A stretch of DNA of 64,000 nt, taken from Saprospiraceae bacterium. GTDB taxonomy: Bacteria > Bacteroidota > Bacteroidia > Chitinophagales > Saprospiraceae. This document shows, piece by piece, positions 1 to 64,000 of this stretch. The notes below the pieces were generated by a model. That model did no database searches. It had not been told where the DNA came from and was given only the letters and a program-made list of their open reading frames with translations. Made by a program: the position numbers and the translations under genes. Position 1 is the first letter of the stretch. Every line of letters begins with the position of its first letter. The stretch covers positions 1 through 64,000 of the forward strand of contig JABSSL010000078.1 in assembly GCA_013214355.1 (NCBI GenBank), given 5' to 3'.

Positions 1-125
1 ACTCAGGCGGCTAAAACAACTATAATGAAATCAACAGCAAGAGCTGTGGCTTACTCAACCACTTCGAAGCGCCCAACTGGTATGATGATAACCTGAAATC
101 AGCGCCGACTTTTTGAGGACGCCCT

Positions 126-389
126 ATGCTACTGTACGGTTTTATCGTGGAGATTCCTATTCTAATGGTACTCCTATCCCGGATCTTGAAGGATAGAGCC
201 AATAAATGGGCGAACATTGTCGCGGCAGGTGTCGCTATGCTAGGAATTGCGAGTACACTACCCACGGCAGATTTAGATGACATCTTTTTTGCCCTCATTA
301 ATGTTGGAGCATTACTGACTGTCATGCGTACAGCCTGGACATTGTCGGTTACTGAGCCTACCTCAATCACACTGGCCCAGGAAAGATGA
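126..389 (+). pseudogene. N-terminally truncated DUF6326-like membrane protein
   Basis: This 87-residue frame encodes two or three hydrophobic segments. Around residues 8-32 an EIPILMVLLSR stretch followed by ANKWANI resembles the C-terminal half of small DUF6326-type membrane proteins, which as I recall are about 130-150 residues long. The expected N-terminal part is missing: a TGA lies in frame four codons upstream of the ATG, and the 125 bases before it show no open continuation in this frame. It is either a decayed gene or a gene frameshifted near the left edge. The family call rests on remembered motif similarity, so confidence is limited. Confidence 0.4.
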
Positions 390-457
390 AGTCCGGACTG
401 GTAATTGGCTTGCCCCATCATCCAAGGACGCCGTGGTTAATGGGGCAAGCTTCCTAT

Positions 458-1408
458 TTAAGGTAAATTGATTTTCACCCGAAAGTTCATTTCACCTTCA
501 TTAAATTGTCCAACGATAAACCGATCATTCCCGCTATGCCTCACCTGAGTGTTGACCACTTCAGCATTCCGAGATAGTAAAAACTCAACCTCCTCTTGTG
601 TTAGGCTGCCTACTCTCCGGTCGTTTTCTGCATAGACGTAGGTAACATTGGAGAGGTCTTTATCCGCGAGTAATTCCATGTAATTTCTCCTGCCAAAGGC
701 AGCTTTAATTCTATTTTTCACCTGCCGTAGTCTAAAGCACCTTTCTGTCTTTATGGGATTCCGATAAGTAGTATCTGGAATCCTAATGGTTGTAGCATCT
801 TCCTCGAAAACCACATTGTGCCCCTGAGCGTGATATTGCACCATAGTCTCGTTCGCCTTAAGTCTTCCTGAACTAATCACGTAGCTATCTGCCAATAAAT
901 CAGTCTTCGATATATGGTCAAGCATTACCCAAGCACTTAAAGAACTCCCTACCACCAATACGACCTTATTGCGATCCTTAAAGTACCGTACGGCTCGACT
1001 TAAGATTTCTGTACTGTTATCTGCTTCCAACTCGCCGTCTTCCAGCGAAAACCCTTTGGTGTTTTCATATATGCGCTTATTCAGCATGGTACTTTGTAAA
1101 ATATGGGCTCTATAATAGCTGTGATAATCAGGTAGACCAGACCAAACGGTCTCACCTCCCCATTCAAAGTCCAAAGCATTGTGTGGACCACCTTCACCGA
1201 TGATTAGGACCGTATCCGCGCTTACAGGCCCTTCGGACAACCAAAGCGCAGTGGTATCTGCTGGAAAGACCGTGGCGGGATAAGAGGCTTCCGAGTTTAC
1301 CCCCACTTCATTTCCCCGCTGCTGGTCTGTGTGTTTAGCGCAGCTGAAAAGTGCCATAAGAAGGATAATACTGAACCATAGGTACGTTCGATAACAAATT
1401 GAAATCAT
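458..1408 (-). CDS. lipoprotein with alpha/beta-hydrolase-like features
   Basis: The 316-residue product starts with a lipoprotein signal peptide (hydrophobic segment about residues 10-21, lipobox FSC with Cys23), so it should be anchored in an envelope membrane. After a Ser/Thr-rich linker, a VLIIGEGGP strand-turn and later a VVLVVGSSLSAW segment look like the first strand and nucleophile elbow of an alpha/beta-hydrolase fold (G-S-S-L-S rather than the classical G-x-S-x-G). A RHSGNDRF segment near the C-terminus could supply the histidine. I do not recognise a named family. The gene is monocistronic and divergent from the sigma-54-controlled permease to its right. Substrate and activity are unknown. 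Confidence 0.6.
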   Translation of the reverse strand: MISICYRTYLWFSIILLMALFSCAKHTDQQRGNEVGVNSEASYPATVFPADTTALWLSEGPVSADTVLIIGEGGPHNALDFEWGGETVWSGLPDYHSYYRAHILQSTMLNKRIYENTKGFSLEDGELEADNSTEILSRAVRYFKDRNKVVLVVGSSLSAWVMLDHISKTDLLADSYVISSGRLKANETMVQYHAQGHNVVFEEDATTIRIPDTTYRNPIKTERCFRLRQVKNRIKAAFGRRNYMELLADKDLSNVTYVYAENDRRVGSLTQEEVEFLLSRNAEVVNTQVRHSGNDRFIVGQFNEGEMNFRVKINLP

Positions 1409-1451
1409 GGATAAGTGATTTTGAATTTCTTCTAATTTTGATTGAGTGTGG

Positions 1452-1488
1452 CAACAAACCTTACCAATTTCTTATGTAAGGTTTGTTG
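1452..1488. repeat. 13-bp hairpin related to the permease terminator
   Basis: CAACAAACCTTAC and its perfect reverse complement flank an 11-base loop. The outer ten bases of the stem are the same as in the hairpin at 4205-4240 downstream of the permease gene. No plus-strand gene ends just upstream, so this may be the left-over terminator of a lost upstream permease unit. Confidence 0.6.
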
Positions 1489-1611
1489 ATACTTTCGGTA
1501 AGTTATTGAGTCTTTGTCCTCCGTTCTTGTAGTATTGGGACACCCTAGCATTTTTTCCCCTGCTGAAGCTAAAAATTGTCCTAGCCCCATAGATACTTTC
1601 AGCGCTCAATC

Positions 1612-1647
1612 GTTCATTTTCGAACATTCGATTGTTCATTTCCGGAT
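1612..1647 (+). promoter_or_regulatory. paired upstream activator sites, permease copy 1
   Basis: Two related 14-bp sites, GTTCATTTTCGAAC (1612-1625, inverted repeat GTTC-N6-GAAC) and GTTCATTTCCGGAT (1634-1647), start 22 bp apart. The second ends 66 bp before the -24 element of the sigma-54 promoter. The same pair recurs upstream of the paralogue at 4356-4389. Placement and symmetry fit a dimer-binding enhancer for a sigma-54 activator. The activator itself is not encoded in this window. Confidence 0.65.
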
Positions 1648-1713
1648 ACTATTTACCTATTTGCAAACCCACCAACCCTTACATCTCGCTGTAAATGAAC
1701 CACTTACTCGAGC

Positions 1714-1728
1714 TGGCACCGTATTTGT
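1714..1728 (+). promoter_or_regulatory. sigma-54 (-24/-12) promoter, permease copy 1
   Basis: TGGCAC-N5-TTGT matches the sigma-54 consensus TGGCAC-N5-TTGC except for the last base. It lies 25 bases upstream of the ATG at 1754. The paralogous promoter at 4455 is a perfect match in the same position, which supports the call. Confidence 0.7.
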
Positions 1729-1753
1729 CTTTTCTCTTGTAAAAACGCCAGAT

Positions 1754-4153
1754 ATGTTCAAAGCCAATCTTATCATCGCCATCCGGAGTTTACTCAAACG
1801 AAAAGTTTCTTCTTTCATTAATGTCATTGGTTTGACGGTAGGAATGTCCGTGGCCGTCTTAATCGGCTTGTGGATTTGGGATGAGGTGAGTTACAATAAG
1901 TACCACGAAAAATACGATCGAATAGGTGCTGTACTACAGACCCAGACCTTTGGAGATGATGTACGCACTTGGTGGGGGCAAGTCCTACATTTGGCGGATT
2001 ACCTGAGAGATAATTATAGCTCTAATTTTGAACAAGTAGTATTGGCAGATTGGGAAGGGGATCGCTTGTTTTCAAACGGGAGTACTACCCTAGAAGAGAC
2101 TGGGCTTTTCATCGAACCCCATGGTCCTTCTATGCTGACCTTGCAGATGGTCGATGGAACGGTCGAGGGCCTTAATTCTCCTAATTCCGTTCTTATCAGC
2201 GAAACCATGGCTCAGGCTTTCTTTGGGAAATCGGAGGTAGCAGGACAAACCCTGACGATGAATGAGACCACAGAGCTAAGCGTAGAGGGGGTGTATAAAG
2301 ACCTTCCTCAAAATGCTTATTTCGCTAATGCTGCTTTCTTCGCGTCTTGGCAAGTACGAGAAGCCGAACTCCCCGAATGGCTAACTCGACCTAGCAACTG
2401 GAGCTCCAACGGCTTTAACATATTCGTAGAGATTCCCAAGGGGCTCAGCTTTGAACAGATTAATGCCAACATTAAAGATGCCAAATTAAAGGGGATCATT
2501 GCGGCTGGTGATAATGATGACCGTTTCAACCCAATCACCTTTATACATCCCATGGCCAACTGGCATTTGTACAATGAATTTGAGAATGGTGTGAATGCAG
2601 GCGGGCTAATTGAAAACGTTTGGTTATTTGGGATCATAGGGATCTTTGTATTGCTACTTGCCTGCATCAATTTTATGAACCTTAGCACAGCTAGATCGGA
2701 AAAAAGAGCAAAGGAGGTAGGCATCCGAAAAGTCTCCGGCTCTTCTCGCCGCCAATTGATCGGTCAATTCTATGGCGAATCCCTATTGGTGACCGTGGTC
2801 GCATTTATCTTCGCCTTGGGCTTGGTTCAACTTTGCTTGCCTTTATTCAATCAGATTGCAGACAAGGAGATGATCTTCCCGCTGAACAATGTTTGGTTTT
2901 GGGTATTGGGAGCGGCCTTTAGCCTTTTGACCGCCTTCCTCGCCGGTAGTTACCCTGCCTTTTATTTGTCTTCTTTTCAACCCGTGAAGGCGCTAAAGGG
3001 AACCTTTCAGCAGGGGCGTTTAGCCCATGTACCTAGAAAGGTCTTGGTCGTTCTACAATTCACCGTCTCTATTATTCTGATCATTGGCACCTTAGTGGTC
3101 TTTCAGCAAATTCAACATACCAAGAATCGATCGATTGGGTACCAACAAGATCGCTTGGTCAATATTCCCATCAAGGATGGTCGCTTCAACAGTCATTACG
3201 ATGCCTTCAAAAACGAATTGCTACAGTCCAGGAAGGTGCAGGAGGTTACGCTGGCTTCTTCTCCGATCACACAAACCTGGTCCACTAGCAGTGGTTTTAC
3301 CTGGGAAGGTAAAGCGCCAGAAGATGGTGATGTATTTACGACCTTACGAGTGACCCCAGATTTTGGTCAAACCGTTGGTTGGCAAGTACTGGAGGGGCGT
3401 GACTTCTCCAGCGACCTTTCCACGGACTCTACGGCTTTTGTGATCAATGAGGCGGCAGTTAAATATCTTGGGTTTGAAGATCCTATCGGGAAAACGATTA
3501 ATTGGGGAGGTGACGACCTTTACAAGATTATTGGAGTAGTGGGAGATATGGTCATGCAAAATCCGTACGAAGAGGTAGGACAAATGATTTTTGTACTCAG
3601 CTCCGGAAGTGATTCGGATAATATTATTGCGAAACTAACGCCTGGTGTAGCTACCAAAGAAGCACTACAGACTTTAGAAAACTTATACAAGAAATATGAT
3701 CCCATCAATCCCTTCGAGTATGAGTTTGTCGATCAAGACTACGCGACAAAGTTTGGTGATGAGGAGCGCATTGGTAACCTGGCGGGTATTTTCACACTAT
3801 TGGCGATCTTCATTAGTTGTCTCGGTCTTTTCGGTATGATTTCCTTTGTGATTCAACAACGCACCAAAGAAATTGGCATACGCAAGATCCTGGGTGCCTC
3901 GGTGAAAACGATAGTTGGATTGCTGTCCAAGGATTTCATTCAACTCGTCTTATTAGCGGTCTTACTATCGGTGCCTATCGCTTGGTATTTCTCAGAACGC
4001 TGGTTGGAGAATTATGTCTATCGCATCCAAATGGAATGGTGGATATTTGCTGTAGCTGGAGCACTAGCGCTAGGTATTGCGTTCTTAACGGTGAGTCTAC
4101 AAAGCATATCAGCAGCGCTAGCGAATCCCATCGAAGCACTTCGAGACGAGTAA
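1754..4153 (+). CDS. MacB/FtsX-type ABC transporter permease
   Basis: A 799-residue inner-membrane permease of the MacB/FtsX superfamily. The N-terminus (MFKANLIIAIRSL...) carries the first transmembrane helix at about residues 20-42, followed by a large periplasmic MacB_PCD-like domain. FtsX domain 1 is near residues 290-420, a second periplasmic domain follows, and FtsX domain 2 is near residues 680-795 with the family motif RTKEIGIRKILGAS. The second half repeats the first, as in the eight-TM Bacteroidota permeases. I chose the ATG at 1754 because the paralogue at 4498 starts at the aligned position and the sigma-54 promoter lies just upstream; a longer open frame back to 1514 would run over the promoter. 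No ATPase gene is adjacent. Substrate unknown. Confidence 0.9.
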   Translation: MFKANLIIAIRSLLKRKVSSFINVIGLTVGMSVAVLIGLWIWDEVSYNKYHEKYDRIGAVLQTQTFGDDVRTWWGQVLHLADYLRDNYSSNFEQVVLADWEGDRLFSNGSTTLEETGLFIEPHGPSMLTLQMVDGTVEGLNSPNSVLISETMAQAFFGKSEVAGQTLTMNETTELSVEGVYKDLPQNAYFANAAFFASWQVREAELPEWLTRPSNWSSNGFNIFVEIPKGLSFEQINANIKDAKLKGIIAAGDNDDRFNPITFIHPMANWHLYNEFENGVNAGGLIENVWLFGIIGIFVLLLACINFMNLSTARSEKRAKEVGIRKVSGSSRRQLIGQFYGESLLVTVVAFIFALGLVQLCLPLFNQIADKEMIFPLNNVWFWVLGAAFSLLTAFLAGSYPAFYLSSFQPVKALKGTFQQGRLAHVPRKVLVVLQFTVSIILIIGTLVVFQQIQHTKNRSIGYQQDRLVNIPIKDGRFNSHYDAFKNELLQSRKVQEVTLASSPITQTWSTSSGFTWEGKAPEDGDVFTTLRVTPDFGQTVGWQVLEGRDFSSDLSTDSTAFVINEAAVKYLGFEDPIGKTINWGGDDLYKIIGVVGDMVMQNPYEEVGQMIFVLSSGSDSDNIIAKLTPGVATKEALQTLENLYKKYDPINPFEYEFVDQDYATKFGDEERIGNLAGIFTLLAIFISCLGLFGMISFVIQQRTKEIGIRKILGASVKTIVGLLSKDFIQLVLLAVLLSVPIAWYFSERWLENYVYRIQMEWWIFAVAGALALGIAFLTVSLQSISAALANPIEALRDE

Positions 4154-4204
4154 AGCAAAGTCATAAAACAATAGAATCATAGTTCCAACTGTGATTGTTT
4201 TATT

Positions 4205-4240
4205 CAACAAACCTAACTTGAAACCAAGTTAGGTTTGTTG
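4205..4240 (+). terminator. rho-independent terminator of the permease gene
   Basis: A perfect 16-bp stem (CAACAAACCTAACTTG and complement) with an AAAC loop is followed by ATTTTTG, 51 bases after the permease stop codon. It shares its outer stem with the hairpin at 1452-1488. Confidence 0.85.
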
Positions 4241-4355
4241 ATTTTTGAGCGGATCTATCCTGTCTTTTTTCCTCTTTTTGCACCATCTCCCCTCCTTCCT
4301 TATCCAGAAAATAGCAAGTCGGCAGTTAGTTCTAGTTCACAAAAACATACACGCC

Positions 4356-4389
4356 GTCCGTTTTCGAACGGGGTTGTTCATTTTCGGAT
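4356..4389 (+). promoter_or_regulatory. paired upstream activator sites, permease copy 2
   Basis: GTCCGTTTTCGAAC (4356-4369) and GTTCATTTTCGGAT (4376-4389) are close copies of the two sites at 1612-1647. They start 20 bp apart instead of 22 and end 65 bp before the -24 box. The rest of this 343-base intergenic stretch (4154-4497) holds only the terminator and the sigma-54 promoter. Confidence 0.65.
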
Positions 4390-4454
4390 ACTTTTAATCC
4401 ATCCGCAAAGGCCAAATACACCATAAAATACTAATAATCAACACCTTAAAGAAT

Positions 4455-4469
4455 TGGCACCGGGTTTGC
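4455..4469 (+). promoter_or_regulatory. sigma-54 (-24/-12) promoter, permease copy 2
   Basis: TGGCAC-N5-TTGC is a perfect match to the sigma-54 consensus, 28 bases before the ATG of the decayed permease paralogue. The promoter is intact although the gene downstream is broken. Confidence 0.75.
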
Positions 4470-4497
4470 CTTATATAGAGTAGAAAAGACACCAGTT

Positions 4498-4866
4498 ATG
4501 TTCAAAATCAATCTCACCATTACTTTAGGAAGTCTGCGTAAAAGCAGCAAACTTTCTATGGCTAATGTCATGGGGATGATATTGCGCTTGTCCGTGGCGA
4601 TCGGGATCGGCTGGTGGCTTTGCAGTGAGGTGAGCTTCGGTAGCTATTTTGGGCAATACGACTGGCTAACTTCGATCCTCCAAACCCTGAACATTAATGA
4701 AGAACTACGAATTTGGTTAGAAAAAGGATTGCATCTGCTAAACTACTTAGGAGAAAAGCATGGCGTTAAGCTAGAGCAAGTTGTCTTGGCAGATTGGTTG
4801 GGCGGTCGCATTATTGGCCGTTGTGTAGAAAATTGCTTTAGAGGTAGATTGGAGTTGCAGAGCTAA
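4498..4866 (+). pseudogene. decayed N-terminal fragment of a MacB/FtsX-type permease
   Basis: The 122-residue frame aligns with the first ~120 residues of the permease at 1754: MFKINLTITLGSL against MFKANLIIAIRSL, then EVSFGSYFGQYD against EVSYNKYHEKYD, and LEQVVLADW against FEQVVLADW. After about residue 105 the similarity ends, and a TAA closes the frame where the intact paralogue has nearly 700 more residues. The following bases to 5031 show nothing permease-like. This is a truncated tandem duplicate that keeps promoter, activator sites and start codon. A short membrane peptide could still be made. Confidence 0.75.
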
Positions 4867-5031
4867 TCCTAAAGACGTGTTTGGTAATAACGTATGGGGA
4901 TCTTGTCAGATATTCGAACTTGAGCACTACGGGTTCCCGAATAAAACTAAGGATATCTCTTGTACAATTCTTGTAACCGTTTCTCCAAACCCGTGGTCAA
5001 ATAAGCAGAAGAGTAGTTATAAATTAACATC

Positions 5032-5769
5032 ATGCTAAAGTTCTTTAGAAGGATCCGGCGGAAACTATTGCAAGAAGGGAATTTCAGGCAGTACCTGCTT
5101 TACGCTGTAGGTGAGATTCTTTTGGTGATGGTAGGTATCTTACTAGCCTTGCAAGTCAACAGCTGGAATGAGAATAGACTAGAGCGAATTGAAGAAGTTA
5201 ATTTACTGGAAGGCATCCAGAAGGATTTAGCCCAAGACACATTGTCCTACCAATCCGCCTTGAGAATACAACGCATCTCTCTTCGCAAACAAACCGCGTT
5301 AAGAGATATCCTTTATAAAATAAGGCCAGCTACTGACTCGACTACTAACTACTTTAGGTCCATCTCCGCCACTTCGACGCCCATCTTTATCGTGGCCACC
5401 TACGAACGTGCTGTACGCGAAGGTTTAAAAACCGTTTCGAATGATTCTCTTAGGAACAACCTTGTGCTGTATTACGAAAGCACCATTCCTTACATGGATA
5501 ACAAGACTAAAATCGACCCCAAATATCAGTTTGCAGTCATTATGCGGCCGTTCTACAATAAGTATCTAAAAATAGAACTGGACCAAAATGGTACGAAGAC
5601 CTACTCCATAAACGATTTCGAAGCCTTAGCCAATGATAACCCCTTCTTGGCAGAGCTCAATTCTGCCCTCCTCAACAAGGATGCACTGATTGAGTTGCTC
5701 GAGGAGAGTTTGGAGGGGTGCAAGTCTTTGATGGGGCAGATAGAGGATGAACTTGAAGCTTTGAGATAA
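5032..5769 (+). CDS. DUF6090-family membrane protein
   Basis: A 245-residue protein with the Bacteroidota DUF6090 N-terminal signature: a basic FRRIRRKLL segment, NFRQYLLYAVGEI, and a single transmembrane helix with VMVGILLALQVNSWNE (about residues 24-46). A helical, charged C-terminal part is predicted outside the cytoplasm, rich in Leu/Glu and probably coiled-coil. Family members occur often in Bacteroidota, and no function is established to my knowledge. It stands alone after the permease remnant. A related but shorter protein is encoded at 16730-17269. Confidence 0.8.
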   Translation: MLKFFRRIRRKLLQEGNFRQYLLYAVGEILLVMVGILLALQVNSWNENRLERIEEVNLLEGIQKDLAQDTLSYQSALRIQRISLRKQTALRDILYKIRPATDSTTNYFRSISATSTPIFIVATYERAVREGLKTVSNDSLRNNLVLYYESTIPYMDNKTKIDPKYQFAVIMRPFYNKYLKIELDQNGTKTYSINDFEALANDNPFLAELNSALLNKDALIELLEESLEGCKSLMGQIEDELEALR

Positions 5770-6028
5770 TTGGAGTAGGTTCAGCTATGTCATCACCACC
5801 ATTCTTTCTTTTCAAGCCCGTCCGCTATTACATATATATTGTCGATATATATATCAATTCCATCGAATTATAGTCACATGTTTGAGAAAATTACTCCACA
5901 TTGAAGGGTGTTCACTAGTAGGCTACCACTATCCATCCCACACTCACAAACAATCGATCATCAAAAAAATCACATTATCGATTAGAACGCTACTACTATC
6001 TTTTTAGCAACCTAAAATCCATTAAATC

Positions 6029-6550
6029 ATGAGAACATTATCAGGATTCTTTCTTCTAGTAGTCGCTCTATTATTCACTATTCAACCCCAAGTCCTATCA
6101 GCCCAAAAAGCTGGTAGTGGCGGTGGCGGTCTAGCTCGCGGTGGTGAAGTGGTTGGTAAAGCCCAATTCCCCATCTCTAGGAAAGGGGACGCTACACATG
6201 GACTTGTGGCCCGCGGCGGTGAAGTAGTGGGAAAAGCTCAATGCTCAATTTCTCAAAAGACCGGCACAGATTCTGGAGGCACTTTGGCTTCCCATGGGGA
6301 CAGAGCAGGAAACCACTTTTTGACTTCCAATGGCAACGGAGCAGGAAATGACTGCTTAGCTGACGGTGGACATACAACAGGTAATGGTCGCCTAGCTTCT
6401 TACCGCAATGGTGCAGGGAACGACTACTTGGCCTCCAATGGGAACGGAGCTGGAAATGACTGCTTGGCTGAAGGTGGACATACAACAGGTAATGGTCGCC
6501 TAGCTTTTAACGGCAATGGAGCAGGGAACGACTGCTTAGCTCTTTCTTGA
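6029..6550 (+). CDS. secreted protein of 12-residue Gly/Asn-rich repeats
   Basis: A Sec signal peptide (about residues 1-25, ending LSAQ) precedes two ~24-residue repeats containing ARGGEVVGKAQ. Then come seven 12-residue repeats filling residues 86-169, with consensus L-A-S-N-G-N-G-A-G-N-D-C. The fourth and seventh positions vary, and every third repeat is LA[DE]GGHTTGNGR. GAGNDxL resembles the calcium-binding RTX nonapeptide, but the period is 12, not 9. At DNA level, 6365-6398 and 6473-6506 are identical over 34 bases, 108 bp (three units) apart, indicating recent expansion. The protein is probably an extracellular beta-solenoid or beta-roll-like product. I recognise no family and infer no function. 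Confidence 0.65.
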   Translation: MRTLSGFFLLVVALLFTIQPQVLSAQKAGSGGGGLARGGEVVGKAQFPISRKGDATHGLVARGGEVVGKAQCSISQKTGTDSGGTLASHGDRAGNHFLTSNGNGAGNDCLADGGHTTGNGRLASYRNGAGNDYLASNGNGAGNDCLAEGGHTTGNGRLAFNGNGAGNDCLALS

Positions 6551-6661
6551 GAATACGGCCAGTACCGACGATGGGTATTTGACATGGGCCGAGATGTAAG
6601 CCATGATTTGGCATCATTTCATTACAGGAAGATTTCCATAATTTAGATAAAAGGTAAGTAT

Positions 6662-6701
6662 AAGACTTGACTACCTCTAGAGTAGTCAGGTCTTTCTTTT
6701 T
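6662..6701 (+). terminator. rho-independent terminator after the repeat-protein gene
   Basis: A 13-bp stem with one G-U pair (AAGACTTGACTAC with GTAGTCAGGTCTT) and a 7-base loop is followed by a T-rich tail (TTTCTTTTT). It lies between the repeat-protein gene and the convergent LytTR gene. Confidence 0.75.
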
Positions 6702-6760
6702 CAAGAGGGTAAATTGGAAGCAGTATCAGGGGAAAAGCATTGAGATAATATGGCCTGACC

Positions 6761-7459
6761 TCACCGCTTATTAATCCGCTTCATCAGGCCATTCTTATAG
6801 GTTTGACCAATCGGGATCTTGTGTTCCTCAATGGAAATTCGATTACCTTCAATCGTCTTTATCTTTTTGGTGGCCACGATGAAAGATTTGTGAACTCGTA
6901 AAAATTCACCAGCAGGCAGTACTTCCTCCAGGGAGGAAATCTTCTCATGGCTAAGGATCATTTCTTGCTCAAGATAGATCTTCGCATAATTTCCATAAGC
7001 CTCGACAAATAGAATATCCTCGAACTGTATCTGATGTATTTTTTTATCGCCCTTTATGAAGAAATGGGTATTGCCCTTTTCAACACTTGGGGTGGGGGCA
7101 GTAGGCATTTTCACTCCAATGGTCTTGTTCATTGCCTTCAGAAAACGAGCGAAAGAAAAGGGCTTTAACAAGTAATCCGAAATGTCCAGTTCATAGCCTT
7201 CTAGAGCAAACTCTTTGTGCGCAGAGGTAACGATGGTAGCAGGCGGATCCGGCATGGATTTTAAGAACTCAAACCCACTTAACTCTGGCATGTTGATGTC
7301 TAAAAAGATCAAATCTACCTGGGTTTGATTCAGCAATTGCATCGCCTCAAAAGCATCGTAGCAGTTACCTGCCTTTTCTAGATAAGGTAACTTCTGACAG
7401 TAGCCTTCGATAATGCGGTGAGCTATGGGTTCATCGTCTATGATTAAGTATCTGGTCAT
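6761..7459 (-). CDS. LytTR-family response regulator
   Basis: A 232-residue regulator. The N-terminal receiver domain (about residues 1-120) has the acidic pair DDE at 8-10, phospho-acceptor Asp54 in FLDINMPE and the conserved lysine in DYLLKPF. The C-terminal LytTR DNA-binding domain (about residues 130-230) includes FVEAYGNYAKIYL and FLRVHKSFIVATKKI. It is co-transcribed with the histidine kinase upstream; the kinase stop codon and this start codon share one base (TAATG). It probably controls the divergent hydrolase/ABC operon or another envelope operon. The target is inference. Confidence 0.92.
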   Translation of the reverse strand: MTRYLIIDDEPIAHRIIEGYCQKLPYLEKAGNCYDAFEAMQLLNQTQVDLIFLDINMPELSGFEFLKSMPDPPATIVTSAHKEFALEGYELDISDYLLKPFSFARFLKAMNKTIGVKMPTAPTPSVEKGNTHFFIKGDKKIHQIQFEDILFVEAYGNYAKIYLEQEMILSHEKISSLEEVLPAGEFLRVHKSFIVATKKIKTIEGNRISIEEHKIPIGQTYKNGLMKRINKR

Positions 7460-8571
7460 TACAGGTCGATCGTTAATTGGGCTTTGTAAATGGGAGCTTC
7501 CTGCTCTATCTTGAATTGATGATGATTAGGATAAATATGCTCCAATCTCTTCTTGAGATTGTCTAAGCCTATCCCTCCAGGTGTATCGCTCGTACTTGGC
7601 TTAAAATTATTCTCGATAGTAAAAGTAATTCGGTTCTGCTCAGCCGTTAGATGAAGGTGTACATAAGCCCCATCTCTCATCCGTTCCACGCCGTGTTTAA
7701 AGGCATTTTCTAGTAGGATAATGAATAACAAAGGAGCAACTTTATAGTCCGAGGCAAGCTGATGGGTAAAACGAATATCTACTTTTTGTTGATAGCGAAT
7801 CTTATGCAGTTCGATGTAATTTTCTAGATAAGTAATCTCATCTGTCAATGGTACTACCTCTTCCCTTCCTTCGTAGATCGTGTAGCGCATCATATCCGAC
7901 AGTTTGAGCACTACCTCAGGAGCCTCATCCGATTTTTCCACTACCAAACCATATAGATTATTCAAGGTATTGAAAAAGAAATGGGGATTGATCTGGCTTT
8001 TGAGCAGCAGCAATTCCGCCTTTGCCTTATCAGACTTAAGAGTAGCTAGCCACCGCCATTGCTCGTAGCCCCACAATAGGGCGAAAACGGGAATGGGGAT
8101 TAACATGACATTAGCAAAATCAAGACGATGATCTACACCCTGATTCGGAGCATTGATGAAGAGAAAGAAATAGTAGGACAAAACTAAGCCGAAAACAAAA
8201 AGAATCAAGACTCTATACTTCCAGACAAATTCGGTCATCATCAGATAAGCCACGCCTATCCAGAATAAGATAATAGCCGGGATCGTAATCGGATTATTTT
8301 GGACCTTCATCAGGCGTTCAGCTACAATGGCTACGACCAATAAGCTCAATACTAGCAAGATCTTGTACAAGGGAAACTTATTGAGCAGGAAAGCGGTCAA
8401 CCACCAACAAAATCCAAAGAGTATACTATTCAGTAAAAGGGAAAGCGCGGGGGTGGCGTATCCCGGGTTTACGATGGAAAAGGTAGCATTGGTGTAAAGT
8501 ACCGCAGCTATACCTCCAGTAATGACTGCGCCCAAAATCAAAGCCCGAGTATTCTTCAAAACACTTCGCAT
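7459..8571 (-). CDS. LytS-like sensor histidine kinase (His_kinase family)
   Basis: A 370-residue inner-membrane kinase. Five or six hydrophobic segments occupy residues ~10-165, with no large extracytoplasmic sensor domain. The cytoplasmic kinase core follows: SQINPHFFFNTLNNLYG with phospho-acceptor His197, then a GHKL ATPase domain with the N-box NAFKHGVERM and a GGIGLDNLKKRL segment. This is the standard partner of LytTR regulators, here translationally coupled to one. The start ATG at 8571 leaves a 211-base divergent region before the hydrolase gene, where the regulator may act. Confidence 0.92.
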   Translation of the reverse strand: MRSVLKNTRALILGAVITGGIAAVLYTNATFSIVNPGYATPALSLLLNSILFGFCWWLTAFLLNKFPLYKILLVLSLLVVAIVAERLMKVQNNPITIPAIILFWIGVAYLMMTEFVWKYRVLILFVFGLVLSYYFFLFINAPNQGVDHRLDFANVMLIPIPVFALLWGYEQWRWLATLKSDKAKAELLLLKSQINPHFFFNTLNNLYGLVVEKSDEAPEVVLKLSDMMRYTIYEGREEVVPLTDEITYLENYIELHKIRYQQKVDIRFTHQLASDYKVAPLLFIILLENAFKHGVERMRDGAYVHLHLTAEQNRITFTIENNFKPSTSDTPGGIGLDNLKKRLEHIYPNHHQFKIEQEAPIYKAQLTIDL

Positions 8572-8782
8572 AACACAAAGGTATCGTTCCTTTCCTTGAC
8601 CGGGAAAGGATTTTGATCAACACCTGAGATTTTGAGTCCAACACCATCATTTTTCTATCAAGTGGTATTGAAGGGATAGAAATGAGGATGTATGCTCCTT
8701 TTCATTGGGTTGATCACAATAATTATAAGGCCTCGATCTGTGACTCTATGTTTGACTCGAATTCACCAAACAAGAGATCATT

Positions 8783-9787
8783 ATGAAAATTTTGCTGAAG
8801 GTTTTAAAGTGGATTGGTTTACTAATTGGATCCATATTGCTACTCATCATTTTTGCTGGATTAGTCTTCCGATTATTTGACACCAAACCACCTGCTCCCG
8901 GTGAATTAGTGGAGGTGGAAGATTTCAAACTCCACATCAATGCGGCTGGGAAAAAAAGCAACAAACCGACCCTAGTCATTGAAGGAGGCTTAGGTGTCCC
9001 GAGTGACCACTATCATTGGTTAAGTGAAACCTTGAAAGATAGCATGCGAGTAGTTCGCTATGACCGAGCCGGGATCGTATACAGCGAGGCCAGCAAGACC
9101 GCTCGCGATGCAGAGACCGTTGTCCGTGAGCTACATACCCTCCTGGAGAAGGCGGGAGAATCTCCGCCCTACATTTTAGCTGGACATTCGATGGGCGGTC
9201 TATTCATTCGCGTTTATGCCCAACTTTATCCAGATGAAGTAGCCGGCTTAGTCTTTTTAGATTCTAGTCACCCCGATTTCCGTGAAAGACTGAATTTTCC
9301 TCCGCCTCCTTCCAAAGAAGGCTTGCTGAAAACCCTAGCCGCGGTAGCCGACGTGGGTGTCTTGACCCTCTTTGATCACGTGTTCGGACCACTCCTGGCT
9401 GCTGAAGGTTTACCACAGGAAGTCAACGATCGCGCGCTGGGCTATACCTATAACGGGAAATACCTCCGAGCTGTCCTGAGAGAGGACCAGGTATCCGCTT
9501 CTGTATTTGAACGCGCCAAAACGGCCAAGGACTTTGGCGCCATGCCTATCCGAGTATTTGCAGCGAATGAAAGACAAATACAGGCCTACCAGCGATACGG
9601 GATCGACCCGGACTGGGCCACTGCGGAGACCATGAAAATGCAACAAGAATTGGCAGACCTCTCTACCGCCGGTAAGCTGATGACGATCAATGGCCATCAC
9701 AATAGCATTTACACCAAAAAGGAAAATGCAGCTATCATTTGTCAAGAAATCCTTCACCTGCTTGATGAAATCCAGACCAGACCTTAA
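8783..9787 (+). CDS. membrane-anchored alpha/beta hydrolase
   Basis: A 334-residue protein with an N-terminal transmembrane anchor (residues ~9-30) followed by an alpha/beta-hydrolase fold. It has an RYDRAG segment and the nucleophile elbow GHSMGG with Ser136. A late INGHHNS segment is likely to provide the catalytic histidine. The domain probably faces the periplasm. Nine bases separate it from the ABC ATPase gene, so the three genes 8783-14260 very likely form one operon. Substrate unknown; esterase or lactonase-like activity is a family-level guess. Confidence 0.8.
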   Translation: MKILLKVLKWIGLLIGSILLLIIFAGLVFRLFDTKPPAPGELVEVEDFKLHINAAGKKSNKPTLVIEGGLGVPSDHYHWLSETLKDSMRVVRYDRAGIVYSEASKTARDAETVVRELHTLLEKAGESPPYILAGHSMGGLFIRVYAQLYPDEVAGLVFLDSSHPDFRERLNFPPPPSKEGLLKTLAAVADVGVLTLFDHVFGPLLAAEGLPQEVNDRALGYTYNGKYLRAVLREDQVSASVFERAKTAKDFGAMPIRVFAANERQIQAYQRYGIDPDWATAETMKMQQELADLSTAGKLMTINGHHNSIYTKKENAAIICQEILHLLDEIQTRP

Positions 9788-9796
9788 GTAACTACC

Positions 9797-10675
9797 ATGA
9801 ATACACTTGTCCTAAAAAACATATCCAAGACCTACGCCAATGGGGTCAAGGCCTTGGACGGAATCAATTTGACCATAGCTAACGGCATGTTTGGCTTGTT
9901 GGGGGCGAACGGGGCTGGAAAGTCCTCCCTGATGCGCACCATTGCTGCCTTGCAGAAACCCTCCGAAGGCTCCGTGATTTTCAATGATGTGGATGTCGTT
10001 AAAACACCTCAGGCTGTCCGAATAGCCCTGGGCTTCTTGCCACAAGAATTCGGGGTATATCCCAAAATATCAGCCCAGGAACTCCTGAATTATCTCGCCG
10101 TTTTGAAAGGTATCAACAATAAAAAGGAGCGCAAAGAACAGGTAGCGACCTTATTGCAACAGACGAATCTCTATCAGCATCGCAAGAAGTCCGTCTATAC
10201 TTTTTCGGGTGGTATGAAACAACGGTTTGGCATTGCACAAGCGCTGTTAGGTAATCCCAAACTGATCATCGTTGATGAACCTACCGCCGGACTTGATCCG
10301 GAAGAAAGAAACCGCTTTCTCAATTTATTGAGCGAAATCGGCAAGCATATCATCGTCATTCTCTCTACCCATATAGTGGAAGATGTCCAGGAACTCTGCA
10401 AGCAAATGGCCATTCTTGCCAAGGGTAAGATCATCGCCTCCGGAAATCCGACAGCTCTCGTAAAGACCATTGCTGGCAAGGTGTGGAAAAAGCCCATCCC
10501 CAAAGCAGAGCTACCGGCTTATCAGGAAAAATATCGCGTCATATCTACGCATCTGGTCGGAGGAGACACCCTAATTAAAGTGCTTTCAGATAGTCAGCCT
10601 AGCCTGGATTTTGAAACCACTAAGGCTGGCCTAGAAGACTATTACTTCTCTCAGATGCATCTCCATTATTTATAG
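9797..10675 (+). CDS. ABC transporter ATP-binding protein (ABC-2 type partner)
   Basis: A 292-residue ATPase with Walker A GANGAGKSS (36-44), Q-loop LPQEFG, signature FSGGMKQR (about 136-143), Walker B IIVDEPT with Glu161, and the switch histidine in STHIVED. The C-terminal ~60 residues form the accessory region usual in ABC-2 exporters. The gene lies 15 bases before the permease/M1 fusion gene, the obvious partner. It supplies the ATP hydrolysis for that transporter at the inner membrane. Confidence 0.92.
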   Translation: MNTLVLKNISKTYANGVKALDGINLTIANGMFGLLGANGAGKSSLMRTIAALQKPSEGSVIFNDVDVVKTPQAVRIALGFLPQEFGVYPKISAQELLNYLAVLKGINNKKERKEQVATLLQQTNLYQHRKKSVYTFSGGMKQRFGIAQALLGNPKLIIVDEPTAGLDPEERNRFLNLLSEIGKHIIVILSTHIVEDVQELCKQMAILAKGKIIASGNPTALVKTIAGKVWKKPIPKAELPAYQEKYRVISTHLVGGDTLIKVLSDSQPSLDFETTKAGLEDYYFSQMHLHYL

Positions 10676-10690
10676 AACTGATTAACAGCT

Positions 10691-13600
10691 ATGTTACCAC
10701 AACTCTTGCGTTTTGAAGTGCTTTATCAATCCAAACAGCGTGCCCTTCCCATTGCGGGTCTAGTATTTTTCTGCCTAGGGTATTTTCTAGGGAAATCGGG
10801 CAATGCGCCTGCCTTGGTCGACTTTAATGCTCCCTTTCAGGTCAGTTACTTCACGGGGAATATGTCACTGATGAGTGTCTTCATTATTATGTTTTTTGCG
10901 GTAAGCGGTGTGATACGCGATAGTAAAGATCGAATGGAGGCCCTCATTTACAGTACGGCCGTAAAGAAGGCAGATTTCTTTTGGAGTAGGTTTATCGGGG
11001 TGTTCCTATTCAGTGTTTTCGCCTTCAGTCTATTTCTTCCCGGCTTCCTGATGGGGGTGTCATTGTCCGGTTTAGACGCTGCGCGGATTGCTCCCTTTCA
11101 ATGGCAAACTTATCTCTGGCCCTTCTTAGTGATTATGGTGCCGAATATCTTTATCTGTACGTCCGTACTTTTTTCGGTGAGTCTCTTATCCAAGCGTAAT
11201 GTGGCAACTTATGCCGCGGCCATTCTCATGTATCTTTTGTATTTCATTATCGGGATTTACTCCAATTCCCCGATGTTTGCTTCCTCCATACCCGCCTCCG
11301 CTGAACAAATGACAAGAGCCGCATTGGCAGATCCCTTTGCCATTTCCACCTTTTTCGAACATACGCAGTTTTGGACACCCTTTGATAAGAGCAATCTTCC
11401 GATGTCCTTCTCTGGGAATTACATTTGGAATCGCCTTCTCTGGATTGGCTTTTCTTTTGTCTTGTTGGGATTTACCTATCGTCTTTTCTCGTTTAGAAAA
11501 ACTGGACAACAAAGGAGACAAAAGCCAAGCCTGCAGCTTGCCCAAATTTCGACCCAGCTTTATCGATCCACCAAAGTTCTAATTAATAGGAGAACCCAGT
11601 GGCGCGCCTTTGGGCATTCCGTGAAAATGGACATCTTCGAAATCATTCAAAGTCTCCCCTTCCTTGCTGTCTTATTCACTCTCTTTGCAGCCCTAGCATT
11701 TGAGCTATATCTCAAATTCTTTGCAGGAGGGTTCCCTGCTGAAAGTTGGCATCCCTTTACCCATTTAGTAATTGAATCAGTCATTGAAATTATCCCGATC
11801 CTTAGCAAGATCTTAATTGTATTCTACAGCGGCGAACTCATCTGGAAGGCACAAGACCGTAAGTTTGATGGGATCCTCAACGCCACTCCTACGCTCAACT
11901 GGGTGTTCTTTCTCTCCAAAATGGTAACACTCACCCTGCTCCCGATGCTCCTCATTACCACCCTTACGGTGGTTTGTATCGCTTTTCAGTTGGTTAATGG
12001 TTTTATGGTGATTGACCTTAAACAATATTTATTGCTTTTCTACCACTATGGAATTTCCATCGTGACTTGGTCTTCGCTTGCCATATTTGTACAAAGCCTC
12101 GCCAAGCACAAATATCTAGGCATGGGCCTTACTGGCTTTGTACTCCTGGCCTTAACCACTCCCCTCTCCTATCATCTAGGCCTTGAACATCCGATGCTAC
12201 GAATTGGAGTAATGCCTTCCATCACCTATTCGAATATGGCAGGCTACGGCATACAAGTTAGCGCCTTTACTACCTATGCCTGCTACTGGGTGGCATTGGG
12301 CATCATTCTGGCTTTGTTTTCCCTAAAATATTGGAATCGACAGCTAATAGAAGCTCGTCGTGACTGGGCAAGGATTTGGGAGGGTCAATGGAAGCGCTCC
12401 GAACTGCTGGCTTTAAGTCTATCCCTTATGGGTTTTATGGCAGCAGGTATTGTTCTCTACCATAAACTAAGCACAGATGGGCAGCACGAGAGTAGGGCCG
12501 CACAGATAGAGTATAGGGAACAGTATGAACGAAAATTTAAGCAGTATGAAGTTCTTCCCAAGCTTACCACAGGTGCAATCCAAACGGAGATTGATATTTA
12601 TCCAGAGGATCAACGGTATTCAATAGCAGCTGAATATCAGTTGGTTAATCGGAATGGCATTCCTGTTCAACAGCTATTCCTAAGTACTACCAAAAAACTC
12701 TCTGCCATACGTCTCGAAAATGCCAATTTAATCTCTGAAGACACCGTATTTGGAACCTACCTTTTTGAGTTTGAACAGCCCATTCAGCCTCAAGAAACAA
12801 CAAGCCTACGATATGAACTCACTCATCAATCTCTCCCATTTAAGCCGGATCACTCCATACTCAGAAATGGAGTTTACCTAAGGCATGAGTTTTTTGAACC
12901 CATACTGGCTTACGATAGAAGCCGCGAACTATCAGATCCGCTAGTCAGACGAAGTCGAGGTCTTCCAGACGGAAATGTAGAGCCCCAAGAAGGCCCTGAA
13001 AATTCTGTTGTCCCGATAGAAGACCAGGACATATCGTTCGAAACCATCATTTCTACCTCAGCTAATCAAGAAGCCCTTGCTCCTGGTGATCTAATCAAAA
13101 AATGGAGCAAGGATGGCAGAAACTTCTATAGGTATCAATACTCAGAAAGGAGCATAGCCGTGATCGCCTATTTATCGGCACAATATGAAGTCAAAAAGCA
13201 CACTTGTGATGGGGTTGAATTAAAATCGTATTACCACCCTGAACACGATATCAATCTTCCAACGATTGAAGCTACTGCATGTGCTACGCTATCTTATGGT
13301 CGAGAGAACTTCGGCCCATACCCTTTCCAACAGCTTCGAGTAGCCGAAATACCTTCCTATTTCCCAAGGGCAGGTGATGCACAGCCGGGTATAATAAGCC
13401 TGGTAGAAGATAAAGTGTACTTGATAGACATTGGCAAAAACAACAGCTTCAATCTGGCAGCCAAGCGTACCGCTGAACAGGTCGCTCACCAATGGTGGGG
13501 CATCTCCTTGACACCCAAAAACGCTCCTGGTGCAGGCTTTCTCACCTTCGGGTTGGCCAAATATACCGCAGCGGTGGTATTAGAAGAAATGTACGGCCAG

Positions 13601-14260
13601 GGGGCTCTTTGGGAAATCAACAAGACCGCCAATGAACAGTATTTCAGAGGCCGAGCATTTGCTTCAGCGAAAGAGCCACCGCTATATCGTGAGCAGGGCA
13701 AACGCTATCTAATCAATGGGAAGAGTAGCCTGGTTTTATCGTCTCTTCGCGATTTAATCGGGGAAGAAAAATTCAATGCTGCCCTCCGAAAACTGTTGGA
13801 TAAATATGCTCCAAGCACCGCACATGAGGTACATATCTTGGACTTCATAGATGAGTTGTACGCAGTAAGCCCTCAAGAGCATCATACTTTGATCGACGAC
13901 TGGATGAAGCAAATCATTCGGTATGAACTTAGTGTGGATGACATCCAGTACAAGCGTTTAGATAATGGGCAATATGAAATTTCAGCAGCGATCTTCGCGA
14001 AAAGATTCAAAACCCTACCATCTGGGAGAGAAATCGCCATCGACATCAATGAACCGATTAAAATCGGATGCTTTAACAAGCATCCCAAAAGTATTGGGAA
14101 GACCGACAAAATCCCATATCTGGAAACCCATTGTATCCAAGATACTTTGACAACTATCAAGCTCACCCTAGATAGCTTACCTCGATACATTACCGTTGAT
14201 CCTTTCTTAACCCGACCAGATAGGAATTATGCTAATAACCTTAAGGAAATAGTGCAATAA
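10691..14260 (+). CDS. ABC-2 permease fused to a degenerate M1 peptidase domain
   Basis: A 1189-residue protein. Residues 1-600 contain about twelve transmembrane segments in two ABC-2-like halves (15-265 and 315-590). Residues ~610-1180 resemble an M1 (gluzincin) aminopeptidase, presumably in the periplasm. The zinc motif is broken: where M1 enzymes have HExxH this protein has E929-Q930-V-A-H933 followed by QWWG, and the downstream WLxEG glutamate is replaced (FLTFG, residues 950-954). The GAMEN-like exopeptidase loop is also altered (GDAQPGIISL). The peptidase domain is therefore probably a non-catalytic, perhaps substrate-binding, module. ABC-2/M1 fusions with intact sites exist in this phylum, so the loss is specific. 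Confidence 0.85.
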   Translation: MLPQLLRFEVLYQSKQRALPIAGLVFFCLGYFLGKSGNAPALVDFNAPFQVSYFTGNMSLMSVFIIMFFAVSGVIRDSKDRMEALIYSTAVKKADFFWSRFIGVFLFSVFAFSLFLPGFLMGVSLSGLDAARIAPFQWQTYLWPFLVIMVPNIFICTSVLFSVSLLSKRNVATYAAAILMYLLYFIIGIYSNSPMFASSIPASAEQMTRAALADPFAISTFFEHTQFWTPFDKSNLPMSFSGNYIWNRLLWIGFSFVLLGFTYRLFSFRKTGQQRRQKPSLQLAQISTQLYRSTKVLINRRTQWRAFGHSVKMDIFEIIQSLPFLAVLFTLFAALAFELYLKFFAGGFPAESWHPFTHLVIESVIEIIPILSKILIVFYSGELIWKAQDRKFDGILNATPTLNWVFFLSKMVTLTLLPMLLITTLTVVCIAFQLVNGFMVIDLKQYLLLFYHYGISIVTWSSLAIFVQSLAKHKYLGMGLTGFVLLALTTPLSYHLGLEHPMLRIGVMPSITYSNMAGYGIQVSAFTTYACYWVALGIILALFSLKYWNRQLIEARRDWARIWEGQWKRSELLALSLSLMGFMAAGIVLYHKLSTDGQHESRAAQIEYREQYERKFKQYEVLPKLTTGAIQTEIDIYPEDQRYSIAAEYQLVNRNGIPVQQLFLSTTKKLSAIRLENANLISEDTVFGTYLFEFEQPIQPQETTSLRYELTHQSLPFKPDHSILRNGVYLRHEFFEPILAYDRSRELSDPLVRRSRGLPDGNVEPQEGPENSVVPIEDQDISFETIISTSANQEALAPGDLIKKWSKDGRNFYRYQYSERSIAVIAYLSAQYEVKKHTCDGVELKSYYHPEHDINLPTIEATACATLSYGRENFGPYPFQQLRVAEIPSYFPRAGDAQPGIISLVEDKVYLIDIGKNNSFNLAAKRTAEQVAHQWWGISLTPKNAPGAGFLTFGLAKYTAAVVLEEMYGQGALWEINKTANEQYFRGRAFASAKEPPLYREQGKRYLINGKSSLVLSSLRDLIGEEKFNAALRKLLDKYAPSTAHEVHILDFIDELYAVSPQEHHTLIDDWMKQIIRYELSVDDIQYKRLDNGQYEISAAIFAKRFKTLPSGREIAIDINEPIKIGCFNKHPKSIGKTDKIPYLETHCIQDTLTTIKLTLDSLPRYITVDPFLTRPDRNYANNLKEIVQ

Positions 14261-14464
14261 AAGGAGCTATGTAGCCCTTAGCTGACGTGGTAATCCAGAA
14301 CATTTTCGGCCCCGTAGCAGTCTTATTGATAGGACATGTCTCTTTCCTATCGAAGTAGGTGCAGGGAATCAACAGCCTACTTTTCAGCTGTTGACGGGTA
14401 GCGTTTGAGCTTGGAAATGGATAGACTAGAAGATCAATCATTTCTCATATAAAGCCCTTACTAC

Positions 14465-15052
14465 ATGAAGCTAAATCTTAAACTAAAACTCCTTTCACTT
14501 CTCGTCTTACCTCTTTTCATCTTGAGCTGCGAAAAAGATGATATCCAAGATGGTTCGGCTAATGAACTCCTATCGAATGGCGACCTTGAAATTGGTTCTG
14601 GAACGCCGAATGGCTGGTTTAGTAATGCGCCTTGTCCCGACACCGAACTTAGTTGGACGGAGGAAGAGGCTTTTTCTCCCAGAAAGTCGCTAAAAATCTC
14701 AAATCCCACGCTGGAAAGCACCTGTTTTTCATTTTGGGGTCAATCATTTAGTACAGATATTCCTATTGGGAAATCGCTCAGTCTAAGTGTTCAAATCAAA
14801 GGGCAATTAGAAGGAGAGGGTGTGAGCATCGTTATTCGAGGAGATGATTCACCACTGGCCGATGGTAGTGGAGAGCAATTTGTTACCACCCAAGGCAACT
14901 CCCCGATCAGTGGCACCTTCAATTGGACGGAATTCAGTATTGGCCTGGGAACGGTGGAACCGAATATTCAGAGTATCACCGTTTTTCTGGTATACCTTCC
15001 CAATACCACTGGTACGGTCTATTTTGACGATGTCTCATTGGTCTTTGAATAA
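14465..15052 (+). CDS. lipoprotein with a carbohydrate-binding-like beta-sandwich
   Basis: A 195-residue protein with a lipobox (LSC, about residue 22) after a hydrophobic signal. The mature part begins NLL/ELLSNGDLE and ends with TVYFDDVSLVFE. That opening and closing pattern is characteristic of CenC/CBM4_9-type jelly-roll modules, which start with an N-G-x-E strand and end with an FDDVSL strand. No catalytic domain is attached. It is probably surface- or periplasm-exposed. Binding specificity cannot be inferred. The 204 bases before it (14261-14464) show no obvious feature. Confidence 0.65.
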   Translation: MKLNLKLKLLSLLVLPLFILSCEKDDIQDGSANELLSNGDLEIGSGTPNGWFSNAPCPDTELSWTEEEAFSPRKSLKISNPTLESTCFSFWGQSFSTDIPIGKSLSLSVQIKGQLEGEGVSIVIRGDDSPLADGSGEQFVTTQGNSPISGTFNWTEFSIGLGTVEPNIQSITVFLVYLPNTTGTVYFDDVSLVFE

Positions 15053-15277
15053 GAGATCAAATCCGTGTTACTCTCCGGGTAACGGTCTGGCTAAACAGCG
15101 TAACCAGCTTTTGCTCGCTATGAATGTTTTAGCTTTTGTTAGCGGTTCGGGATTTATTCTTCTTTCACAATTACTTCTTTCATAAATTTCTTCTCTAAAA
15201 TTGACGATGGTAAATGGTAAAGAGGCCGCATATATTATTGTTGTTGGAAGTACCCATAGGATTTACATTTAGTTCAG

Positions 15278-16579
15278 TTACCTATTGTACGGAACAGGGC
15301 TTACCCACCTGAAACCTCGAGTCATCAGCATCATGCTATCTGTCTCAAATTCTTTTGTTTTTAGCCAAAGTGAATCTGCATTCAATGAGCCTTTCCAATG
15401 CAGATCACCATTTGGCATGGTTCGATAATTTAATCGAAGTTGTTGAGTTGAATCAGCCGCAAGATGTCCTGTTAGTTTTCTATCTATGGTATCGATTTTA
15501 ATTTGGTATTTTAATTTTTCGCCACTTACCTTATTAACCTTTAGAATATTTGAGTTATAGCCATTGGTTATTACCATTCTATGCCAATATTCAGTATAGT
15601 TGCTATCCAGAGTATCCGCATAATTAGAATTTCTATAATCATATACATCATACACACCTGTCATCGAATTAGGTTCAGTTGTAGTTTCGTTTTCTTGTAG
15701 GTAAGTTATCGCTACAGTTAATTGAGGATAAACAGCAAATCCAATCAAAGCAATTTTAATTATTACAGCTGCAAGTCTTAATTTTCTCTTTTCAAACAAT
15801 GGAGATTGTTCCATTGGGTTTGTGCTTTGGTTCAAGAAAAACAATTGAATGAGTGGACGGCTATAAATCGCTACTAATCCAATAGAAAATATTAAGTAAT
15901 GTGTGGAGGCTAATTTGACGGGCACATCGAAACAGTAGTTCATTAAAACCACATTCGTTAATACCCCAACAAGGATTAATGCACCTAATAAAGTAGTTCT
16001 TCTAAATAATAGAAATACTGCTCCTATAGCTTCAGCTACCCCACCAAAAATTTGATAAGTTGTACTATACCCCATAAAAGTCCACAGTAAACGCATAGGA
16101 GAGCTTTCGCCATACGTTTGTAGCAGTATCGATTGGGATGGCTCACTAAACTGGACTGGTACTATTTTGAACAAACCATAGGAGAGAATAATCAGGGCTA
16201 CATAATATCGAGTGTAAGTAATCAATAATTTTTTCAACCAAGGATAGCTTTTTCTTTTATAGTCAATACTTGACCAGATTATTGTTACCAAAATTGCAAG
16301 TAAAAACTTCGTTATCCAGATGAGCCAATAAATAAGGGTATCTCCACTACCTGTTTCTTGTGTAGGGATTGACTGATCAATCCCTAAAACATGACTTCCT
16401 ACCCAAATAGCCAAGTCTTGAAGCAAACTACCAATCGGATGAATTACCGCATGAGCTCCAGGTATAAAATAGAATGGGAAAGCAAAGCAATAAAGAAAAA
16501 TATAGGCAAATAAAAAGCGAAAAAGGATTCTTGTAGAAAGTGACCATTCTTGGTTTAGAGTTAAATTTTTAATCTCCAT
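15278..16579 (-). CDS. DoxX-like polytopic membrane protein
   Basis: A 433-residue protein with about eight hydrophobic segments over residues 18-290, then a 140-residue hydrophilic C-terminal domain that includes DVYDYRNSNYADT and repeated tryptophans. The membrane part contains an FGGVAEAIGAVFLLFRRTTLLGA-like region typical of DoxX/SURF4-related proteins annotated in Bacteroidota. The C-terminal part is likely periplasmic and of unknown role. The gene is isolated between convergent and co-directional neighbours. Family call is moderate; function unknown. Confidence 0.6.
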   Translation of the reverse strand: MEIKNLTLNQEWSLSTRILFRFLFAYIFLYCFAFPFYFIPGAHAVIHPIGSLLQDLAIWVGSHVLGIDQSIPTQETGSGDTLIYWLIWITKFLLAILVTIIWSSIDYKRKSYPWLKKLLITYTRYYVALIILSYGLFKIVPVQFSEPSQSILLQTYGESSPMRLLWTFMGYSTTYQIFGGVAEAIGAVFLLFRRTTLLGALILVGVLTNVVLMNYCFDVPVKLASTHYLIFSIGLVAIYSRPLIQLFFLNQSTNPMEQSPLFEKRKLRLAAVIIKIALIGFAVYPQLTVAITYLQENETTTEPNSMTGVYDVYDYRNSNYADTLDSNYTEYWHRMVITNGYNSNILKVNKVSGEKLKYQIKIDTIDRKLTGHLAADSTQQLRLNYRTMPNGDLHWKGSLNADSLWLKTKEFETDSMMLMTRGFRWVSPVPYNR

Positions 16580-16729
16580 TTTCTTTAACTAATTAGGTTG
16601 TGCTGTTACCAGCGTAAAGGTAGTTGAACCGCAATAATATTGCATCTAAATTAATTTTTCCTCTTATTTCCTGACCGCTAGCACGGGTTTACCTCGGTAA
16701 TATCTCGATCTTAGTGGGTCAAATTACCT

Positions 16730-17269
16730 TTACCTCTTCCGCAATCGTATCTGTATTTCCTTCGATAGATAGATGCGATGCTTTATGGAGCCTATGTAAT
16801 CAGAAAGGTCTACGATCGTTTCCTCCTTGGCTTCCGGGTCAGAGGCTTTGAAAGGTATCGGAATAGTACCTGCATCAGCTATACTTTCATTCAATAAGTA
16901 CAGCAGAGAAGCCAAATCATAATCAACATCCACCAACAGCTCTGAACCTTTCAAAACATTCCAGGCCGCCAGATCAAATTGTATATATCTAACACCCCCC
17001 GCTTTGGTAAGGATATCCCCGATGCGCAGGTTGGTATCGGCTTGATAATGGGTCAAAGAATCTACCACCTTCTGGATTTGCTGTAGCTGCATATTGAGGT
17101 TCTGAATATTCTTTGCGGTGCCCAACTCTACTTTTGTCAATAGCCCAGCTATCTTCTTTCTTTCTATTCGCTTTTCATTGATGTTATTAAAGTACAAGGC
17201 TAGAATTACCCCTAGAAAAACGGGGACTAATTCGAGGAGGATTTTCTTGAGTGATTTCATGTTTGGCAT
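16730..17269 (-). CDS. DUF6090-like single-pass membrane protein
   Basis: A 179-residue protein with an N-terminal transmembrane helix (LELVPVFLGVILALYF) followed by NNINEKRIERKK and a helical domain. The arrangement matches the DUF6090-type protein at 5032, but shorter. The start is uncertain: the ATG at 17269 has GAGGG eight bases upstream and is preferred. A longer version starting at 17305 is also open, and a third ATG lies at 17260. Function unknown. Confidence 0.6.
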   Translation of the reverse strand: MPNMKSLKKILLELVPVFLGVILALYFNNINEKRIERKKIAGLLTKVELGTAKNIQNLNMQLQQIQKVVDSLTHYQADTNLRIGDILTKAGGVRYIQFDLAAWNVLKGSELLVDVDYDLASLLYLLNESIADAGTIPIPFKASDPEAKEETIVDLSDYIGSIKHRIYLSKEIQIRLRKR

Positions 17270-17374
17270 ATGTTTATCCCTCAATATACTCCTCTCTTTT
17301 GACATTATATGGTGGCCTATCCGACCTCAAACAGCTATTTCCTTAGCCTAAGGATTTTTAGTTAGTGCCAGACC

Positions 17375-18283
17375 TTAATCTAAGCAGGCCGTTGTACAGA
17401 TCTGTGAAAAATCAAGTGGATTGGGCTCTAGTTTTTTCTCCGTAATCCAATGCAAAAACGCCTCAACTGCGGACTGCTCTAATCTTCCCCAAGTATCTTT
17501 GGTGCCGAAATGAGGGGCAGAGCGTTCTAATGCTCTTTCTAGATTTATCCCCTTATCATGGGGTGGGATATATTGGGCTAACAGTTTAGCAGCCGTTGCT
17601 GGCGATTCTTGACAATATAAAAATCCTTTTTTCGTAGCCTGAACAAAAGCACTGTATTGAGTCCTCTTCTCCGCTACTTTCGACTCACTAGCAGCTATCA
17701 CGGGTGAATAGGAATACGGAATATTATAGTCGCGCATCTTGAAGTATTGCAATTGATGAAGCGAGTACTCAACTTGCACCCCTTCCCAGTTTAAGAATAT
17801 CCAGGTCGCATCTGCTTCCCCTTTTAATAGCGTATTCCAAATTCCCAATTTATCAGGATAGACAATATTCAATTCCCCTTTGCCTCCATCATTCCTGATC
17901 ATCTCTTTTACAATCCCATCTTCGTACCTAGCTCGATAAGAACTGTAGGTCTTATGATCTAGGTCTTTTGGTGAATTAATACCTGAATCTCCCTTTACGA
18001 CAATAGCACTTAAATCTTCCTGCAGTATAGCGGCAATGGCAATTAGATCGAATGGGGTATCCTTGGTCCGATAGCTAATGATACTTTCCGTTGGGCACAA
18101 CGCAAAATCGACCAGCCCCAATTCTACCTTTTTAGCAGGAGTAACTCCATAATTATCCAAAGATGGATCTGCTATAAACACCTCTAGTCCCAACTCTTCA
18201 TAGAAGCCTTTCTCTTTGGCTACAAAGAATCCGATATGATTAATGTTAGGCGTCCAATCTAGTGCCAATTTTAATTTTTCCAT
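17375..18283 (-). CDS. ThiY/NMT1-like substrate-binding protein without signal peptide
   Basis: A 302-residue protein of the NMT1/THI5-like (SBP) fold. The N-terminus LALDWTPNINHIGFFVAKEKGFYEELG is the characteristic opening of ThiY pyrimidine-binding proteins, here beginning only four residues after the start Met. There is no signal peptide or lipobox, and no ABC permease or ATPase gene nearby. Family members bind thiamin-pyrimidine precursors, and the eukaryotic THI5 branch is cytosolic and catalytic. A cytosolic location is therefore indicated here. Whether it binds, senses or synthesises a pyrimidine is open. A C-terminal TTACLD contains one cysteine. Confidence 0.7.
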   Translation of the reverse strand: MEKLKLALDWTPNINHIGFFVAKEKGFYEELGLEVFIADPSLDNYGVTPAKKVELGLVDFALCPTESIISYRTKDTPFDLIAIAAILQEDLSAIVVKGDSGINSPKDLDHKTYSSYRARYEDGIVKEMIRNDGGKGELNIVYPDKLGIWNTLLKGEADATWIFLNWEGVQVEYSLHQLQYFKMRDYNIPYSYSPVIAASESKVAEKRTQYSAFVQATKKGFLYCQESPATAAKLLAQYIPPHDKGINLERALERSAPHFGTKDTWGRLEQSAVEAFLHWITEKKLEPNPLDFSQICTTACLD

Positions 18284-18339
18284 ACAAATTAAACTCAGGT
18301 TTACAGCTAGTTGTTCTTCTTATCTTGGTGTAAGCATGG

Positions 18340-18735
18340 CTATTCTTTTGCAAAATAGATATCCATACCTCCATTGACCATCAAACCTATGCCGCTGAGT
18401 ATAGCTCCGTAGAAAAAGAATGGAGTATCTGCAGACAGGCCAACTCCTACAAAAAGAAGAATCGCTCCAATTATAATTTTAATAATGCCATAGTTATTCG
18501 CCACCTCTTTTTCTTCTCCTTCCCTAATCAAGTCGTTGGCTGCCCGTAAGTATTTTTCCATCCGCTCAAACTCCTCATAATCTTGGTGGTTTAAACTTTG
18601 GCGATCCATTTCTCGTTTAACCGATTCATACTCTTGCTCCACACTAATCTTATTGAGTTTGGAATGATGTATTCGATAGAGCCGGCCATACCTTTTGAGC
18701 AATTCCTTTTGTGCGTCGCTTAGCTTTTGAGCCAT
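18340..18735 (-). CDS. small two-TM membrane protein of unknown function
   Basis: A 131-residue protein. Residues 1-75 are charged and helical (coiled-coil-like, many Glu/Lys/Arg). Residues ~82-125 form two hydrophobic segments separated by a short turn (IIKIIIGAILLFVGVGL and FFFYGAILSGIGLMV). The N-terminus is probably cytoplasmic. I recognise no family. It is transcribed in the same direction as the ThiY-like gene, 56 bases upstream, and may share its transcript. Confidence 0.6.
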   Translation of the reverse strand: MAQKLSDAQKELLKRYGRLYRIHHSKLNKISVEQEYESVKREMDRQSLNHQDYEEFERMEKYLRAANDLIREGEEKEVANNYGIIKIIIGAILLFVGVGLSADTPFFFYGAILSGIGLMVNGGMDIYFAKE

Positions 18736-18948
18736 AGTTGATTCTGTTTTGTTATACTAGTGTGACCGAAACTTATTAGTCAAGATACAAAGGTAAGAAG
18801 TACCAAAAAATTCATCGAAAAAGTCATAACTTTCAATCACATCGGAATCCTAAATGGTGCGATATTAAATTCCCCCTTCAAATGACAACTTAGCTGTATC
18901 GAGAGCGCCTTTGAGAAAACCACCTTGTTCAGTATTAAAGCCGAAGCC

Positions 18949-21333
18949 ATGCAAAGTACTCATTCCCACCACCTCTCAAAATCCGCAGATGATCGCTATT
19001 TACCCTTGCAGGATTTTCAGGATTACTCAAAAAATATCCCACCATCCCCCTATACGTCAAGATTTAGTTTTTCTAAACTGATCAAAACGCTTCAAGCTAG
19101 AAGTGAGTCTAGCCATGAAACCGTTTTAGAGGCAACGATTGATCGCCTGAAAGCTGCCGAACTTCGCCTCCAACAGAATACTACAGTGGAGGAGTCTGCT
19201 CACTTGCAGGAAGAAGTACATGCCGTCATGCAGCTTATTTTTCCCGCCTTTTTTCTGGAAGGACAGATGGGATATATCAAAGGGCCATTTGAAAGCTACC
19301 CCTTTCGTTTCCGAACAGAAGATTTCGATTCACAACTGGGTAATTATGAATGCGACATCAAATTGAGCAATCAAAACTTATCCAGTCCTCATTCCCCCAA
19401 TATCTTACTGGCTGGGGCTGCTGTATTGAACACATTCTACGGCCAACAAGTGGAGATGTTTGTCGGCGAAGGAATGACGTTGAGAGAACGGGAAACAAAA
19501 ATGGAAAGGCATTACAAATTTGATGTGCATTTGGATTACCTGGAAGTAAAGAAGGTAAAACCATTAAAAAAATTAGACCAGGAGCAGATACACAGATTGC
19601 TTAATAACTTGAATGATCATCAGCTTTGGTTGGAGTATATCACGCCAGAGAATTTTGTCTTTGAGGGTCTTGTCATTGGCTACATATCAGATGTTACTAA
19701 ACCGGAAATCCTTTCTAAAATGAAGGAGATGGCAGCCAATGAAGGAGGGAAGAGTGATCATGAAGAGGATCGCGACTATCTAGAAATCCTGGCTCGATCC
19801 TATCTCGAGATGCCCGAGATTTTGCTAGGAAGTTTGCAAACGGTAGACGGTCCATGGATAGAAAGTCTTACTTGGTCCTTATTACGGTATTATGATGCCG
19901 CTTTGGTTCGACCTTCCCTGAAAGATGCCGAATCATCCTATGGACAAGTTCTACTGGAAGGTAAGCCCGTCATCATTGTAGATCTTCCAAAGAAAAAACA
20001 CTTATCTCCGCTCGAAAGCGCCTTGATACAAAAGGGAATAAGGAGTTTACTATTGGCTCCCATCTTTGATGATGACGGGAGAATCATTAGCATTTTCGAA
20101 CTTGCTTCCCCACAGCCCTATCGATTCAGTCAACTTATCACCATCCAGTTGGAAGAATTCATTTCCCTTTTTGCGATGGGTACGAACAAGTTTATCAATG
20201 AAATGGAAAACGCAGTTCGACTGACGATGCAACAGGAATTCACCTCCATCCATCCCAGTGTAGCCTGGAAATTCAGAGAGGTAGCTAGCAAATATTTCTG
20301 GGAAAGAGTGGTCGAGGAAAAACAAGTTGGCCTTGACACCATCGTTTTCAAAGACGTCTATCCATTATATGGTCAGGCTGATATTGTAGGATCTTCGAAG
20401 TTGCGTAATGAATCCATCTCCAAGGATCTCATAGACAACCTAGAACGAGTCAACCAATTGCTGATTCAATGTAGCTCCTCCATCCATTTTCATTTATTCA
20501 ACATCTACGCAGAAGAAGTACAATCTCATTGTGAAAGGCTGAAAGAAGGGTCTTTTGTATCAAGTGACGAATCAAGGATTGTAGAATTACTAACCGAACA
20601 GATCCATCCGGTAATTCGCAAGTTGATGCCTAGCTTTTCTCAAAAATCCATGGAGTTGGCAGAAGCCTATTTCGATTATTTGGATCCCAACTTGGACATC
20701 GTTTATCGCCAACGAAAAGCATACGAAGATAGTGTCACGCTGGTCAATGAAACCATCAGTCACTATTTGATGCAGGAGGAGGAAAAAATGCAGAAGACGC
20801 TCCCGCACTTCTTCGAAAAATTTCAAACTGATGGAGTTGAGTATAATCTTTACTTGGGACAATCCATCCTCGAAAAGGATGAATTTCACTCCTTTTACCT
20901 ACAAAACTTCCGACTATGGCAGTTGATCGTCATGTGCGGGATTACGAGGCTAGTAGAAATAGAGGCCAAAAAGTTTCCCGTATACTTACAGACCGCACAG
21001 CTGATCTTCGTTTACAACAACACCTTGAGCATACGTTTTCAAATGGATGAAAAGCAATTTGACATCGATGGGGCCTACAATGTACGTTATGAAATCCTAA
21101 AAAAACGCATCGATAAAGCCTACATCAAAGGAACGGATGAACGTCTCACACAGAAGGGGAAAATAGCCATCGTTTGGCTGCAAGACAAGGACAGGCAGGA
21201 GTATCAGCAATACCTAGATCATCTGGTTCGAAACCACTATATCGATGCGGAAATTGAGGATCTGGAATTAGACAAAATGCAAGGCGTAGAAGGCTTGAAA
21301 GCAATGCGAATCACCGTCTTACCGGAACAATAA
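18949..21333 (+). CDS. large GAF-domain-like cytosolic protein
   Basis: A 794-residue soluble protein without signal peptide or transmembrane segments. A central region (about residues 290-415) looks like a GAF domain, with alternating hydrophobic strands such as LLAPIFDDDGRIISIFELASP. The C-terminal half is helical, with conserved-looking blocks (SVAWKFREVA, YPLYGQADIVGSS). Similar-sized GAF-annotated proteins of unknown function occur in this phylum. I set the start at the ATG at 18949 rather than the TTG at 18925. It could be a signalling or sensor protein with no visible output domain; a role is not assignable from sequence alone. Confidence 0.6.
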   Translation: MQSTHSHHLSKSADDRYLPLQDFQDYSKNIPPSPYTSRFSFSKLIKTLQARSESSHETVLEATIDRLKAAELRLQQNTTVEESAHLQEEVHAVMQLIFPAFFLEGQMGYIKGPFESYPFRFRTEDFDSQLGNYECDIKLSNQNLSSPHSPNILLAGAAVLNTFYGQQVEMFVGEGMTLRERETKMERHYKFDVHLDYLEVKKVKPLKKLDQEQIHRLLNNLNDHQLWLEYITPENFVFEGLVIGYISDVTKPEILSKMKEMAANEGGKSDHEEDRDYLEILARSYLEMPEILLGSLQTVDGPWIESLTWSLLRYYDAALVRPSLKDAESSYGQVLLEGKPVIIVDLPKKKHLSPLESALIQKGIRSLLLAPIFDDDGRIISIFELASPQPYRFSQLITIQLEEFISLFAMGTNKFINEMENAVRLTMQQEFTSIHPSVAWKFREVASKYFWERVVEEKQVGLDTIVFKDVYPLYGQADIVGSSKLRNESISKDLIDNLERVNQLLIQCSSSIHFHLFNIYAEEVQSHCERLKEGSFVSSDESRIVELLTEQIHPVIRKLMPSFSQKSMELAEAYFDYLDPNLDIVYRQRKAYEDSVTLVNETISHYLMQEEEKMQKTLPHFFEKFQTDGVEYNLYLGQSILEKDEFHSFYLQNFRLWQLIVMCGITRLVEIEAKKFPVYLQTAQLIFVYNNTLSIRFQMDEKQFDIDGAYNVRYEILKKRIDKAYIKGTDERLTQKGKIAIVWLQDKDRQEYQQYLDHLVRNHYIDAEIEDLELDKMQGVEGLKAMRITVLPEQ

Positions 21334-21457
21334 TCAAACCCAGGTAGTGCTTCAGCCTACCTTAAAAAGTACAAAAGTATCCCATAATAATACATGGAGT
21401 TATCCTCATAAGCCAACACCTTTGTGGGACCATAATCGCCCATTATATTCTTAGAAA

Positions 21458-22342
21458 ATGAGATACTTCTTAGTGCTTATCTTCGTCGGCCTCCTAGCCG
21501 CCTGTGAAAGTCCACAAGTTGAGTCCGAAGGGAATACTTCACCATCTATACTCAATCCCACCAATGAGGTTGTTTTATACTCAGAAATAAAGTGGAGTGC
21601 GCTTAACCCCGCCAGGGGAGCTATAGGCCCAAGAGCTGCCAACCTTTGGGGTAACCGGACCAAAGCTGGTCCGACTGGCTTCCTAGTGCAGTTTGTAGAT
21701 GGCTTCTCCTCCCCCCCTCACATCCACAATGTCACCTATCGTGGCATGGTTATCAGCGGCCTTGTGCATAATGATGATCCACAGGCAGAAAAGATGTGGT
21801 TACCTCCAGGATCCTTTTGGACACAACCAGCAGGGGAAGTACATATCACTGCGGCTAGTGGGAGCAAGAATCTGGCTTACATTGAAATTGATGGTGGGCC
21901 CTATCTGGTCCTTCCTTCCGAAGATGCCTCGGATCAGGGATAGCGTCCAGTCAACGTAGATGCATCTAATATCGTCTGGCTAAATGCGTCAAATGTCACG
22001 AGCATCGATAAAGCTAAGCAACCTGATAGCGCTAATGAAGCAGAAGTAGCTTTTCTATGGGGTAAACCACAAGGAAAACAAGTGTATGGAACACTACTAA
22101 AGTTGCCAACTGGCTTTTCTGGGAAGATCCTGAGTCAAGGCTCTGTTTTCAGGGCGGTGGTCATTGCTGGTGAATTACAGTATACAATGCCGAAGGAGAA
22201 AGTAGTGAAGACTTTAGAAGCTGGCAGCTATTTTGGTTCAACGGGAGAGGCGGTGCACCCTATTGCGCCTACGGCCACTGAAGAGGTAATCATCTATATT
22301 CGGACAAATGGTAAGTATGAAATAACTCCAAGCATGGAATGA
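21458..22342 (+). pseudogene. DUF4437-like bicupin lipoprotein gene interrupted by in-frame TAG
   Basis: One uninterrupted frame would encode a 294-residue lipoprotein (lipobox AAC, about residue 16) with two cupin-like halves. The first half (codons 25-160) has HIHNVTYRG and PAGEVHITA, and the second has YGTLLKLPTGFSGKI and GSYFGSTGEAVH. Codon 162 (21941-21943) is TAG, between SDQG and RPVNVDAS. Downstream codons stay in frame with no other stop to 22342, and both halves resemble DUF4437 proteins. Only the stop separates them, so this is a recent nonsense mutation, a base-call error or read-through. The product would be an envelope cupin, possibly binding metal through its histidines. Confidence 0.75.
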
Positions 22343-22504
22343 GGCTACCGTCATTAATATCGAAACACAGGTAGTTTTTGAACCTCCCTTTATTATACTG
22401 ATGCTTGCGACTCTCCTAATGCGCGTACAAGCGATATCCCTATTTTGTATTTTAGCCATTTGATCTCTATCTCGAGCAGAAATGAAAGAGACAATTGACA
22501 AAAT

Positions 22505-23083
22505 ATGGAAGCTTTAGAGTTGTATCTACAAAACCATGGAGTCGTAGTTAGTCCAGCACTACGAGAAGCTTTTCAGGTTTTTCAACATCAGCAACATGCT
22601 AAAAACACACTATGGATCCGAGAGAACCAGATCGCTCAGCGCATTGCTTTCATTCTTAAAGGTAAAATCCGACACTTTTATAATATCGATGGTAAGGAGT
22701 ATACCCGCTGGGTTTCTCTAGAAAACAATTTCGTCACGGCTTTCTCTAGTTTTGTGAGTCAACGGCCCAGTCAAGAAAATTTAGAATGTATAGAGCAGTG
22801 CGAGTTATTGAGCACAAGCCGTGAAAACTTTTATGCCATTAAGGCCAAATCCCCCGAAATTCAACAATTGTGGACACAGTCTCTCGAAAGTGAAATTATA
22901 GGTTATGAAGACCGCGTTTTTCAACTGATTACTACCGATAGCGAAAAACGCTATTTAGACTTCCTCGAAAAGTACCCACAACAAGCCCTGGAGATCCCGC
23001 AGAAATATATTGCTTCCATGCTCGGTATAGCACCCCGCCATTTGAGTAGAATCCGAAATAAATTAGCTAATCGAAAGAAGTAG
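22505..23083 (+). CDS. Crp/Fnr-family transcriptional regulator
   Basis: A 192-residue regulator. Residues ~25-115 form the cyclic-nucleotide-binding-like beta-roll (GKIRHFYNIDGKEYTRW and later ENLECIEQCELL). A long dimerisation helix and a C-terminal winged-helix part follow, with IPQKYIASMLGIAPRHLSRIRNKL as recognition region. Such Bacteroidota regulators usually lack the cAMP-contacting residues and respond to unknown signals. It lies between the bicupin pseudogene and an outer-membrane-like protein gene, either of which could be a target. Confidence 0.85.
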   Translation: MEALELYLQNHGVVVSPALREAFQVFQHQQHAKNTLWIRENQIAQRIAFILKGKIRHFYNIDGKEYTRWVSLENNFVTAFSSFVSQRPSQENLECIEQCELLSTSRENFYAIKAKSPEIQQLWTQSLESEIIGYEDRVFQLITTDSEKRYLDFLEKYPQQALEIPQKYIASMLGIAPRHLSRIRNKLANRKK

Positions 23084-23153
23084 ACATTTGTCCTTTTTTT
23101 GGGATTATTTACCCCTAATCTTTGTGATCACTTTTAAATAATAAATTTTGATC

Positions 23154-23792
23154 ATGAGATTAATCCCGCTTTTTCTGTTATTATTTTCCGCTCAAGTACT
23201 TACTGCCCAACAAGCAAAGTTCGAGAACCGCGTAAATCTAGTGTTTGGCCTCGGGCAGATTACGCAAGGAGGTTTTAATGTAGAAGGAAACCTCTTCTAC
23301 GATCGTTTTGTCTTCGACTATTCGCACGGTGTGGCTTTGAGTATTACCAATGACCAATTGGAGCAAGGTAACGATCGGAACCAAGGCCTGGATATTCACC
23401 TGCCCTGGACTACTGGCTTTGGTGTCGGCTACCGATTTACAGATTGGTTGAACCTACGGCTGGAGCCCAAATGGCATAAGTATGAGTTGTACTACCATGA
23501 TACGGACTATACAAACCAAAATCTAATTGCCGACTACACCACCTTCACCCTAGGCTTAGGACTGTACGCCAATTGGCGCCCATTCAAGCGTCAAAACAAC
23601 TTGTTGCGAGGCTTTATGATTGTTCCCAATTTCCGTTGGTGGCCAAGAATTTCTTCTTCCCTAGAAGGCAATCAATTGAGTTACTACAATACCCAAAGCG
23701 AAAGCCAAGAAGTTCATCAAGCAAGAGAAATTGGCCTGGGCAATACTCCATTCTTTTACAATATTAGCGTCGGTTATTCACTGTCTTTCTAA
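23154..23792 (+). CDS. predicted outer-membrane beta-barrel protein
   Basis: A 212-residue protein with a clear signal peptide (residues ~1-18, ending LTAQQ). The alternating aromatic/polar strands, such as FVFDYSHGVALSI and LNLRLEPKWHKYELYYH, and a terminal aromatic strand ending YSLSF are typical of 8- to 10-strand outer-membrane barrels. The ATG at 23154 gives the signal peptide directly, and an upstream TTG would add only two residues. It follows a Crp/Fnr-like gene in the same direction, 70 bases apart. Cargo or role unknown. Confidence 0.65.
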   Translation: MRLIPLFLLLFSAQVLTAQQAKFENRVNLVFGLGQITQGGFNVEGNLFYDRFVFDYSHGVALSITNDQLEQGNDRNQGLDIHLPWTTGFGVGYRFTDWLNLRLEPKWHKYELYYHDTDYTNQNLIADYTTFTLGLGLYANWRPFKRQNNLLRGFMIVPNFRWWPRISSSLEGNQLSYYNTQSESQEVHQAREIGLGNTPFFYNISVGYSLSF

Positions 23793-23803
23793 TGTAGCAA
23801 TGG

Positions 23804-23845
23804 CTGAATTCTATCTTTCGGACGATCCGGAAAGATAGAATTCAG
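23804..23845. terminator. bidirectional terminator hairpin between convergent genes
   Basis: CTGAATTCTATCTTTC pairs perfectly over 16 bp with its downstream complement around a short GC-containing apex. It sits between the convergent genes ending at 23792 and 23872 and probably ends transcription from both sides. Confidence 0.75.
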
Positions 23846-23871
23846 TTACCCCTCTGTATTGGCTAAGCACC

Positions 23872-24414
23872 TCAAGGATTCAATCGATAAGTATTAAACA
23901 TCAATCCTCCCTCATAGCTCTCCGAGGATTCCAATCGCCCCTTAAAGGCTTTGGTGGAACTACCAAATAAAGGCGTACCCCCACCTAGCACAATTGGATT
24001 CAACTTAACCTTCAAGACATCAATGAGGTCGTGTGCCAGGAGCCAGGCGGCAAATTCGCCTCCTCCACAGAGATAAATTGGCGTGCCTTCCTCTGCCTTC
24101 AATTGTTGGATTAGCTTCAGATCCATTGGAACCACCTTCACTTTTTCATCGGCATTTTCCAAGACCATCGTAGAGGAAAAAATGTAGTGGCGCATATGAG
24201 GGTAAGCCGGTGCTCCGGGTTGTAACCCAAATTTATATCCGAACTCATAGGTCTTTCGGCCCATGATCACCGTATCAAAACCCTGTAAATCTTTTTGGTA
24301 TTGCTCTACCCCATTGCCCTCAAAAGCGAAGAGGGAGATATCTTCGTCTGGGCCGGCAATATAGCCGTCCAGAGAAGTGGCTACGTAATAGATAATTTCT
24401 CGCATAGTCTTCAT
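23872..24414 (-). CDS. RibD C-terminal/dihydrofolate-reductase-like protein
   Basis: A 180-residue cytosolic protein of the DHFR-like RibD_C family. The opening REIIYYVATSLDGYIAGPDED, followed by TVIMGRKTYE and YLCGGGEFAAWLL, is the classical pattern: substrate strand, NADPH-binding MGRxTYE loop and GGG phosphate loop. Members of this stand-alone group are usually annotated dihydrofolate reductase family proteins and mostly lack known substrates. The start could be the ATG at 24414 or at 24405. Monocistronic. Confidence 0.88.
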   Translation of the reverse strand: MKTMREIIYYVATSLDGYIAGPDEDISLFAFEGNGVEQYQKDLQGFDTVIMGRKTYEFGYKFGLQPGAPAYPHMRHYIFSSTMVLENADEKVKVVPMDLKLIQQLKAEEGTPIYLCGGGEFAAWLLAHDLIDVLKVKLNPIVLGGGTPLFGSSTKAFKGRLESSESYEGGLMFNTYRLNP

Positions 24415-24667
24415 TAGGTTTTAGCATGTGGTCAATAGCTAGATGTACAACGATGGAAACATAAAAGTTCCACTACTGAGACAATTAAAGATCAAGCCAC
24501 CTAGCTAGACACCAATTAGATGCGCAAGGATGGGCTAAACCGCGAAATAGTTTAGATAAACTCCAACAATCGTCCCGGCCGCGACGAAGTGTCGACTTCC
24601 CACCTAGGCCTCACTTTTCTGTGATCTTTTGTAATCGTTTTGTGATTCTTTCCCGAGTGGCTCCGGA

Positions 24668-24675
24668 TACATTTG
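24668..24675 (+). promoter_or_regulatory. Bacteroidota-type -7 box TACATTTG
   Basis: TACATTTG matches the Bacteroidota primary promoter -7 consensus TAnnTTTG, 77 bases before the ATG at 24753. An upstream TTTG at 24639 is 25 bases away, rather wide for a -33 box. The rest of the 337-base gap 24415-24752 shows only a weak CTCTGAT-N9-ATCAGAG inverted repeat. Confidence 0.45.
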
Positions 24676-24752
24676 TACCGAATTCAGCATGCTCTGATTA
24701 CCTGATTATCAGAGAAGCGTAATTGTCAGAAAAATTAAAAACCAAGATAATC

Positions 24753-25442
24753 ATGAGTAAGTACTCCATACTTTTTTTAGGCTTACTGCTTTCGCTCCTT
24801 ACCGCTTGCATTGGCGATGATATCATTGCCGACGAAGTCCCAGAACGCCTGCGTATCAACAATAGAATTGATAGTTTAAAACTAGGCGATAGCTTCCAAT
24901 TTGAAGTCATGTTCTTCAATAACATTGGTCAGGCGGAAGATCGCCAAGTAGATTGGAACACCTCTGATGCCAACATCATCAGCGTATCCCCAAGTGGATT
25001 GGCCACTGCCCATGAAAAGGGTGTCGCTACCATTACTGCGACTGTGAACATACCCGATAGAGCGCCCGTTGAAGAGGCTTTTGAGGTAATTGTTTCGGAT
25101 GTGACAACGGAGATAGAGGAAACGATGAATAGAAGTGGTTCGATCAAAACTACCAGTAGCTATGTACTAACCGGAGATTTTGAATTTTTCCAAGCAGGTA
25201 ATTCCTTGATCTTGTCCTTTGACGAAAGCTACAGGGCCTCCTCCGCCCTACCCGGTCTATATGTATATCTAACCAATAATCCGAATACCACTACCAATGC
25301 CTACGAAATCGGCAAGGTGACTCAGTTTAGTGGAACACATACGTATGAAATACCGGCAGATATTGGTCTAGACACCTACAACTACCTACTCTTCTTCTGC
25401 AAACCTTTCCGGGTGAAGGTGGGAGATGGAGAAATAAATTAA
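24753..25442 (+). CDS. lipoprotein with a bacterial Ig-like (Big2) domain
   Basis: A 229-residue lipoprotein (LTAC lipobox about residue 19). Residues ~30-115 form a Big_2-type Ig-like domain, recognisable by VDWNTSDANIISVSPSGLATAHEKGVATI: a W-x-S-S-D strand, then a G-x-A-T turn and a G-x-A-T-I strand. The C-terminal half is a separate beta-rich domain. The ATG at 24753 gives a normal signal peptide; a TTG at 24723 would not. It is followed 28 bases later by an outer-membrane-type protein, and the two probably form an operon. Confidence 0.75.
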   Translation: MSKYSILFLGLLLSLLTACIGDDIIADEVPERLRINNRIDSLKLGDSFQFEVMFFNNIGQAEDRQVDWNTSDANIISVSPSGLATAHEKGVATITATVNIPDRAPVEEAFEVIVSDVTTEIEETMNRSGSIKTTSSYVLTGDFEFFQAGNSLILSFDESYRASSALPGLYVYLTNNPNTTTNAYEIGKVTQFSGTHTYEIPADIGLDTYNYLLFFCKPFRVKVGDGEIN

Positions 25443-25470
25443 TCCAAAGAAGCTGTTTAAATTCAGAATA

Positions 25471-26334
25471 ATGAAACGCAATATATTCATTCTAATCGCT
25501 GGCCTTTTGTTCAGCATCCAATTGCAAGCAGGAGGCCCTTGGCCTACACCCAAAAACGGAGGCTTTTTCAAACTCTCACAATGGTGGGTGGTAGCCGATA
25601 AGCATTACACCGATACTGGCCTTCTGGACCCCAATATCACCAGTGCTATCTATAACACCAGTCTCTATGCCGAATATGGCTTGTCGAACCGCTTGACCGG
25701 GATCCTCTATTTCCCACTTTTTAGCAGAGCTGTATTCAATAATGAAATTTCTGGAACGACCTCAGAATTGATTAACTCAGGAGAAGCCATTAATAGCATC
25801 GGTGATACTGATATTGGTTTGAAATATGGGATAATCGTCAATAAACCCGTAGTGCTAAGCGCCAGCCTTTATTTGGGTTTACCTTTGGGCATTTCTAGTG
25901 GAGGATCAACAGGCACCTTACAAACCGGTGATGGTGAATTCAACCAGTTGTTACAGATAGATGTTGGAACCTCTTTTGGAGTAGGCGGAATTAACTTCTA
26001 TGCTTCAGCTTACGGAGGATTCAATAATCGAACAAACGGGTTCTCTGATGAACTTCGCTATGGGGTTGAAGGTGGCGCTACTTTGCCTAAAACGGGCATC
26101 ACTGGCATTCTACGACTATATGGAATAAAGTCACTGAAAAATGGAGATTCCACCGAGACTCCCAACAGCACCAGTATTTTTGCCAATAACAGTGAGCACT
26201 TCACCATCTCTCCGGAGATTGCTTACCAGTTCAATGATAAATGGGGCGTGTCAGCGACCTATGCTCAGGCACTTTCTGGGCGAATAATTTTTGCCAATCC
26301 ATCCTACTCTTTTGGCGTTTTCTTAAAGATCTAA
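25471..26334 (+). CDS. outer-membrane transporter-like beta-barrel protein
   Basis: A 287-residue protein with a signal peptide (residues 1-20, ending LQAGG) followed by GPWPTPKNGGFFKLSQWW. The series of amphipathic strands, such as YAEYGLSNRLTGILYFPLF and DIGLKYGIIV, ends with a PSYSFGVFLKI strand with the usual penultimate aromatic/hydrophobic pattern. It resembles the poorly characterised meta-pathway phenol-degradation/transporter-type barrels of Bacteroidota. Probably co-transcribed with the Big2 lipoprotein upstream. A strong terminator follows. Confidence 0.7.
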   Translation: MKRNIFILIAGLLFSIQLQAGGPWPTPKNGGFFKLSQWWVVADKHYTDTGLLDPNITSAIYNTSLYAEYGLSNRLTGILYFPLFSRAVFNNEISGTTSELINSGEAINSIGDTDIGLKYGIIVNKPVVLSASLYLGLPLGISSGGSTGTLQTGDGEFNQLLQIDVGTSFGVGGINFYASAYGGFNNRTNGFSDELRYGVEGGATLPKTGITGILRLYGIKSLKNGDSTETPNSTSIFANNSEHFTISPEIAYQFNDKWGVSATYAQALSGRIIFANPSYSFGVFLKI

Positions 26335-26354
26335 TTGACCACGCATTGAGTAAG

Positions 26355-26388
26355 AAAAGCGCCATGACCTGGAAGTCATGGCGCTTTT
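26355..26388 (+). terminator. rho-independent terminator
   Basis: A perfect 14-bp stem (AAAAGCGCCATGAC and complement) with loop CTGGAA ends in TTTT, 20 bases after the stop codon at 26334. Confidence 0.9.
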
Positions 26389-26489
26389 CCCTATTAAGGT
26401 AGGCAATGTAGCTGACAAAGATTCCCGCTTCATAAAAGCAGCATTTATAGGGAGTTAGCAGTTTCAATAGAAAACGCAGGAACCCCTAT

Positions 26490-29400
26490 ATGAAAAAGCG
26501 CTATACTGATGATAGGGAAATTTGGACTTCCAAATCTCCCTCAAGTCTAGTATATACCGACCGAAAAAAGTCTGGATTTTCCAGACACGATTTGCGTCGA
26601 GTATATCTCGCACTCTCACTACTGTTGGGCCTCTCTTACCTTCAGGCTCAGCAACCGATTGGACTCATCTTTCGCATTTCCGCCAAAGAGGCTAAAGCAC
26701 TGTATAAACAAGGTCAAGAGCCCATTCCCGACACTTACTTCCATACCGTAGTAGATAGTTTTGGGATAGAAGGGTATACGCCTAAGGTCGAACAAGGAAA
26801 CGGACATTATCTATATGTTCGAGCCAATGGCGAGGAACTTGAGGTTCTCTTAAATAGCATTCATACCCACCATGTACTTCCCATAAACAATGATAGAGAT
26901 CTGATGCTGCGTGTCTTAAATGAAGAGGGAGAAGTAGTAGAAGATGCAAAAGTAAAGCTTGGAAACAGAATCATCCCATACGATGCTTCCGTAGGGACTT
27001 ACCGCATAAAAAAGCGGAATAAGGGCGGTTTTCTGTCGGTGGCCCTCCCGACTGATACGCTATTTTATCAAGTCAACCCAAAGGATTCAAAGTGGCTACT
27101 CAGCAAACGGTATCGTCATTTTACCAAAACTAAATTTGGCTATTATCTAACAACTCCTATTCGATGGGGCAGTCAAATCTATCACTATATGAGACGACTC
27201 GTCCTTTATGGTAGATGGAGACCAATTAGAAGATATCGGAAAAATGGTTCCCGCTCCCTGCATGGCTACATGGTTACGCATAAACCCAAATACGAACCTG
27301 GAGACACCTTGAGACTCAAGGCATATGCTACTTCTCCCAAAGGACGCCCCATAACTAGGAGTCTTAGAATCAGCGCTAAAAGCTATCGCCAGGCTCACCC
27401 CATCTTAGATACCTTGGTTGAACCTAGTACTCAGGGTGCCTTTTTACTGGATTGGCCTATCCCTGACTCAGTTAAACTAGATCAGCGCTACACGATCTCC
27501 CTTAGACACCCCAGACATCGGAAATGGGAAGTTCTAACCCATAATTTTCGATATGAGGCCTACCAATTAGATCAGGTTGTTTATGACCTACAACTCCCGC
27601 AGGATACTTTTCATCAAGGGGAAAAGTTTACCCTAATGGCTAATGCTAAAGATCAAAACAATTTACCTGTCTATGATGCCAAGGTAAAATTACACCTAAT
27701 CGTCAATCGCCTTTTAAGTTTCCATGCCGATGAAATAGTTATTCCAGATACGCTATGGACCTATAAAGGAGATATTGCCGATGCAGGGAAAGCAGAGATA
27801 ATCATTCCTGACAGTATATTCCCTCCTGTTCGAATGAGAGCAAAAATTGCTGCTGCCTTCAGCAATAGCAATGGTGAACTACAAGAAAAAAACCGTTACT
27901 TCTACTACAGTCCCTTAGATGAACAGATCCAAATTAAGTTGCGTGAGGGACAGCTATATGGTACCTATCTTAAAAATCAACAAGCAGATACTATAGCTGC
28001 TAAGCTCATTACAACTTCCATACTTGGTGAATCTGCCGATACTATTCAAGTACAATTACCGCTGCGTCGTGCACTGCCCTCTACCGTCAAATCCTATAAG
28101 CTCATAGCGGGTACGGCATCTAAAGAAGTTAGGTTGAAAAACGGGGCCCCATCGGTACAAGCAGACGTTCGATTCGAAGCTAGAAGAGTACAAGACTCTA
28201 TCTACTTGTCTTTGCAAAACCCACACAAACTAGCTGTAAATTGGCTGATTCGATATCCTGGTGGTTCCTTGACGGAGGGAGCAAGCAGGCAAGAGAATTG
28301 GCGGGGTCAGTGGCTTGCAACTAAGCAAAAAACCTATCATTTAGAGTACCAATATCAATGGGGTGGTCAGATCATCCGTGAAGAGCAGAAGATTGTCCGC
28401 TACAAAAAACTGTTACAGATAGAAATCCAGCAACCTGGACAGATCACACCTGGCCAAGAGGCTGTCATCCAGGTAAAGGCAAAGGACCATAGCGGTCAAC
28501 CGGCCAGTGGCGTAAACTTAGCGGTCGGAGCCATCAATGCACAATTTGAAACCAATGACAATATAAGTCCTGCCAAGATCCCATATAAGCGGGGGATTGA
28601 CCCCATGGTTTATAACAACTTTAATCTTAGGGCATCTTCTCGATTTGCTAAAAAGACCATTAGAAAGAAATGGCGTGATGACCTGCAACTGGCCAAGGCT
28701 CACTATTACCGGCTTCGATACCCCGAGGAAGGAGTCTATTTTCATAAGGACACCTTAACACAAGATAGTTTCTATCAAACAGTGGCTCAGTTTGCTCCCT
28801 TCGTCGTCAAAAACGGGAAAAGCCTACCCGTTTATATGATCTACTGTAACCGACGTCTTGTCTACTACCACGACATAGATCAAGTCCAGCCCTACAGCTT
28901 TCAGGGAATAGAAGGATTAAATAGTATTGTAATTAGAACCAAAGAGGTTGAGATCACACTGGACAGCGTAAGACTACAGAAAGGGCAAAAACTCGAATTC
29001 TCGATTGATCTCTTGCACTACAGGAAATGGAAACATGCCCGGCGGATCACGATCAAGGAAATGCCAAGTGATTTAACCCAAAAGGAAAAAAGACTAATTC
29101 GAAATTCGATCTTGGTATTAAAACAACCGAAGAGGGGGGCAATTACGATTAGGGATAAGGCGAATAATATTCAGAGCTATAATACTAGCTATAGCTATAA
29201 GCAAGACATCAAGCTAGGTCCGTTTCTCGAAAACTCAAAACTTCACTACCAGGAAAGCAATGGTTTTACAACCGATTTCATCTTTGAGCCTGGCTTCAGT
29301 TACGATCTATCCAATGACCAAATTAAATTGTATCAACACGACATCTTCTCAAAGGGAGAGAAATTCTATTTATCCAATCGATCTAATGGAAAAGTCGATG

Positions 29401-32387
29401 GAGAGCTCATCTATTCCCCTGATGAAGTACTGGAATCTAGGCCTACACTTGTATCCAAACGTTTACAAAAAACACAGGAAGCACGCGGGGCATATGTTTA
29501 TGGATACCACTCGCCAGACTGGACTATTTTCGGAGCCGTTCTGCAACAAGAGGACAGTCTCATTGCTACCTTCTTTCCCTCTGAGCGTCGAATGCGAGGA
29601 ATTCCCGAGGGAAACTATGATCTCACGATTATTCGTTCCGATTATCAGCTCTATCAGACGCCAATCTCTATTCAAGCCAATCAGACGCTTTATCAGCGAC
29701 TGTCCGATCTAGCCTTTAAACCGGATACTACGTCTTGGCTTTCCAATTTAACCTCAATCTCGTATTTCTACCCTACACAGGCAAAACCACCTGCTGATCC
29801 TAGCCCTTGGCCCTACAGTGGACATTCAGGTACCATCTCTGGATATATAAGGGATAGTTCGGGTGATCCGCTAATAGGTGCGTCAATACTTGTCAAAGGA
29901 ACCACGCAAGGAACCGTCACGGACATTGATGGAAGGTTTAAGATACAGCTATCTCAATCGTATCCTACTTTGGTCATCAGCTACACGGGTTTTGCCACCC
30001 AAGAGTTTTCTCCTAAAGGGCCAGAAGTCGACATCAACTTGGATGAGGCTGCCGAATTATTACAAGAAGTAGTGGTTACTGGGTATAGCCCTTCCAGAGG
30101 ATTTGGTGATCCATTGATTCAAACAGATGCAGTCACAGTGAGAGGAAGTAGAGCCGGCAATCCAGGTCTAACAGATTATCTACTTCAAGGTAGATTAGCT
30201 GGAGTAGAAATTACAGACTCTGGTTCCAACACCTACATTCGAGGAGCTAGCACTGGGCGGGTAGGCGGCCCCCTCTTTCTGATTGATGGTAAAGTCGGAG
30301 ATCCTTCAAAATTACTGCCCAGTCAAATCAGAAGCCTCAGGAAAATCAAGGCAGAGGAAGCGACCGCCATCTATGGTGCTCAAGCAGCGAACGGGGTGAT
30401 CATGATTACCACAAATTTAGCACCTGCAGGTCTTGATCTTTTTGCACTTGCTGGGACCTCCGGACTTCGCTCTGACTTCAAAGACTATGGCTACTGGGAA
30501 CCCAACCTTATTACAGACAACAATGGCGAAGCATCCTTTACCGTAACCTTTCCAGACAACGTCACTGCCTGGAAAGCGTACGCAATAGGTATGGATAAAA
30601 AAAGACGAAGTGGCGTTGGTTTTGCTGAAACACGAGCTTTTAAACCCGTCACCGCTCAATTAGCCGTACCCCGTTTCTTGATCGAAGGAGATGAAGTAGA
30701 ACTAATCGGTAAAAGCTCCAACTACACCCCCGACTCGCTACAGATAAAGACGCGCTTTCTAGCATCCGACTCTTTGCTCAGTCAACAGGAAAGTTGGCTC
30801 TCTACTGGGAAAGTGGACTCTACCATTATCCACGCAGGTATGGCTGGGGATACGCTGGCCATCACCTATTCCCTTTCTGCCAGAGACGGAACTTATGAAG
30901 ATGGAGAAAAGCGTGAGGTTCCCGTCCTTAAGAAAGGGATAGCAGAAACTAGGGGAGTCTTCCATATACTAGACAGGGATACCAGCCTGGAACTTTCTTC
31001 CACCGAAAAACCGGGACAGATGGAGTTATATATGGAGCGAGATATCCTGCCTCAACTAATGCGGGAAATTGACTATTTAAAAGACTATAAATACGGATGT
31101 AACGAACAAACAGCTAGTAAACTAATGGCTTTGTGCCTCGAGCAATCCCTTCGAGAACAACTGCAGGAGCCCTTTGATGATGAAGGCTTAATTCGGAAGT
31201 GTATCCGTCGTCTTGACAAAAACCAAAATAGTGCTGGCGGATGGGGCTGGTGGGAAAAAAGTGGAAGTAGGAGTTGGATTACACGGCATGTAATCAAAGC
31301 CCTCCTCATGGCAGACAAACTTGGATATTCGTCCAATGCTTTAGAAATAGCGCTTCGTGATCTCACGAAGGAAAGCAAGTCTTGGCCTGAACATGAACGC
31401 TTAGCCAATCTTACCATTTTAGCTAAGGCGGGACAAAATTTCCCCTATGAAGAGAACTTGGCGAGGCTAGATACTCCATCGAATAGCTTAGCTCAGCAAC
31501 TTGAGATTTTGCGCATTAGGCAACTGAGAGGCTTACCCTATCAACTCGTAAGGCTTTATCATTATAGACAAACGACGCTATTCGGTAGCCACTATTGGGG
31601 AGTACCGACCTACGGTTTTCCCGGGAATGATGTACGACTTACGCTACTAGCACATGATATCTTGCTTGCTGCCGGGAAGACGGAAGAGGCCAAAAAGGTT
31701 AGGGCTTTCTTTATGGAGAATCGTAAACACAACGGTCAACGCCATAATTGGCGAAATACTTTAGAAACAGCAGTTATCCTACGCTCCATTTTACCTGGCA
31801 TTTTAGCTGATGGAAGAAAGGTTCGGGAAAATGTTCGGGTTCAATTGGCGGGGCCGGTGACTCATACTGTTGACAGTTTCCCTTACCAAGTCATACTATC
31901 AGATTTTTCAGCGGATCTTACCCTTAAGAAAACAGGCGGTGGCCGAATTTACTTCACCGCTTATCAAACCTTCTGGAATACTAGTCCCAGCAGAAATGAT
32001 TCTATCTTTTCGATTTCGACCCACATCCGACAAGACGGTGCTAGGGTTGAGCAATTGGAAAAAGCCAAGAAGGCAGAACTAGTAGTAGATGTTGTAAGTA
32101 AAGAACGTGCCGGTTATTTAATGCTAGAAGTACCTATTCCTGCTTCCTGTTCCTACGCTAGCAAACCTAATGGAAGAAGAGGTGTGGAAGTACATCGGGA
32201 ATATGATGTTCACCAGGTGAGTATTTTTATTGAAGATCTGCCGCCGGGACCACACCAATTTAGCATCAATCTGGAGCCTAGATTTTCAGGGGAGTTTAGC
32301 CTGAATCCTGCGAAAATGGAGCAGATGTATTTTCCAACCTTTTATGGACGGGAAGGGATGAAGGCGGTAGAGGTGATTGAGCAATAA
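26490..32387 (+). CDS. alpha-2-macroglobulin-like protein with inserted TonB plug domain
   Basis: A 1965-residue protein with a signal segment after an unusually long basic N-terminus (hydrophobic part ~residues 39-53, ending LQAQQ). An MG2-like domain follows at ~255-360 (HKPKYEPGDTLRLKAY), then further macroglobulin-like domains. A carboxypeptidase-regulatory-like domain lies at ~1115-1185 (GYIRDSSGDPLIGASILVKG...) and a TonB-receptor plug at ~1195-1310 (EEATAIYGAQAANGVIMITT). The A2M domain resumes at ~1330 (WEPNLITDNNGEASFTVTFPDN). The thioester-type motif YGC1537-N-E-Q1540 is kept, with Cys and Gln in the right order. The C-terminal TED/receptor-like region follows. No beta-barrel is present. 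It is probably periplasmic or surface-exposed and may trap proteases; the role of the plug is unknown. Confidence 0.85.
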   Translation: MKKRYTDDREIWTSKSPSSLVYTDRKKSGFSRHDLRRVYLALSLLLGLSYLQAQQPIGLIFRISAKEAKALYKQGQEPIPDTYFHTVVDSFGIEGYTPKVEQGNGHYLYVRANGEELEVLLNSIHTHHVLPINNDRDLMLRVLNEEGEVVEDAKVKLGNRIIPYDASVGTYRIKKRNKGGFLSVALPTDTLFYQVNPKDSKWLLSKRYRHFTKTKFGYYLTTPIRWGSQIYHYMRRLVLYGRWRPIRRYRKNGSRSLHGYMVTHKPKYEPGDTLRLKAYATSPKGRPITRSLRISAKSYRQAHPILDTLVEPSTQGAFLLDWPIPDSVKLDQRYTISLRHPRHRKWEVLTHNFRYEAYQLDQVVYDLQLPQDTFHQGEKFTLMANAKDQNNLPVYDAKVKLHLIVNRLLSFHADEIVIPDTLWTYKGDIADAGKAEIIIPDSIFPPVRMRAKIAAAFSNSNGELQEKNRYFYYSPLDEQIQIKLREGQLYGTYLKNQQADTIAAKLITTSILGESADTIQVQLPLRRALPSTVKSYKLIAGTASKEVRLKNGAPSVQADVRFEARRVQDSIYLSLQNPHKLAVNWLIRYPGGSLTEGASRQENWRGQWLATKQKTYHLEYQYQWGGQIIREEQKIVRYKKLLQIEIQQPGQITPGQEAVIQVKAKDHSGQPASGVNLAVGAINAQFETNDNISPAKIPYKRGIDPMVYNNFNLRASSRFAKKTIRKKWRDDLQLAKAHYYRLRYPEEGVYFHKDTLTQDSFYQTVAQFAPFVVKNGKSLPVYMIYCNRRLVYYHDIDQVQPYSFQGIEGLNSIVIRTKEVEITLDSVRLQKGQKLEFSIDLLHYRKWKHARRITIKEMPSDLTQKEKRLIRNSILVLKQPKRGAITIRDKANNIQSYNTSYSYKQDIKLGPFLENSKLHYQESNGFTTDFIFEPGFSYDLSNDQIKLYQHDIFSKGEKFYLSNRSNGKVDGELIYSPDEVLESRPTLVSKRLQKTQEARGAYVYGYHSPDWTIFGAVLQQEDSLIATFFPSERRMRGIPEGNYDLTIIRSDYQLYQTPISIQANQTLYQRLSDLAFKPDTTSWLSNLTSISYFYPTQAKPPADPSPWPYSGHSGTISGYIRDSSGDPLIGASILVKGTTQGTVTDIDGRFKIQLSQSYPTLVISYTGFATQEFSPKGPEVDINLDEAAELLQEVVVTGYSPSRGFGDPLIQTDAVTVRGSRAGNPGLTDYLLQGRLAGVEITDSGSNTYIRGASTGRVGGPLFLIDGKVGDPSKLLPSQIRSLRKIKAEEATAIYGAQAANGVIMITTNLAPAGLDLFALAGTSGLRSDFKDYGYWEPNLITDNNGEASFTVTFPDNVTAWKAYAIGMDKKRRSGVGFAETRAFKPVTAQLAVPRFLIEGDEVELIGKSSNYTPDSLQIKTRFLASDSLLSQQESWLSTGKVDSTIIHAGMAGDTLAITYSLSARDGTYEDGEKREVPVLKKGIAETRGVFHILDRDTSLELSSTEKPGQMELYMERDILPQLMREIDYLKDYKYGCNEQTASKLMALCLEQSLREQLQEPFDDEGLIRKCIRRLDKNQNSAGGWGWWEKSGSRSWITRHVIKALLMADKLGYSSNALEIALRDLTKESKSWPEHERLANLTILAKAGQNFPYEENLARLDTPSNSLAQQLEILRIRQLRGLPYQLVRLYHYRQTTLFGSHYWGVPTYGFPGNDVRLTLLAHDILLAAGKTEEAKKVRAFFMENRKHNGQRHNWRNTLETAVILRSILPGILADGRKVRENVRVQLAGPVTHTVDSFPYQVILSDFSADLTLKKTGGGRIYFTAYQTFWNTSPSRNDSIFSISTHIRQDGARVEQLEKAKKAELVVDVVSKERAGYLMLEVPIPASCSYASKPNGRRGVEVHREYDVHQVSIFIEDLPPGPHQFSINLEPRFSGEFSLNPAKMEQMYFPTFYGREGMKAVEVIEQ

Positions 32388-32509
32388 TGTCGTTGGTGAA
32401 AACAGCAGGCGATGGCTGCAGAGGGAAATGTTGTTGGTGAAAACACCAAACAACGACTGGGAAGGGGAATGTCGTTGGGGAAAACACCAGACGATGGCTG
32501 GGAGGGAAG
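32387..32509. repeat. three tandem copies of a 41-bp repeat
   Basis: Three units start at 32387, 32428 and 32469, exactly 41 bp apart, each beginning ATGT[CT]GTTGG[TG]GAAAAC. The first base of unit 1 is the last base of the preceding TAA stop. The period is not a multiple of three, so the repeat is not coding. It fills the space between the convergent macroglobulin and hydrolase genes. Confidence 0.8.
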
Positions 32510-32584
32510 TCCCAGGTCCCAAGCTGCTGTTGAGTGTCTGTCTAGCTAGTCAGATAGATTTTCCAACAACAACAAAGGGGGGGC

Positions 32585-33493
32585 TTACTTAGCCAATTCT
32601 CCTTCTTCCTCCAGTGTCGGCTCAGTAGGTACTTGATCCGTGTTGAGTACAAAGTCTACTAGCATATCAGGCGCTTGCATCTGCAGGGGATGATCTCCAT
32701 CTGCAATTGTCACCAATTCCTTGTCATTCTTCATTAATTCCATCAAGAAGGGTGAGTTCGGATAGGGAACTAAGGTATCGGCATCTCCATGGATCAACAC
32801 GACGGGAACGCTAATTTTTGCATAAAGAGGTAAAATGCTTCGGAGTGCAGCGGGATGACTCAGCTTTTCTACATTAGATACCCAAAGCATTCTAGGGAGT
32901 AAGAATCTAAAGATTTTGAAATTAAGAAAATAGGAAATCCGGAAAGTCACCTCATTATCAGGATCGTATTGCCCAGACACACCTACGATCTTGGCGATCT
33001 TTTCAGGTTGAATAGCTCCCATAATCACCGCAATTGGGCCTCCATAACTATGTCCCATGATCACAGCCTTCTGTGTCTCCCCTTCTAGCACTTCCAGAAT
33101 CTTTTCCGCGTGTACGCGCAAATCTTTCTCTGCCCCACGTGGTTTCGTACCTCCATAGCCCGGACGATCCACCACTAGAAGTCGGTACTTTTCATAGATC
33201 CTTTCCCGCTTCGCCATTGCACTCCAATCCATCACACTGCCGGGAGCACCATGTACCAGCAACAGGGGCTGCTTATCTGCATCACCAATCTCTAGATATC
33301 TGAGACCAGAGGGTGTATAATTGATCGTCCAATCCTTTCTGGGGATATCCTTATACCACCATCGAGTTCCCTTTTCCGAAGATACATATCGATCGAAAGA
33401 TTCAATAACTATGAATAGAATAGCGACCAGGGCCAGCGCTATGTACAGGACCCAGCGAAAAATCCTTTTGGTAATGGGAAAGAAGCGGCTCAT
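32585..33493 (-). CDS. membrane-anchored alpha/beta hydrolase
   Basis: A 302-residue protein with an N-terminal anchor (residues ~13-32) and a complete alpha/beta-hydrolase catalytic set: oxyanion HGAPGS (81-86), nucleophile elbow GHSYGG with Ser149, acid in HGDADTLVP and histidine in ADGDHPLQ. It probably acts in the periplasm. It is monocistronic and divergent from the nucleotide operon, whose regulatory region fills part of 33494-33807. The substrate cannot be told. It is only distantly similar to the hydrolase at 8783. Confidence 0.85.
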   Translation of the reverse strand: MSRFFPITKRIFRWVLYIALALVAILFIVIESFDRYVSSEKGTRWWYKDIPRKDWTINYTPSGLRYLEIGDADKQPLLLVHGAPGSVMDWSAMAKRERIYEKYRLLVVDRPGYGGTKPRGAEKDLRVHAEKILEVLEGETQKAVIMGHSYGGPIAVIMGAIQPEKIAKIVGVSGQYDPDNEVTFRISYFLNFKIFRFLLPRMLWVSNVEKLSHPAALRSILPLYAKISVPVVLIHGDADTLVPYPNSPFLMELMKNDKELVTIADGDHPLQMQAPDMLVDFVLNTDQVPTEPTLEEEGELAK

Positions 33494-33733
33494 AACGGCA
33501 GTTTATCTAACATCTATTTTTAAAGGCAATCTTATAAACCTTTCCAATGATTGGAAAGGTAGCAAAGGGTAGCACACTGTAACTGCATTAAAAACGTCTT
33601 GTTAGCAGAATTGTTAAGACGCAATCCATATTTATCACCCAAATCCCCAGCGAAAAGGTCAAAAGCGGCAAATTATTTCCCTTAATCCCTCGCTCAACTG
33701 CACTTCAGCATAAAAATTTATAAAAAAACACTA

Positions 33734-33756
33734 CTTAGTTTGACTTTTAAACTAAG
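33734..33756 (+). promoter_or_regulatory. palindromic operator 1 over the -33 box
   Basis: TTAGTTT-N7-AAACTAA, extended by one further C/G pair on the outside, overlaps the TTTG (-33) box at 33739-33742. It has the same 7-7-7 architecture as operator 2, with centres 46 bp apart. Occupation would block RNA polymerase, so repression is likely. Confidence 0.7.
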
Positions 33757-33770
33757 CAAGAATATATTTG
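33739..33770 (+). promoter_or_regulatory. Bacteroidota primary promoter of the nucleotide operon
   Basis: A TTTG -33 box (33739-33742) and a perfect TAnnTTTG -7 box (TATATTTG, 33763-33770) are separated by 20 bases, the usual Bacteroidota spacing. The start codon at 33808 is 37 bases downstream, and operator 2 lies between. Confidence 0.75.
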
Positions 33771-33780
33771 TAGATGTAAG

Positions 33781-33801
33781 TTAGTTTTAAATCAAAACTA
33801 A
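33781..33801 (+). promoter_or_regulatory. palindromic operator 2 before the start codon
   Basis: TTAGTTT-N7-AAACTAA, identical in both 7-base half-sites to operator 1, lies between the predicted transcription start and the ATG at 33808. Two identical palindromes flanking the promoter core suggest tight repression by one dimeric regulator. No such regulator gene is in the window. The rest of the gap 33494-33733 shows nothing clear. Confidence 0.7.
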
Positions 33802-33807
33802 GGTAAA

Positions 33808-34710
33808 ATGTCAGCATCCTATAACTCCTTATACAACCGAAATACTATTAGCCAATTGATCCAAAAAATCATGGCAGCTCAAAGCCTATTGGCGTTGTTT
33901 CCTAATGGTAATGTCAAGAAACTATACCGGGAAGCTGTAAAGCAATTACATCCAGATCTGTGTTCTGAGCCAGAGGCAAAAGAGGCTTTGATACACCTCA
34001 ATGAGCTCCGGCTGAAACATGAAAAAGGAATCGTCATCATGGATGATGCAGGAAGTATCTGGACGCAAAGAACAGAAGCCGTATTTCGTGGTGACTTGAA
34101 CTTGCTGCATACTTCTTACCAAAACTTTCAGCAGCTTAAACACCTAAAATCTGAAGCCGCACGACACTTTCATTTGTATCTACCGAAGCAGATGGACATC
34201 ACCGATGTTCTTCAAGTAGAATTCCCTTTTCGTGCCCTTCCCCTACACAGCCTAGAACTGCCCCAGGAACATGTTAACTGGGTGCTATCTCGCCTCCTGG
34301 AGCTAGTAGCCTGGCTAGCACAAGAAGGCTGGGTACACGGTGGGATTAATCCCCGAAGCATCTTCATTTTGCCAGAAACACACGGCATTGTAGTGTCTTC
34401 GTTCTACCACATGAAAAAAGTGGGTGAGCGATTAAGGTCCATTTCTGCTGCTTATCAAAATTGGTACCCAAAGCAAGTTTTCCTAGACAAGCAAGCCAGC
34501 TCACTAATTGATTTGGAATGCTGCAAAAGGACGGCAGCTTATCTCCTCGGCGATAAATCTGGCTTGGGTGTGAAACTGAAAAAGACACACCTCGGTGCAT
34601 ACATTGACTTTCTACTCGATCGGCATGAAAATGCCTACACCTGCTACGATGAATACAGAAAACTCCTACAGCGACATTTTGAACCTCGTTTCGTACCACT
34701 TGCACTGTAA
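33808..34710 (+). CDS. J-domain protein with pseudokinase-like C-terminus
   Basis: A 300-residue soluble protein. Residues ~23-72 form a compact J-domain: LFPNGNVKKLYREAVKQLHPD, with the HPD motif at 48-50, needed to stimulate Hsp70 ATPase. Residues ~130-290 look like the C-lobe of a protein-kinase fold. WLAQEGWVHGGINPRSIFIL matches the catalytic-loop pattern HRDxKPxNxx, but HRD is H177-G-G and the metal-binding Asn is Ser. The DFG position reads SSF. No glycine-rich loop is visible. It is therefore most likely a non-catalytic, ligand-binding pseudokinase. First gene of the six-gene operon, 32 bases before the VWA gene; the pair may form a chaperone/adaptor module. Confidence 0.65.
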   Translation: MSASYNSLYNRNTISQLIQKIMAAQSLLALFPNGNVKKLYREAVKQLHPDLCSEPEAKEALIHLNELRLKHEKGIVIMDDAGSIWTQRTEAVFRGDLNLLHTSYQNFQQLKHLKSEAARHFHLYLPKQMDITDVLQVEFPFRALPLHSLELPQEHVNWVLSRLLELVAWLAQEGWVHGGINPRSIFILPETHGIVVSSFYHMKKVGERLRSISAAYQNWYPKQVFLDKQASSLIDLECCKRTAAYLLGDKSGLGVKLKKTHLGAYIDFLLDRHENAYTCYDEYRKLLQRHFEPRFVPLAL

Positions 34711-34742
34711 GCACTATTCATTAACATCAAAAACCAAAGAAA

Positions 34743-35666
34743 ATGGGATATACTAACTGGTCAAGATCAGCTTATGCTAATCTAAAAGCTGACTACTCCA
34801 AAAAATCAACCAACGCTATTTTCAAGTCCAATACTACAAGACGAGTAGCAGATGATATGAATCCTTACGGATTGACATTCCGCGAAAGTCGTGACTCGAC
34901 TGCTCACCCTAACTCACTCGCCATTGGGGTTTTCTTGGACGTTACCGGCTCCATGCGCAACATCCCAGAGCACCTAATCCGCCACAAACTTGGGTCGCTC
35001 ATGGATACGCTATTGGATCATGGCGTAGAGTATCCTCAGGTACTTTTCGCAGCCATCGGCGATCACATTTCTGACCGAGCCCCACTACAGGTTGGGCAGT
35101 TTGAATCTGGTACAGATGAACTAAATCACTGCCTGTCTAGCATCTACCTAGAAGGCGGTGGAGGTGGTCAAACCATGGAATCCTACCTCCTGGCTTGGTT
35201 GGTTGCTGGCCGACATACTTCGATCGATTGTTTTGAAAAACGCAATAAAAAGGGCTTCCTCTTCACGATGGGAGATGAAATGAGTTGGGATGAAGTGGAC
35301 GCAGATCGGCTGAAAGGCATTATGGGATATACGGAGGCTAGTGATATAAGTGCCAAAGATGTACTGGCTCAAGCCCAGCGCATGTATCACATATTCCACA
35401 TCCACGTCAATGAAGCCAGTTACCGAGATGATCCTAGAATTATAGGCTACTGGCGAGACTTGCTCGGAGAGAATCTCCTCATCCTAGATGATCAAAATGC
35501 TATCGCAGAATTAATCGCCAGTACGATAGCGGTGATTCATGGCGTGAAGCTGGATAAGGTGGCTGCTAGTTTTGATAGTGGAACGGCCAAAGCTGTTAGA
35601 AAAGCCTTGGTCAATGTATCCGGGGGTAGCCTCAATCAGCAGGACAGCGGCATCATTAAATTATAA
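34743..35666 (+). CDS. VWA-domain protein
   Basis: A 307-residue soluble protein without signal peptide. After ~55 N-terminal residues a von Willebrand A-like fold begins: the strand AIGVFLDVTGSM gives a MIDAS motif D66-x-T-G-S70, and GGGGGQTMESY supplies a likely second metal-site threonine. Later a KGFLFTMGDEMSW strand-turn provides the acidic residue. VWA domains bind divalent metal and mediate protein-protein contacts. Cytosolic VWA/J-domain pairs suggest an assembly or remodelling role for the enzymes encoded downstream. Second gene of the operon. Confidence 0.75.
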   Translation: MGYTNWSRSAYANLKADYSKKSTNAIFKSNTTRRVADDMNPYGLTFRESRDSTAHPNSLAIGVFLDVTGSMRNIPEHLIRHKLGSLMDTLLDHGVEYPQVLFAAIGDHISDRAPLQVGQFESGTDELNHCLSSIYLEGGGGGQTMESYLLAWLVAGRHTSIDCFEKRNKKGFLFTMGDEMSWDEVDADRLKGIMGYTEASDISAKDVLAQAQRMYHIFHIHVNEASYRDDPRIIGYWRDLLGENLLILDDQNAIAELIASTIAVIHGVKLDKVAASFDSGTAKAVRKALVNVSGGSLNQQDSGIIKL

Positions 35667-35722
35667 TCCGAAGATTGGGGCTTTCGAAGGAGGGCCCCGG
35701 TCTTTCACCCAAATTACAGAAT

Positions 35723-36886
35723 ATGAAAACCAAAATCGTTTTAGGATTAGGCTATGGTGATGAGGGCAAGGGACTCACAACTGATTTCCTTTGCCAGCAG
35801 AGCCAACAACCATTGGTCATTCGTTTTTCCGGCGGGCATCAAGCAGGGCATACCGTAGTCACCGAAGAAGGAGAAAGACATGTTTTCTCTAGCTTTGGAG
35901 CTGGTAGCTTAAGGGGAATTCCTACTTACTGGAGTTCTTTCTGCACCCTATCTCCAATCAACTATCTGAATGAATGGTTGGCATTAGAAGCCTTAGGCCA
36001 TACCCCTACCCTGTTCGTAGATGCCTTGGCACCCGTCACCACACCTTATGATGTCTTCTTCAATCGATCTACGGAAAAGAAAAACCAACATGGCAGTTGC
36101 GGTTTAGGCTTTGGTGCGACCATCGCTCGTCAACTCACTCCCTACAAACTCTACGCACAAGATTTACGATATCCGGTGGTAGTGGAGCAAAAATTAAAAG
36201 CCATCGCTCAATTCTACCGAAACCTAGGACAGGACTACTTTACTGACGACGCTTTCTTAGCACAATTGGAGTTGTTCCAACAAGCTGCCGCGGATATCAC
36301 TGACACCTTCACTCTTGTCTATGAAAAGAGCTTCTTTTCGGACATCAAGGCACCTTATTCCGATCTCATCTTTGAAGGTAGTCAAGGGATTCTGCTAGAC
36401 ATGGATTTTGGGTTCTTCCCAAATGTTACCCATGCTTCCACGACCTCTAGAAATGCTTTTTCTCTGATCACTCGAAATCGCTTGTCCATGCCGGAGATAT
36501 TCTACATTACCCGCGCCTATCAAACCCGGCATGGCAACGGTTTCCTATCCAATGAACAATTCCCCTTACACTATGCTCCAAATCCTCAAGAAACCAACAA
36601 ATACAATCCCTGGCAGGGGCATCAGCGCTGCAGCATCCTAGATCTTGATATGATCAATTATGCCTTGGCCTGCGATGATAACTTTTCGGGTAAATCCAAG
36701 AAGCATTTGGTAGTGACCTGTCTGGATCAATTGGAGGGACCGATTCAGGCATCTAAGGATGGGATAATTCAGCATTTTGCCTCGTCCATGGATCTAGTAG
36801 AGCATTTAAACATTTCTTTTGCCTCGGTCTTGGAAAGCTGGTCCGAATGCGGGGCGAAAATGCGCACTCACCATCTGAGTTACTGA
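35723..36886 (+). CDS. divergent adenylosuccinate-synthetase-like enzyme
   Basis: A 387-residue enzyme, about 40 residues shorter than PurA. It keeps the GTPase-like P-loop with catalytic Asp (GLGYGDEGKG, where PurA has QWGDEGKG) and the catalytic His in GGHQAGHTVV. FEGSQGILLDMDFG matches the PurA FEGAQGTLLDIDHG segment. The IMP loop is altered (HGSCGLGFGATIAR in place of GTTGRGIGP), and the aspartate/IMP motif around GRRRRTGWLD reads GHQRCSILDL. It probably couples GTP hydrolysis to ligation on a purine-like or other nucleotide, but substrates likely differ from IMP and aspartate. The ATG at 35723 places the P-loop at the N-terminus as in PurA. It is not PurZ-like, since the catalytic Asp is kept. 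Confidence 0.75.
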   Translation: MKTKIVLGLGYGDEGKGLTTDFLCQQSQQPLVIRFSGGHQAGHTVVTEEGERHVFSSFGAGSLRGIPTYWSSFCTLSPINYLNEWLALEALGHTPTLFVDALAPVTTPYDVFFNRSTEKKNQHGSCGLGFGATIARQLTPYKLYAQDLRYPVVVEQKLKAIAQFYRNLGQDYFTDDAFLAQLELFQQAAADITDTFTLVYEKSFFSDIKAPYSDLIFEGSQGILLDMDFGFFPNVTHASTTSRNAFSLITRNRLSMPEIFYITRAYQTRHGNGFLSNEQFPLHYAPNPQETNKYNPWQGHQRCSILDLDMINYALACDDNFSGKSKKHLVVTCLDQLEGPIQASKDGIIQHFASSMDLVEHLNISFASVLESWSECGAKMRTHHLSY

Positions 36887-36897
36887 GCGGGTGAGTA
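36882..36897. repeat. 16-bp junction repeat, copy 1
   Basis: ACTGAGCGGGTGAGTA covers the stop codon of the adenylosuccinate-synthetase-like gene. Two further copies lie at the next gene junction. Confidence 0.6.
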
Positions 36898-36910
36898 GTA
36901 GTAAAAAATT

Positions 36911-37525
36911 ATGGAAAAAGAAAATATTCGAGTGATTTTCGCTCGCGAGCACACCACCATCTTCCCCAAACTGGGTGTGTTCTTGGCCGGGCCGACGCCC
37001 CCTGAAGACCAAATGAGCCAGGGCTGGCGAAGAACGGTCATAGATCGCCTTCGGGAAGACAAAAGGCTAGATCCTAGCATGACCGTAGTTGCCCCAGAAC
37101 CTCAAAACTGTAGCTGGTCAGGTATAGATATTCATGAACATGGCCCTCTGTTGAATGACACCCTGAATAAGCAAATTCCCTGGGAATGGCAGTATTTACA
37201 GGCCTGTGACATCACTGCCTTTTGGCTGCCAACCTATTGGGACACTACTTCTGCCGAGAACTTTCCAGCTAATATTGGACCGACTTCTCGCTGGGAATTT
37301 GGCTACTTCTTGCAGGAATATTTGAAGAATCCCCAGCGGCGTCATTTTATCGTAGGAGGGCCAGAGGATGCCGAAAGTGTCAAGTGGGCCAGGCGAATCG
37401 CAGCCGTGCATGGGATCAAATGGCATAGCCTTCCCAAAGACCTAAAAAGGGAACAGGTAGCCGCTTCATTTATCGAAGAAATAGCCGATACCTTGTATGA
37501 GTCGAAAATAACACTGAGCGGGTGA
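36911..37525 (+). CDS. nucleoside 2-deoxyribosyltransferase-like protein
   Basis: A 204-residue protein with the Rossmann-like fold of the nucleoside deoxyribosyltransferase superfamily. GVFLAGPTP (residues 22-30) is the nucleotide-loop signature. QIPWEWQYLQACDITAFWLP forms the central strand, and TSRWEFGYF holds the expected catalytic glutamate. Relatives cleave or exchange N-glycosidic bonds of (deoxy)nucleosides or nucleotides. The next gene encodes a nucleoside hydrolase, so base removal appears twice in the same operon. Fourth gene of the operon, 24 bases after the synthetase-like gene. Confidence 0.75.
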   Translation: MEKENIRVIFAREHTTIFPKLGVFLAGPTPPEDQMSQGWRRTVIDRLREDKRLDPSMTVVAPEPQNCSWSGIDIHEHGPLLNDTLNKQIPWEWQYLQACDITAFWLPTYWDTTSAENFPANIGPTSRWEFGYFLQEYLKNPQRRHFIVGGPEDAESVKWARRIAAVHGIKWHSLPKDLKREQVAASFIEEIADTLYESKITLSG

Positions 37526-37544
37526 GTAACTGAGCAGGTGAGTG
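37513..37544. repeat. 16-bp junction repeat, copies 2 and 3
   Basis: ACTGAGCGGGTGAGTA (37513-37528, identical to copy 1) is followed directly by ACTGAGCAGGTGAGTG (37529-37544, two differences). Copy 2 contains the stop codon of the deoxyribosyltransferase-like gene. Confidence 0.65.
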
Positions 37545-37584
37545 TTTGAAAATTCACTACCTTGTCGCCTCAAAATCCTAACCT

Positions 37585-38520
37585 ATGCCACAAGCTCTCC
37601 TTTTCGATCATGATGGCGGTGTCGATGATCTCCTATCGCTCATGCTCGTCCTCACAATGAACCATATTGACCTCAAAGGAGTCTCCATCACACCTGCAGA
37701 TTGCATTGGCGATTATGCCGAAGAAAGCACTCGAAAACTGCTACAATTATTCTCGCAGCCAGGCGTACCCGTGGCACGTGGCAATTATCATGGCATCAAT
37801 GCTTTTCCATTGGAGTGGCGGGCTGGTCCTATGGTGGTGAATGCCCTGCCCTTGATGATTAATGTGGAGGTAGCAAAGCCGACGGAGATACTCGAGAGTG
37901 TCGAACTGCTGGCCGAAGAGCTCAAAAAGGTAGCAGACTCCATTCCCGTATTGATGACGGGGCCCTGCTCTAATCTGGTGCGTACGTTACAAAGATATCC
38001 GGAACTAAGTGCCAAAGTAAAGGAAGTGATTTGGATGGGGGGAGCGGTAGATACAGGAGGAAATGTGGTTACGTATAATCACAATAGCAGCGCAGAATGG
38101 AATGTATTTTGGGATCCCATTGGTTCCAAGACGCTGTTTGAGCTTGGTATTCCGATCACCTTGTTCCCACTGGATGTGACCAATTCCGTACCGGTTAATT
38201 ACAGCTTTCTAAAGGACTTGGCCAGAATTGCGGAATACGATGCGGCTAATTTGGCTGGTCAGTTTTGGGCCACAACCCTAAACACTATCCCCGCTTATGA
38301 GTATACCTATTATATGTGGGATATTTTAGCTACCAGCTATCTTGGTATTCCTGATGCCTTCGAATTTGAGGAAATCCCCTTGACCGTTGCTACCCAAGCT
38401 CCAAATGCCGGACAGACGATTCGCTTAAAAGCGGGAGCGCATAAAGCCAAGGTGGCTATGAAGGTGGATAAGAATTACTTCTATCAATACCTATTACAAC
38501 AATTCAGTATAAACTTCTAA
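37585..38520 (+). CDS. inosine/uridine-preferring nucleoside hydrolase family protein
   Basis: A 311-residue hydrolase of the IunH fold. The N-terminal Asp cluster DHDGGVDD (D8, D10, D14, D15) binds the catalytic calcium and matches DTDPGIDD of the family. MTGPCSNLV and VIWMGGAV are the typical ribose-binding and core motifs, NSSAEWNVFWDP gives the NxxxExNxxxDP ligand loop, and YMWDILA replaces the usual late HDP motif. Family members release the base from a ribonucleoside. Four bases separate it from the NudK-like gene. Fifth gene of the operon. Confidence 0.88.
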   Translation: MPQALLFDHDGGVDDLLSLMLVLTMNHIDLKGVSITPADCIGDYAEESTRKLLQLFSQPGVPVARGNYHGINAFPLEWRAGPMVVNALPLMINVEVAKPTEILESVELLAEELKKVADSIPVLMTGPCSNLVRTLQRYPELSAKVKEVIWMGGAVDTGGNVVTYNHNSSAEWNVFWDPIGSKTLFELGIPITLFPLDVTNSVPVNYSFLKDLARIAEYDAANLAGQFWATTLNTIPAYEYTYYMWDILATSYLGIPDAFEFEEIPLTVATQAPNAGQTIRLKAGAHKAKVAMKVDKNYFYQYLLQQFSINF

Positions 38521-38524
38521 CGAC

Positions 38525-39106
38525 ATGAATAACCCCAAAGTAAAAATCAACAAAGTAGAATTACTATCTGATAATTGGTATACACTCCGAAAGTATAATT
38601 TTGACTTCCAAAAAGACGACGGGAGCTGGGAAACGCAAGAGCGAGAAGCCTACGACCGGGGCAATGGCGCTGCGATTCTTTTGTACAATGTAGAACAAAA
38701 GACGGTGATACTGACGCGCCAATTCCGAATGCCCACCTATGTCAATGGCAACGAATCTGGGCTAATGATCGAAGCCTGTGCAGGCATACTAGATGAGGAC
38801 AATCCCGAGGATTGTATCCGGCGCGAAACGGAAGAAGAAACGGGTTACCAAGTGGATAAGGTCGAAAAGGTCATGGAAATCTATATGTCGCCGGGATCAG
38901 TGACAGAGATTCTGTATCTCTTCATCGCTGCTTACAATAAGCAAATGAAAATCCATGATGGTGGCGGCGTGCCAGACGAACAGGAAAACATTGAAGTGCT
39001 AGAGATCCCCTTTGAAGAAGCCTATCACATGATTAAGACCGGCGAAATCAAGGATGCCAAAACAGTGCTGTTGCTCCAGCATCTCAAACTTCGTCAAATT
39101 CTCTAG
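38525..39106 (+). CDS. nudK: NudK-like Nudix hydrolase
   Basis: A 193-residue Nudix protein very like E. coli NudK (GDP-mannose and related NDP-sugar pyrophosphatase). It opens with LLSDNWYTLRKYNFDF, has YDRGNGAAILLYN, RQFRMPTYVNGNESG, the Nudix box with RRETEEETGY, and MSPGSVTE. The end EIKDAKTVLLLQHL also matches. It lacks a winged helix, so it is not itself an NrtR-type regulator. As the last gene of the six-gene operon it could hydrolyse a nucleoside-diphosphate derivative made or consumed by the upstream enzymes. Start ATG at 38525, four bases after the preceding stop. Confidence 0.85.
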   Translation: MNNPKVKINKVELLSDNWYTLRKYNFDFQKDDGSWETQEREAYDRGNGAAILLYNVEQKTVILTRQFRMPTYVNGNESGLMIEACAGILDEDNPEDCIRRETEEETGYQVDKVEKVMEIYMSPGSVTEILYLFIAAYNKQMKIHDGGGVPDEQENIEVLEIPFEEAYHMIKTGEIKDAKTVLLLQHLKLRQIL

Positions 39107-39649
39107 GAAGTACTTCCCAAAATACAAACCCTTTGCTATCAAAGTATTAACTGAAGTAGACTTACATTTAGAAAGTAAGGTGTTTGCAAAATCTGAGCAA
39201 AGATTAATTTATTTTTTGCTTTTTTCAATATAAAGATATAATTTGCTCACTGTTAAAGGCGTTACTATTCTCACAGCTTCAATTCTAACCACATTTCCCC
39301 AGCAGTTAAATATCGCTACATCCTGGTAGTGATCTTGTATTATCACTCAACTTAGTTATACCATAGATATTGGGAAAGTAAATTATAATCCAATATCGCA
39401 CCCAACACAAATACACTTCTACGTAATTTTATACCCAATTGCGAATAAAAGACTTATATACAGTCTTTTACACAGCTATTACTAGAACAATACACCAAGT
39501 TTGTTCGCTCGTAATACTTACGAAGCTTCTACTTGATTCAGGTACGCCTGGATCGACTGAAGATGTATTTACCTATGCTAATGATCTAGGCTTAACCGTC
39601 TTTAGGTCAACCAAAATTGTATTGTGTTAAACAAATAGAATTATCGTAC
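39107..39649. other. 543-base intergenic region without a supported gene
   Basis: AT-rich spacer between the nucleotide operon and the peptide-export cluster. I see no terminator with a clear T-run, no perfect promoter box and no homologous coding segment. A short inverted repeat TCGTAA-TAC-TTACGA lies near 39510. A 63-codon open frame from a TTG here looks spurious. Confidence 0.5.
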
Positions 39650-41236
39650 ATGGTCACCAATCCCTATGAGGTATTAGATTTATTCTTACAAAAGAATAAG
39701 TATTATTTCAATAAAAGAGAATTACAACTACAACTAGAAGCCCACCCGAATTATCCTAGTGTTAGGTCCTTTACGGACATCCTGGACTTCTATCGGGTGG
39801 AACACATTGCCGCTACTGTTCCAGAGGAAAGTTTCGATGAACTTCCAAATTGCTGGTTAGCAGTGGTTTCGCCAAAGGGCTTCCGTCAGATTGCCATGGT
39901 AGAAAGGCAAGTCGATCAGGTCAAACTAGCCTCAGAGGATGGCCGTACCAACCTTACAAAAGCTGAATTTCTTAAGCAGTGGGAAGGTGTGATACTGGCC
40001 GTTGAACCAAATGAAAACACCAGCTCTAGTTGGCGAAGCTCATCTTTTACTACTATTCTCATTGCTTTGTTGTCAGTCTGTATCGGAGCTAACCTATGGG
40101 CGCAAGAGATAGGATGGCCTTCCATTCTCTATATCCTACTATCTGCTCTGGGTCTCTATTTGTCCATCTTGGTGCTCAAGACCGAGCTTGGTTTTCAATC
40201 TGCCGTGACGGATAAGTGGTGCCGGATCAATGAAGCGACAGATTGCACGGAGGTAATCACCAGTAAAGGGAGTAAACTTCCCATGAATGCTTCCTTAGGA
40301 GATTTAGCCTTGATTTACTTCGTCCTAACAATATGTACAACGGCTATTTTAGCGGCTCCTGCCACCTCCTTTTACCCCCTAGCCTTGGCTTCTTTACCCA
40401 TCATCTTGTACACGCTCTTGTATCAGTGGAGAGAGGTGAAGAAATGGTGCACACTTTGTCTGGGTATTAGTGCCGTTTTACTGGCCCAATTCCTAGTGTT
40501 GTACTTAGCTGATCGATCCATAGAGCTAGCCATGTCGACTTACATTAGCATAGCTGGACTATTTCTCCTCCTTACGCTGGGTTGGCGATATACTAAATCC
40601 CTGCTTCAGGAACACCAAGGTTTTAAGAGGGAGGCGCTAGAGTACTCCAGTTTCAAAAAAGAAGCCGATAGCTTCAAACCTCTGCTCCAGGCTCAAAAAC
40701 AATTCCAGCTATCAAACATGGATCACGGCAGCGCACTGATCATGGGCAATCCAAATGCCAAGTTCAAACTCTACGCTGTCACCAACCCCTCCTGCACCTA
40801 CTGTAAGCCCACCTTTCTGGGCTACCAAAAGTTGTTGGAACGATATGGAGATCGCATAAGCTTGGTGTTGCGCTTCAATGTTAGCCTGGAAGATAGTAGC
40901 AGCCCTACTTTACATATCGCAGCCCATACGGTAGCCATCTACAAAAATCTAGGGCCCGCCAAAGCTTTAAAGGCACTGGCTGAATGGTTTCAAGAACAGA
41001 ACTTTGAGGCTTGGCAAACTAAGTATGGCCAAAACTTAGAAACCGGTGCCATCAATATTCTTCAGCAGCATCGAGATTGGTGTAATGAGCAAGGTCTCAT
41101 TTTCACCCCAGTCAGCATCTTACACGAACACCTCCTCCCTCCGTATTACAGCATGGAGGATATATATTACCTATTGGAAGATCTTCTTCCCCAATTAAGT
41201 GCGACAAATAATGAGGTAGAGGAAGTAGCTGCTTAG
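39650..41236 (+). CDS. VKOR-thioredoxin fusion with C39-like N-terminal domain
   Basis: A 528-residue inner-membrane thiol oxidoreductase with three parts. Residues 1-115 resemble a C39-peptidase-like domain without a catalytic cysteine at the expected place. Residues ~133-315 form a VKOR-like membrane domain with Cys191/Cys199 and the CxxC pair C267-T-L-C270. Residues ~355-520 form a thioredoxin-like domain with C382-T-Y-C385, probably periplasmic. Such fusions form disulfides in exported proteins and pass electrons to quinones. The ATG at 39650 is preferred to an upstream TTG. It directly precedes a cysteine-rich GG-leader peptide gene and its exporter, so the peptide is the likely substrate. 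Confidence 0.85.
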   Translation: MVTNPYEVLDLFLQKNKYYFNKRELQLQLEAHPNYPSVRSFTDILDFYRVEHIAATVPEESFDELPNCWLAVVSPKGFRQIAMVERQVDQVKLASEDGRTNLTKAEFLKQWEGVILAVEPNENTSSSWRSSSFTTILIALLSVCIGANLWAQEIGWPSILYILLSALGLYLSILVLKTELGFQSAVTDKWCRINEATDCTEVITSKGSKLPMNASLGDLALIYFVLTICTTAILAAPATSFYPLALASLPIILYTLLYQWREVKKWCTLCLGISAVLLAQFLVLYLADRSIELAMSTYISIAGLFLLLTLGWRYTKSLLQEHQGFKREALEYSSFKKEADSFKPLLQAQKQFQLSNMDHGSALIMGNPNAKFKLYAVTNPSCTYCKPTFLGYQKLLERYGDRISLVLRFNVSLEDSSSPTLHIAAHTVAIYKNLGPAKALKALAEWFQEQNFEAWQTKYGQNLETGAINILQQHRDWCNEQGLIFTPVSILHEHLLPPYYSMEDIYYLLEDLLPQLSATNNEVEEVAA

Positions 41237-41331
41237 CGCTATAGCACGCTATTTCCTCCCTCTGTAACACCTCCTATTCGAATCCGGATTTCTCTTTTTA
41301 TAACCAAATTATTTCATCAAATTTTTCTTGT

Positions 41332-41520
41332 ATGAAAAAGCAAATCTTGAGTTTGAAAGACGCTAAAGTATTAGACAAAGCCAAGCAAAAGGAAATCAAT
41401 GGCGGTCGCCCCGGTTGTTTATCTAACTGTTCTGGAAAGCCAAATGGCACCATGTGTTGCATGGGTGGTCATCCCGGTTGCCCAGGATACTGCATCCAAG
41501 GGGATTGTATGCCTTGGTAA
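41332..41520 (+). CDS. cysteine-rich GG-leader peptide precursor (bacteriocin-like)
   Basis: A 62-residue precursor. Residues 1-25 form a typical double-glycine leader of Bacteroidota (MKKQILSLKDAKVL then KQKEINGG), to be cut after Gly25 by a C39 peptidase. The 37-residue core begins RPGC and contains seven cysteines, including one CC pair and two PGC motifs, plus many Gly/Pro. An odd Cys count leaves one free thiol, a dimer or an unusual modification. The neighbouring VKOR-thioredoxin, C39 exporter and HlyD genes supply oxidation and export. Whether it is antibacterial, a signal or a metal-binding peptide is unknown. No lanthionine, radical-SAM or other modifying enzyme is in the cluster. 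Confidence 0.75.
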   Translation: MKKQILSLKDAKVLDKAKQKEINGGRPGCLSNCSGKPNGTMCCMGGHPGCPGYCIQGDCMPW

Positions 41521-41533
41521 TATAAAATCCTGT

Positions 41534-41560
41534 AGCAGGCCTGAGCTTCTTGGGCCTGCT
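41534..41560 (+). promoter_or_regulatory. hairpin between precursor and exporter genes
   Basis: AGCAGGCC and its perfect complement GGCCTGCT flank an 11-base loop just after the precursor stop codon. No T-run follows, so it is more likely an attenuator or mRNA-stabilising hairpin, which would give more precursor than exporter mRNA. Confidence 0.55.
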
Positions 41561-41654
41561 CTACCCCACCATCTACATCAGCCCTCGAACTGATTTAAGC
41601 TTTTCTAACGGCGTACATCAGTTCCTTGACCATTTTGACAGTAGAACCTAATTC

Positions 41655-42140
41655 ATGCCTACGTTTCCTTTTTACAAACAAGCTGAATCTAAAGACTGTG
41701 GCCCCACTTGCCTCAAGATCATCTCAAAGCACTATGGGAAGCTGGTAGATATTAAAGCCTTGCGCGAACTTGCCGAAACGACCAGAATGGGTAGTAATTT
41801 GTTTGGTGTCAGTACCGCTGCGGAGGCCATTGGGTTTCGCAGCCTAGCCTTACAAGTCAACTATCAGCAATTGCGCCAAGCCCAACTCCCTTGCATTCTC
41901 CATTGGAATCATGACCACTTCGTAGTACTGTACAAGATAAAGCGAGATCGAATCTATATCTCAGATCCGGGTCATGGATTAATTCACTATGTTAAAGATG
42001 ATTTCCTTCAGAGATGGGTAAGTCAATCGGCTTCAGAGGAGACACAAGAGGGGATCGCTCTTCTCTTGGAACCTACCCCTCAATTTTACGAAGAAGACAC
42101 CCTTGCTGAAGAACCTTCAACCTTTAACCTAGCTTACTAA
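41655..42140 (+). CDS. C39 peptidase half of an interrupted peptidase-containing ABC exporter
   Basis: A 161-residue C39 peptidase domain with catalytic Cys15 (SKDCGPTCL), His88 (HDHFVVLY) and Asp104 (ISDPGHG). The domain should cleave the GG leader of the adjacent peptide on the cytoplasmic side. The frame closes at TAA (42138-42140, codon 162). The same frame continues for 67 sense codons with two transmembrane helices and then through the ABC half, 730 residues in total, the normal size of a peptidase-containing ABC transporter (PCAT). As written it yields a free peptidase domain that may still be active. Confidence 0.85.
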   Translation: MPTFPFYKQAESKDCGPTCLKIISKHYGKLVDIKALRELAETTRMGSNLFGVSTAAEAIGFRSLALQVNYQQLRQAQLPCILHWNHDHFVVLYKIKRDRIYISDPGHGLIHYVKDDFLQRWVSQSASEETQEGIALLLEPTPQFYEEDTLAEEPSTFNLAY

Positions 42141-43847
42141 TCGCGCTATCTTTTTAAGTATAAAAACCTAGTCGTCCAACTCATTATTGGACTCCTGGCT
42201 GCTAGTTTACTGCAACTGATTTTCCCCTTCCTTACACAAAGCGTCGTAGATATCGGAATTAAGCACCAGGACATTAACTTCATTTACCTGATTCTATTTG
42301 CTCAACTGGCCCTTTTCTTTGGTAAAACAGCGGTTGAAGTATTGAGAAGATGGATATTGCTTCACCTCAGTACACGGATAAACATCTCGCTAGTTTCCGA
42401 CTTCTTCATTAAGCTCATGAGCCTTCCTATTGCCTACTTCGACACCAAGATGACCGGTGATATTTTACAACGTATCAACGATCACAAGCGCATCGAAAGG
42501 ATACTAACTACCTCCTCTATTAGCGTGCTATTCTCGCTGGTTAATCTACTCATTTTCGGCTTGGTGTTAGCCTACTATGATCTTCGCATTTTCGCCATCT
42601 TCTTCATCGGAAGCCTGCTCTACTTTGGATGGATTTTACTGTTTTTTAGAAAGCGCAAAAAACTAGACTACAAACAGTTCGCCGAGATCAGTAAGGAACA
42701 AAGCAAAGTAATTGAAATGATCAACGGTATGCAAGAGGTGAAGCTGCACAATGCTGAACGCCAGAAACGTTGGAGCTGGGAACATGTGCAAGCCCGTTTG
42801 TTTAAGGTTTCTATTCAAAACCTGGCCTTGGAACAATACCAAAGTGTGGGCTCTTCCTTCATCAATGAGCTGAAGAATATCTTCATTACCATTGTTGCTG
42901 CCTTGCTGGTGATTCAAGGGGAGATCACCCTGGGAATGATGTTGGCTATCGCGTTTATCGTTGGGCAGTTGAATGCTCCTATCGGTCAATTGATCAACTT
43001 TCTAAGAGAACTACAGGATGCCAAAATTTCCCTCGAACGCCTGGGTGAAATACATCAATTGAAAGCAGAAGAAGATCCGCTTGATCAAAAGATCAAAGCA
43101 TTGCCCAGGGGGCTAGATTTACAGCTTAAAGGCCTCAGTTTCCGCTACAAAGGCACTGATCAATACGTACTGCAGCACCTGAGTTTTAAAATTCCTGCTA
43201 ATAAGGTAACCGCCATTGTCGGTGTAAGTGGGAGTGGAAAAACGACCTTGATGAAACTTCTCCTGAAGTTCTACCATCCACAAACAGGTGGGGTGGACTA
43301 TGGCCCTTTTGACCTCAAAAACATATCTCAGCACAGTTGGCGAGATAAGGTGGGAGTGGTCATGCAAGAGGGCTACATATTTAACGATACCATCGCCAAC
43401 AATATCGCAGTGGGCCAGCCATACGTAGATAAGGAGCGACTACGACTCGCCGTGGATGTAGCTAATATCCGAGAGTACATCGAGCGGCTTCCGCTGAGCT
43501 ATAATACCCCAATTGGAATGGAAGGGATGGGATTAAGCACGGGACAAAAGCAACGATTGCTCATTGCGCGGGCAGTATACAAGGACCCGGATATCCTTTT
43601 CTTTGATGAAGCTACCTCCGCACTGGATGCCAATAACGAAAAGGCCATCATGGAAAAACTCAATCGGTTTTTCACAGATAAAACAGTTCTGATTATTGCA
43701 CATCGTTTAAGTACGGTGAAAAATGCCCATCAGATAGTCGTTTTAAATCAAGGAAGAGTGGTCGAATTGGGAGACCATCGAACTTTGGTAGCGCAAGGAG
43801 GATACTATTACCAATTGGTTAAAAATCAACTAGAACTTGGCAACTAG
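42141..43847 (+). pseudogene. ABC transmembrane/ATPase half of the interrupted peptide exporter
   Basis: The frame continues in phase after the TAA at 42138: SRYLFKYKN, then the first two TM helices (LIIGLLAASLLQLIFPF and FIYLILFAQLALFFG), the rest of the six-TM domain, and an ATPase with Walker A GVSGSGKTT, a signature reading LSTGQKQR instead of LSGGQ, Walker B ILFFDEATSALD and the H-loop AHRLS. No ATG lies between the stop and the second helix; the first usable alternative codon, a TTG at 42342, would lose two helices. All domains are otherwise intact, so the defect is the single nonsense codon. It needs read-through, sequence correction or is truly broken. Confidence 0.8.
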
Positions 43848-43848
43848 C

Positions 43849-45147
43849 ATGGAAGCAAACCAACTTGATCAAATACAATTGAGGAGTGAAGAAGTCCAGG
43901 AAATTCTCACACGGGTACCACACTGGTTGGTGCGCTGGGGCAATCTAGTGATCTTCGGCATATTAATGATGCTCTTGTATTTATCCTGGGTAGTCAAATA
44001 CCCAGATATCATTGCGGCGGAAGCCAGTTTGACCACAGTCATTCCTCCTCAAAAAGAGTACGCCAATGCTTCCGGGCGCCTAGAAATCATCTTTGTCAGC
44101 AACAATCAAACGGTCGAAAGGGGCCAAAGATTAGCCGTCATTGAAAACACAGCAAGCACAAAAGATGTGTTACGCCTACAAGAAATGGTAGATCAGATAG
44201 CCCTTAATCAATCCACCTTTTATTTCCCTTTTGACTCCCTTCCCGTCTTACTCTTAGGTGAGATCGAAACATCATTTACGCAATTCGAAACGGACTACTA
44301 CAGCTATTTACTCAACAAAGAATGGGATCCTTTTCAGGTCGAAGAAAGTGCCAATGCCATCTCTAAGACGGAACTTCGCCAACGCTTACTCGCCCTGCAA
44401 CAACAGATGGAGCTGGGGGAGAAAGAACTAAGCATCAAAGCTAAGGACCTGCGGCGTCAGGAACAACTACACAAAGATGGAGCGATCTCTCAAATGGACT
44501 TGGAAGAGAAACAGCTATCATTCGTACAGGTCCAAAAAAACCAAAACAACATCATTCTTTCCATTTCGCAGATCAAACAAGCTATCGGCGAGGCGCAAAA
44601 GCGAAGTCAGGCTACCAAAATCAACCGGAACAAGACCGAATTAGCCTTACTTAAAACTGTCATTCGTTCCTTTCAACAGTTGAAGAATGCTATCAAAGAT
44701 TGGGAGCTGAAATATATGCTCAAATCTGAGATTGAGGGCCAAGTCAGCTTTCTTGACTACTACACCGCTAATCAGGTCGTGCGACAAGGGGATCTAGTCT
44801 TCACCCTCATCCCAGCAGATAACCGGGAATACCTTGCTCGCCTGCGTGCCCCTAAGCAGAACGCAGGCAAGCTAGCCAGAGGTCAAGCTGTTAATATCCG
44901 AGTGGACAATTATCCAAGTGATGAGTTTGGCGTGCTGAAAGGTATCGTTAAACACGTCTCCCCTTTGACTGATCGAGAGGGCAATTATATCCTTGAGGTG
45001 CAACTCCCTGACAACTTGATCACCAGCTATAATCAGACCATCGAGTTTCGACAGGAGATGACCGGTTCCGCAGAGATCATTACCGAAGATCTACGGTTGA
45101 TAGACCGTTTCTTTTACCAACTTCGTCAAATCCTCCATCGAACTTAA
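43849..45147 (+). CDS. HlyD-family membrane fusion protein
   Basis: A 432-residue periplasmic adaptor. A single transmembrane helix lies at ~residues 32-52 (LVIFGILMMLLYLSWVV), followed by a lipoyl-like half (GRLEIIFVSNNQTVERGQRLAVI). A long coiled-coil hairpin follows at ~130-290 (KELSIKAKDLRRQEQLHKDG-type heptads), then the second lipoyl half and a beta-barrel (VRQGDLVFTLIP). It begins one base after the exporter stop codon, which shows tight coupling with that gene. It should link the ABC exporter to an outer-membrane channel not encoded here. The ATG at 43849 is preferred to an overlapping TTG. Confidence 0.88.
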   Translation: MEANQLDQIQLRSEEVQEILTRVPHWLVRWGNLVIFGILMMLLYLSWVVKYPDIIAAEASLTTVIPPQKEYANASGRLEIIFVSNNQTVERGQRLAVIENTASTKDVLRLQEMVDQIALNQSTFYFPFDSLPVLLLGEIETSFTQFETDYYSYLLNKEWDPFQVEESANAISKTELRQRLLALQQQMELGEKELSIKAKDLRRQEQLHKDGAISQMDLEEKQLSFVQVQKNQNNIILSISQIKQAIGEAQKRSQATKINRNKTELALLKTVIRSFQQLKNAIKDWELKYMLKSEIEGQVSFLDYYTANQVVRQGDLVFTLIPADNREYLARLRAPKQNAGKLARGQAVNIRVDNYPSDEFGVLKGIVKHVSPLTDREGNYILEVQLPDNLITSYNQTIEFRQEMTGSAEIITEDLRLIDRFFYQLRQILHRT

Positions 45148-45150
45148 ACA

Positions 45151-46344
45151 CTACTGATCCGTCACCGAAGATAATTTGTAAAACTCCATGGTTTGCTTGG
45201 TTTCTTTAAGCGTAAGACCGTAACTAGCTAGGTCGGCCTTCAGCCCTTGTAAATCTGTTTGATTCAGCAGAAAATCATAAGATTCGGCAAGTTCTGTTTT
45301 ATCCTCAAACAAGAGCCCCATGGATTTTTCCAACTCCGTAAGAACCGATGATATATCTTGATTGGTAAATACTTTTTGATCTCCCGCATCACTAACTCCC
45401 GACATTTCTCCTTCGGCCTTCTCTAGCAGATCAGCATTTTCTACCACCAACTGATAAACTGTTGTTTCTCGCGCTTCCGTTGCCATCTTCAGCCCCAAAG
45501 TTCGTAGGAGTTGTTCTTTGATCTCCATCATGGCTTCTTCTTTCCCAATACCTGAGCGATTTACATAACTGACATTGTAGAGTGTTTCTAGCATGCCTTC
45601 TGGCGCATCAATTCTCCCTTCTCCTATTCCCCAAAGATCAGCAAGTTGTTGGCCAAGACTGTTGCCCATCTTAAAATAGGCTTTGGGAAGTGCATTGATG
45701 CCCATGGCTGTCGGATCTTCCGTCACGGAGACTTTAAAAAGGTATTTGATATCCTTGTTCTTTAATAGGCCAAATACCGTCGAAAAATCCTGTTCGGATG
45801 AAGTTGTAGGACTTTCTTCGGATTCTTCCGCTTCGACTATTTCCACCTTTGGACTAGACTCTAGGGGTTCACCGGCAAGGAATTGCTGGATGATGGTAGC
45901 CGTTAATAATTCAGGACTTCCCATCCACTGAATAATTCCCGCTTTATCAATTAAGTAAGTAACGGGGATAGCATTGATTTGGAAAGCCTCATGAGTTTTA
46001 CCGGCTGCATCCGTCACTACCGCTGATTGAAAGTTAATCCTTTTCAAAGAGCGATTGATCTTCTCTGGCTTTTCGTCTGACATTGATAGAAACAACAGCT
46101 CCTTATTCGAGGCAAATTTAGTTTTTAGTTCATTAAAGTGAGGAACAGCCTTGATACATGGTCCACACCAGGTAGCCCAAAAGTCGACTACTACCGGTCT
46201 TCCTTCTAGAGATTTGTCGGCGGGTACATTGGCTAACCAATCTGTGATGTTTAGAGATGGAGCTTTATCTCCAACCGACGGGCCGGATTGAGCTACACAA
46301 AAATTAGCGAGCCATAAAAAGAGTAGAGCAGAGATTAAGCGCAT
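45151..46344 (-). CDS. TlpA-like thioredoxin with long C-terminal domain
   Basis: A 397-residue exported protein (signal peptide ending FCVAQS). Residues ~20-155 form a TlpA/AhpC-type thioredoxin domain with VDFWATWCGPCIKA (CxxC reducing motif) and the cis-Pro in NAIPVTYLI. An acidic linker (EAEESEESP) joins it to a ~215-residue domain resembling the TIGR03435/DUF3738 type, with LFEDKTELAESYDFLL. It probably acts as a periplasmic thiol reductase. It converges on the peptide-export cluster with three bases between stops and may balance the VKOR oxidase, but co-regulation is not shown. Confidence 0.8.
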   Translation of the reverse strand: MRLISALLFLWLANFCVAQSGPSVGDKAPSLNITDWLANVPADKSLEGRPVVVDFWATWCGPCIKAVPHFNELKTKFASNKELLFLSMSDEKPEKINRSLKRINFQSAVVTDAAGKTHEAFQINAIPVTYLIDKAGIIQWMGSPELLTATIIQQFLAGEPLESSPKVEIVEAEESEESPTTSSEQDFSTVFGLLKNKDIKYLFKVSVTEDPTAMGINALPKAYFKMGNSLGQQLADLWGIGEGRIDAPEGMLETLYNVSYVNRSGIGKEEAMMEIKEQLLRTLGLKMATEARETTVYQLVVENADLLEKAEGEMSGVSDAGDQKVFTNQDISSVLTELEKSMGLLFEDKTELAESYDFLLNQTDLQGLKADLASYGLTLKETKQTMEFYKLSSVTDQ

Positions 46345-46493
46345 GATTATTTTGAGTTTTGTAGATGAATACTAATCCTTTTGCTTTCTAGGAGAATGCA
46401 ACAATAAGACGAAGGTTACAAAAAATAGTTTTAGATCCTGTCAGCAAATGAGCAGAACGGTAGAATAGCATGGAGAAAAGAGAAAGGATGAAT

Positions 46494-47138
46494 CTATTGC
46501 TTTTCTTGCAATAGTTTCCAAACGCCAAAACTGATAATCATACCAAGGATCGGGGCCACGATATAGGCCCAAAGATGTACCAGATTGCCGTTGATTACCG
46601 CTGGACCTATCGACCTAGCTGGATTCATGGAAGCCCCACAGATAGGACCAGCGAACATCGCCTCCAACAGGACAGTCGCACCAATCGCCGCACCTGCCCA
46701 ATGACTAATCTCTTTAGAAGTAGAGATGACCTGGAAAATGACAAACATGAGGAAGAAACTTAGCACAACCTCCAGTACGAAGGATTGCTGGATAGAGCCG
46801 GCTGGGAGCGTTTCGCCCAGACCTTTCGCCTCAGGAAACAGAAAGCGCAGTAGGCCGCTAGCTAGCAAAGCCCCCAGTACTTGCGCGATAATATAAGGTA
46901 GCAGATGTTGAACTGGAAACTTCTTTGCTATGGTGAAGGCAATCGTAACAGCAGGATTGATATGGGCACCCGATAGCTCACCGATAGAATAGACCATGGC
47001 CATTACGATCAAACCGAATGTGATGGCAATCCCCTGATGCCCAACAGCCCCTCCGCTGACCTCATTGATGACAATAGCACCGGTACCACAAAAAACGAGT
47101 GCAAAAGTTCCAACTAATTCCGCTAAGTATTTATTCAT
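46494..47138 (-). CDS. aquaporin-family channel, possible arsenite channel (AqpS-like)
   Basis: A 214-residue MIP-family channel with six transmembrane segments and both half-helix motifs, NPA at 61-63 (AHINPAVTIAF) and NPA at 172-174 (SMNPARSIGPA). The gene overlaps the arsenate-reductase-like gene upstream by 8 bases, so they are co-translated. An aquaglyceroporin in an ars operon can let arsenite flow out after arsenate reduction, as shown for AqpS of Sinorhizobium. Here that role is inferred from position. Pore-selectivity residues were not determined. Confidence 0.85.
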   Translation of the reverse strand: MNKYLAELVGTFALVFCGTGAIVINEVSGGAVGHQGIAITFGLIVMAMVYSIGELSGAHINPAVTIAFTIAKKFPVQHLLPYIIAQVLGALLASGLLRFLFPEAKGLGETLPAGSIQQSFVLEVVLSFFLMFVIFQVISTSKEISHWAGAAIGATVLLEAMFAGPICGASMNPARSIGPAVINGNLVHLWAYIVAPILGMIISFGVWKLLQEKQ

Positions 47139-47760
47139 TGACTAGGCTAAATGCATAAAAAATTTCTCTTCCAATTTGCCTCACTCGCTCATCGTAGCGG
47201 GCCGTTTCTTCTGGCGTATCATCTGCCGCTTTGGGATCATCATAGGTCAAGGGCAACCGCAATTCTACCCCTGGAATGAAGGGACAATTTTCATCTGCAT
47301 CTGAACAAGTCATGATGGCGGCAAACTTGGACTGTGGATTACGGGGATGATCGTATACCTTACTGAAGCAGACTAGTGATTCTGCGTGATCTGCATAGCT
47401 AACTGAGTATATAGGATTGTCTCCTTCACCGCCTACTATTCGAAATCCAGCTCGTTTCATAGCCGCCACCGCACGAGGGTTGAATGCGGTAGCTTCTGTA
47501 CCACCAGAAAAGGTCTTCACGCTTGAAACCCCATAGTAATAGGCCGCTGCTGCTGCCCAAATTTGCGCTAAATGGCTTCGTCGAGAATTATGGGTACAGA
47601 TAAAGTTAAGCGCGATGCGCTCAGCCGTACTTCTCGCTTCTACATAGGAAGCTAATTGTTGCAGTTTTTCTTTTCTAGCTGCGGGGATTAAATCCGCCTC
47701 ATTAATCAAATCTTCAACAAATGAGGATAAATCAGATTGGAGCTCCATTCTTAGTAGCAT
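47131..47760 (-). CDS. low-molecular-weight phosphatase/arsenate reductase-like protein
   Basis: A 209-residue protein with an N-terminal helical extension (~50 residues) and an LMW-PTP-type domain. C55-THNSRR-S is the CX5R phosphate/arsenate loop. YADHAESLVCFSKVYDHPRN and MTCSDADENCPF carry further cysteines that could serve redox relay in an ArsC-type mechanism. The ATG at 47748 is an equally good start. Forms a two-gene operon with the aquaporin. The context favours arsenate reduction over protein dephosphorylation, but no ArsR gene is visible. Confidence 0.8.
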   Translation of the reverse strand: MLLRMELQSDLSSFVEDLINEADLIPAARKEKLQQLASYVEARSTAERIALNFICTHNSRRSHLAQIWAAAAAYYYGVSSVKTFSGGTEATAFNPRAVAAMKRAGFRIVGGEGDNPIYSVSYADHAESLVCFSKVYDHPRNPQSKFAAIMTCSDADENCPFIPGVELRLPLTYDDPKAADDTPEETARYDERVRQIGREIFYAFSLVNE

Positions 47761-47917
47761 TTAATGAGATAGGAGGTTATTCCACAATAGGTATAAAGAA
47801 GAGCGAAAGATGAGAATTAATTCAGAATCCAAGAGCACCTTAATATTAAATCTTTGTTAAGTAATCCAATAAGCGACAGCTGATGCTACAGCAACACTAC
47901 TGAACCCTTCCTAGGGG

Positions 47918-49972
47918 TTAGGCCTGTTCCATTTCCACTTCAACCACACGGCGTGGCAACCGAAAATGGAAGGTACTACCTTTACCCTCTTCACTTTCCA
48001 CCCACAATTCACCGCTGTACTTTTGCACAATCTGTTGGCAGGTCGCCAAGCCTATCCCCGACCCCAAATACTTCCCTCGATTATTAAGGCGGGTAAACAT
48101 TTGGAAGATCTGCTTATGATAGGCAGGAGCGATTCCCAAGCCATTGTCTTTACAGGAAAAACACCAATCTTCAGCTTCTGATTTAGCTATGACCTGAATC
48201 AAGGGAGCGCTCGATTCATTATACTTTAAACCATTTTCAATTAGATTCTTGAATAGCAGATAAAAGTCGGACCGATGGCCGATTAAACTCGGGAGATCAG
48301 ACCAAACAATCTGGGCTGACCTTTCTTCCAGGATATGAGTAAGATTTGATCTAATATCTTGCAGAATTTCATCTAATTCGACGGTACCAGGGGCATCAGC
48401 TTCGCCCTGTCTGACTCTAGAATGCGTTAGGATATCTTCCACTAGCGCATAGAGTTGTTTGGTATTACGGGTTACAAAGCCCATATAGTCCTGCAAGTCT
48501 TGATCGGCGCTTTTGCCTAATTTTCGCTGGATGAGATTGACAAAACTGGTGATGTTCCTTAATGGCTCCTTTAAGTCATGAGATGCAATAAAAGTAAATC
48601 GCTCTAGTTCATCATTGGATCGCCGCAGTTGCTCATTGGCAGCTTCCAAATCCCCCGTCCTTTTTTGCACGGTATCTTCCAACTGACGATTAAGTTCGGC
48701 TTTTACTTTGTTGGTACGATACTGTCTAATGACCAGTAAGATTAAGAGAACAGCGATCAACCCCATCGATATGGCAATTAGGGTACGTTGGCGAAGGATC
48801 AAGTTCTGTTGTGCTTGACGCTTGGTTAACTCAAGATTTTCCGCCTCTTGGACCTTCAATTGATAGCCCATCTCGAGTTTAGCTATCCTTTCTTGTGTCG
48901 CTTCACTCAAAAAACTATCCTGAAGTTCTTGAAATTTCATCATGGCGCCATAAGCCCTTTCATAATCATTTACCTTAACGTAAATGTCCGATAGTTCTTC
49001 GTAGAGGGCGGGCATGAGGGAAGAAAAACTCCCCTCCTTAGCTCTTTCAATAGCCTGTAGATAAAACTGAATGGCAGTCTCATTGTCTTCGGCGGCCTTG
49101 TGGATCTTCCCAATTATGCCGTACATGCTGGGAATATCCTCGATAGAGCCTAAATCCTCATAGATGACTAAGGCTTTATTTTGGGCCTGAAGTGCTTCTC
49201 CATAATCCTTTTGGGCGAAATGGATTTCTCCTTGGTAGTAGAGTGTTTCAGCAATGCGATGCGGAAAGCCCAATTCATTGTACAATACCAGAGCAGAATC
49301 ATAGTGCTGCAGGGCCAAATCATAGTCTTCCTCTAAGCCAGCTACGTACCCTAAATCTAGGAATGCATATGCCCGATCTTCTTTCCCTCCAATCGCTAAA
49401 GCTGCCTCACTTGACTTCAGATAATATTCTATAGCTAATGGTATGTCTCCAAGCTCCTCATGAATGATTCCGATGTTAGCATATAGGGATGTAGGATCTA
49501 GATGATCACCTAATTCTTCATCATGAGCTAGCGCTTCTTGAAAGTATTGCAAACCCAGAACGTAGTTACCTTGATTGAGATAGTAGATGCCCAGATTATT
49601 TTTGGAGATAGCCAGACAACCTGGGTTTTGGAGGTACTTAGCTACGGCTAAAGCCATCTGATGGTAATAGTGGGCGCTATCGATAGGACCAATCCCGTTG
49701 TAGCCGACGCCTAATAAATTATACGCGTAAAATATGCCCTTCGGATAGTCTATGGCTTCAGCTTGGGCAAGCGCATCATAGCCAGAGGTAAGTGACCTTG
49801 GATAATCATACTCCTGATAAGCCGTTCCAATATCCAGTAGTAGATCAATCCGGGTTTTCGGATCTGTAGCCTTGGCAAGCTGAAGCTCAAGGCTATCTAC
49901 TATTTCATGTTGGCTAGAACCTATTGTGTACAAACAGCTAAGGAGTAAGCATATGTAATTACGCTTGAACAA
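47918..49972 (-). CDS. TPR-containing sensor histidine kinase
   Basis: A 684-residue kinase with a short signal peptide. About eight tetratricopeptide repeats follow (residues ~40-360, e.g. AYAFLDLGYVAGLEEDYDLALQHY), then a coiled coil, one transmembrane helix (~395-415) and a second coiled coil. The HisKA domain has FIASHDLKEPLRN (His ~465), and the HATPase domain has NLIENGLKYN, DNGLGI and GSGIGLATC. The TPR sensor is periplasmic. The start codon is TTG (49972), since no ATG fits before the signal peptide. No response regulator gene is adjacent. Confidence 0.9.
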   Translation of the reverse strand: MFKRNYICLLLSCLYTIGSSQHEIVDSLELQLAKATDPKTRIDLLLDIGTAYQEYDYPRSLTSGYDALAQAEAIDYPKGIFYAYNLLGVGYNGIGPIDSAHYYHQMALAVAKYLQNPGCLAISKNNLGIYYLNQGNYVLGLQYFQEALAHDEELGDHLDPTSLYANIGIIHEELGDIPLAIEYYLKSSEAALAIGGKEDRAYAFLDLGYVAGLEEDYDLALQHYDSALVLYNELGFPHRIAETLYYQGEIHFAQKDYGEALQAQNKALVIYEDLGSIEDIPSMYGIIGKIHKAAEDNETAIQFYLQAIERAKEGSFSSLMPALYEELSDIYVKVNDYERAYGAMMKFQELQDSFLSEATQERIAKLEMGYQLKVQEAENLELTKRQAQQNLILRQRTLIAISMGLIAVLLILLVIRQYRTNKVKAELNRQLEDTVQKRTGDLEAANEQLRRSNDELERFTFIASHDLKEPLRNITSFVNLIQRKLGKSADQDLQDYMGFVTRNTKQLYALVEDILTHSRVRQGEADAPGTVELDEILQDIRSNLTHILEERSAQIVWSDLPSLIGHRSDFYLLFKNLIENGLKYNESSAPLIQVIAKSEAEDWCFSCKDNGLGIAPAYHKQIFQMFTRLNNRGKYLGSGIGLATCQQIVQKYSGELWVESEEGKGSTFHFRLPRRVVEVEMEQA

Positions 49973-50234
49973 CTGTATGACTGTTATTTTAGAACAATAC
50001 TTCCAATTCTGCTGCTATCTCGTACAGCATCGTAAGATCAAACGGTTATCGAGAATGGAGGGAGATTACGAACTTGCGAGAAAATCTTGATCAATGATGA
50101 TAGGGTTGATCATAATACTCGACACCACGACCTTCCTAAAAGTATCGATAAATCTACACTTTTAACGGCAAAAGACTTAGAACTTGTCCTTGGCAGCTAA
50201 GAATTGGCAGGTATTTGCCTAGGTGGGTTCTAGA

Positions 50235-51437
50235 TTAATCAAGGCTTAGTCTTCGGATCATCTCCAAACACATACGACTATTATGGTAGGGGGCTTTCCA
50301 CGGCCCAGCTTTATCTTCGTGTAAAAGTAGACTCCCATCCCGTCGACGTCCCCAAACCCATTCCCCACCTTCGGAATCTTTAATCTCTTTTTGGATAAAA
50401 TCCCAAATTTGCTTGGCCAAGGCTTGAAAATGCATGTCGCCGGATAATTCCCAGGCATTCCAGAAGCCAATTACCGCTTCCGCTTGTGGCCACCAATGCT
50501 TATCCGTATCGATTTCTCCATTCGCTTCCCGCTCATTATTCAAGCCACCGTCTGCATCTAAGCCATCTTGCAGGGTGATCCTGGCTAGTGCTAAGGCCCA
50601 GGCTTTTGCGGAGGATTGCCATACAGGGTTATCGAATTGCCCCATAGCCTCCGTAATTAACCAACTGGCTTCTATATCATGGCCATAGGAAATAACCTTA
50701 GATTTAGCTACCCATTTTTCATCAAAAAACAGCAGCAGATGCCCCGTATCTGCATCCGTAAATCGTTCCATAAAACAGTTAATCAATCGTTCTAGTGCAA
50801 CTCCTACTTGCTCATCCCTACTTACCTCATACAGGGTAGTATAAGCTTCCAAAACGTGTAAATGCGTATTCATTGTTTTGGCCTCATTGGCATCTTTTGC
50901 GCTGAGTCGCAAGTCAGCTATCGGCTCCCAATGTCGCCCAAAAGCCTCAAAATACCCACCCATTTGAGTATCATAACTATGCGCTTCGATCTTATCAAAT
51001 AGTGCCATAGCTTGTGCCAAGACGGTTGGCTCCTGCGTTAGTTTGTAGTACGCTGCTAAAGCATAAATGGTAAAGGCTTGAGCATAAATCTGCTTACGAT
51101 CATTGACCAACCTCCCCTGAAAATCCAACATCCAATACACTCCACCATACTTCTGATCTATGAAATGTTTATGGAGAAAATCGTAGCTATGGGCAGCCAT
51201 AGTGTGGTAGGAGAGCTCGCCCGTGAGGTTAGCAGCAGCAGCAAAAGTCCATAGAATCCGACTCTGCATGATAATACCCTTATCCGCAAAGGGATATAGC
51301 TTCCCTTCGTGATCCATCCGCCCATAAAACCCTCCATGCTGCTGATCCACCATATGAGTCGACCACCATCCCAAGAGATGATCTAATTCCATTTGCATCT
51401 CCTCTTTCAAAAGAGACACATCAATACTCCCCGACAT
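50235..51437 (-). CDS. AGE-family cellobiose/mannobiose 2-epimerase
   Basis: A 400-residue (alpha/alpha)6-barrel epimerase of the N-acylglucosamine 2-epimerase superfamily, cellobiose-epimerase branch. Key blocks are QSRILWTFAAAAN, the NTHLHVLEAY histidines, SYGHDIEASWL, the HWWPQAEA motif, and a C-terminal PYHNSRMCLEM. The enzyme converts beta-1,4-mannobiose to mannosyl-glucose. The GH130 phosphorylase gene 11 bases upstream uses exactly that product. Cytosolic; last gene of the mannan operon in transcription order. Confidence 0.88.
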   Translation of the reverse strand: MSGSIDVSLLKEEMQMELDHLLGWWSTHMVDQQHGGFYGRMDHEGKLYPFADKGIIMQSRILWTFAAAANLTGELSYHTMAAHSYDFLHKHFIDQKYGGVYWMLDFQGRLVNDRKQIYAQAFTIYALAAYYKLTQEPTVLAQAMALFDKIEAHSYDTQMGGYFEAFGRHWEPIADLRLSAKDANEAKTMNTHLHVLEAYTTLYEVSRDEQVGVALERLINCFMERFTDADTGHLLLFFDEKWVAKSKVISYGHDIEASWLITEAMGQFDNPVWQSSAKAWALALARITLQDGLDADGGLNNEREANGEIDTDKHWWPQAEAVIGFWNAWELSGDMHFQALAKQIWDFIQKEIKDSEGGEWVWGRRRDGSLLLHEDKAGPWKAPYHNSRMCLEMIRRLSLD

Positions 51438-51448
51438 AAGGATTTAAT

Positions 51449-52654
51449 TTAAGACAGCTTAGCTTGGTTTAAAATTTGGAGATTCTTGTCGATCAATTGC
51501 TTTCGTTGTTCAACACTAGCAGCTGAGCGTAGGCCATCGGGGGGCGTATTAACAACATAATCCAAAAGCTGATCAACCGTAGTAGTGGCCACGTGCATAC
51601 GAGTATCTGAAGAGGCATAATAGATAAACACCTCCTGCTTTTTATTCACAATCCAGCCATTACAAAAAGTAACATTAGAGACATCACCTACCCTTTCCTC
51701 CCCCTTTGGCGAGATGAAATGACCTGCAGGCGCATGCGTGATTTGCCAAGGCTTCTCGAGATCAGTCATGAACAAGTACAATACATATCGAAGACCGGCA
51801 GCCGTATTCCTAACCCCATGCGCTAGGTGTAGCCACCCTTGCTCCGTTTTGATCGGGGGAGGCCCCTGGCCATTCTTTACTTCTTTAATTGTATGATAGA
51901 CCTTCGTATCCACAATTATTTCGGACTTCACCTCGGCTTTCTCCATTTGCTCGGTTAAACCCCAACCAATTCCGCCGCCACTTCCGACACTGATAAATCC
52001 ATCCTGCGGGCGAGTGTAGAGTCCGTATTTTCCATCAATAAACTCTGGATGAAGGACCACATTGCGCTGTTGCCCGGAATAAGTAATTAAGTCGGGTAAC
52101 CTTTCCCAATTCTTGAGATCTTTGGTTCTAGCGATGCCACATTGCGCTTCCGCCGCAGAAATGTCATTGGGACGAGTCTGGTCCTTACGTTCTGTACAGA
52201 AAAGGCCATAAATCCAACCATCTTCATGAGCTGTGAGCCTCATATCATACACATTGGTATCTGGCTTATCCGTTTCAGGCATAGTGATAGGATAATCCCA
52301 AAATCGAAATTGATCCACACCATTGGGACTTTCTGCTATCGCAAAAAAGGATTTACGATCGTCACCCTCAACGCGTACCACCATTAGGTATTTTCCTTGC
52401 CAATAAATAGCCCCGGCATTGAAGGCCGCATTTACCCCCTGCCGTTCCATCAAGTATGGATTAGTCTTTTCATCCAGATCATAACGCCAGAAAACGGGGG
52501 CATGAGCAGCAGTTAAAACGGGATATTTCCAACGTTGATAGATCCCATTTCCGTCAGCTGCTGGTTCATTTTTCCGATTGATCAGTTGTTCGTACTTACT
52601 TAGTAATTCCTTTACCTTTTCTTGAAAAGTCGTATTCAGCATTGTTGTTGCCAT
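51449..52654 (-). CDS. GH130 4-O-beta-mannosyl-glucose phosphorylase
   Basis: A 401-residue five-bladed beta-propeller of family GH130, subfamily 1 by motif. RQGVNAAFNAGAI, VRVEGDDRKSFFAIAES and NVYDMRLTAHEDG carry the likely general-acid Asp137. It splits mannosyl-glucose with phosphate into mannose 1-phosphate and glucose in the cytosol. The ATG at 52654 is preferred to a TTG two codons earlier. The gene lies 32 bases after the symporter gene and directly before the 2-epimerase, which defines the mannobiose route. Confidence 0.9.
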   Translation of the reverse strand: MATTMLNTTFQEKVKELLSKYEQLINRKNEPAADGNGIYQRWKYPVLTAAHAPVFWRYDLDEKTNPYLMERQGVNAAFNAGAIYWQGKYLMVVRVEGDDRKSFFAIAESPNGVDQFRFWDYPITMPETDKPDTNVYDMRLTAHEDGWIYGLFCTERKDQTRPNDISAAEAQCGIARTKDLKNWERLPDLITYSGQQRNVVLHPEFIDGKYGLYTRPQDGFISVGSGGGIGWGLTEQMEKAEVKSEIIVDTKVYHTIKEVKNGQGPPPIKTEQGWLHLAHGVRNTAAGLRYVLYLFMTDLEKPWQITHAPAGHFISPKGEERVGDVSNVTFCNGWIVNKKQEVFIYYASSDTRMHVATTTVDQLLDYVVNTPPDGLRSAASVEQRKQLIDKNLQILNQAKLS

Positions 52655-52686
52655 TACCAATCCAATATTTTAGCGAGATATATGTA

Positions 52687-54522
52687 TTAAAGTTCTTTCG
52701 CAAGGTCTGCCGGATAATCCTCCATCTTATCGTACCAATTGTACTTCAAAACCAATGTACAAACCGCCACAATCGCAAAGCTGATCCACATGCTCTTAAA
52801 GTCTTGAATGACTAAGAATATGGAAGAAGCCGTGATCGCGGTTTGCCAGACAATTCCCACTATCACATTCACCATATCTCGACCAAAATCTTTGTTGGGT
52901 TCTGCCTCTGGATTTTCGGCATGGAGCTTATCATAAATGGGCTTCCAGAAACCCCAAGGTCTTGTCTTTTTGTAAAACTCCTTAAGTACTTCATCATCAT
53001 CTGGTTCCGTCAATAGACTGCCAACTATGCACGCTAGTACGGATAAGCCTAAATTAATGGGGAAGGCCTCCAAGGCAGTGTAGGTGGGCAGTAAGATCGG
53101 CAGCACCATAGCAGCCACAATACCTGCCATCATTCCCCAGAAGTATCCATAGCTATTGAACCGCCACCAATACCACTTCAACAGGTTTGCTGCTGTATAT
53201 CCTCCAAACAGTGCAGCTACCAACCAATCAATAATATTATTCAGAGAATCTAACGCAAAACCGAAGATCGTACCAATGACCACCACCGCTATAGAGCAGA
53301 GGTAGCTCATATTGATATAGGTTTTATCGGAAGCCTTATCATTGATATATCGCTTATAAATATCATTAACGAGGTAAGCGGGTGCAGCATTTACCGTAGC
53401 TGCAAAAGAAGACATAAAAGCAGCCAACAAACCAGCTATTAGGAGTCCCATTAGGCCAACTGGCACGAAATTGCGGATGGCAAAGGGAAGAATCTGCTCA
53501 AAGTCTACATCTGCTCCCATACCATTCAACTCATCACTAAAGAATACTAGCGCTAGAATGGTCAAGCCCGTGATCAGCATATACCGAGGGAATAACAGGA
53601 TTACATTGACGAAACCACTCATTTTGGCCGCTTCCTTAGGGGTGCGTGTGGATAGGACTCGCTGCATGTCATAGTTAGGAGCGGGGCCCGCCATACTCTG
53701 CAAAATACCTTTCAACAAAACCATCATAAAAAAGATGCCAAACAACTCCCAGCCATCGGAAGCGATCTTGTCATTCGCAGCAGCCATGAGATTAGACCAA
53801 TCCAAGTCCAGCTTCCAGCCAAAAAAGACGTTACCCCAGCCCTCGGGCACAAATTTAGCCAATAGCTCTGGGGAAACTTGTTGCATCCCGATGATCCCAA
53901 TAGCGACACTAGCAATCGTCATGATTACATACTGCAACACCTCCGTAAATACCACACTGAACATCCCCCCTTTCACTACGTATAGCGTAGTTAAAACCGT
54001 AAAGATCAGGCCATACATAATCTCATTCTGGGTAGCATCTGCAGCCAGCTGCCAAGGCAAAAATACAGCGGCAAATTTACCGATCCCAATAAATCCGTAA
54101 GCTACGTAAGTAATCACCACTACAATCGCGAAGATGACCACAATCATATGCGAAAGGTTTGCCCCCCGCCCGTCTCCAAACCGAAATTTAATCCACTCTG
54201 CCCCAGTCATCACCCCGGAGCGCCGCAGCCAAATGGAGAGAAAAATCATCAAGAATATCTGATTGAAAACCGGCCATAACCAGGGTATCCATACACTCTT
54301 TAATCCATAAATGAATAAGAGGGTAACCATCCACATCGTCCCGCTAATATCAAACATCCCCGAAGCATTGGACAAGCCGAGCATATACCATTTAATCTCA
54401 TTGCCTCCCAAGAAGTAACTCTTCATGTTTTTAGAGGCCCGATTGGATATCCAAAAGCCAATCCCAATCGTTGCGAGGATGTAGGCAATAATGATGGCGA
54501 TATCGATAGTGTGTAATTCCAT
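52687..54522 (-). CDS. sodium:solute symporter (SSS family)
   Basis: A 611-residue inner-membrane symporter with about 13-14 transmembrane helices. The first segment (IDIAIIIAYILATIGIGFWI) is followed by NRASKNMKSYFLGG, a typical SSS N-terminus, and AAFMSSFAATVNAAPAYLVNDIYKRY is the conserved TM8-loop block. Symporters of this kind import sugars, here probably mannobiose or a related disaccharide released by the GH26 enzyme. The 288-base gap to the GH26 gene (54523-54810) contains only weak inverted repeats, e.g. ATCCTAATA/TATTAGGAT at 54730-54763. Confidence 0.9.
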   Translation of the reverse strand: MELHTIDIAIIIAYILATIGIGFWISNRASKNMKSYFLGGNEIKWYMLGLSNASGMFDISGTMWMVTLLFIYGLKSVWIPWLWPVFNQIFLMIFLSIWLRRSGVMTGAEWIKFRFGDGRGANLSHMIVVIFAIVVVITYVAYGFIGIGKFAAVFLPWQLAADATQNEIMYGLIFTVLTTLYVVKGGMFSVVFTEVLQYVIMTIASVAIGIIGMQQVSPELLAKFVPEGWGNVFFGWKLDLDWSNLMAAANDKIASDGWELFGIFFMMVLLKGILQSMAGPAPNYDMQRVLSTRTPKEAAKMSGFVNVILLFPRYMLITGLTILALVFFSDELNGMGADVDFEQILPFAIRNFVPVGLMGLLIAGLLAAFMSSFAATVNAAPAYLVNDIYKRYINDKASDKTYINMSYLCSIAVVVIGTIFGFALDSLNNIIDWLVAALFGGYTAANLLKWYWWRFNSYGYFWGMMAGIVAAMVLPILLPTYTALEAFPINLGLSVLACIVGSLLTEPDDDEVLKEFYKKTRPWGFWKPIYDKLHAENPEAEPNKDFGRDMVNVIVGIVWQTAITASSIFLVIQDFKSMWISFAIVAVCTLVLKYNWYDKMEDYPADLAKEL

Positions 54523-54810
54523 AAGTTATTGTCGTCCATTTACTAAGCCAAAGCTGAACTCGTTGGGTTGTACTAGCAAACATAAGATGGAAGAGGCCAG
54601 ACCGCTTCGCTGCCAGATGTCATAACCTTAGGCTTTATGACAAACCTAGTAGCCTGTTTTCTAACCGCTGCCTTCTACAACGTCCGGTGAATGCCGCTTG
54701 GCTTTACTAAAATTGAGCAATTTTTACCCATCCTAATAATTATGAGCAAAGGACTATTAGGATTCTGTAGCTGGGTATCATCCTTTCATCTCCTTTGGCA
54801 GGTTCTGGAG

Positions 54811-55974
54811 TTATTTCCTTTGCGGGAATCGGTATAAATCAGGAATTCTCCCCTCGAATATTAGCCATTGATCTTTACTAAAAGTTCTGAAATCTTCGGC
54901 GCTTTGGTGGTTAGGATAAGGGCCATAGTGATGGTCTTTTCGGGCATTTCGCCACACCATCATATAGGCAATCCGAGCGGCAATAGAGTCTGATTTGATG
55001 GGCTCGAGCAGCCGTTGAGTCCACCACTTTTCTTCTGGAATGGCTTCTTGTCCGGTTTCAGAGAAAGCAGGAACTTTCCCCCTTGCTTCGGCCAGTTGCA
55101 CCAGCATTCGCAATCTTCTTACCAAATCCTCACTCTTACCCTTTAGGGAAAGATCATGATAGTCATCCATCCCCAATATATCCACATATTCATCGCCCGG
55201 ATAGAATTCTAGATAATCGGCCTCATCTTGAAAAATATCCGTTGAATAGCAGTACAGAATATTATGCAACTGTTTTTCATTCCGAAGATAATCCACCGTA
55301 AACCTCCACAGCCTTTTGTACTCTTCTGCTGTACAATGTGAGCGTCCCCACCAGAACCAGCTACCAGTATGTTCGTGGAAAGGCCGAAAAATTATGGGAA
55401 TCTGCTTTCTGAACAGGAATCCCACTTTCAATGACCTTACATAATCTGCGAACAGATCTAACTTCTTCCGGTAAGCATCATGATTCGTTCCACCGGGAAG
55501 GATGGTTTTCACTACCTTTTCGCCAACATCCCAAGAGTCTCCTCCAGTGACGAAGTTATCCATATGCCAGCTCAATGTATTAACCCCTCCGAATTTGTAA
55601 ACCTCTTTCATCCAGCTTTTCATATGCTGGAAATTGACGGAATCAATGTTATACTCACCTTGCCCCAATTTACTCATTTCCCAACCGACCAGTGCAGGGT
55701 GATTTCCGCAAACATCCTTTATGTCAGAACGGCTTTTATGCCAGGTTTTCCATTCCACCCCATAAGCCAAGGCATCCTCCTGGCCAAATAAGACCTGCTT
55801 GCCGGACAGGTCCAGCAAGTTGAAGTAAAGGGCTTTTGTGGCCTTCGTTGCCTGGCGATCTATGGGCTCCTGCTCCATAGCCACCTGCTTTTCATTGGGT
55901 GCCATAGCAGCAATCGAAAAGGCCAGCAAAACTGCTGCCCAACCAACGCCTACGGGTTTACTTAGTTGTTCCAT
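54811..55974 (-). CDS. GH26 beta-mannanase
   Basis: A 387-residue exported glycosidase (hydrophobic N-terminal segment at ~8-24) with a GH26 TIM barrel. The acid/base Glu201 sits in FRPFHEHTGSWFWWG and the nucleophile Glu306 in PAFSETGQE, the two family signatures. NTLSWHMDNFVTGG is also typical. It should release mannobiose or short manno-oligosaccharides from beta-mannan in the periplasm or at the surface. First gene of the mannan operon on the minus strand. Confidence 0.92.
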   Translation of the reverse strand: MEQLSKPVGVGWAAVLLAFSIAAMAPNEKQVAMEQEPIDRQATKATKALYFNLLDLSGKQVLFGQEDALAYGVEWKTWHKSRSDIKDVCGNHPALVGWEMSKLGQGEYNIDSVNFQHMKSWMKEVYKFGGVNTLSWHMDNFVTGGDSWDVGEKVVKTILPGGTNHDAYRKKLDLFADYVRSLKVGFLFRKQIPIIFRPFHEHTGSWFWWGRSHCTAEEYKRLWRFTVDYLRNEKQLHNILYCYSTDIFQDEADYLEFYPGDEYVDILGMDDYHDLSLKGKSEDLVRRLRMLVQLAEARGKVPAFSETGQEAIPEEKWWTQRLLEPIKSDSIAARIAYMMVWRNARKDHHYGPYPNHQSAEDFRTFSKDQWLIFEGRIPDLYRFPQRK

Positions 55975-56143
55975 CTAATTGTTTTTGATGTGCAGTATTT
56001 TCCCTTCAGTTAAGGTCCTAAAGGGTTCATTTTTACGATTTGATTCTTCCTAAATCAAAAACCTTCTAAAGGTATAATGATACAATTACATGCTGCGCTT
56101 TAACCCGCCCGACACATTGAACAGCTTAAAGGTCCCTACTATT

Positions 56144-56172
56144 TGTACGATACTTGGTAGTAGTATCGTACA
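56144..56172. promoter_or_regulatory. 11-bp palindrome with 7-base spacer in the GH26/GH5 divergent region
   Basis: TGTACGATACT and its perfect complement AGTATCGTACA are separated by TGGTAGT. It lies in the 578-base region between the divergent mannanase and T9SS glycosidase genes, 170 bases from the GH26 start and 381 from the GH5 start. It could be an operator or a transcribed hairpin. No other clear element was seen in 55975-56552. Confidence 0.6.
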
Positions 56173-56552
56173 GATTCAGGGTGTGAATGTCACATTTAAG
56201 CTCAACTTACGTCCCCAGAGGACTCCATTGTTACAAATCCCCCCCTCTTTTGAAACATCCAGCTCGCTTCCATTACACAGGTGCCTAATATCTTACATCC
56301 AGCTGCTACAAACAGGTGAAACGAGTGATAGACTATGAAGGTACAGGTAACTCATTCACCAGAAAAGGATTTACTTTGAATCAGATCGAAGTCTTTTATC
56401 GGTTATAATAAAGTTTACACTTAACGGAGTTTCAGAGATGCAAAGCCCGCGTCACTTTTTAAGTGACCAATTTGGTACCTTACAAGATCCGATGCTAGAG
56501 TCTTATGAGTAGTACCAAGGCCATTGCATCTCCTTTTTAATTCCGAGCCTTT

Positions 56553-59102
56553 ATGCCAAATCGATCTATACTTTTGCCTTCCATCCGTTCTTGCTTACTC
56601 TTTTCTTACTTGCTATGCACAGCATCTCTACCGGCCAATTCCGTATTACCGCTAATCGAGAATGGAACCGAGAAGTTCCGTAATTTGGACACGAAAGCAA
56701 TTAACCACAAGCTCGCTAGCCCGCAGCTCATGGACCCAATAATCAATAGCGTTACTCCATCATCCACCACCGTAGAACGGTACGAGAAACTAGAATTGAG
56801 TGTAGACTTAAGCGCCCAATACGATAATCCCTACGACTATGACCAAGTACGACTGAGTGCTGTCTTCACTAGTCCTTCTGGGGAAAAGCGATGGATCGAT
56901 GGCTTCTTTATGTGGGATCTCACCATCAATCCACAAACCGGTAGCCTGAGCACCAATAATACGGAAGGGGAATTCCGCATTCGCTTTGCACCCAATGAAA
57001 CCGGCACTTGGACTTACGAACTCCAGTTGGAGGATAGCAATGGCAGTACCAGCTTCCCCGCCGAACACTTCCGATGCACTCCCAATACCCACCCCCTAAA
57101 TAAAGGCTTTGTTAGAAGTAACCAGACCAACTTCCTGAACTTTGATGATGGTGGACAGTATATTGCCATTGGCGAAAACATATGCTGGCAGCGTAATAAC
57201 CCCTATCTCGACTATCGAAACTGGTTGGGTAAATTGAAGGAACAAGGAGGAAACTTCTTTCGACTATGGCATGCCCATTGGGGATTGGGGCTAGAATGGA
57301 GAGCAGGGCAGAATCAATATCAAGGACTCCGACAATACAAAGAGACCAATTGTACCTACCAGGATTGGCTATTTGATTATTGCAGCGAAAATGGCATTTA
57401 TGTAATGGTAGCCCTACAACACCATGGTCAAGTATCAACGCAGGTTAATCCTAATTGGGAAGAAAGTCCTTACAATTCCGCTAATGGTGGTCCATGCCAG
57501 AACACCTGGGATTTCTTCAATAATGAAGAAGCCATGGGCCACACCAAAAACAGGATTAGATATATCATGGCACGTTGGGGCTATGCACGTAGCATCATGG
57601 CTTGGGAACTCTTCAACGAGGTAGAATGGACAGATGATTTCGATCAGTATAAGCATACAGTAGTAGACTGGCATTCTGAAATGGCGCAGTACCTTAAATC
57701 TATTGATACCTATCATCATTTAGTGACGACCAGCTTCGCGCATGACTATAATGATCCCATGATGTGGGCCCTACCAGATATGGACATCACTCAAACGCAC
57801 TTCTATTTCAATGCCGCTAATCTGGAACGGGTATTGGCTCGGGGGGTGCAGAATTATATTGAGGAATATGGCAAACCTACACTAACAGGTGAATTCGGTT
57901 TAGGTAATGGTGGAGCCGAACTTCGCAATATGGACCCAGATGGCATTCACTTCCACAACGGCCTTTGGTCGCCGCTTTTCAGTGGAGGACTAGGCACCGG
58001 GATGAGTTGGTGGTGGGATAGCTACATAGCGCCTAATGAGCTATATTATCATTTAGGCCCCATTGCAAACCTGGTAGCCGAAATTCCCTTTCTCGAAAAG
58101 AATTTGCAAGCCAGTGAAAACATCATAGCTGGTGCCCCCGGTGATTTGAGTCTTACGCCGGCATTGGGCTGGGGAGGAATGGGAACCCCTGAAATTAGCA
58201 TTGATGTAAACGGCCGGGTCGAACCCCATTCTTTCAACCTAGGGCAGTATCTCTATGGGACTTCTTGGAACACGCAATATCGTAGCCCCCCTATCTTTTC
58301 GATTACGATGCCAGAGGATGGTACCTTTAGTGTCCGCACCGCCGGCTCAGTAGGGCGATCTCCCAAAATCGCCATCTATTTGAACGGGAGTAAGGTATTG
58401 GAAGAAAATGGGCGAATTAATGAAACCTATACCATTGAGGTGCCAGCTGGTACCCATAGCATTCAAGTAGATAATACAGGTAAAGATTGGATCACGATCT
58501 CGTCTTATCTTTTTGAAGGTTTAGGGTCTCTCCTCGACGCCTACACCTTACGCTCCGAAGATCAAGATATGGCTGCGGGTTGGGTCCTGAACAATAAGTA
58601 CAATCATGAATATGTGCGAAACGAAGGTGCTCCACCCATCGCGCAAGGTGCCACGCTTGCCCTCCCTGGATTCAAAGGCGGCTCCTATGTGGTTAGCTGG
58701 TATGATTGTATGAACGGGCAAATATTAGATAGTGAAAGGGTGAGTGCTAGCAATGACACCTTGGTTTTGGTTTTACCAGATATTCTCTGGGATGTAGCCT
58801 TTGTTGTGGATAGCGCTCCGCTTGGCATGAAGGATAAAAGCCGTTACCTAGCTTTCGATTTGTACCCCAATCCCGCCAAAGCAGGATCAGAAATTAGCAT
58901 CAATTTGGCAGAGCGAACTTCTGCACAGACACACTTCCAATTACTAGATATGGGTGGACGTGGTATCGCTACGTTTGACCATCAACAGGGACAAGCAGAG
59001 GTGGGTGTGCAGCTACCGACGAATCTTCCAGCAGGCATGTATTGGCTACGGGTTGCGCACGAAGGCAAAATAGGTGCTCGCCCCATTATGATCGGAGAAT
59101 AA
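56553..59102 (+). CDS. T9SS-secreted GH5-like glycosidase with DUF5060 domain
   Basis: An 849-residue secreted enzyme. After a signal peptide, residues ~60-180 form a DUF5060-type N-terminal domain (LSAVFTSPSGEKRWIDGFFMWD). A GH5/GH-A TIM barrel spans ~185-540 with the acid/base Glu356 in WELFNEVEW and nucleophile Glu447 in TGEFGLG. A beta-sandwich follows at ~560-665. A T9SS type-A sorting domain occupies ~770-849 (FDLYPNPAKAGSEISI). It is probably an extracellular beta-mannanase or glucanase that degrades the polymer before periplasmic enzymes act. Divergent from the GH26 gene. Confidence 0.85.
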   Translation: MPNRSILLPSIRSCLLFSYLLCTASLPANSVLPLIENGTEKFRNLDTKAINHKLASPQLMDPIINSVTPSSTTVERYEKLELSVDLSAQYDNPYDYDQVRLSAVFTSPSGEKRWIDGFFMWDLTINPQTGSLSTNNTEGEFRIRFAPNETGTWTYELQLEDSNGSTSFPAEHFRCTPNTHPLNKGFVRSNQTNFLNFDDGGQYIAIGENICWQRNNPYLDYRNWLGKLKEQGGNFFRLWHAHWGLGLEWRAGQNQYQGLRQYKETNCTYQDWLFDYCSENGIYVMVALQHHGQVSTQVNPNWEESPYNSANGGPCQNTWDFFNNEEAMGHTKNRIRYIMARWGYARSIMAWELFNEVEWTDDFDQYKHTVVDWHSEMAQYLKSIDTYHHLVTTSFAHDYNDPMMWALPDMDITQTHFYFNAANLERVLARGVQNYIEEYGKPTLTGEFGLGNGGAELRNMDPDGIHFHNGLWSPLFSGGLGTGMSWWWDSYIAPNELYYHLGPIANLVAEIPFLEKNLQASENIIAGAPGDLSLTPALGWGGMGTPEISIDVNGRVEPHSFNLGQYLYGTSWNTQYRSPPIFSITMPEDGTFSVRTAGSVGRSPKIAIYLNGSKVLEENGRINETYTIEVPAGTHSIQVDNTGKDWITISSYLFEGLGSLLDAYTLRSEDQDMAAGWVLNNKYNHEYVRNEGAPPIAQGATLALPGFKGGSYVVSWYDCMNGQILDSERVSASNDTLVLVLPDILWDVAFVVDSAPLGMKDKSRYLAFDLYPNPAKAGSEISINLAERTSAQTHFQLLDMGGRGIATFDHQQGQAEVGVQLPTNLPAGMYWLRVAHEGKIGARPIMIGE

Positions 59103-59251
59103 GTGGCGAAAGGGTTGATTCCTAATAAGTTCTTTGTTTTTTGCTTGTAGAGGTATTACTTTAGAATCGAACAAAACGGATTCATTAACTGAGGAAGTAC
59201 AGATCCCCTGTCAGGCAAACGGATTTGGACTTTTCCTTAAACAAGCAAGAA

Positions 59252-60619
59252 ATGGATGCATTTAATATCAACCGTCGTCGCTTTCTCCAAACGGCCTCAG
59301 CTACCCTAGCCTACTCTGCTCTTGGTGCCACTGGCCTCGATATCATTCACCCCCTCAAAGCTTACCGCGTTGGTCTAATTGGTACTGGATGGTATGGTAA
59401 AAATGACCTCTTCCGCCTCATACAAGTGGCAGATGTAGATGTTGTAGCGCTCTGCGATGTAGATCGAAACCTCTTAGACGAAGCCGCCACCCTAACTAGT
59501 CAGAGGCAAAAATCCGGTAAGGAGCCAAAGAAGTACAACGATTATCGCAAGATGCTAGCTGAAAACGAGCTAGACATTGTACTCATTGGCACGCCAGACC
59601 ATTGGCATGCTTTGCAGTGTATCGACGCCATCAAGGCCGGAGCCCACGTATATGTGCAAAAGCCAATTAGTGTTGATGTAATGGAGGGAGAGGCCATGGT
59701 AGCAGCAGCTAGAAAATACAACAAAGTTGTACAAGTTGGAACCCAACGAAAAAGTACGCCTCACCTAATCGATGCCAAGAGAAAAATCGTGGATGCTGGC
59801 CTATTAGGTAAAGTCTCCCACGTGGAAATGTGCTGCTATTATCACATGCGGGCGAATGGGAATCCGCCCCTCGAGGATGTACCTGAGTTTTTCGACTATG
59901 ACCTTTGGGTAGGTCCCGCTCCCAAGCGGCCTTATGATGGCTTACCCCACCGAAGATGGTGGAGAACCATGATGGAATATGGAAACGGCATTATGGGTGA
60001 TATGTGTATCCATATGCTAGATACGGTGCGCTGGATGCTAGACCTAGGTTGGCCCAAACGCATTACTTCCACGGGAGGCATTTATGTACAAAAAGATGGA
60101 AAATCAAATATTGCGGATACACAATCTGCGATTTTCGAATACGATGAATTAAATTGCGTTTGGCAGCATCGCTCCTGGGGTACGCCGGCTGACAAAGAAT
60201 ACCCTTGGTCCTTTAAGCTATATGGAGAAAAAGGAACGCTTTCGGGAAGCACGATGCGTTATGATTTTGTGCCACGTGGAGAAGGCGATCCCATCCATCA
60301 GGATGTATTATACGAAAAAGAGAAGTATCCAGAAGATCTCACTGAGAAGGATATTGAACTCAATGCCGCTCCAGCTACTCGGCTGCATATGTTGGACTTT
60401 CTTCACGCTATTCAAAACAATAGTCGGCCAGTGGCAGATATTGAGGACGGGCATATTTCAACCGCGAGTTGTATTTTAGCTAATATTTCTATGGAACTTG
60501 GACGCCCAGTAGTGTATGATCCGATAAAGCAGAAAGTAGTGAAGGATCGAGAAGCCACCAAACTCCTGGAAAGAGCTTATCGAGATCCTTGGGAGCATCC
60601 GGATCCAAAAAAGGTTTAA
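59252..60619 (+). CDS. Gfo/Idh/MocA oxidoreductase with Tat signal
   Basis: A 455-residue oxidoreductase. The N-terminus has a twin-arginine signal, NRRRFLQTASATLA (Arg8-Arg10), so the folded, cofactor-loaded enzyme is exported. The Rossmann domain starts RVGLIGTGWYGKND, and HVYVQKPIS is the substrate-binding QKP motif. The C-terminal alpha/beta domain includes HRRWWRTMMEYGNGIMGDMCIH. The ATG at 59252 sits close to the Arg motif and is preferred to a TTG at 59225. Periplasmic sugar oxidation is the likely role. Neighbouring SMP-30-like lactonase may use its product. Confidence 0.85.
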   Translation: MDAFNINRRRFLQTASATLAYSALGATGLDIIHPLKAYRVGLIGTGWYGKNDLFRLIQVADVDVVALCDVDRNLLDEAATLTSQRQKSGKEPKKYNDYRKMLAENELDIVLIGTPDHWHALQCIDAIKAGAHVYVQKPISVDVMEGEAMVAAARKYNKVVQVGTQRKSTPHLIDAKRKIVDAGLLGKVSHVEMCCYYHMRANGNPPLEDVPEFFDYDLWVGPAPKRPYDGLPHRRWWRTMMEYGNGIMGDMCIHMLDTVRWMLDLGWPKRITSTGGIYVQKDGKSNIADTQSAIFEYDELNCVWQHRSWGTPADKEYPWSFKLYGEKGTLSGSTMRYDFVPRGEGDPIHQDVLYEKEKYPEDLTEKDIELNAAPATRLHMLDFLHAIQNNSRPVADIEDGHISTASCILANISMELGRPVVYDPIKQKVVKDREATKLLERAYRDPWEHPDPKKV

Positions 60620-60637
60620 TACCGTAGTATACTAAGA

Positions 60638-60699
60638 AAGGAGTGTTTGGATCGTCAAGCGATAGCGGTGTAACTATTGCTTTATACCAAGCACTCCTT
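60638..60699 (+). ncRNA. nested two-stem RNA structure in the 3' region of the oxidoreductase mRNA
   Basis: An outer 13-bp stem (AAGGAGTGTTTGG with CCAAGCACTCCTT) encloses an inner 9-bp stem (AAGCGATAG with CTATTGCTT) and an 8-base loop. Each stem has one non-Watson-Crick pair, and both are G-U on the plus-strand RNA but A-C on the other strand, supporting plus-strand RNA. No T-run follows, so it is not a standard terminator. Confidence 0.5.
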
Positions 60700-60748
60700 A
60701 CCATCAGTGTAAGGCGGTTCCCCTATATCCACTAAGAATACCTAGCGT

Positions 60749-61678
60749 ATGCGAATCACAACATTACTTGTTGCCTTAGGGCTTCCTCTCTTTTCTTTTG
60801 CACAATCTCTTCCTAAACTCATTGCTAAGAACGCCACCTTAAAGCAGATCGCCATCGGCTATAAGTTTACAGAAGGGCCAGCGGTCGATTTTGCCGGCAA
60901 TGTCTATTTCACCGATCAGCCGAATGATCAAATTCTTCGATGGTCCACCCGAGGTAAAATTGAGGTTTTCATGGAGAATGCCGGACGAGCCAATGGGCTT
61001 TACGTCGATAATGAAGGAAATTTATTAGCCTGCGCAGATGAAAAGAATGAGCTCTGGAAAATTAATCCCACCGATAAAAAAGTAGAGGTGCTGGTAAAAT
61101 CCTTTGAAGATAAAAAACTCAATGGTCCCAATGATTTGTGGGTAGATCCCAAGGGCGGTATTTACTTCACCGATCCCTTCTACAAGCGCCCTTACTGGAA
61201 ACGTACCGAGAAGGAAATTTCGCAGGAAAACGTCTATTATCTCACGCCCGATTATCAATCCCTAAAGGTAGTGGCTACCGATTTTATCCGCCCCAATGGA
61301 ATTATTGGCACTGCCGATGGAAAAAAACTCTACGTAGCGGATATTAATGGCGAGAAAACCTATGTATTTAGTATCCAGCCAGATGGTAGCTTATCCGACC
61401 GAAAGGTCTTCGCAGAAATGGGCTCAGATGGAATGACCCTAGACCACAAGGGCAACCTTTATCTCACTGGAAGAGGAGTCACTGTTTTCAACAAAAAAGG
61501 GAAGAAGATCGGAACGATAAAGATTCCGCAAAACTGGACAGCTAACGTCACTTTCGGAGGCCCTAATTTAAGAACACTCTTCATCACTGCCATGCAGTCT
61601 GTTTATACCTTGGATATGAAGGTAAGAGGTACGCGTTGGAAATCTCGGAAAATCAGGAAAGATATGAAGCCGCCTTGA
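60749..61678 (+). CDS. exported SMP-30/gluconolactonase-like protein
   Basis: A 309-residue six-bladed beta-propeller with a signal peptide (residues 1-19, ending FSFAQS). The opening FTEGPAVDFAGNVYFTDQPNDQI, then GPNDLWVDPKGGIYFTDPFY and RPNGIIGTADGKKLYVAD, gives the metal-binding Glu, Asn and Asp pattern of SMP-30 lactonases. It would open sugar lactones in the periplasm, which fits the upstream Tat-exported oxidoreductase. The two genes are 129 bases apart with the RNA structure between. It converges on the hybrid regulator gene 24 bases away. Confidence 0.88.
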   Translation: MRITTLLVALGLPLFSFAQSLPKLIAKNATLKQIAIGYKFTEGPAVDFAGNVYFTDQPNDQILRWSTRGKIEVFMENAGRANGLYVDNEGNLLACADEKNELWKINPTDKKVEVLVKSFEDKKLNGPNDLWVDPKGGIYFTDPFYKRPYWKRTEKEISQENVYYLTPDYQSLKVVATDFIRPNGIIGTADGKKLYVADINGEKTYVFSIQPDGSLSDRKVFAEMGSDGMTLDHKGNLYLTGRGVTVFNKKGKKIGTIKIPQNWTANVTFGGPNLRTLFITAMQSVYTLDMKVRGTRWKSRKIRKDMKPP

Positions 61679-61702
61679 GAGGAGTGATCCTGATTCCTTT
61701 CA

Positions 61703-64000
61703 TCATCCCTTTGTTTCGTAGCCAGAAGGACTTACTCCAAACGCTTTTTTGAACTGAGTTCGAAACGACTTAAGATCGTTATAGCCTACTTTGTAGGTGA
61801 CCTCTGATACATTGTATTGGCCAGATTCTAACAACTGTGCAGCTCGCTGGAGACGGAAATGCCGAATAAGCTGTTGTGGAGAAAAGTCGGTAAGCGCCTT
61901 AGTTTTCCTGTATAGTTGCATGCGGCTCATCTGCAATGCATCAGCCATTTGCTCTACTCTAAAGTCTGCATTATCAAGATTCTCTTCGATTAGCAGCTTC
62001 ATGCGGGAAAGCAATTGCTCATCCAAGCTATTTAACACCACACCACTTGGACTTAGGTCAAAACTTTTAGCAAAATGCTGTTGTAGTTCTTTGCGGGTAT
62101 GAATTAAGTTTTTGATGCGAGCCAACAGGAGTTGCATATTGAAAGGCTTGGTGATATAATCATCAGCCCCGGTTTCTAGTCCATCTAATTGATAAATTAA
62201 GGAAGTTCGTGCCGTTAATAATACAACCGGAATATGACTGGTATGAACGTTGGATTTTACTTTAGCACAAAGTTCTATACCATCCATACGAGGCATAGCG
62301 ATATCTGCTATAATTAAATCCGGCGATTCCGAATGCGCCATTTCCCAACCTTCTTGCCCATCTACTGCTTCCAGTATTTGAAACTCCGCCTCTAAGCGCC
62401 CCTTCAGAAGGGCGCGAATATCCGGATTATCTTCTACAATCAGCAATTGGTGGATGGCAGTAGTTTCAGCGGGAGTAGACCTCTCTTCTTGATCGGATTG
62501 TCCATTGCCAACCAATCGGCTCAGTGGCTTTTCTATCTGCGCCTGATATGCTGCTATCTGCTCACTATCCTGAAAGCCTTGAATTTTTTGCTCCTTTGTA
62601 AAATGATGATCTCCTAAAGGTAGCTGCAATAAAAAAGTAGCCCCCTCTCCTTCCATACTCTCCACCAGAATCTCTCCGTGGTGCGCCTCCACGATATTCT
62701 TGCTTAAAGCTAATCCAACACCAGTCCCTTCTATCTTCCGGATTTGATTTTCCAAACTAAAGAAGCGATCAAAGAGATGCGGTAGCTGATCTTGAGGAAT
62801 ACCTGGTCCAGTATCCTGTACTACTACAACTACCTTTTTGTCCACCTTATCCACCCAGACCTCTACTTGGATCTTACCCTCCTCCGGCGTAAACTTCAAG
62901 GCATTGGAGAGCAAGTTGTACAAAACTTTCTCCATCTCATCCCGGTCATACCATGTCTGGATTTGGGGCTGATGCGTCCGAAAAGATAAGTCTATCCCTC
63001 GATGCTGAGCTACGCCCTTGAAAGAGACAACGATCTCATAAATGAATTTGACAAAATCCCCTTCCGCCACCTGAAGCTTCAATAAACCCGCTTCACTCTT
63101 CCGGATATCTAATAGTTGGTTGATCATTCGAAGCAGGCGGTTAGCATTTTGATGCATAACTGAAAAGACTTGGTGCACCTGCTTGTTCATGCTTTGCTCC
63201 TTGATGAATTGCTCCAGTGGCGTAAGAATCAGGGTTAAAGGGGTTCGCAACTCATGACTAATATTGGTAAAGAAACGTAACTTCATCTGGTTCACCGCTT
63301 CCAACTTCTCTCGTTCCAATTTTTCCAATTGCAAACTATGCCTAAAATCCGCCTTCATACGCGTGATCTTCCAAACAACATAGAGGAGAATCAGGGCCAA
63401 TACTCCATACAGGATAAATGCCCAATTGGTGAGCCAAAAGGGAGGTAAAACCTTCAGCTGAATCTCCGTAGGCTCACTCCAATAGCCATCACCATTGGCA
63501 GCTTTTACTCGGAACACGAAATCATCATAAGGGAGATTCATATAGTGAGCTACGCGATTATCGGCATCCGTATAAAACCATTGATCATTGAACCCCTCGA
63601 GTTGATAAGCATACTTGATCTTCTCTGGCGCTGTGAATTGTAGTCCGACAAATTCAAAAGCCAAGACATTCTCTCGATGGTTAAGTTGAAGTTGTGAGGT
63701 ATTAGAAATGCTCTTTTCTAGAATGGCTCGATGCGCTCCACCTTCCCCAATCATAACAGATTGGTTAAATAACTTAAAATCCGTGATAACCACCTTGGGG
63801 GGAACCGTATCTACTGTCAATGTACTCGATTGAAAGAAGCTCAACCCGTTCAAACCACCAAACATCAGATCTCTGGTAGGAGTTATCATTCCTGAACTGC
63901 TGCAATAATGATTGTCACCCAGGCCATCGTAGCGGTCGTAGTTCTTGATGCGGAAGTCTTGCTCCAGTAGCTCTAGATGAGATAAACCTTCTTGTGTACT
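61703..64000 (-). CDS. hybrid two-component regulator, N-terminal part beyond the window
   Basis: The frame is open to base 64000, so the protein continues outside. Visible domains: the end of a two-component propeller (FRIKNYDRYDGLGDNHYCSSSG), a Y_Y_Y domain (NVLAFEFVGLQFTAPEKIKYAYQLEG), a TM helix, HisKA with FTNISHELRTP, and HATPase with NLLSNALKFTPEEG. A receiver domain with Asp in LIIADIAMPRMDG and an AraC-type helix-turn-helix (MSRMQLYRKTKAL, VGYNDLKSFRTQF) complete it. The ATG at 63889 lies inside the propeller motif and is not the true start. Such HTCS proteins sense oligosaccharides in the periplasm and activate nearby degradation genes. Confidence 0.92.
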   Translation of the reverse strand, partial: STQEGLSHLELLEQDFRIKNYDRYDGLGDNHYCSSSGMITPTRDLMFGGLNGLSFFQSSTLTVDTVPPKVVITDFKLFNQSVMIGEGGAHRAILEKSISNTSQLQLNHRENVLAFEFVGLQFTAPEKIKYAYQLEGFNDQWFYTDADNRVAHYMNLPYDDFVFRVKAANGDGYWSEPTEIQLKVLPPFWLTNWAFILYGVLALILLYVVWKITRMKADFRHSLQLEKLEREKLEAVNQMKLRFFTNISHELRTPLTLILTPLEQFIKEQSMNKQVHQVFSVMHQNANRLLRMINQLLDIRKSEAGLLKLQVAEGDFVKFIYEIVVSFKGVAQHRGIDLSFRTHQPQIQTWYDRDEMEKVLYNLLSNALKFTPEEGKIQVEVWVDKVDKKVVVVVQDTGPGIPQDQLPHLFDRFFSLENQIRKIEGTGVGLALSKNIVEAHHGEILVESMEGEGATFLLQLPLGDHHFTKEQKIQGFQDSEQIAAYQAQIEKPLSRLVGNGQSDQEERSTPAETTAIHQLLIVEDNPDIRALLKGRLEAEFQILEAVDGQEGWEMAHSESPDLIIADIAMPRMDGIELCAKVKSNVHTSHIPVVLLTARTSLIYQLDGLETGADDYITKPFNMQLLLARIKNLIHTRKELQQHFAKSFDLSPSGVVLNSLDEQLLSRMKLLIEENLDNADFRVEQMADALQMSRMQLYRKTKALTDFSPQQLIRHFRLQRAAQLLESGQYNVSEVTYKVGYNDLKSFRTQFKKAFGVSPSGYETKG

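Follow-up and report, generated by a model that had tools for sequence, protein, structure and literature searches.

The closest known system to the locus described here is that of the bacteroidetocins, class IIf peptides of Bacteroidota that, in the available text of their description (Coyne et al. 2019, PMC6671954), likewise combine a cysteine-containing GG-leader peptide, a C39-type ABC exporter and a thiol oxidoreductase; when this oxidoreductase gene is deleted, the activity of bacteroidetocins is attenuated. Two traits of that class, the presence of at least two cysteines and of a thiol oxidoreductase gene (the latter in most regions), correspond here to seven cysteines and a fusion protein, the oxidoreductases being likened by description. 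Bacteroidetocins A and B, as reported there, have a 15-aa leader and a 42-aa mature peptide with four cysteines, compared with 25 aa, 37 aa and seven cysteines here, and our leader falls outside the 15-16 aa leader criterion given in the same text (PMC6671954). VKOR, C39 and HlyD are not mentioned in the available main text of PMC6671954.

Class II microcins of the microcin V type also use a GG leader, a C39-ABC exporter and an HlyD adaptor; these elements are shared with our cluster, in which the exporter is interrupted, and we know of no dedicated oxidase in those systems. Most members of the VKOR family have an extracytoplasmic active site, as do the VKOR-thioredoxin fusions of known orientation, such as Synechococcus VKOR. 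The VKOR of Aeropyrum pernix is said to be inverted, and to our knowledge neither a peptide cluster nor a C39 domain has been associated with it. A paper linking this enzyme, archaeal unlike our fusion, to disulfides in two compartments appears among the references of PMC12453122 and is cited as listed there. Synechococcus VKOR (PDB 4nv2/4nv5) resembles our fusion in its four-helix core, redox cysteine pairs and C-terminal thioredoxin domain, whereas the fusion differs in an N-terminal pseudo-C39 domain, an extra helix (TM0) and a reversed charge bias. Bacteroidetes VKORs with 'additional N-terminal domains' have been described (PMC4555120) and are probably the same proteins as our fusions, although 'C39' and 'peptidase' are not mentioned in the available part of that article. 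Degenerate C39-like domains are reported to recruit substrates (PMC6363468, available text); the CLD of HlyB-type systems, a substrate-recruiting C39 fold that lacks the catalytic cysteine like our pseudo-C39 domain, sits on the exporter, whereas the domain found here sits on the oxidase.

The analysed window is a 64,000-nt stretch of Saprospiraceae bacterium, a Lewinella-like organism (GCA_013214355.1, contig JABSSL010000078.1, positions 1 to 64,000, forward strand). Four consecutive genes on the + strand, in the order given by the first-pass annotation, encode a C39-like/VKOR/thioredoxin fusion of 528 aa (39650..41236), a 62-aa precursor peptide (41332..41520), an ABC exporter (from 41655) and an HlyD-type periplasmic adaptor of 432 aa (43849..45147; Pfam and NCBIfam), the adaptor proving to be present as proposed. 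The same four-gene order was found in two congeners and one distant Saprospiraceae genome, and the dN/dS values of the cluster genes against the nearest congener were 0.029-0.12, indicating that the cluster is not a chance arrangement. In a third congener (G003, 80% complete), neither the fusion nor the peptide was matched. No lanthionine or radical-SAM domain was present among the Pfam matches of 16 cluster and flanking protein pieces (for the exporter, among the matches listed), in agreement with the initial annotation, and modification by such enzymes was dropped from consideration. A gene for a protein with five TM helices, reported in the available description of bacteroidetocin regions, was not seen here between positions 38525 and 45151; between the NUDIX gene (38525) and the gene 3' of HlyD (45151) there is no unassigned membrane-protein gene, and HlyD is present. 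A defence-library scan returned ATPase-type matches alone, from the exporter. Promoter-like sites were about as frequent as in shuffled sequence (11 versus 10.9), and from the terminator-like sites (10 versus 5.7 in shuffles) we draw no conclusion.

The precursor consists of a 25-aa leader (41332..41406) that ends in INGG, with Leu at -12 and Ile at -4 (recognition positions from the available text of PMC6363468), and a 37-aa core (41407..41517) whose seven cysteines are spaced C-x3-C-x8-CC-x6-C-x3-C-x4-C. The seven cysteines after a GG leader were thus correctly described, and the calculated average mass of the reduced core (3819.5 Da) agrees with the ~3.8 kDa expected. The peptide matched no Pfam family (E ≤ 1) and no NCBIfam family (E ≤ 10), and its one PHROGs match (E 0.014) is of unknown function; one of eight relatives weakly matched NF047798, 'bacteriocin-like protein' (E 0.14). 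The view that the core matches no peptide family did not hold, as it belongs to a seven-Cys family of Saprospiraceae and Flavobacteriaceae. All eight aligned close members keep seven cysteines, while two remoter relatives without an adjoining fusion (L101 and L102) have five and another relative, adjoining a fusion (L062), has four. Homologues lacking cysteines, which had been named as evidence against the proposal, therefore exist among the remoter relatives and not among the close ones; since five cysteine columns are common to the eight close members and, by eye, to the two five-Cys relatives, the seven-Cys claim is weakened and not refuted. The pattern of loss in the five- and four-Cys relatives hints that Cys 1 pairs with Cys 4 and that Cys 5 is unpaired. 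An odd count leaves one thiol unpaired or bonded between molecules, and the family may keep this spare thiol for dimerisation or another modification. S-glycosylation, described for glycocins in the available text of PMC12457901, was considered as a fate of this odd cysteine; inspection by eye revealed no glycosyltransferase-like gene beside the window family at L073, L074, L076, L085 or L089. With seven cysteines the core lies outside the six-Cys C-C-CC-C-C framework of the inhibitor cystine knot. A profile search of solved structures yielded prothrombin, a radical-SAM protein and thiolases (E ≥ 0.15), which we judged to be chance matches, and the similarity of the core model (pLDDT 74.5) to a class A evasin (tick) fold, with Z of at most 3.6 and a Foldseek E of 0.7, fell below the level of trust.

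In the fusion, the four-helix VKOR core (residues 154-291, 40109..40522) was matched by PF07884 (E 5e-11, 43.3 bits, cut-off 27.5), as were all 36 aligned fusions at E ≤ 0.1, and its predicted model fits human and Synechococcus VKOR with Z about 14-15; in a search of solved structures the window core alone found nothing, whereas a 36-row profile gave matches. The thioredoxin/ScsC-DsbA-like domain (residues 350-516, 40697..41197) scored slightly below the Thioredoxin_4 threshold (22.9 bits, cut-off 23.2), and its predicted fold is closest to the extracytoplasmic oxidases/isomerases ScsC (Z 17.9), DsbG and BdbD. Both VKOR redox pairs (loop C191/C199 and CxxC C267/C270) are present in 36/36 fusions, and all six redox cysteines, which include 382 and 385, are invariant in this set. 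Fusions were matched in 41 of 395 sampled Bacteroidota genomes. The proposed VKOR-thioredoxin fusion with a C39-like domain was borne out. Given that ScsC, DsbG and related proteins are the top fold matches, the thioredoxin domain might reshuffle disulfides, as reductase or isomerase, and not be the primary oxidase; we regard this as highly improbable, because the domain is joined to VKOR, the normal arrangement of an oxidase, and the six redox cysteines are invariant.

The N-terminal domain (residues 2-126, 39653..40027) scored below the Pfam C39 threshold (15.2 bits versus 22), but profile-profile comparison by hhalign gave a C39 probability of 97.1%, against at most 3.3% in five column shuffles, and the predicted model of these residues fits the C39 domains of PCAT1 and ComA with Z about 14-15. 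With Pfam C39 matches at E ≤ 0.1 in 32 of the 36 aligned fusions, the C39-like domain is real. It is a pseudo-C39 domain in all 36: the catalytic cysteine and glutamine are absent and the histidine is replaced, the cysteine column holding 35 gaps, one other residue and no cysteine. The catalytic aspartate is replaced in 34 and kept in two.

Between this domain and the VKOR core lies TM0 (residues 132-151, 40043..40102), an extra helix by helix counts that is absent from Synechococcus VKOR, the match to which starts at residue 154-155. TM0 was present in 36/36 fusions and in 29 of 36 further ones, compared with 0/18 canonical VKORs. The density of K/R was greater on the side of the redox cysteines in 37 of 38 fusions and in none of 22 canonical VKORs, a set drawn mostly from other classes of the phylum, with only L156 from the window's order, and including near-duplicates. 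The bias was repeated in a second set (35/36; L093, which has no anchors, was left out) that overlaps the first by one protein (L032 = L139); of the two exceptions, L095 is mis-anchored, and L094, a Chitinophaga protein, stands. In the ten residues preceding CxxC, the K/R mean was 2.32 for fusions and 0.05 for canonical VKORs, and the D/E mean was 0.08 and 0.73, respectively. The fusion loops on the side opposite the redox cysteines are short. On the K/R bias and TM0, we predict that the fusion VKOR is inverted in the inner membrane, with the pseudo-C39 and thioredoxin domains in the cytoplasm.

With the canonical orientation, by comparison, a periplasmic oxidase would act after export and the pseudo-C39 domain would serve as a scaffold or dock onto the exporter or adaptor. 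The extracytoplasmic Synechococcus fusion and the fold neighbours of the thioredoxin domain speak for this arrangement and against inversion, as does the chemistry, since the periplasm favours disulfides and the reducing cytoplasm opposes them. However, the charge bias of the fusions runs opposite to that of canonical VKORs, and because TM0 makes the helix count even, a folded N-terminal domain of ~130 aa would need to be translocated, although a crude hydropathy measure found a signal-peptide-like stretch within the first ~55 residues in none of the 36 fusions. A leader-binding domain outside would, moreover, find no leader. We therefore consider the canonical orientation unlikely. The earlier suggestion of leader binding by the C39-like domain gains support only if the enzyme is inverted, an orientation that the first-pass annotation did not consider; the usual orientation together with TM0 would leave the domain periplasmic and far from the leader.

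Homologous cores were also sought beside VKOR fusions, as the first-pass annotation had recommended. A GG-leader peptide started within 250 nt downstream of 53 of 75 fusion copies (related sequences that include four near-identical pairs), whereas a GG-leader ORF followed other ORF ends within the same distance in only 17 of 384 cases (L059-L097); ORF ends served as the control because fusion-free exporter loci gave too few peptides. This result ties the oxidase to such peptides. To the remaining 22 of 75 copies no peptide was assigned by the strict first-peptide rule, which overlooks other start codons and spacings (for example at L061, L075 and L079, where peptides were found separately), wrongly cut the leaders of L035 and L042, and produced a probably spurious match at L046. 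These 22 copies, like the odd cysteine count of the window family, its five-Cys relatives without an adjoining fusion and the two pseudo-C39 domains that keep the aspartate, run against a leader-guided model. So do L076 and L089, where no C39 exporter was found within ~8 kb on either side. Even cysteine counts were observed in 44 of 45 first cores outside the seven-Cys family and in 82 of 91 distinct cores, seven of the nine odd ones belonging to that family; clustering at 45% identity (n = 62) gave 58 even, three odd and one mixed cluster. Even counts support the earlier proposal that disulfides are the likely modification. As a control for cysteine content, 20 fusion-free C39-exporter regions yielded ~8 GG-leader peptides that were convincing by eye, with 0-4 cysteines and 3/8 odd, too few for a statement on parity.

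Several elements of the scheme that we put forward are inferred: how the enzyme is oriented, that the leader is bound, which way electrons run, when oxidation happens and what the product does. In this scheme, an inverted, cytoplasm-facing fusion would install disulfides on the GG-leader precursor, guided by the leader, before cleavage and export; we give this reading a probability of roughly 0.58. TM0 would flip the VKOR core, placing its redox cysteines in the cytoplasm together with the pseudo-C39 and thioredoxin domains; there the non-catalytic pseudo-C39 domain would hold the GG leader while the thioredoxin CxxC oxidised the core cysteines. From thioredoxin, electrons would reach the quinone pool by way of both VKOR cysteine pairs. 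Once oxidised, the precursor would move on to the ABC exporter, whose true C39 domain would cut it after GG, and the core would leave through the exporter, HlyD and an outer-membrane channel.

The C39 ABC exporter, taken to be intact in the first-pass annotation, proved to be interrupted. Its C39 peptidase domain (41655..42140), with catalytic residues present by Pfam and catalytic columns, ends at an in-frame TAA (42138-42140) after 161 aa, and the remaining frame (42141..43847) encodes the ABC membrane domain and ATPase (Pfam and NCBIfam). The next in-frame ATG/GTG/TTG, at 42342, is 67 residues past the stop and within the membrane domain. In congeners G001 and G002, the frame is uninterrupted (730 aa). 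Export of the peptide in the window's genome may thus be broken and its function there is doubtful; export would need read-through or one of the two other C39 exporters encoded in this genome, unless the stop is a sequence error. It is possible, though not our favoured view, that the locus is decaying here, with the exporter a pseudogene and the peptide staying inside, whichever way the oxidase is oriented: the stop separates the C39 and membrane domains of a gene that is intact in two congeners. Against decay, two other C39 exporters exist, and the cluster genes are under purifying selection (exporter dN/dS 0.029 versus L022), indicating that the stop either arose recently or reflects a sequence error.

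Either orientation would also accommodate a conserved signal or structural peptide in place of a bacteriocin. The cores of congeners L022 and L023 are identical despite a dS of about 1.8 between their fusion genes, and no immunity-like gene was recognised within the cluster by the Pfam scan of cluster and flanks. Export by GG leader, C39 and HlyD is, however, typical of microcin-like bacteriocins, and bacteroidetocin regions likewise have no obvious immunity protein in the available account (PMC6671954); a signal or structural role is therefore rather unlikely in our estimation.

The general view is that the disulfides of bacterial peptides form once these have been exported, and leader-guided formation in the cytoplasm, if true, would be a new logic for such peptides and would explain the N-terminal domain of Bacteroidetes VKORs. 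At even odds, the locus represents a RiPP-like pathway in which an inverted VKOR with pseudo-C39 leader recognition would form disulfides before export, pass electrons to quinones and have diversified across Bacteroidota into a large set of Cys-rich scaffolds, including cores of the C-C-CC-C-C order. Such a pathway, if real, could be portable, allowing ordinary laboratory hosts to make folded peptides of knottin-like type. The fusion gene would be a simple handle for genome mining, and led here to the 91 distinct Cys-rich cores. Among the six-Cys sister cores, 11 of 47 have the order C-C-CC-C-C, compared with 2.6% in shuffles, for a pattern picked after examples had been seen. This is also the cysteine order of animal and plant knottins.

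The gene for the C39-like (pseudo-C39)/VKOR/thioredoxin fusion protein (39650-41236, + strand; 528 aa) is followed on the same strand by the genes for a 62-aa GG-leader precursor (41332-41520), a C39-ABC exporter frame (41655-43847) and an HlyD adaptor (43849-45147). The first-pass annotation had described an intact C39 exporter; however, an in-frame TAA at 42138-42140 interrupts this frame 3' of the C39 domain, and the first in-frame ATG, GTG or TTG past it, at 42342, lies within the ABC membrane domain. The frame is open across 730 aa in the congeners G001 (98% identity) and G002 (94%), and the incomplete third congener gave no match to the fusion or the peptide. Because dN/dS against the G001 locus (L022) is low (fusion, 0.093; peptide, 0.12; exporter, 0.029; HlyD, 0.054), we regard the exporter stop as recent or as a sequence error. 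The remainder of the earlier observation holds, the fusion, precursor and HlyD genes all being present. Among named relatives the nearest, at 95% in the fusion, is an uncultured Lewinella. The 11.2-Mb genome contains one VKOR match and two C39 exporters besides that of the cluster, and yielded no convincing second member of the peptide family.

Of 395 genomes sampled across the phylum, 41 matched the fusion profile (E <= 1e-15), and the window's own fusion matched 7 of 148 relatives (E <= 1e-10), its own genome being counted in each case. Among 39 fusion loci on named contigs in the collection scan, tblastn with the window's proteins found an exporter relative in 22 and an HlyD relative in 20, several of the loci stopping at contig ends. 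Under one fixed rule, a GG-leader ORF started at most 250 nt 3' of 53 of 75 fusion copies, whereas in the control, which took the ends of 384 other long ORFs from loci L059-L097, such an ORF followed 17, some of these probably being sister peptides. At least two core cysteines were present in 52 of the 53. At two loci, L076 and L089 (7983-9921), the fusion and a seven-cysteine peptide are present, and no C39 exporter was found across about 8 kb on each side. First-look candidates for GG-leader peptides of this type were most numerous in genomes G230 and G452 (73 and 76; next highest in the search, 55), where 9 and 12, respectively, of 16 scored per genome were matches.

The seven-cysteine family of the window accounts for 8 of the 53 downstream peptides; 44 of the other 45 have an even number of cysteines (0 once, otherwise 2, 4, 6 or 8), and the remaining peptide has seven. 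When collection was widened to 1500 nt under a stricter leader rule, 91 distinct cores were obtained, 82 with an even and 9 with an odd count, with the window family supplying 7 of the 9. When these were grouped at 45% identity, 58 of the 62 clusters were even, 3 odd and 1 mixed, the last containing most of the window family. Since paired disulfides would require even counts, this parity in otherwise unrelated cores fits disulfide formation. The knottin order C-C-CC-C-C occurred in 11 of 47 six-cysteine cores, compared with 2.6% of shuffled cores, in a test that concerns order rather than pairing, with a pattern picked after examples had been seen and two near-duplicates among the 11.

The window precursor shares 94% identity with those of two congeners and 50% with that of a distant Saprospiraceae genome. 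It belongs with Flavobacteriaceae relatives to a family whose eight aligned members all have seven cysteines, five in invariant columns, while the first and fourth shift. Four peptides count against a family with always seven: a four-cysteine relative adjoining a fusion (L062), a six-cysteine core sharing the central motif (L082) and two five-cysteine relatives at L101 and L102 (1501-1695). The last two, which match the profile of the family with E values of 2.5e-11 and 2.7e-11, do not adjoin a fusion and are perhaps an orphan branch served in trans. The AlphaFold model of the core was weak (mean pLDDT 74.5), and its matches to tick evasins and disintegrins were not usable (Foldseek E >= 0.7; for evasins, a best Z of 3.6).

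The fusion model, built from 36 sequences (mean pLDDT 81.7), has three predicted domains. The first (residues 2-126) matches the C39 peptidase domains of PCAT1, of ComA and of a double-glycine protease whose structure includes its leader peptide, with Z about 14-15 and 118-125 residues superposed at 2.7-2.9 A. The matches are human and Synechococcus VKOR for residues 154-291, again at Z about 14-15, and ScsC, BdbD and DsbA/DsbG proteins for residues 350-516 (Z up to 17.9). A family profile search agreed, matching PCAT1, VKOR and DsbA-like chains, and alignment of the N-domain to the C39 domains of the exporters reached 97.1% probability, five column shuffles giving no more than 3.3%. All four catalytic residues are retained in 14 of 14 neighbouring exporters, whereas the 36 fusions have no Gln, no Cys (35 gaps and one other residue), no His and two Asp at these columns. 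All six redox cysteines are invariant in the 36 fusions. In public annotation, 7 of 8 plasmid records name the fusion a 'vitamin K epoxide reductase family protein'. On the Parabacteroides distasonis plasmid NZ_OY725766 (L190, 5908-13524), genes for a six-cysteine GS-leader peptide, a LanC-family protein, two glycosyltransferase-type proteins and a C39-ABC protein follow the fusion, a set in which the oxidase may act alongside other modifications. In NZ_OY725771 (L191, 5397-6942) it is annotated as two overlapping genes, for C39-domain and thioredoxin-domain proteins, reflecting a frameshift or a natural split. Copies in genomes G346, G405, G330 and G426 are fragmented or carry internal stops, for which frequent decay of extra copies or errors in the sequences may account.

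Six transmembrane helices are predicted in the fusion, the first of which (TM0, 132-151) precedes the part matching Synechococcus VKOR; the N-domain and thioredoxin domain would therefore lie on the same side, that of the redox cysteines. K/R density was greater on this side than on the opposite side in 37 of 38 fusions (0.137 versus 0.035) and in 35 of 36 further fusions, these sequences being related to one another and their opposite-side loops short (L032 and L139, one protein, were counted in both sets, and L093 was dropped). The two exceptions were L095, which was mis-anchored, and L094 from Chitinophaga, which stands. In contrast, the cysteine side was the richer in none of 22 canonical VKORs lacking the C39 domain (0.028 versus 0.226), a set that contains near-duplicates and draws largely on the phylum's other classes, L156 alone being from the window's order. 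A TM0-like helix preceded the core in 36 of 36 and 29 of 36 fusions, compared with none of the 18 canonical proteins whose sequence extended far enough, and a crude hydropathy measure found no signal-peptide-like stretch in the first ~55 residues of 36 fusions. On the positive-inside rule, this charge bias predicts an inverted fusion whose pseudo-C39 domain and redox sites all face the cytoplasm.

The earlier interpretation, disulfide formation by an oxidase that a C39-like domain brings to its substrate, appears right in spirit, the predicted inversion being the unexpected part. Linkage, predicted folds, residue losses and charge bias are what we observed; we infer the orientation, leader binding, the timing and what the product does. 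The pseudo-C39 domain could bind the GG leader in the cytoplasm, oxidation of the core would fall to the thioredoxin domain, with VKOR handing the electrons on to quinone, and the true C39 domain of the exporter would cleave and export after oxidation. In the C39 domain of LahT, hydrophobic leader positions -4, -7 and -12 sit in pockets, and degenerate C39-like domains have been tied to substrate recruitment (PMC6363468); the window leader fits two of these positions (Leu -12, Ile -4) and has Gln at -7. The predicted inversion makes leader-guided oxidation before export a testable idea.

Bacteroidetocin loci likewise combine the peptide and a peptidase-domain ABC transporter with a thiol oxidoreductase gene, the deletion of which attenuated activity (PMC6671954); the main text of that paper contains neither 'VKOR' nor 'C39'. 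Additional N-terminal domains of Bacteroidetes VKORs were noted in a VKOR phylogeny (PMC4555120), which gave no hit for 'C39' or 'peptidase'. By term search, two Bacteroidales papers name no such oxidase (PMC10352776, PMC8546649). Among the open-licence titles and abstract openings listed, no matching system appeared for VKOR with C39, bacteriocin or leader/precursor, or for cystine knot/knottin with double-glycine, bacteriocin or Bacteroidetes.

Regulator-like genes (response-regulator/LytTR type, by eye) lie near and upstream of the fusion at L082 (6215-6958), L074 (7469-7810) and L025 (12000-12740); none of this kind was seen in the window. At 46494-47760 (- strand), a MIP-channel gene adjoins one that matches low-molecular-weight phosphatase below threshold, perhaps an arsenic pair. 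At 35723-39106 (+ strand), adenylosuccinate-synthetase-like, nucleoside 2-deoxyribosyltransferase-like, inosine-uridine hydrolase and NUDIX genes are consecutive, and G001 and G002 have genes of similar size arranged likewise, indicating that this nucleoside/nucleotide cluster is conserved.
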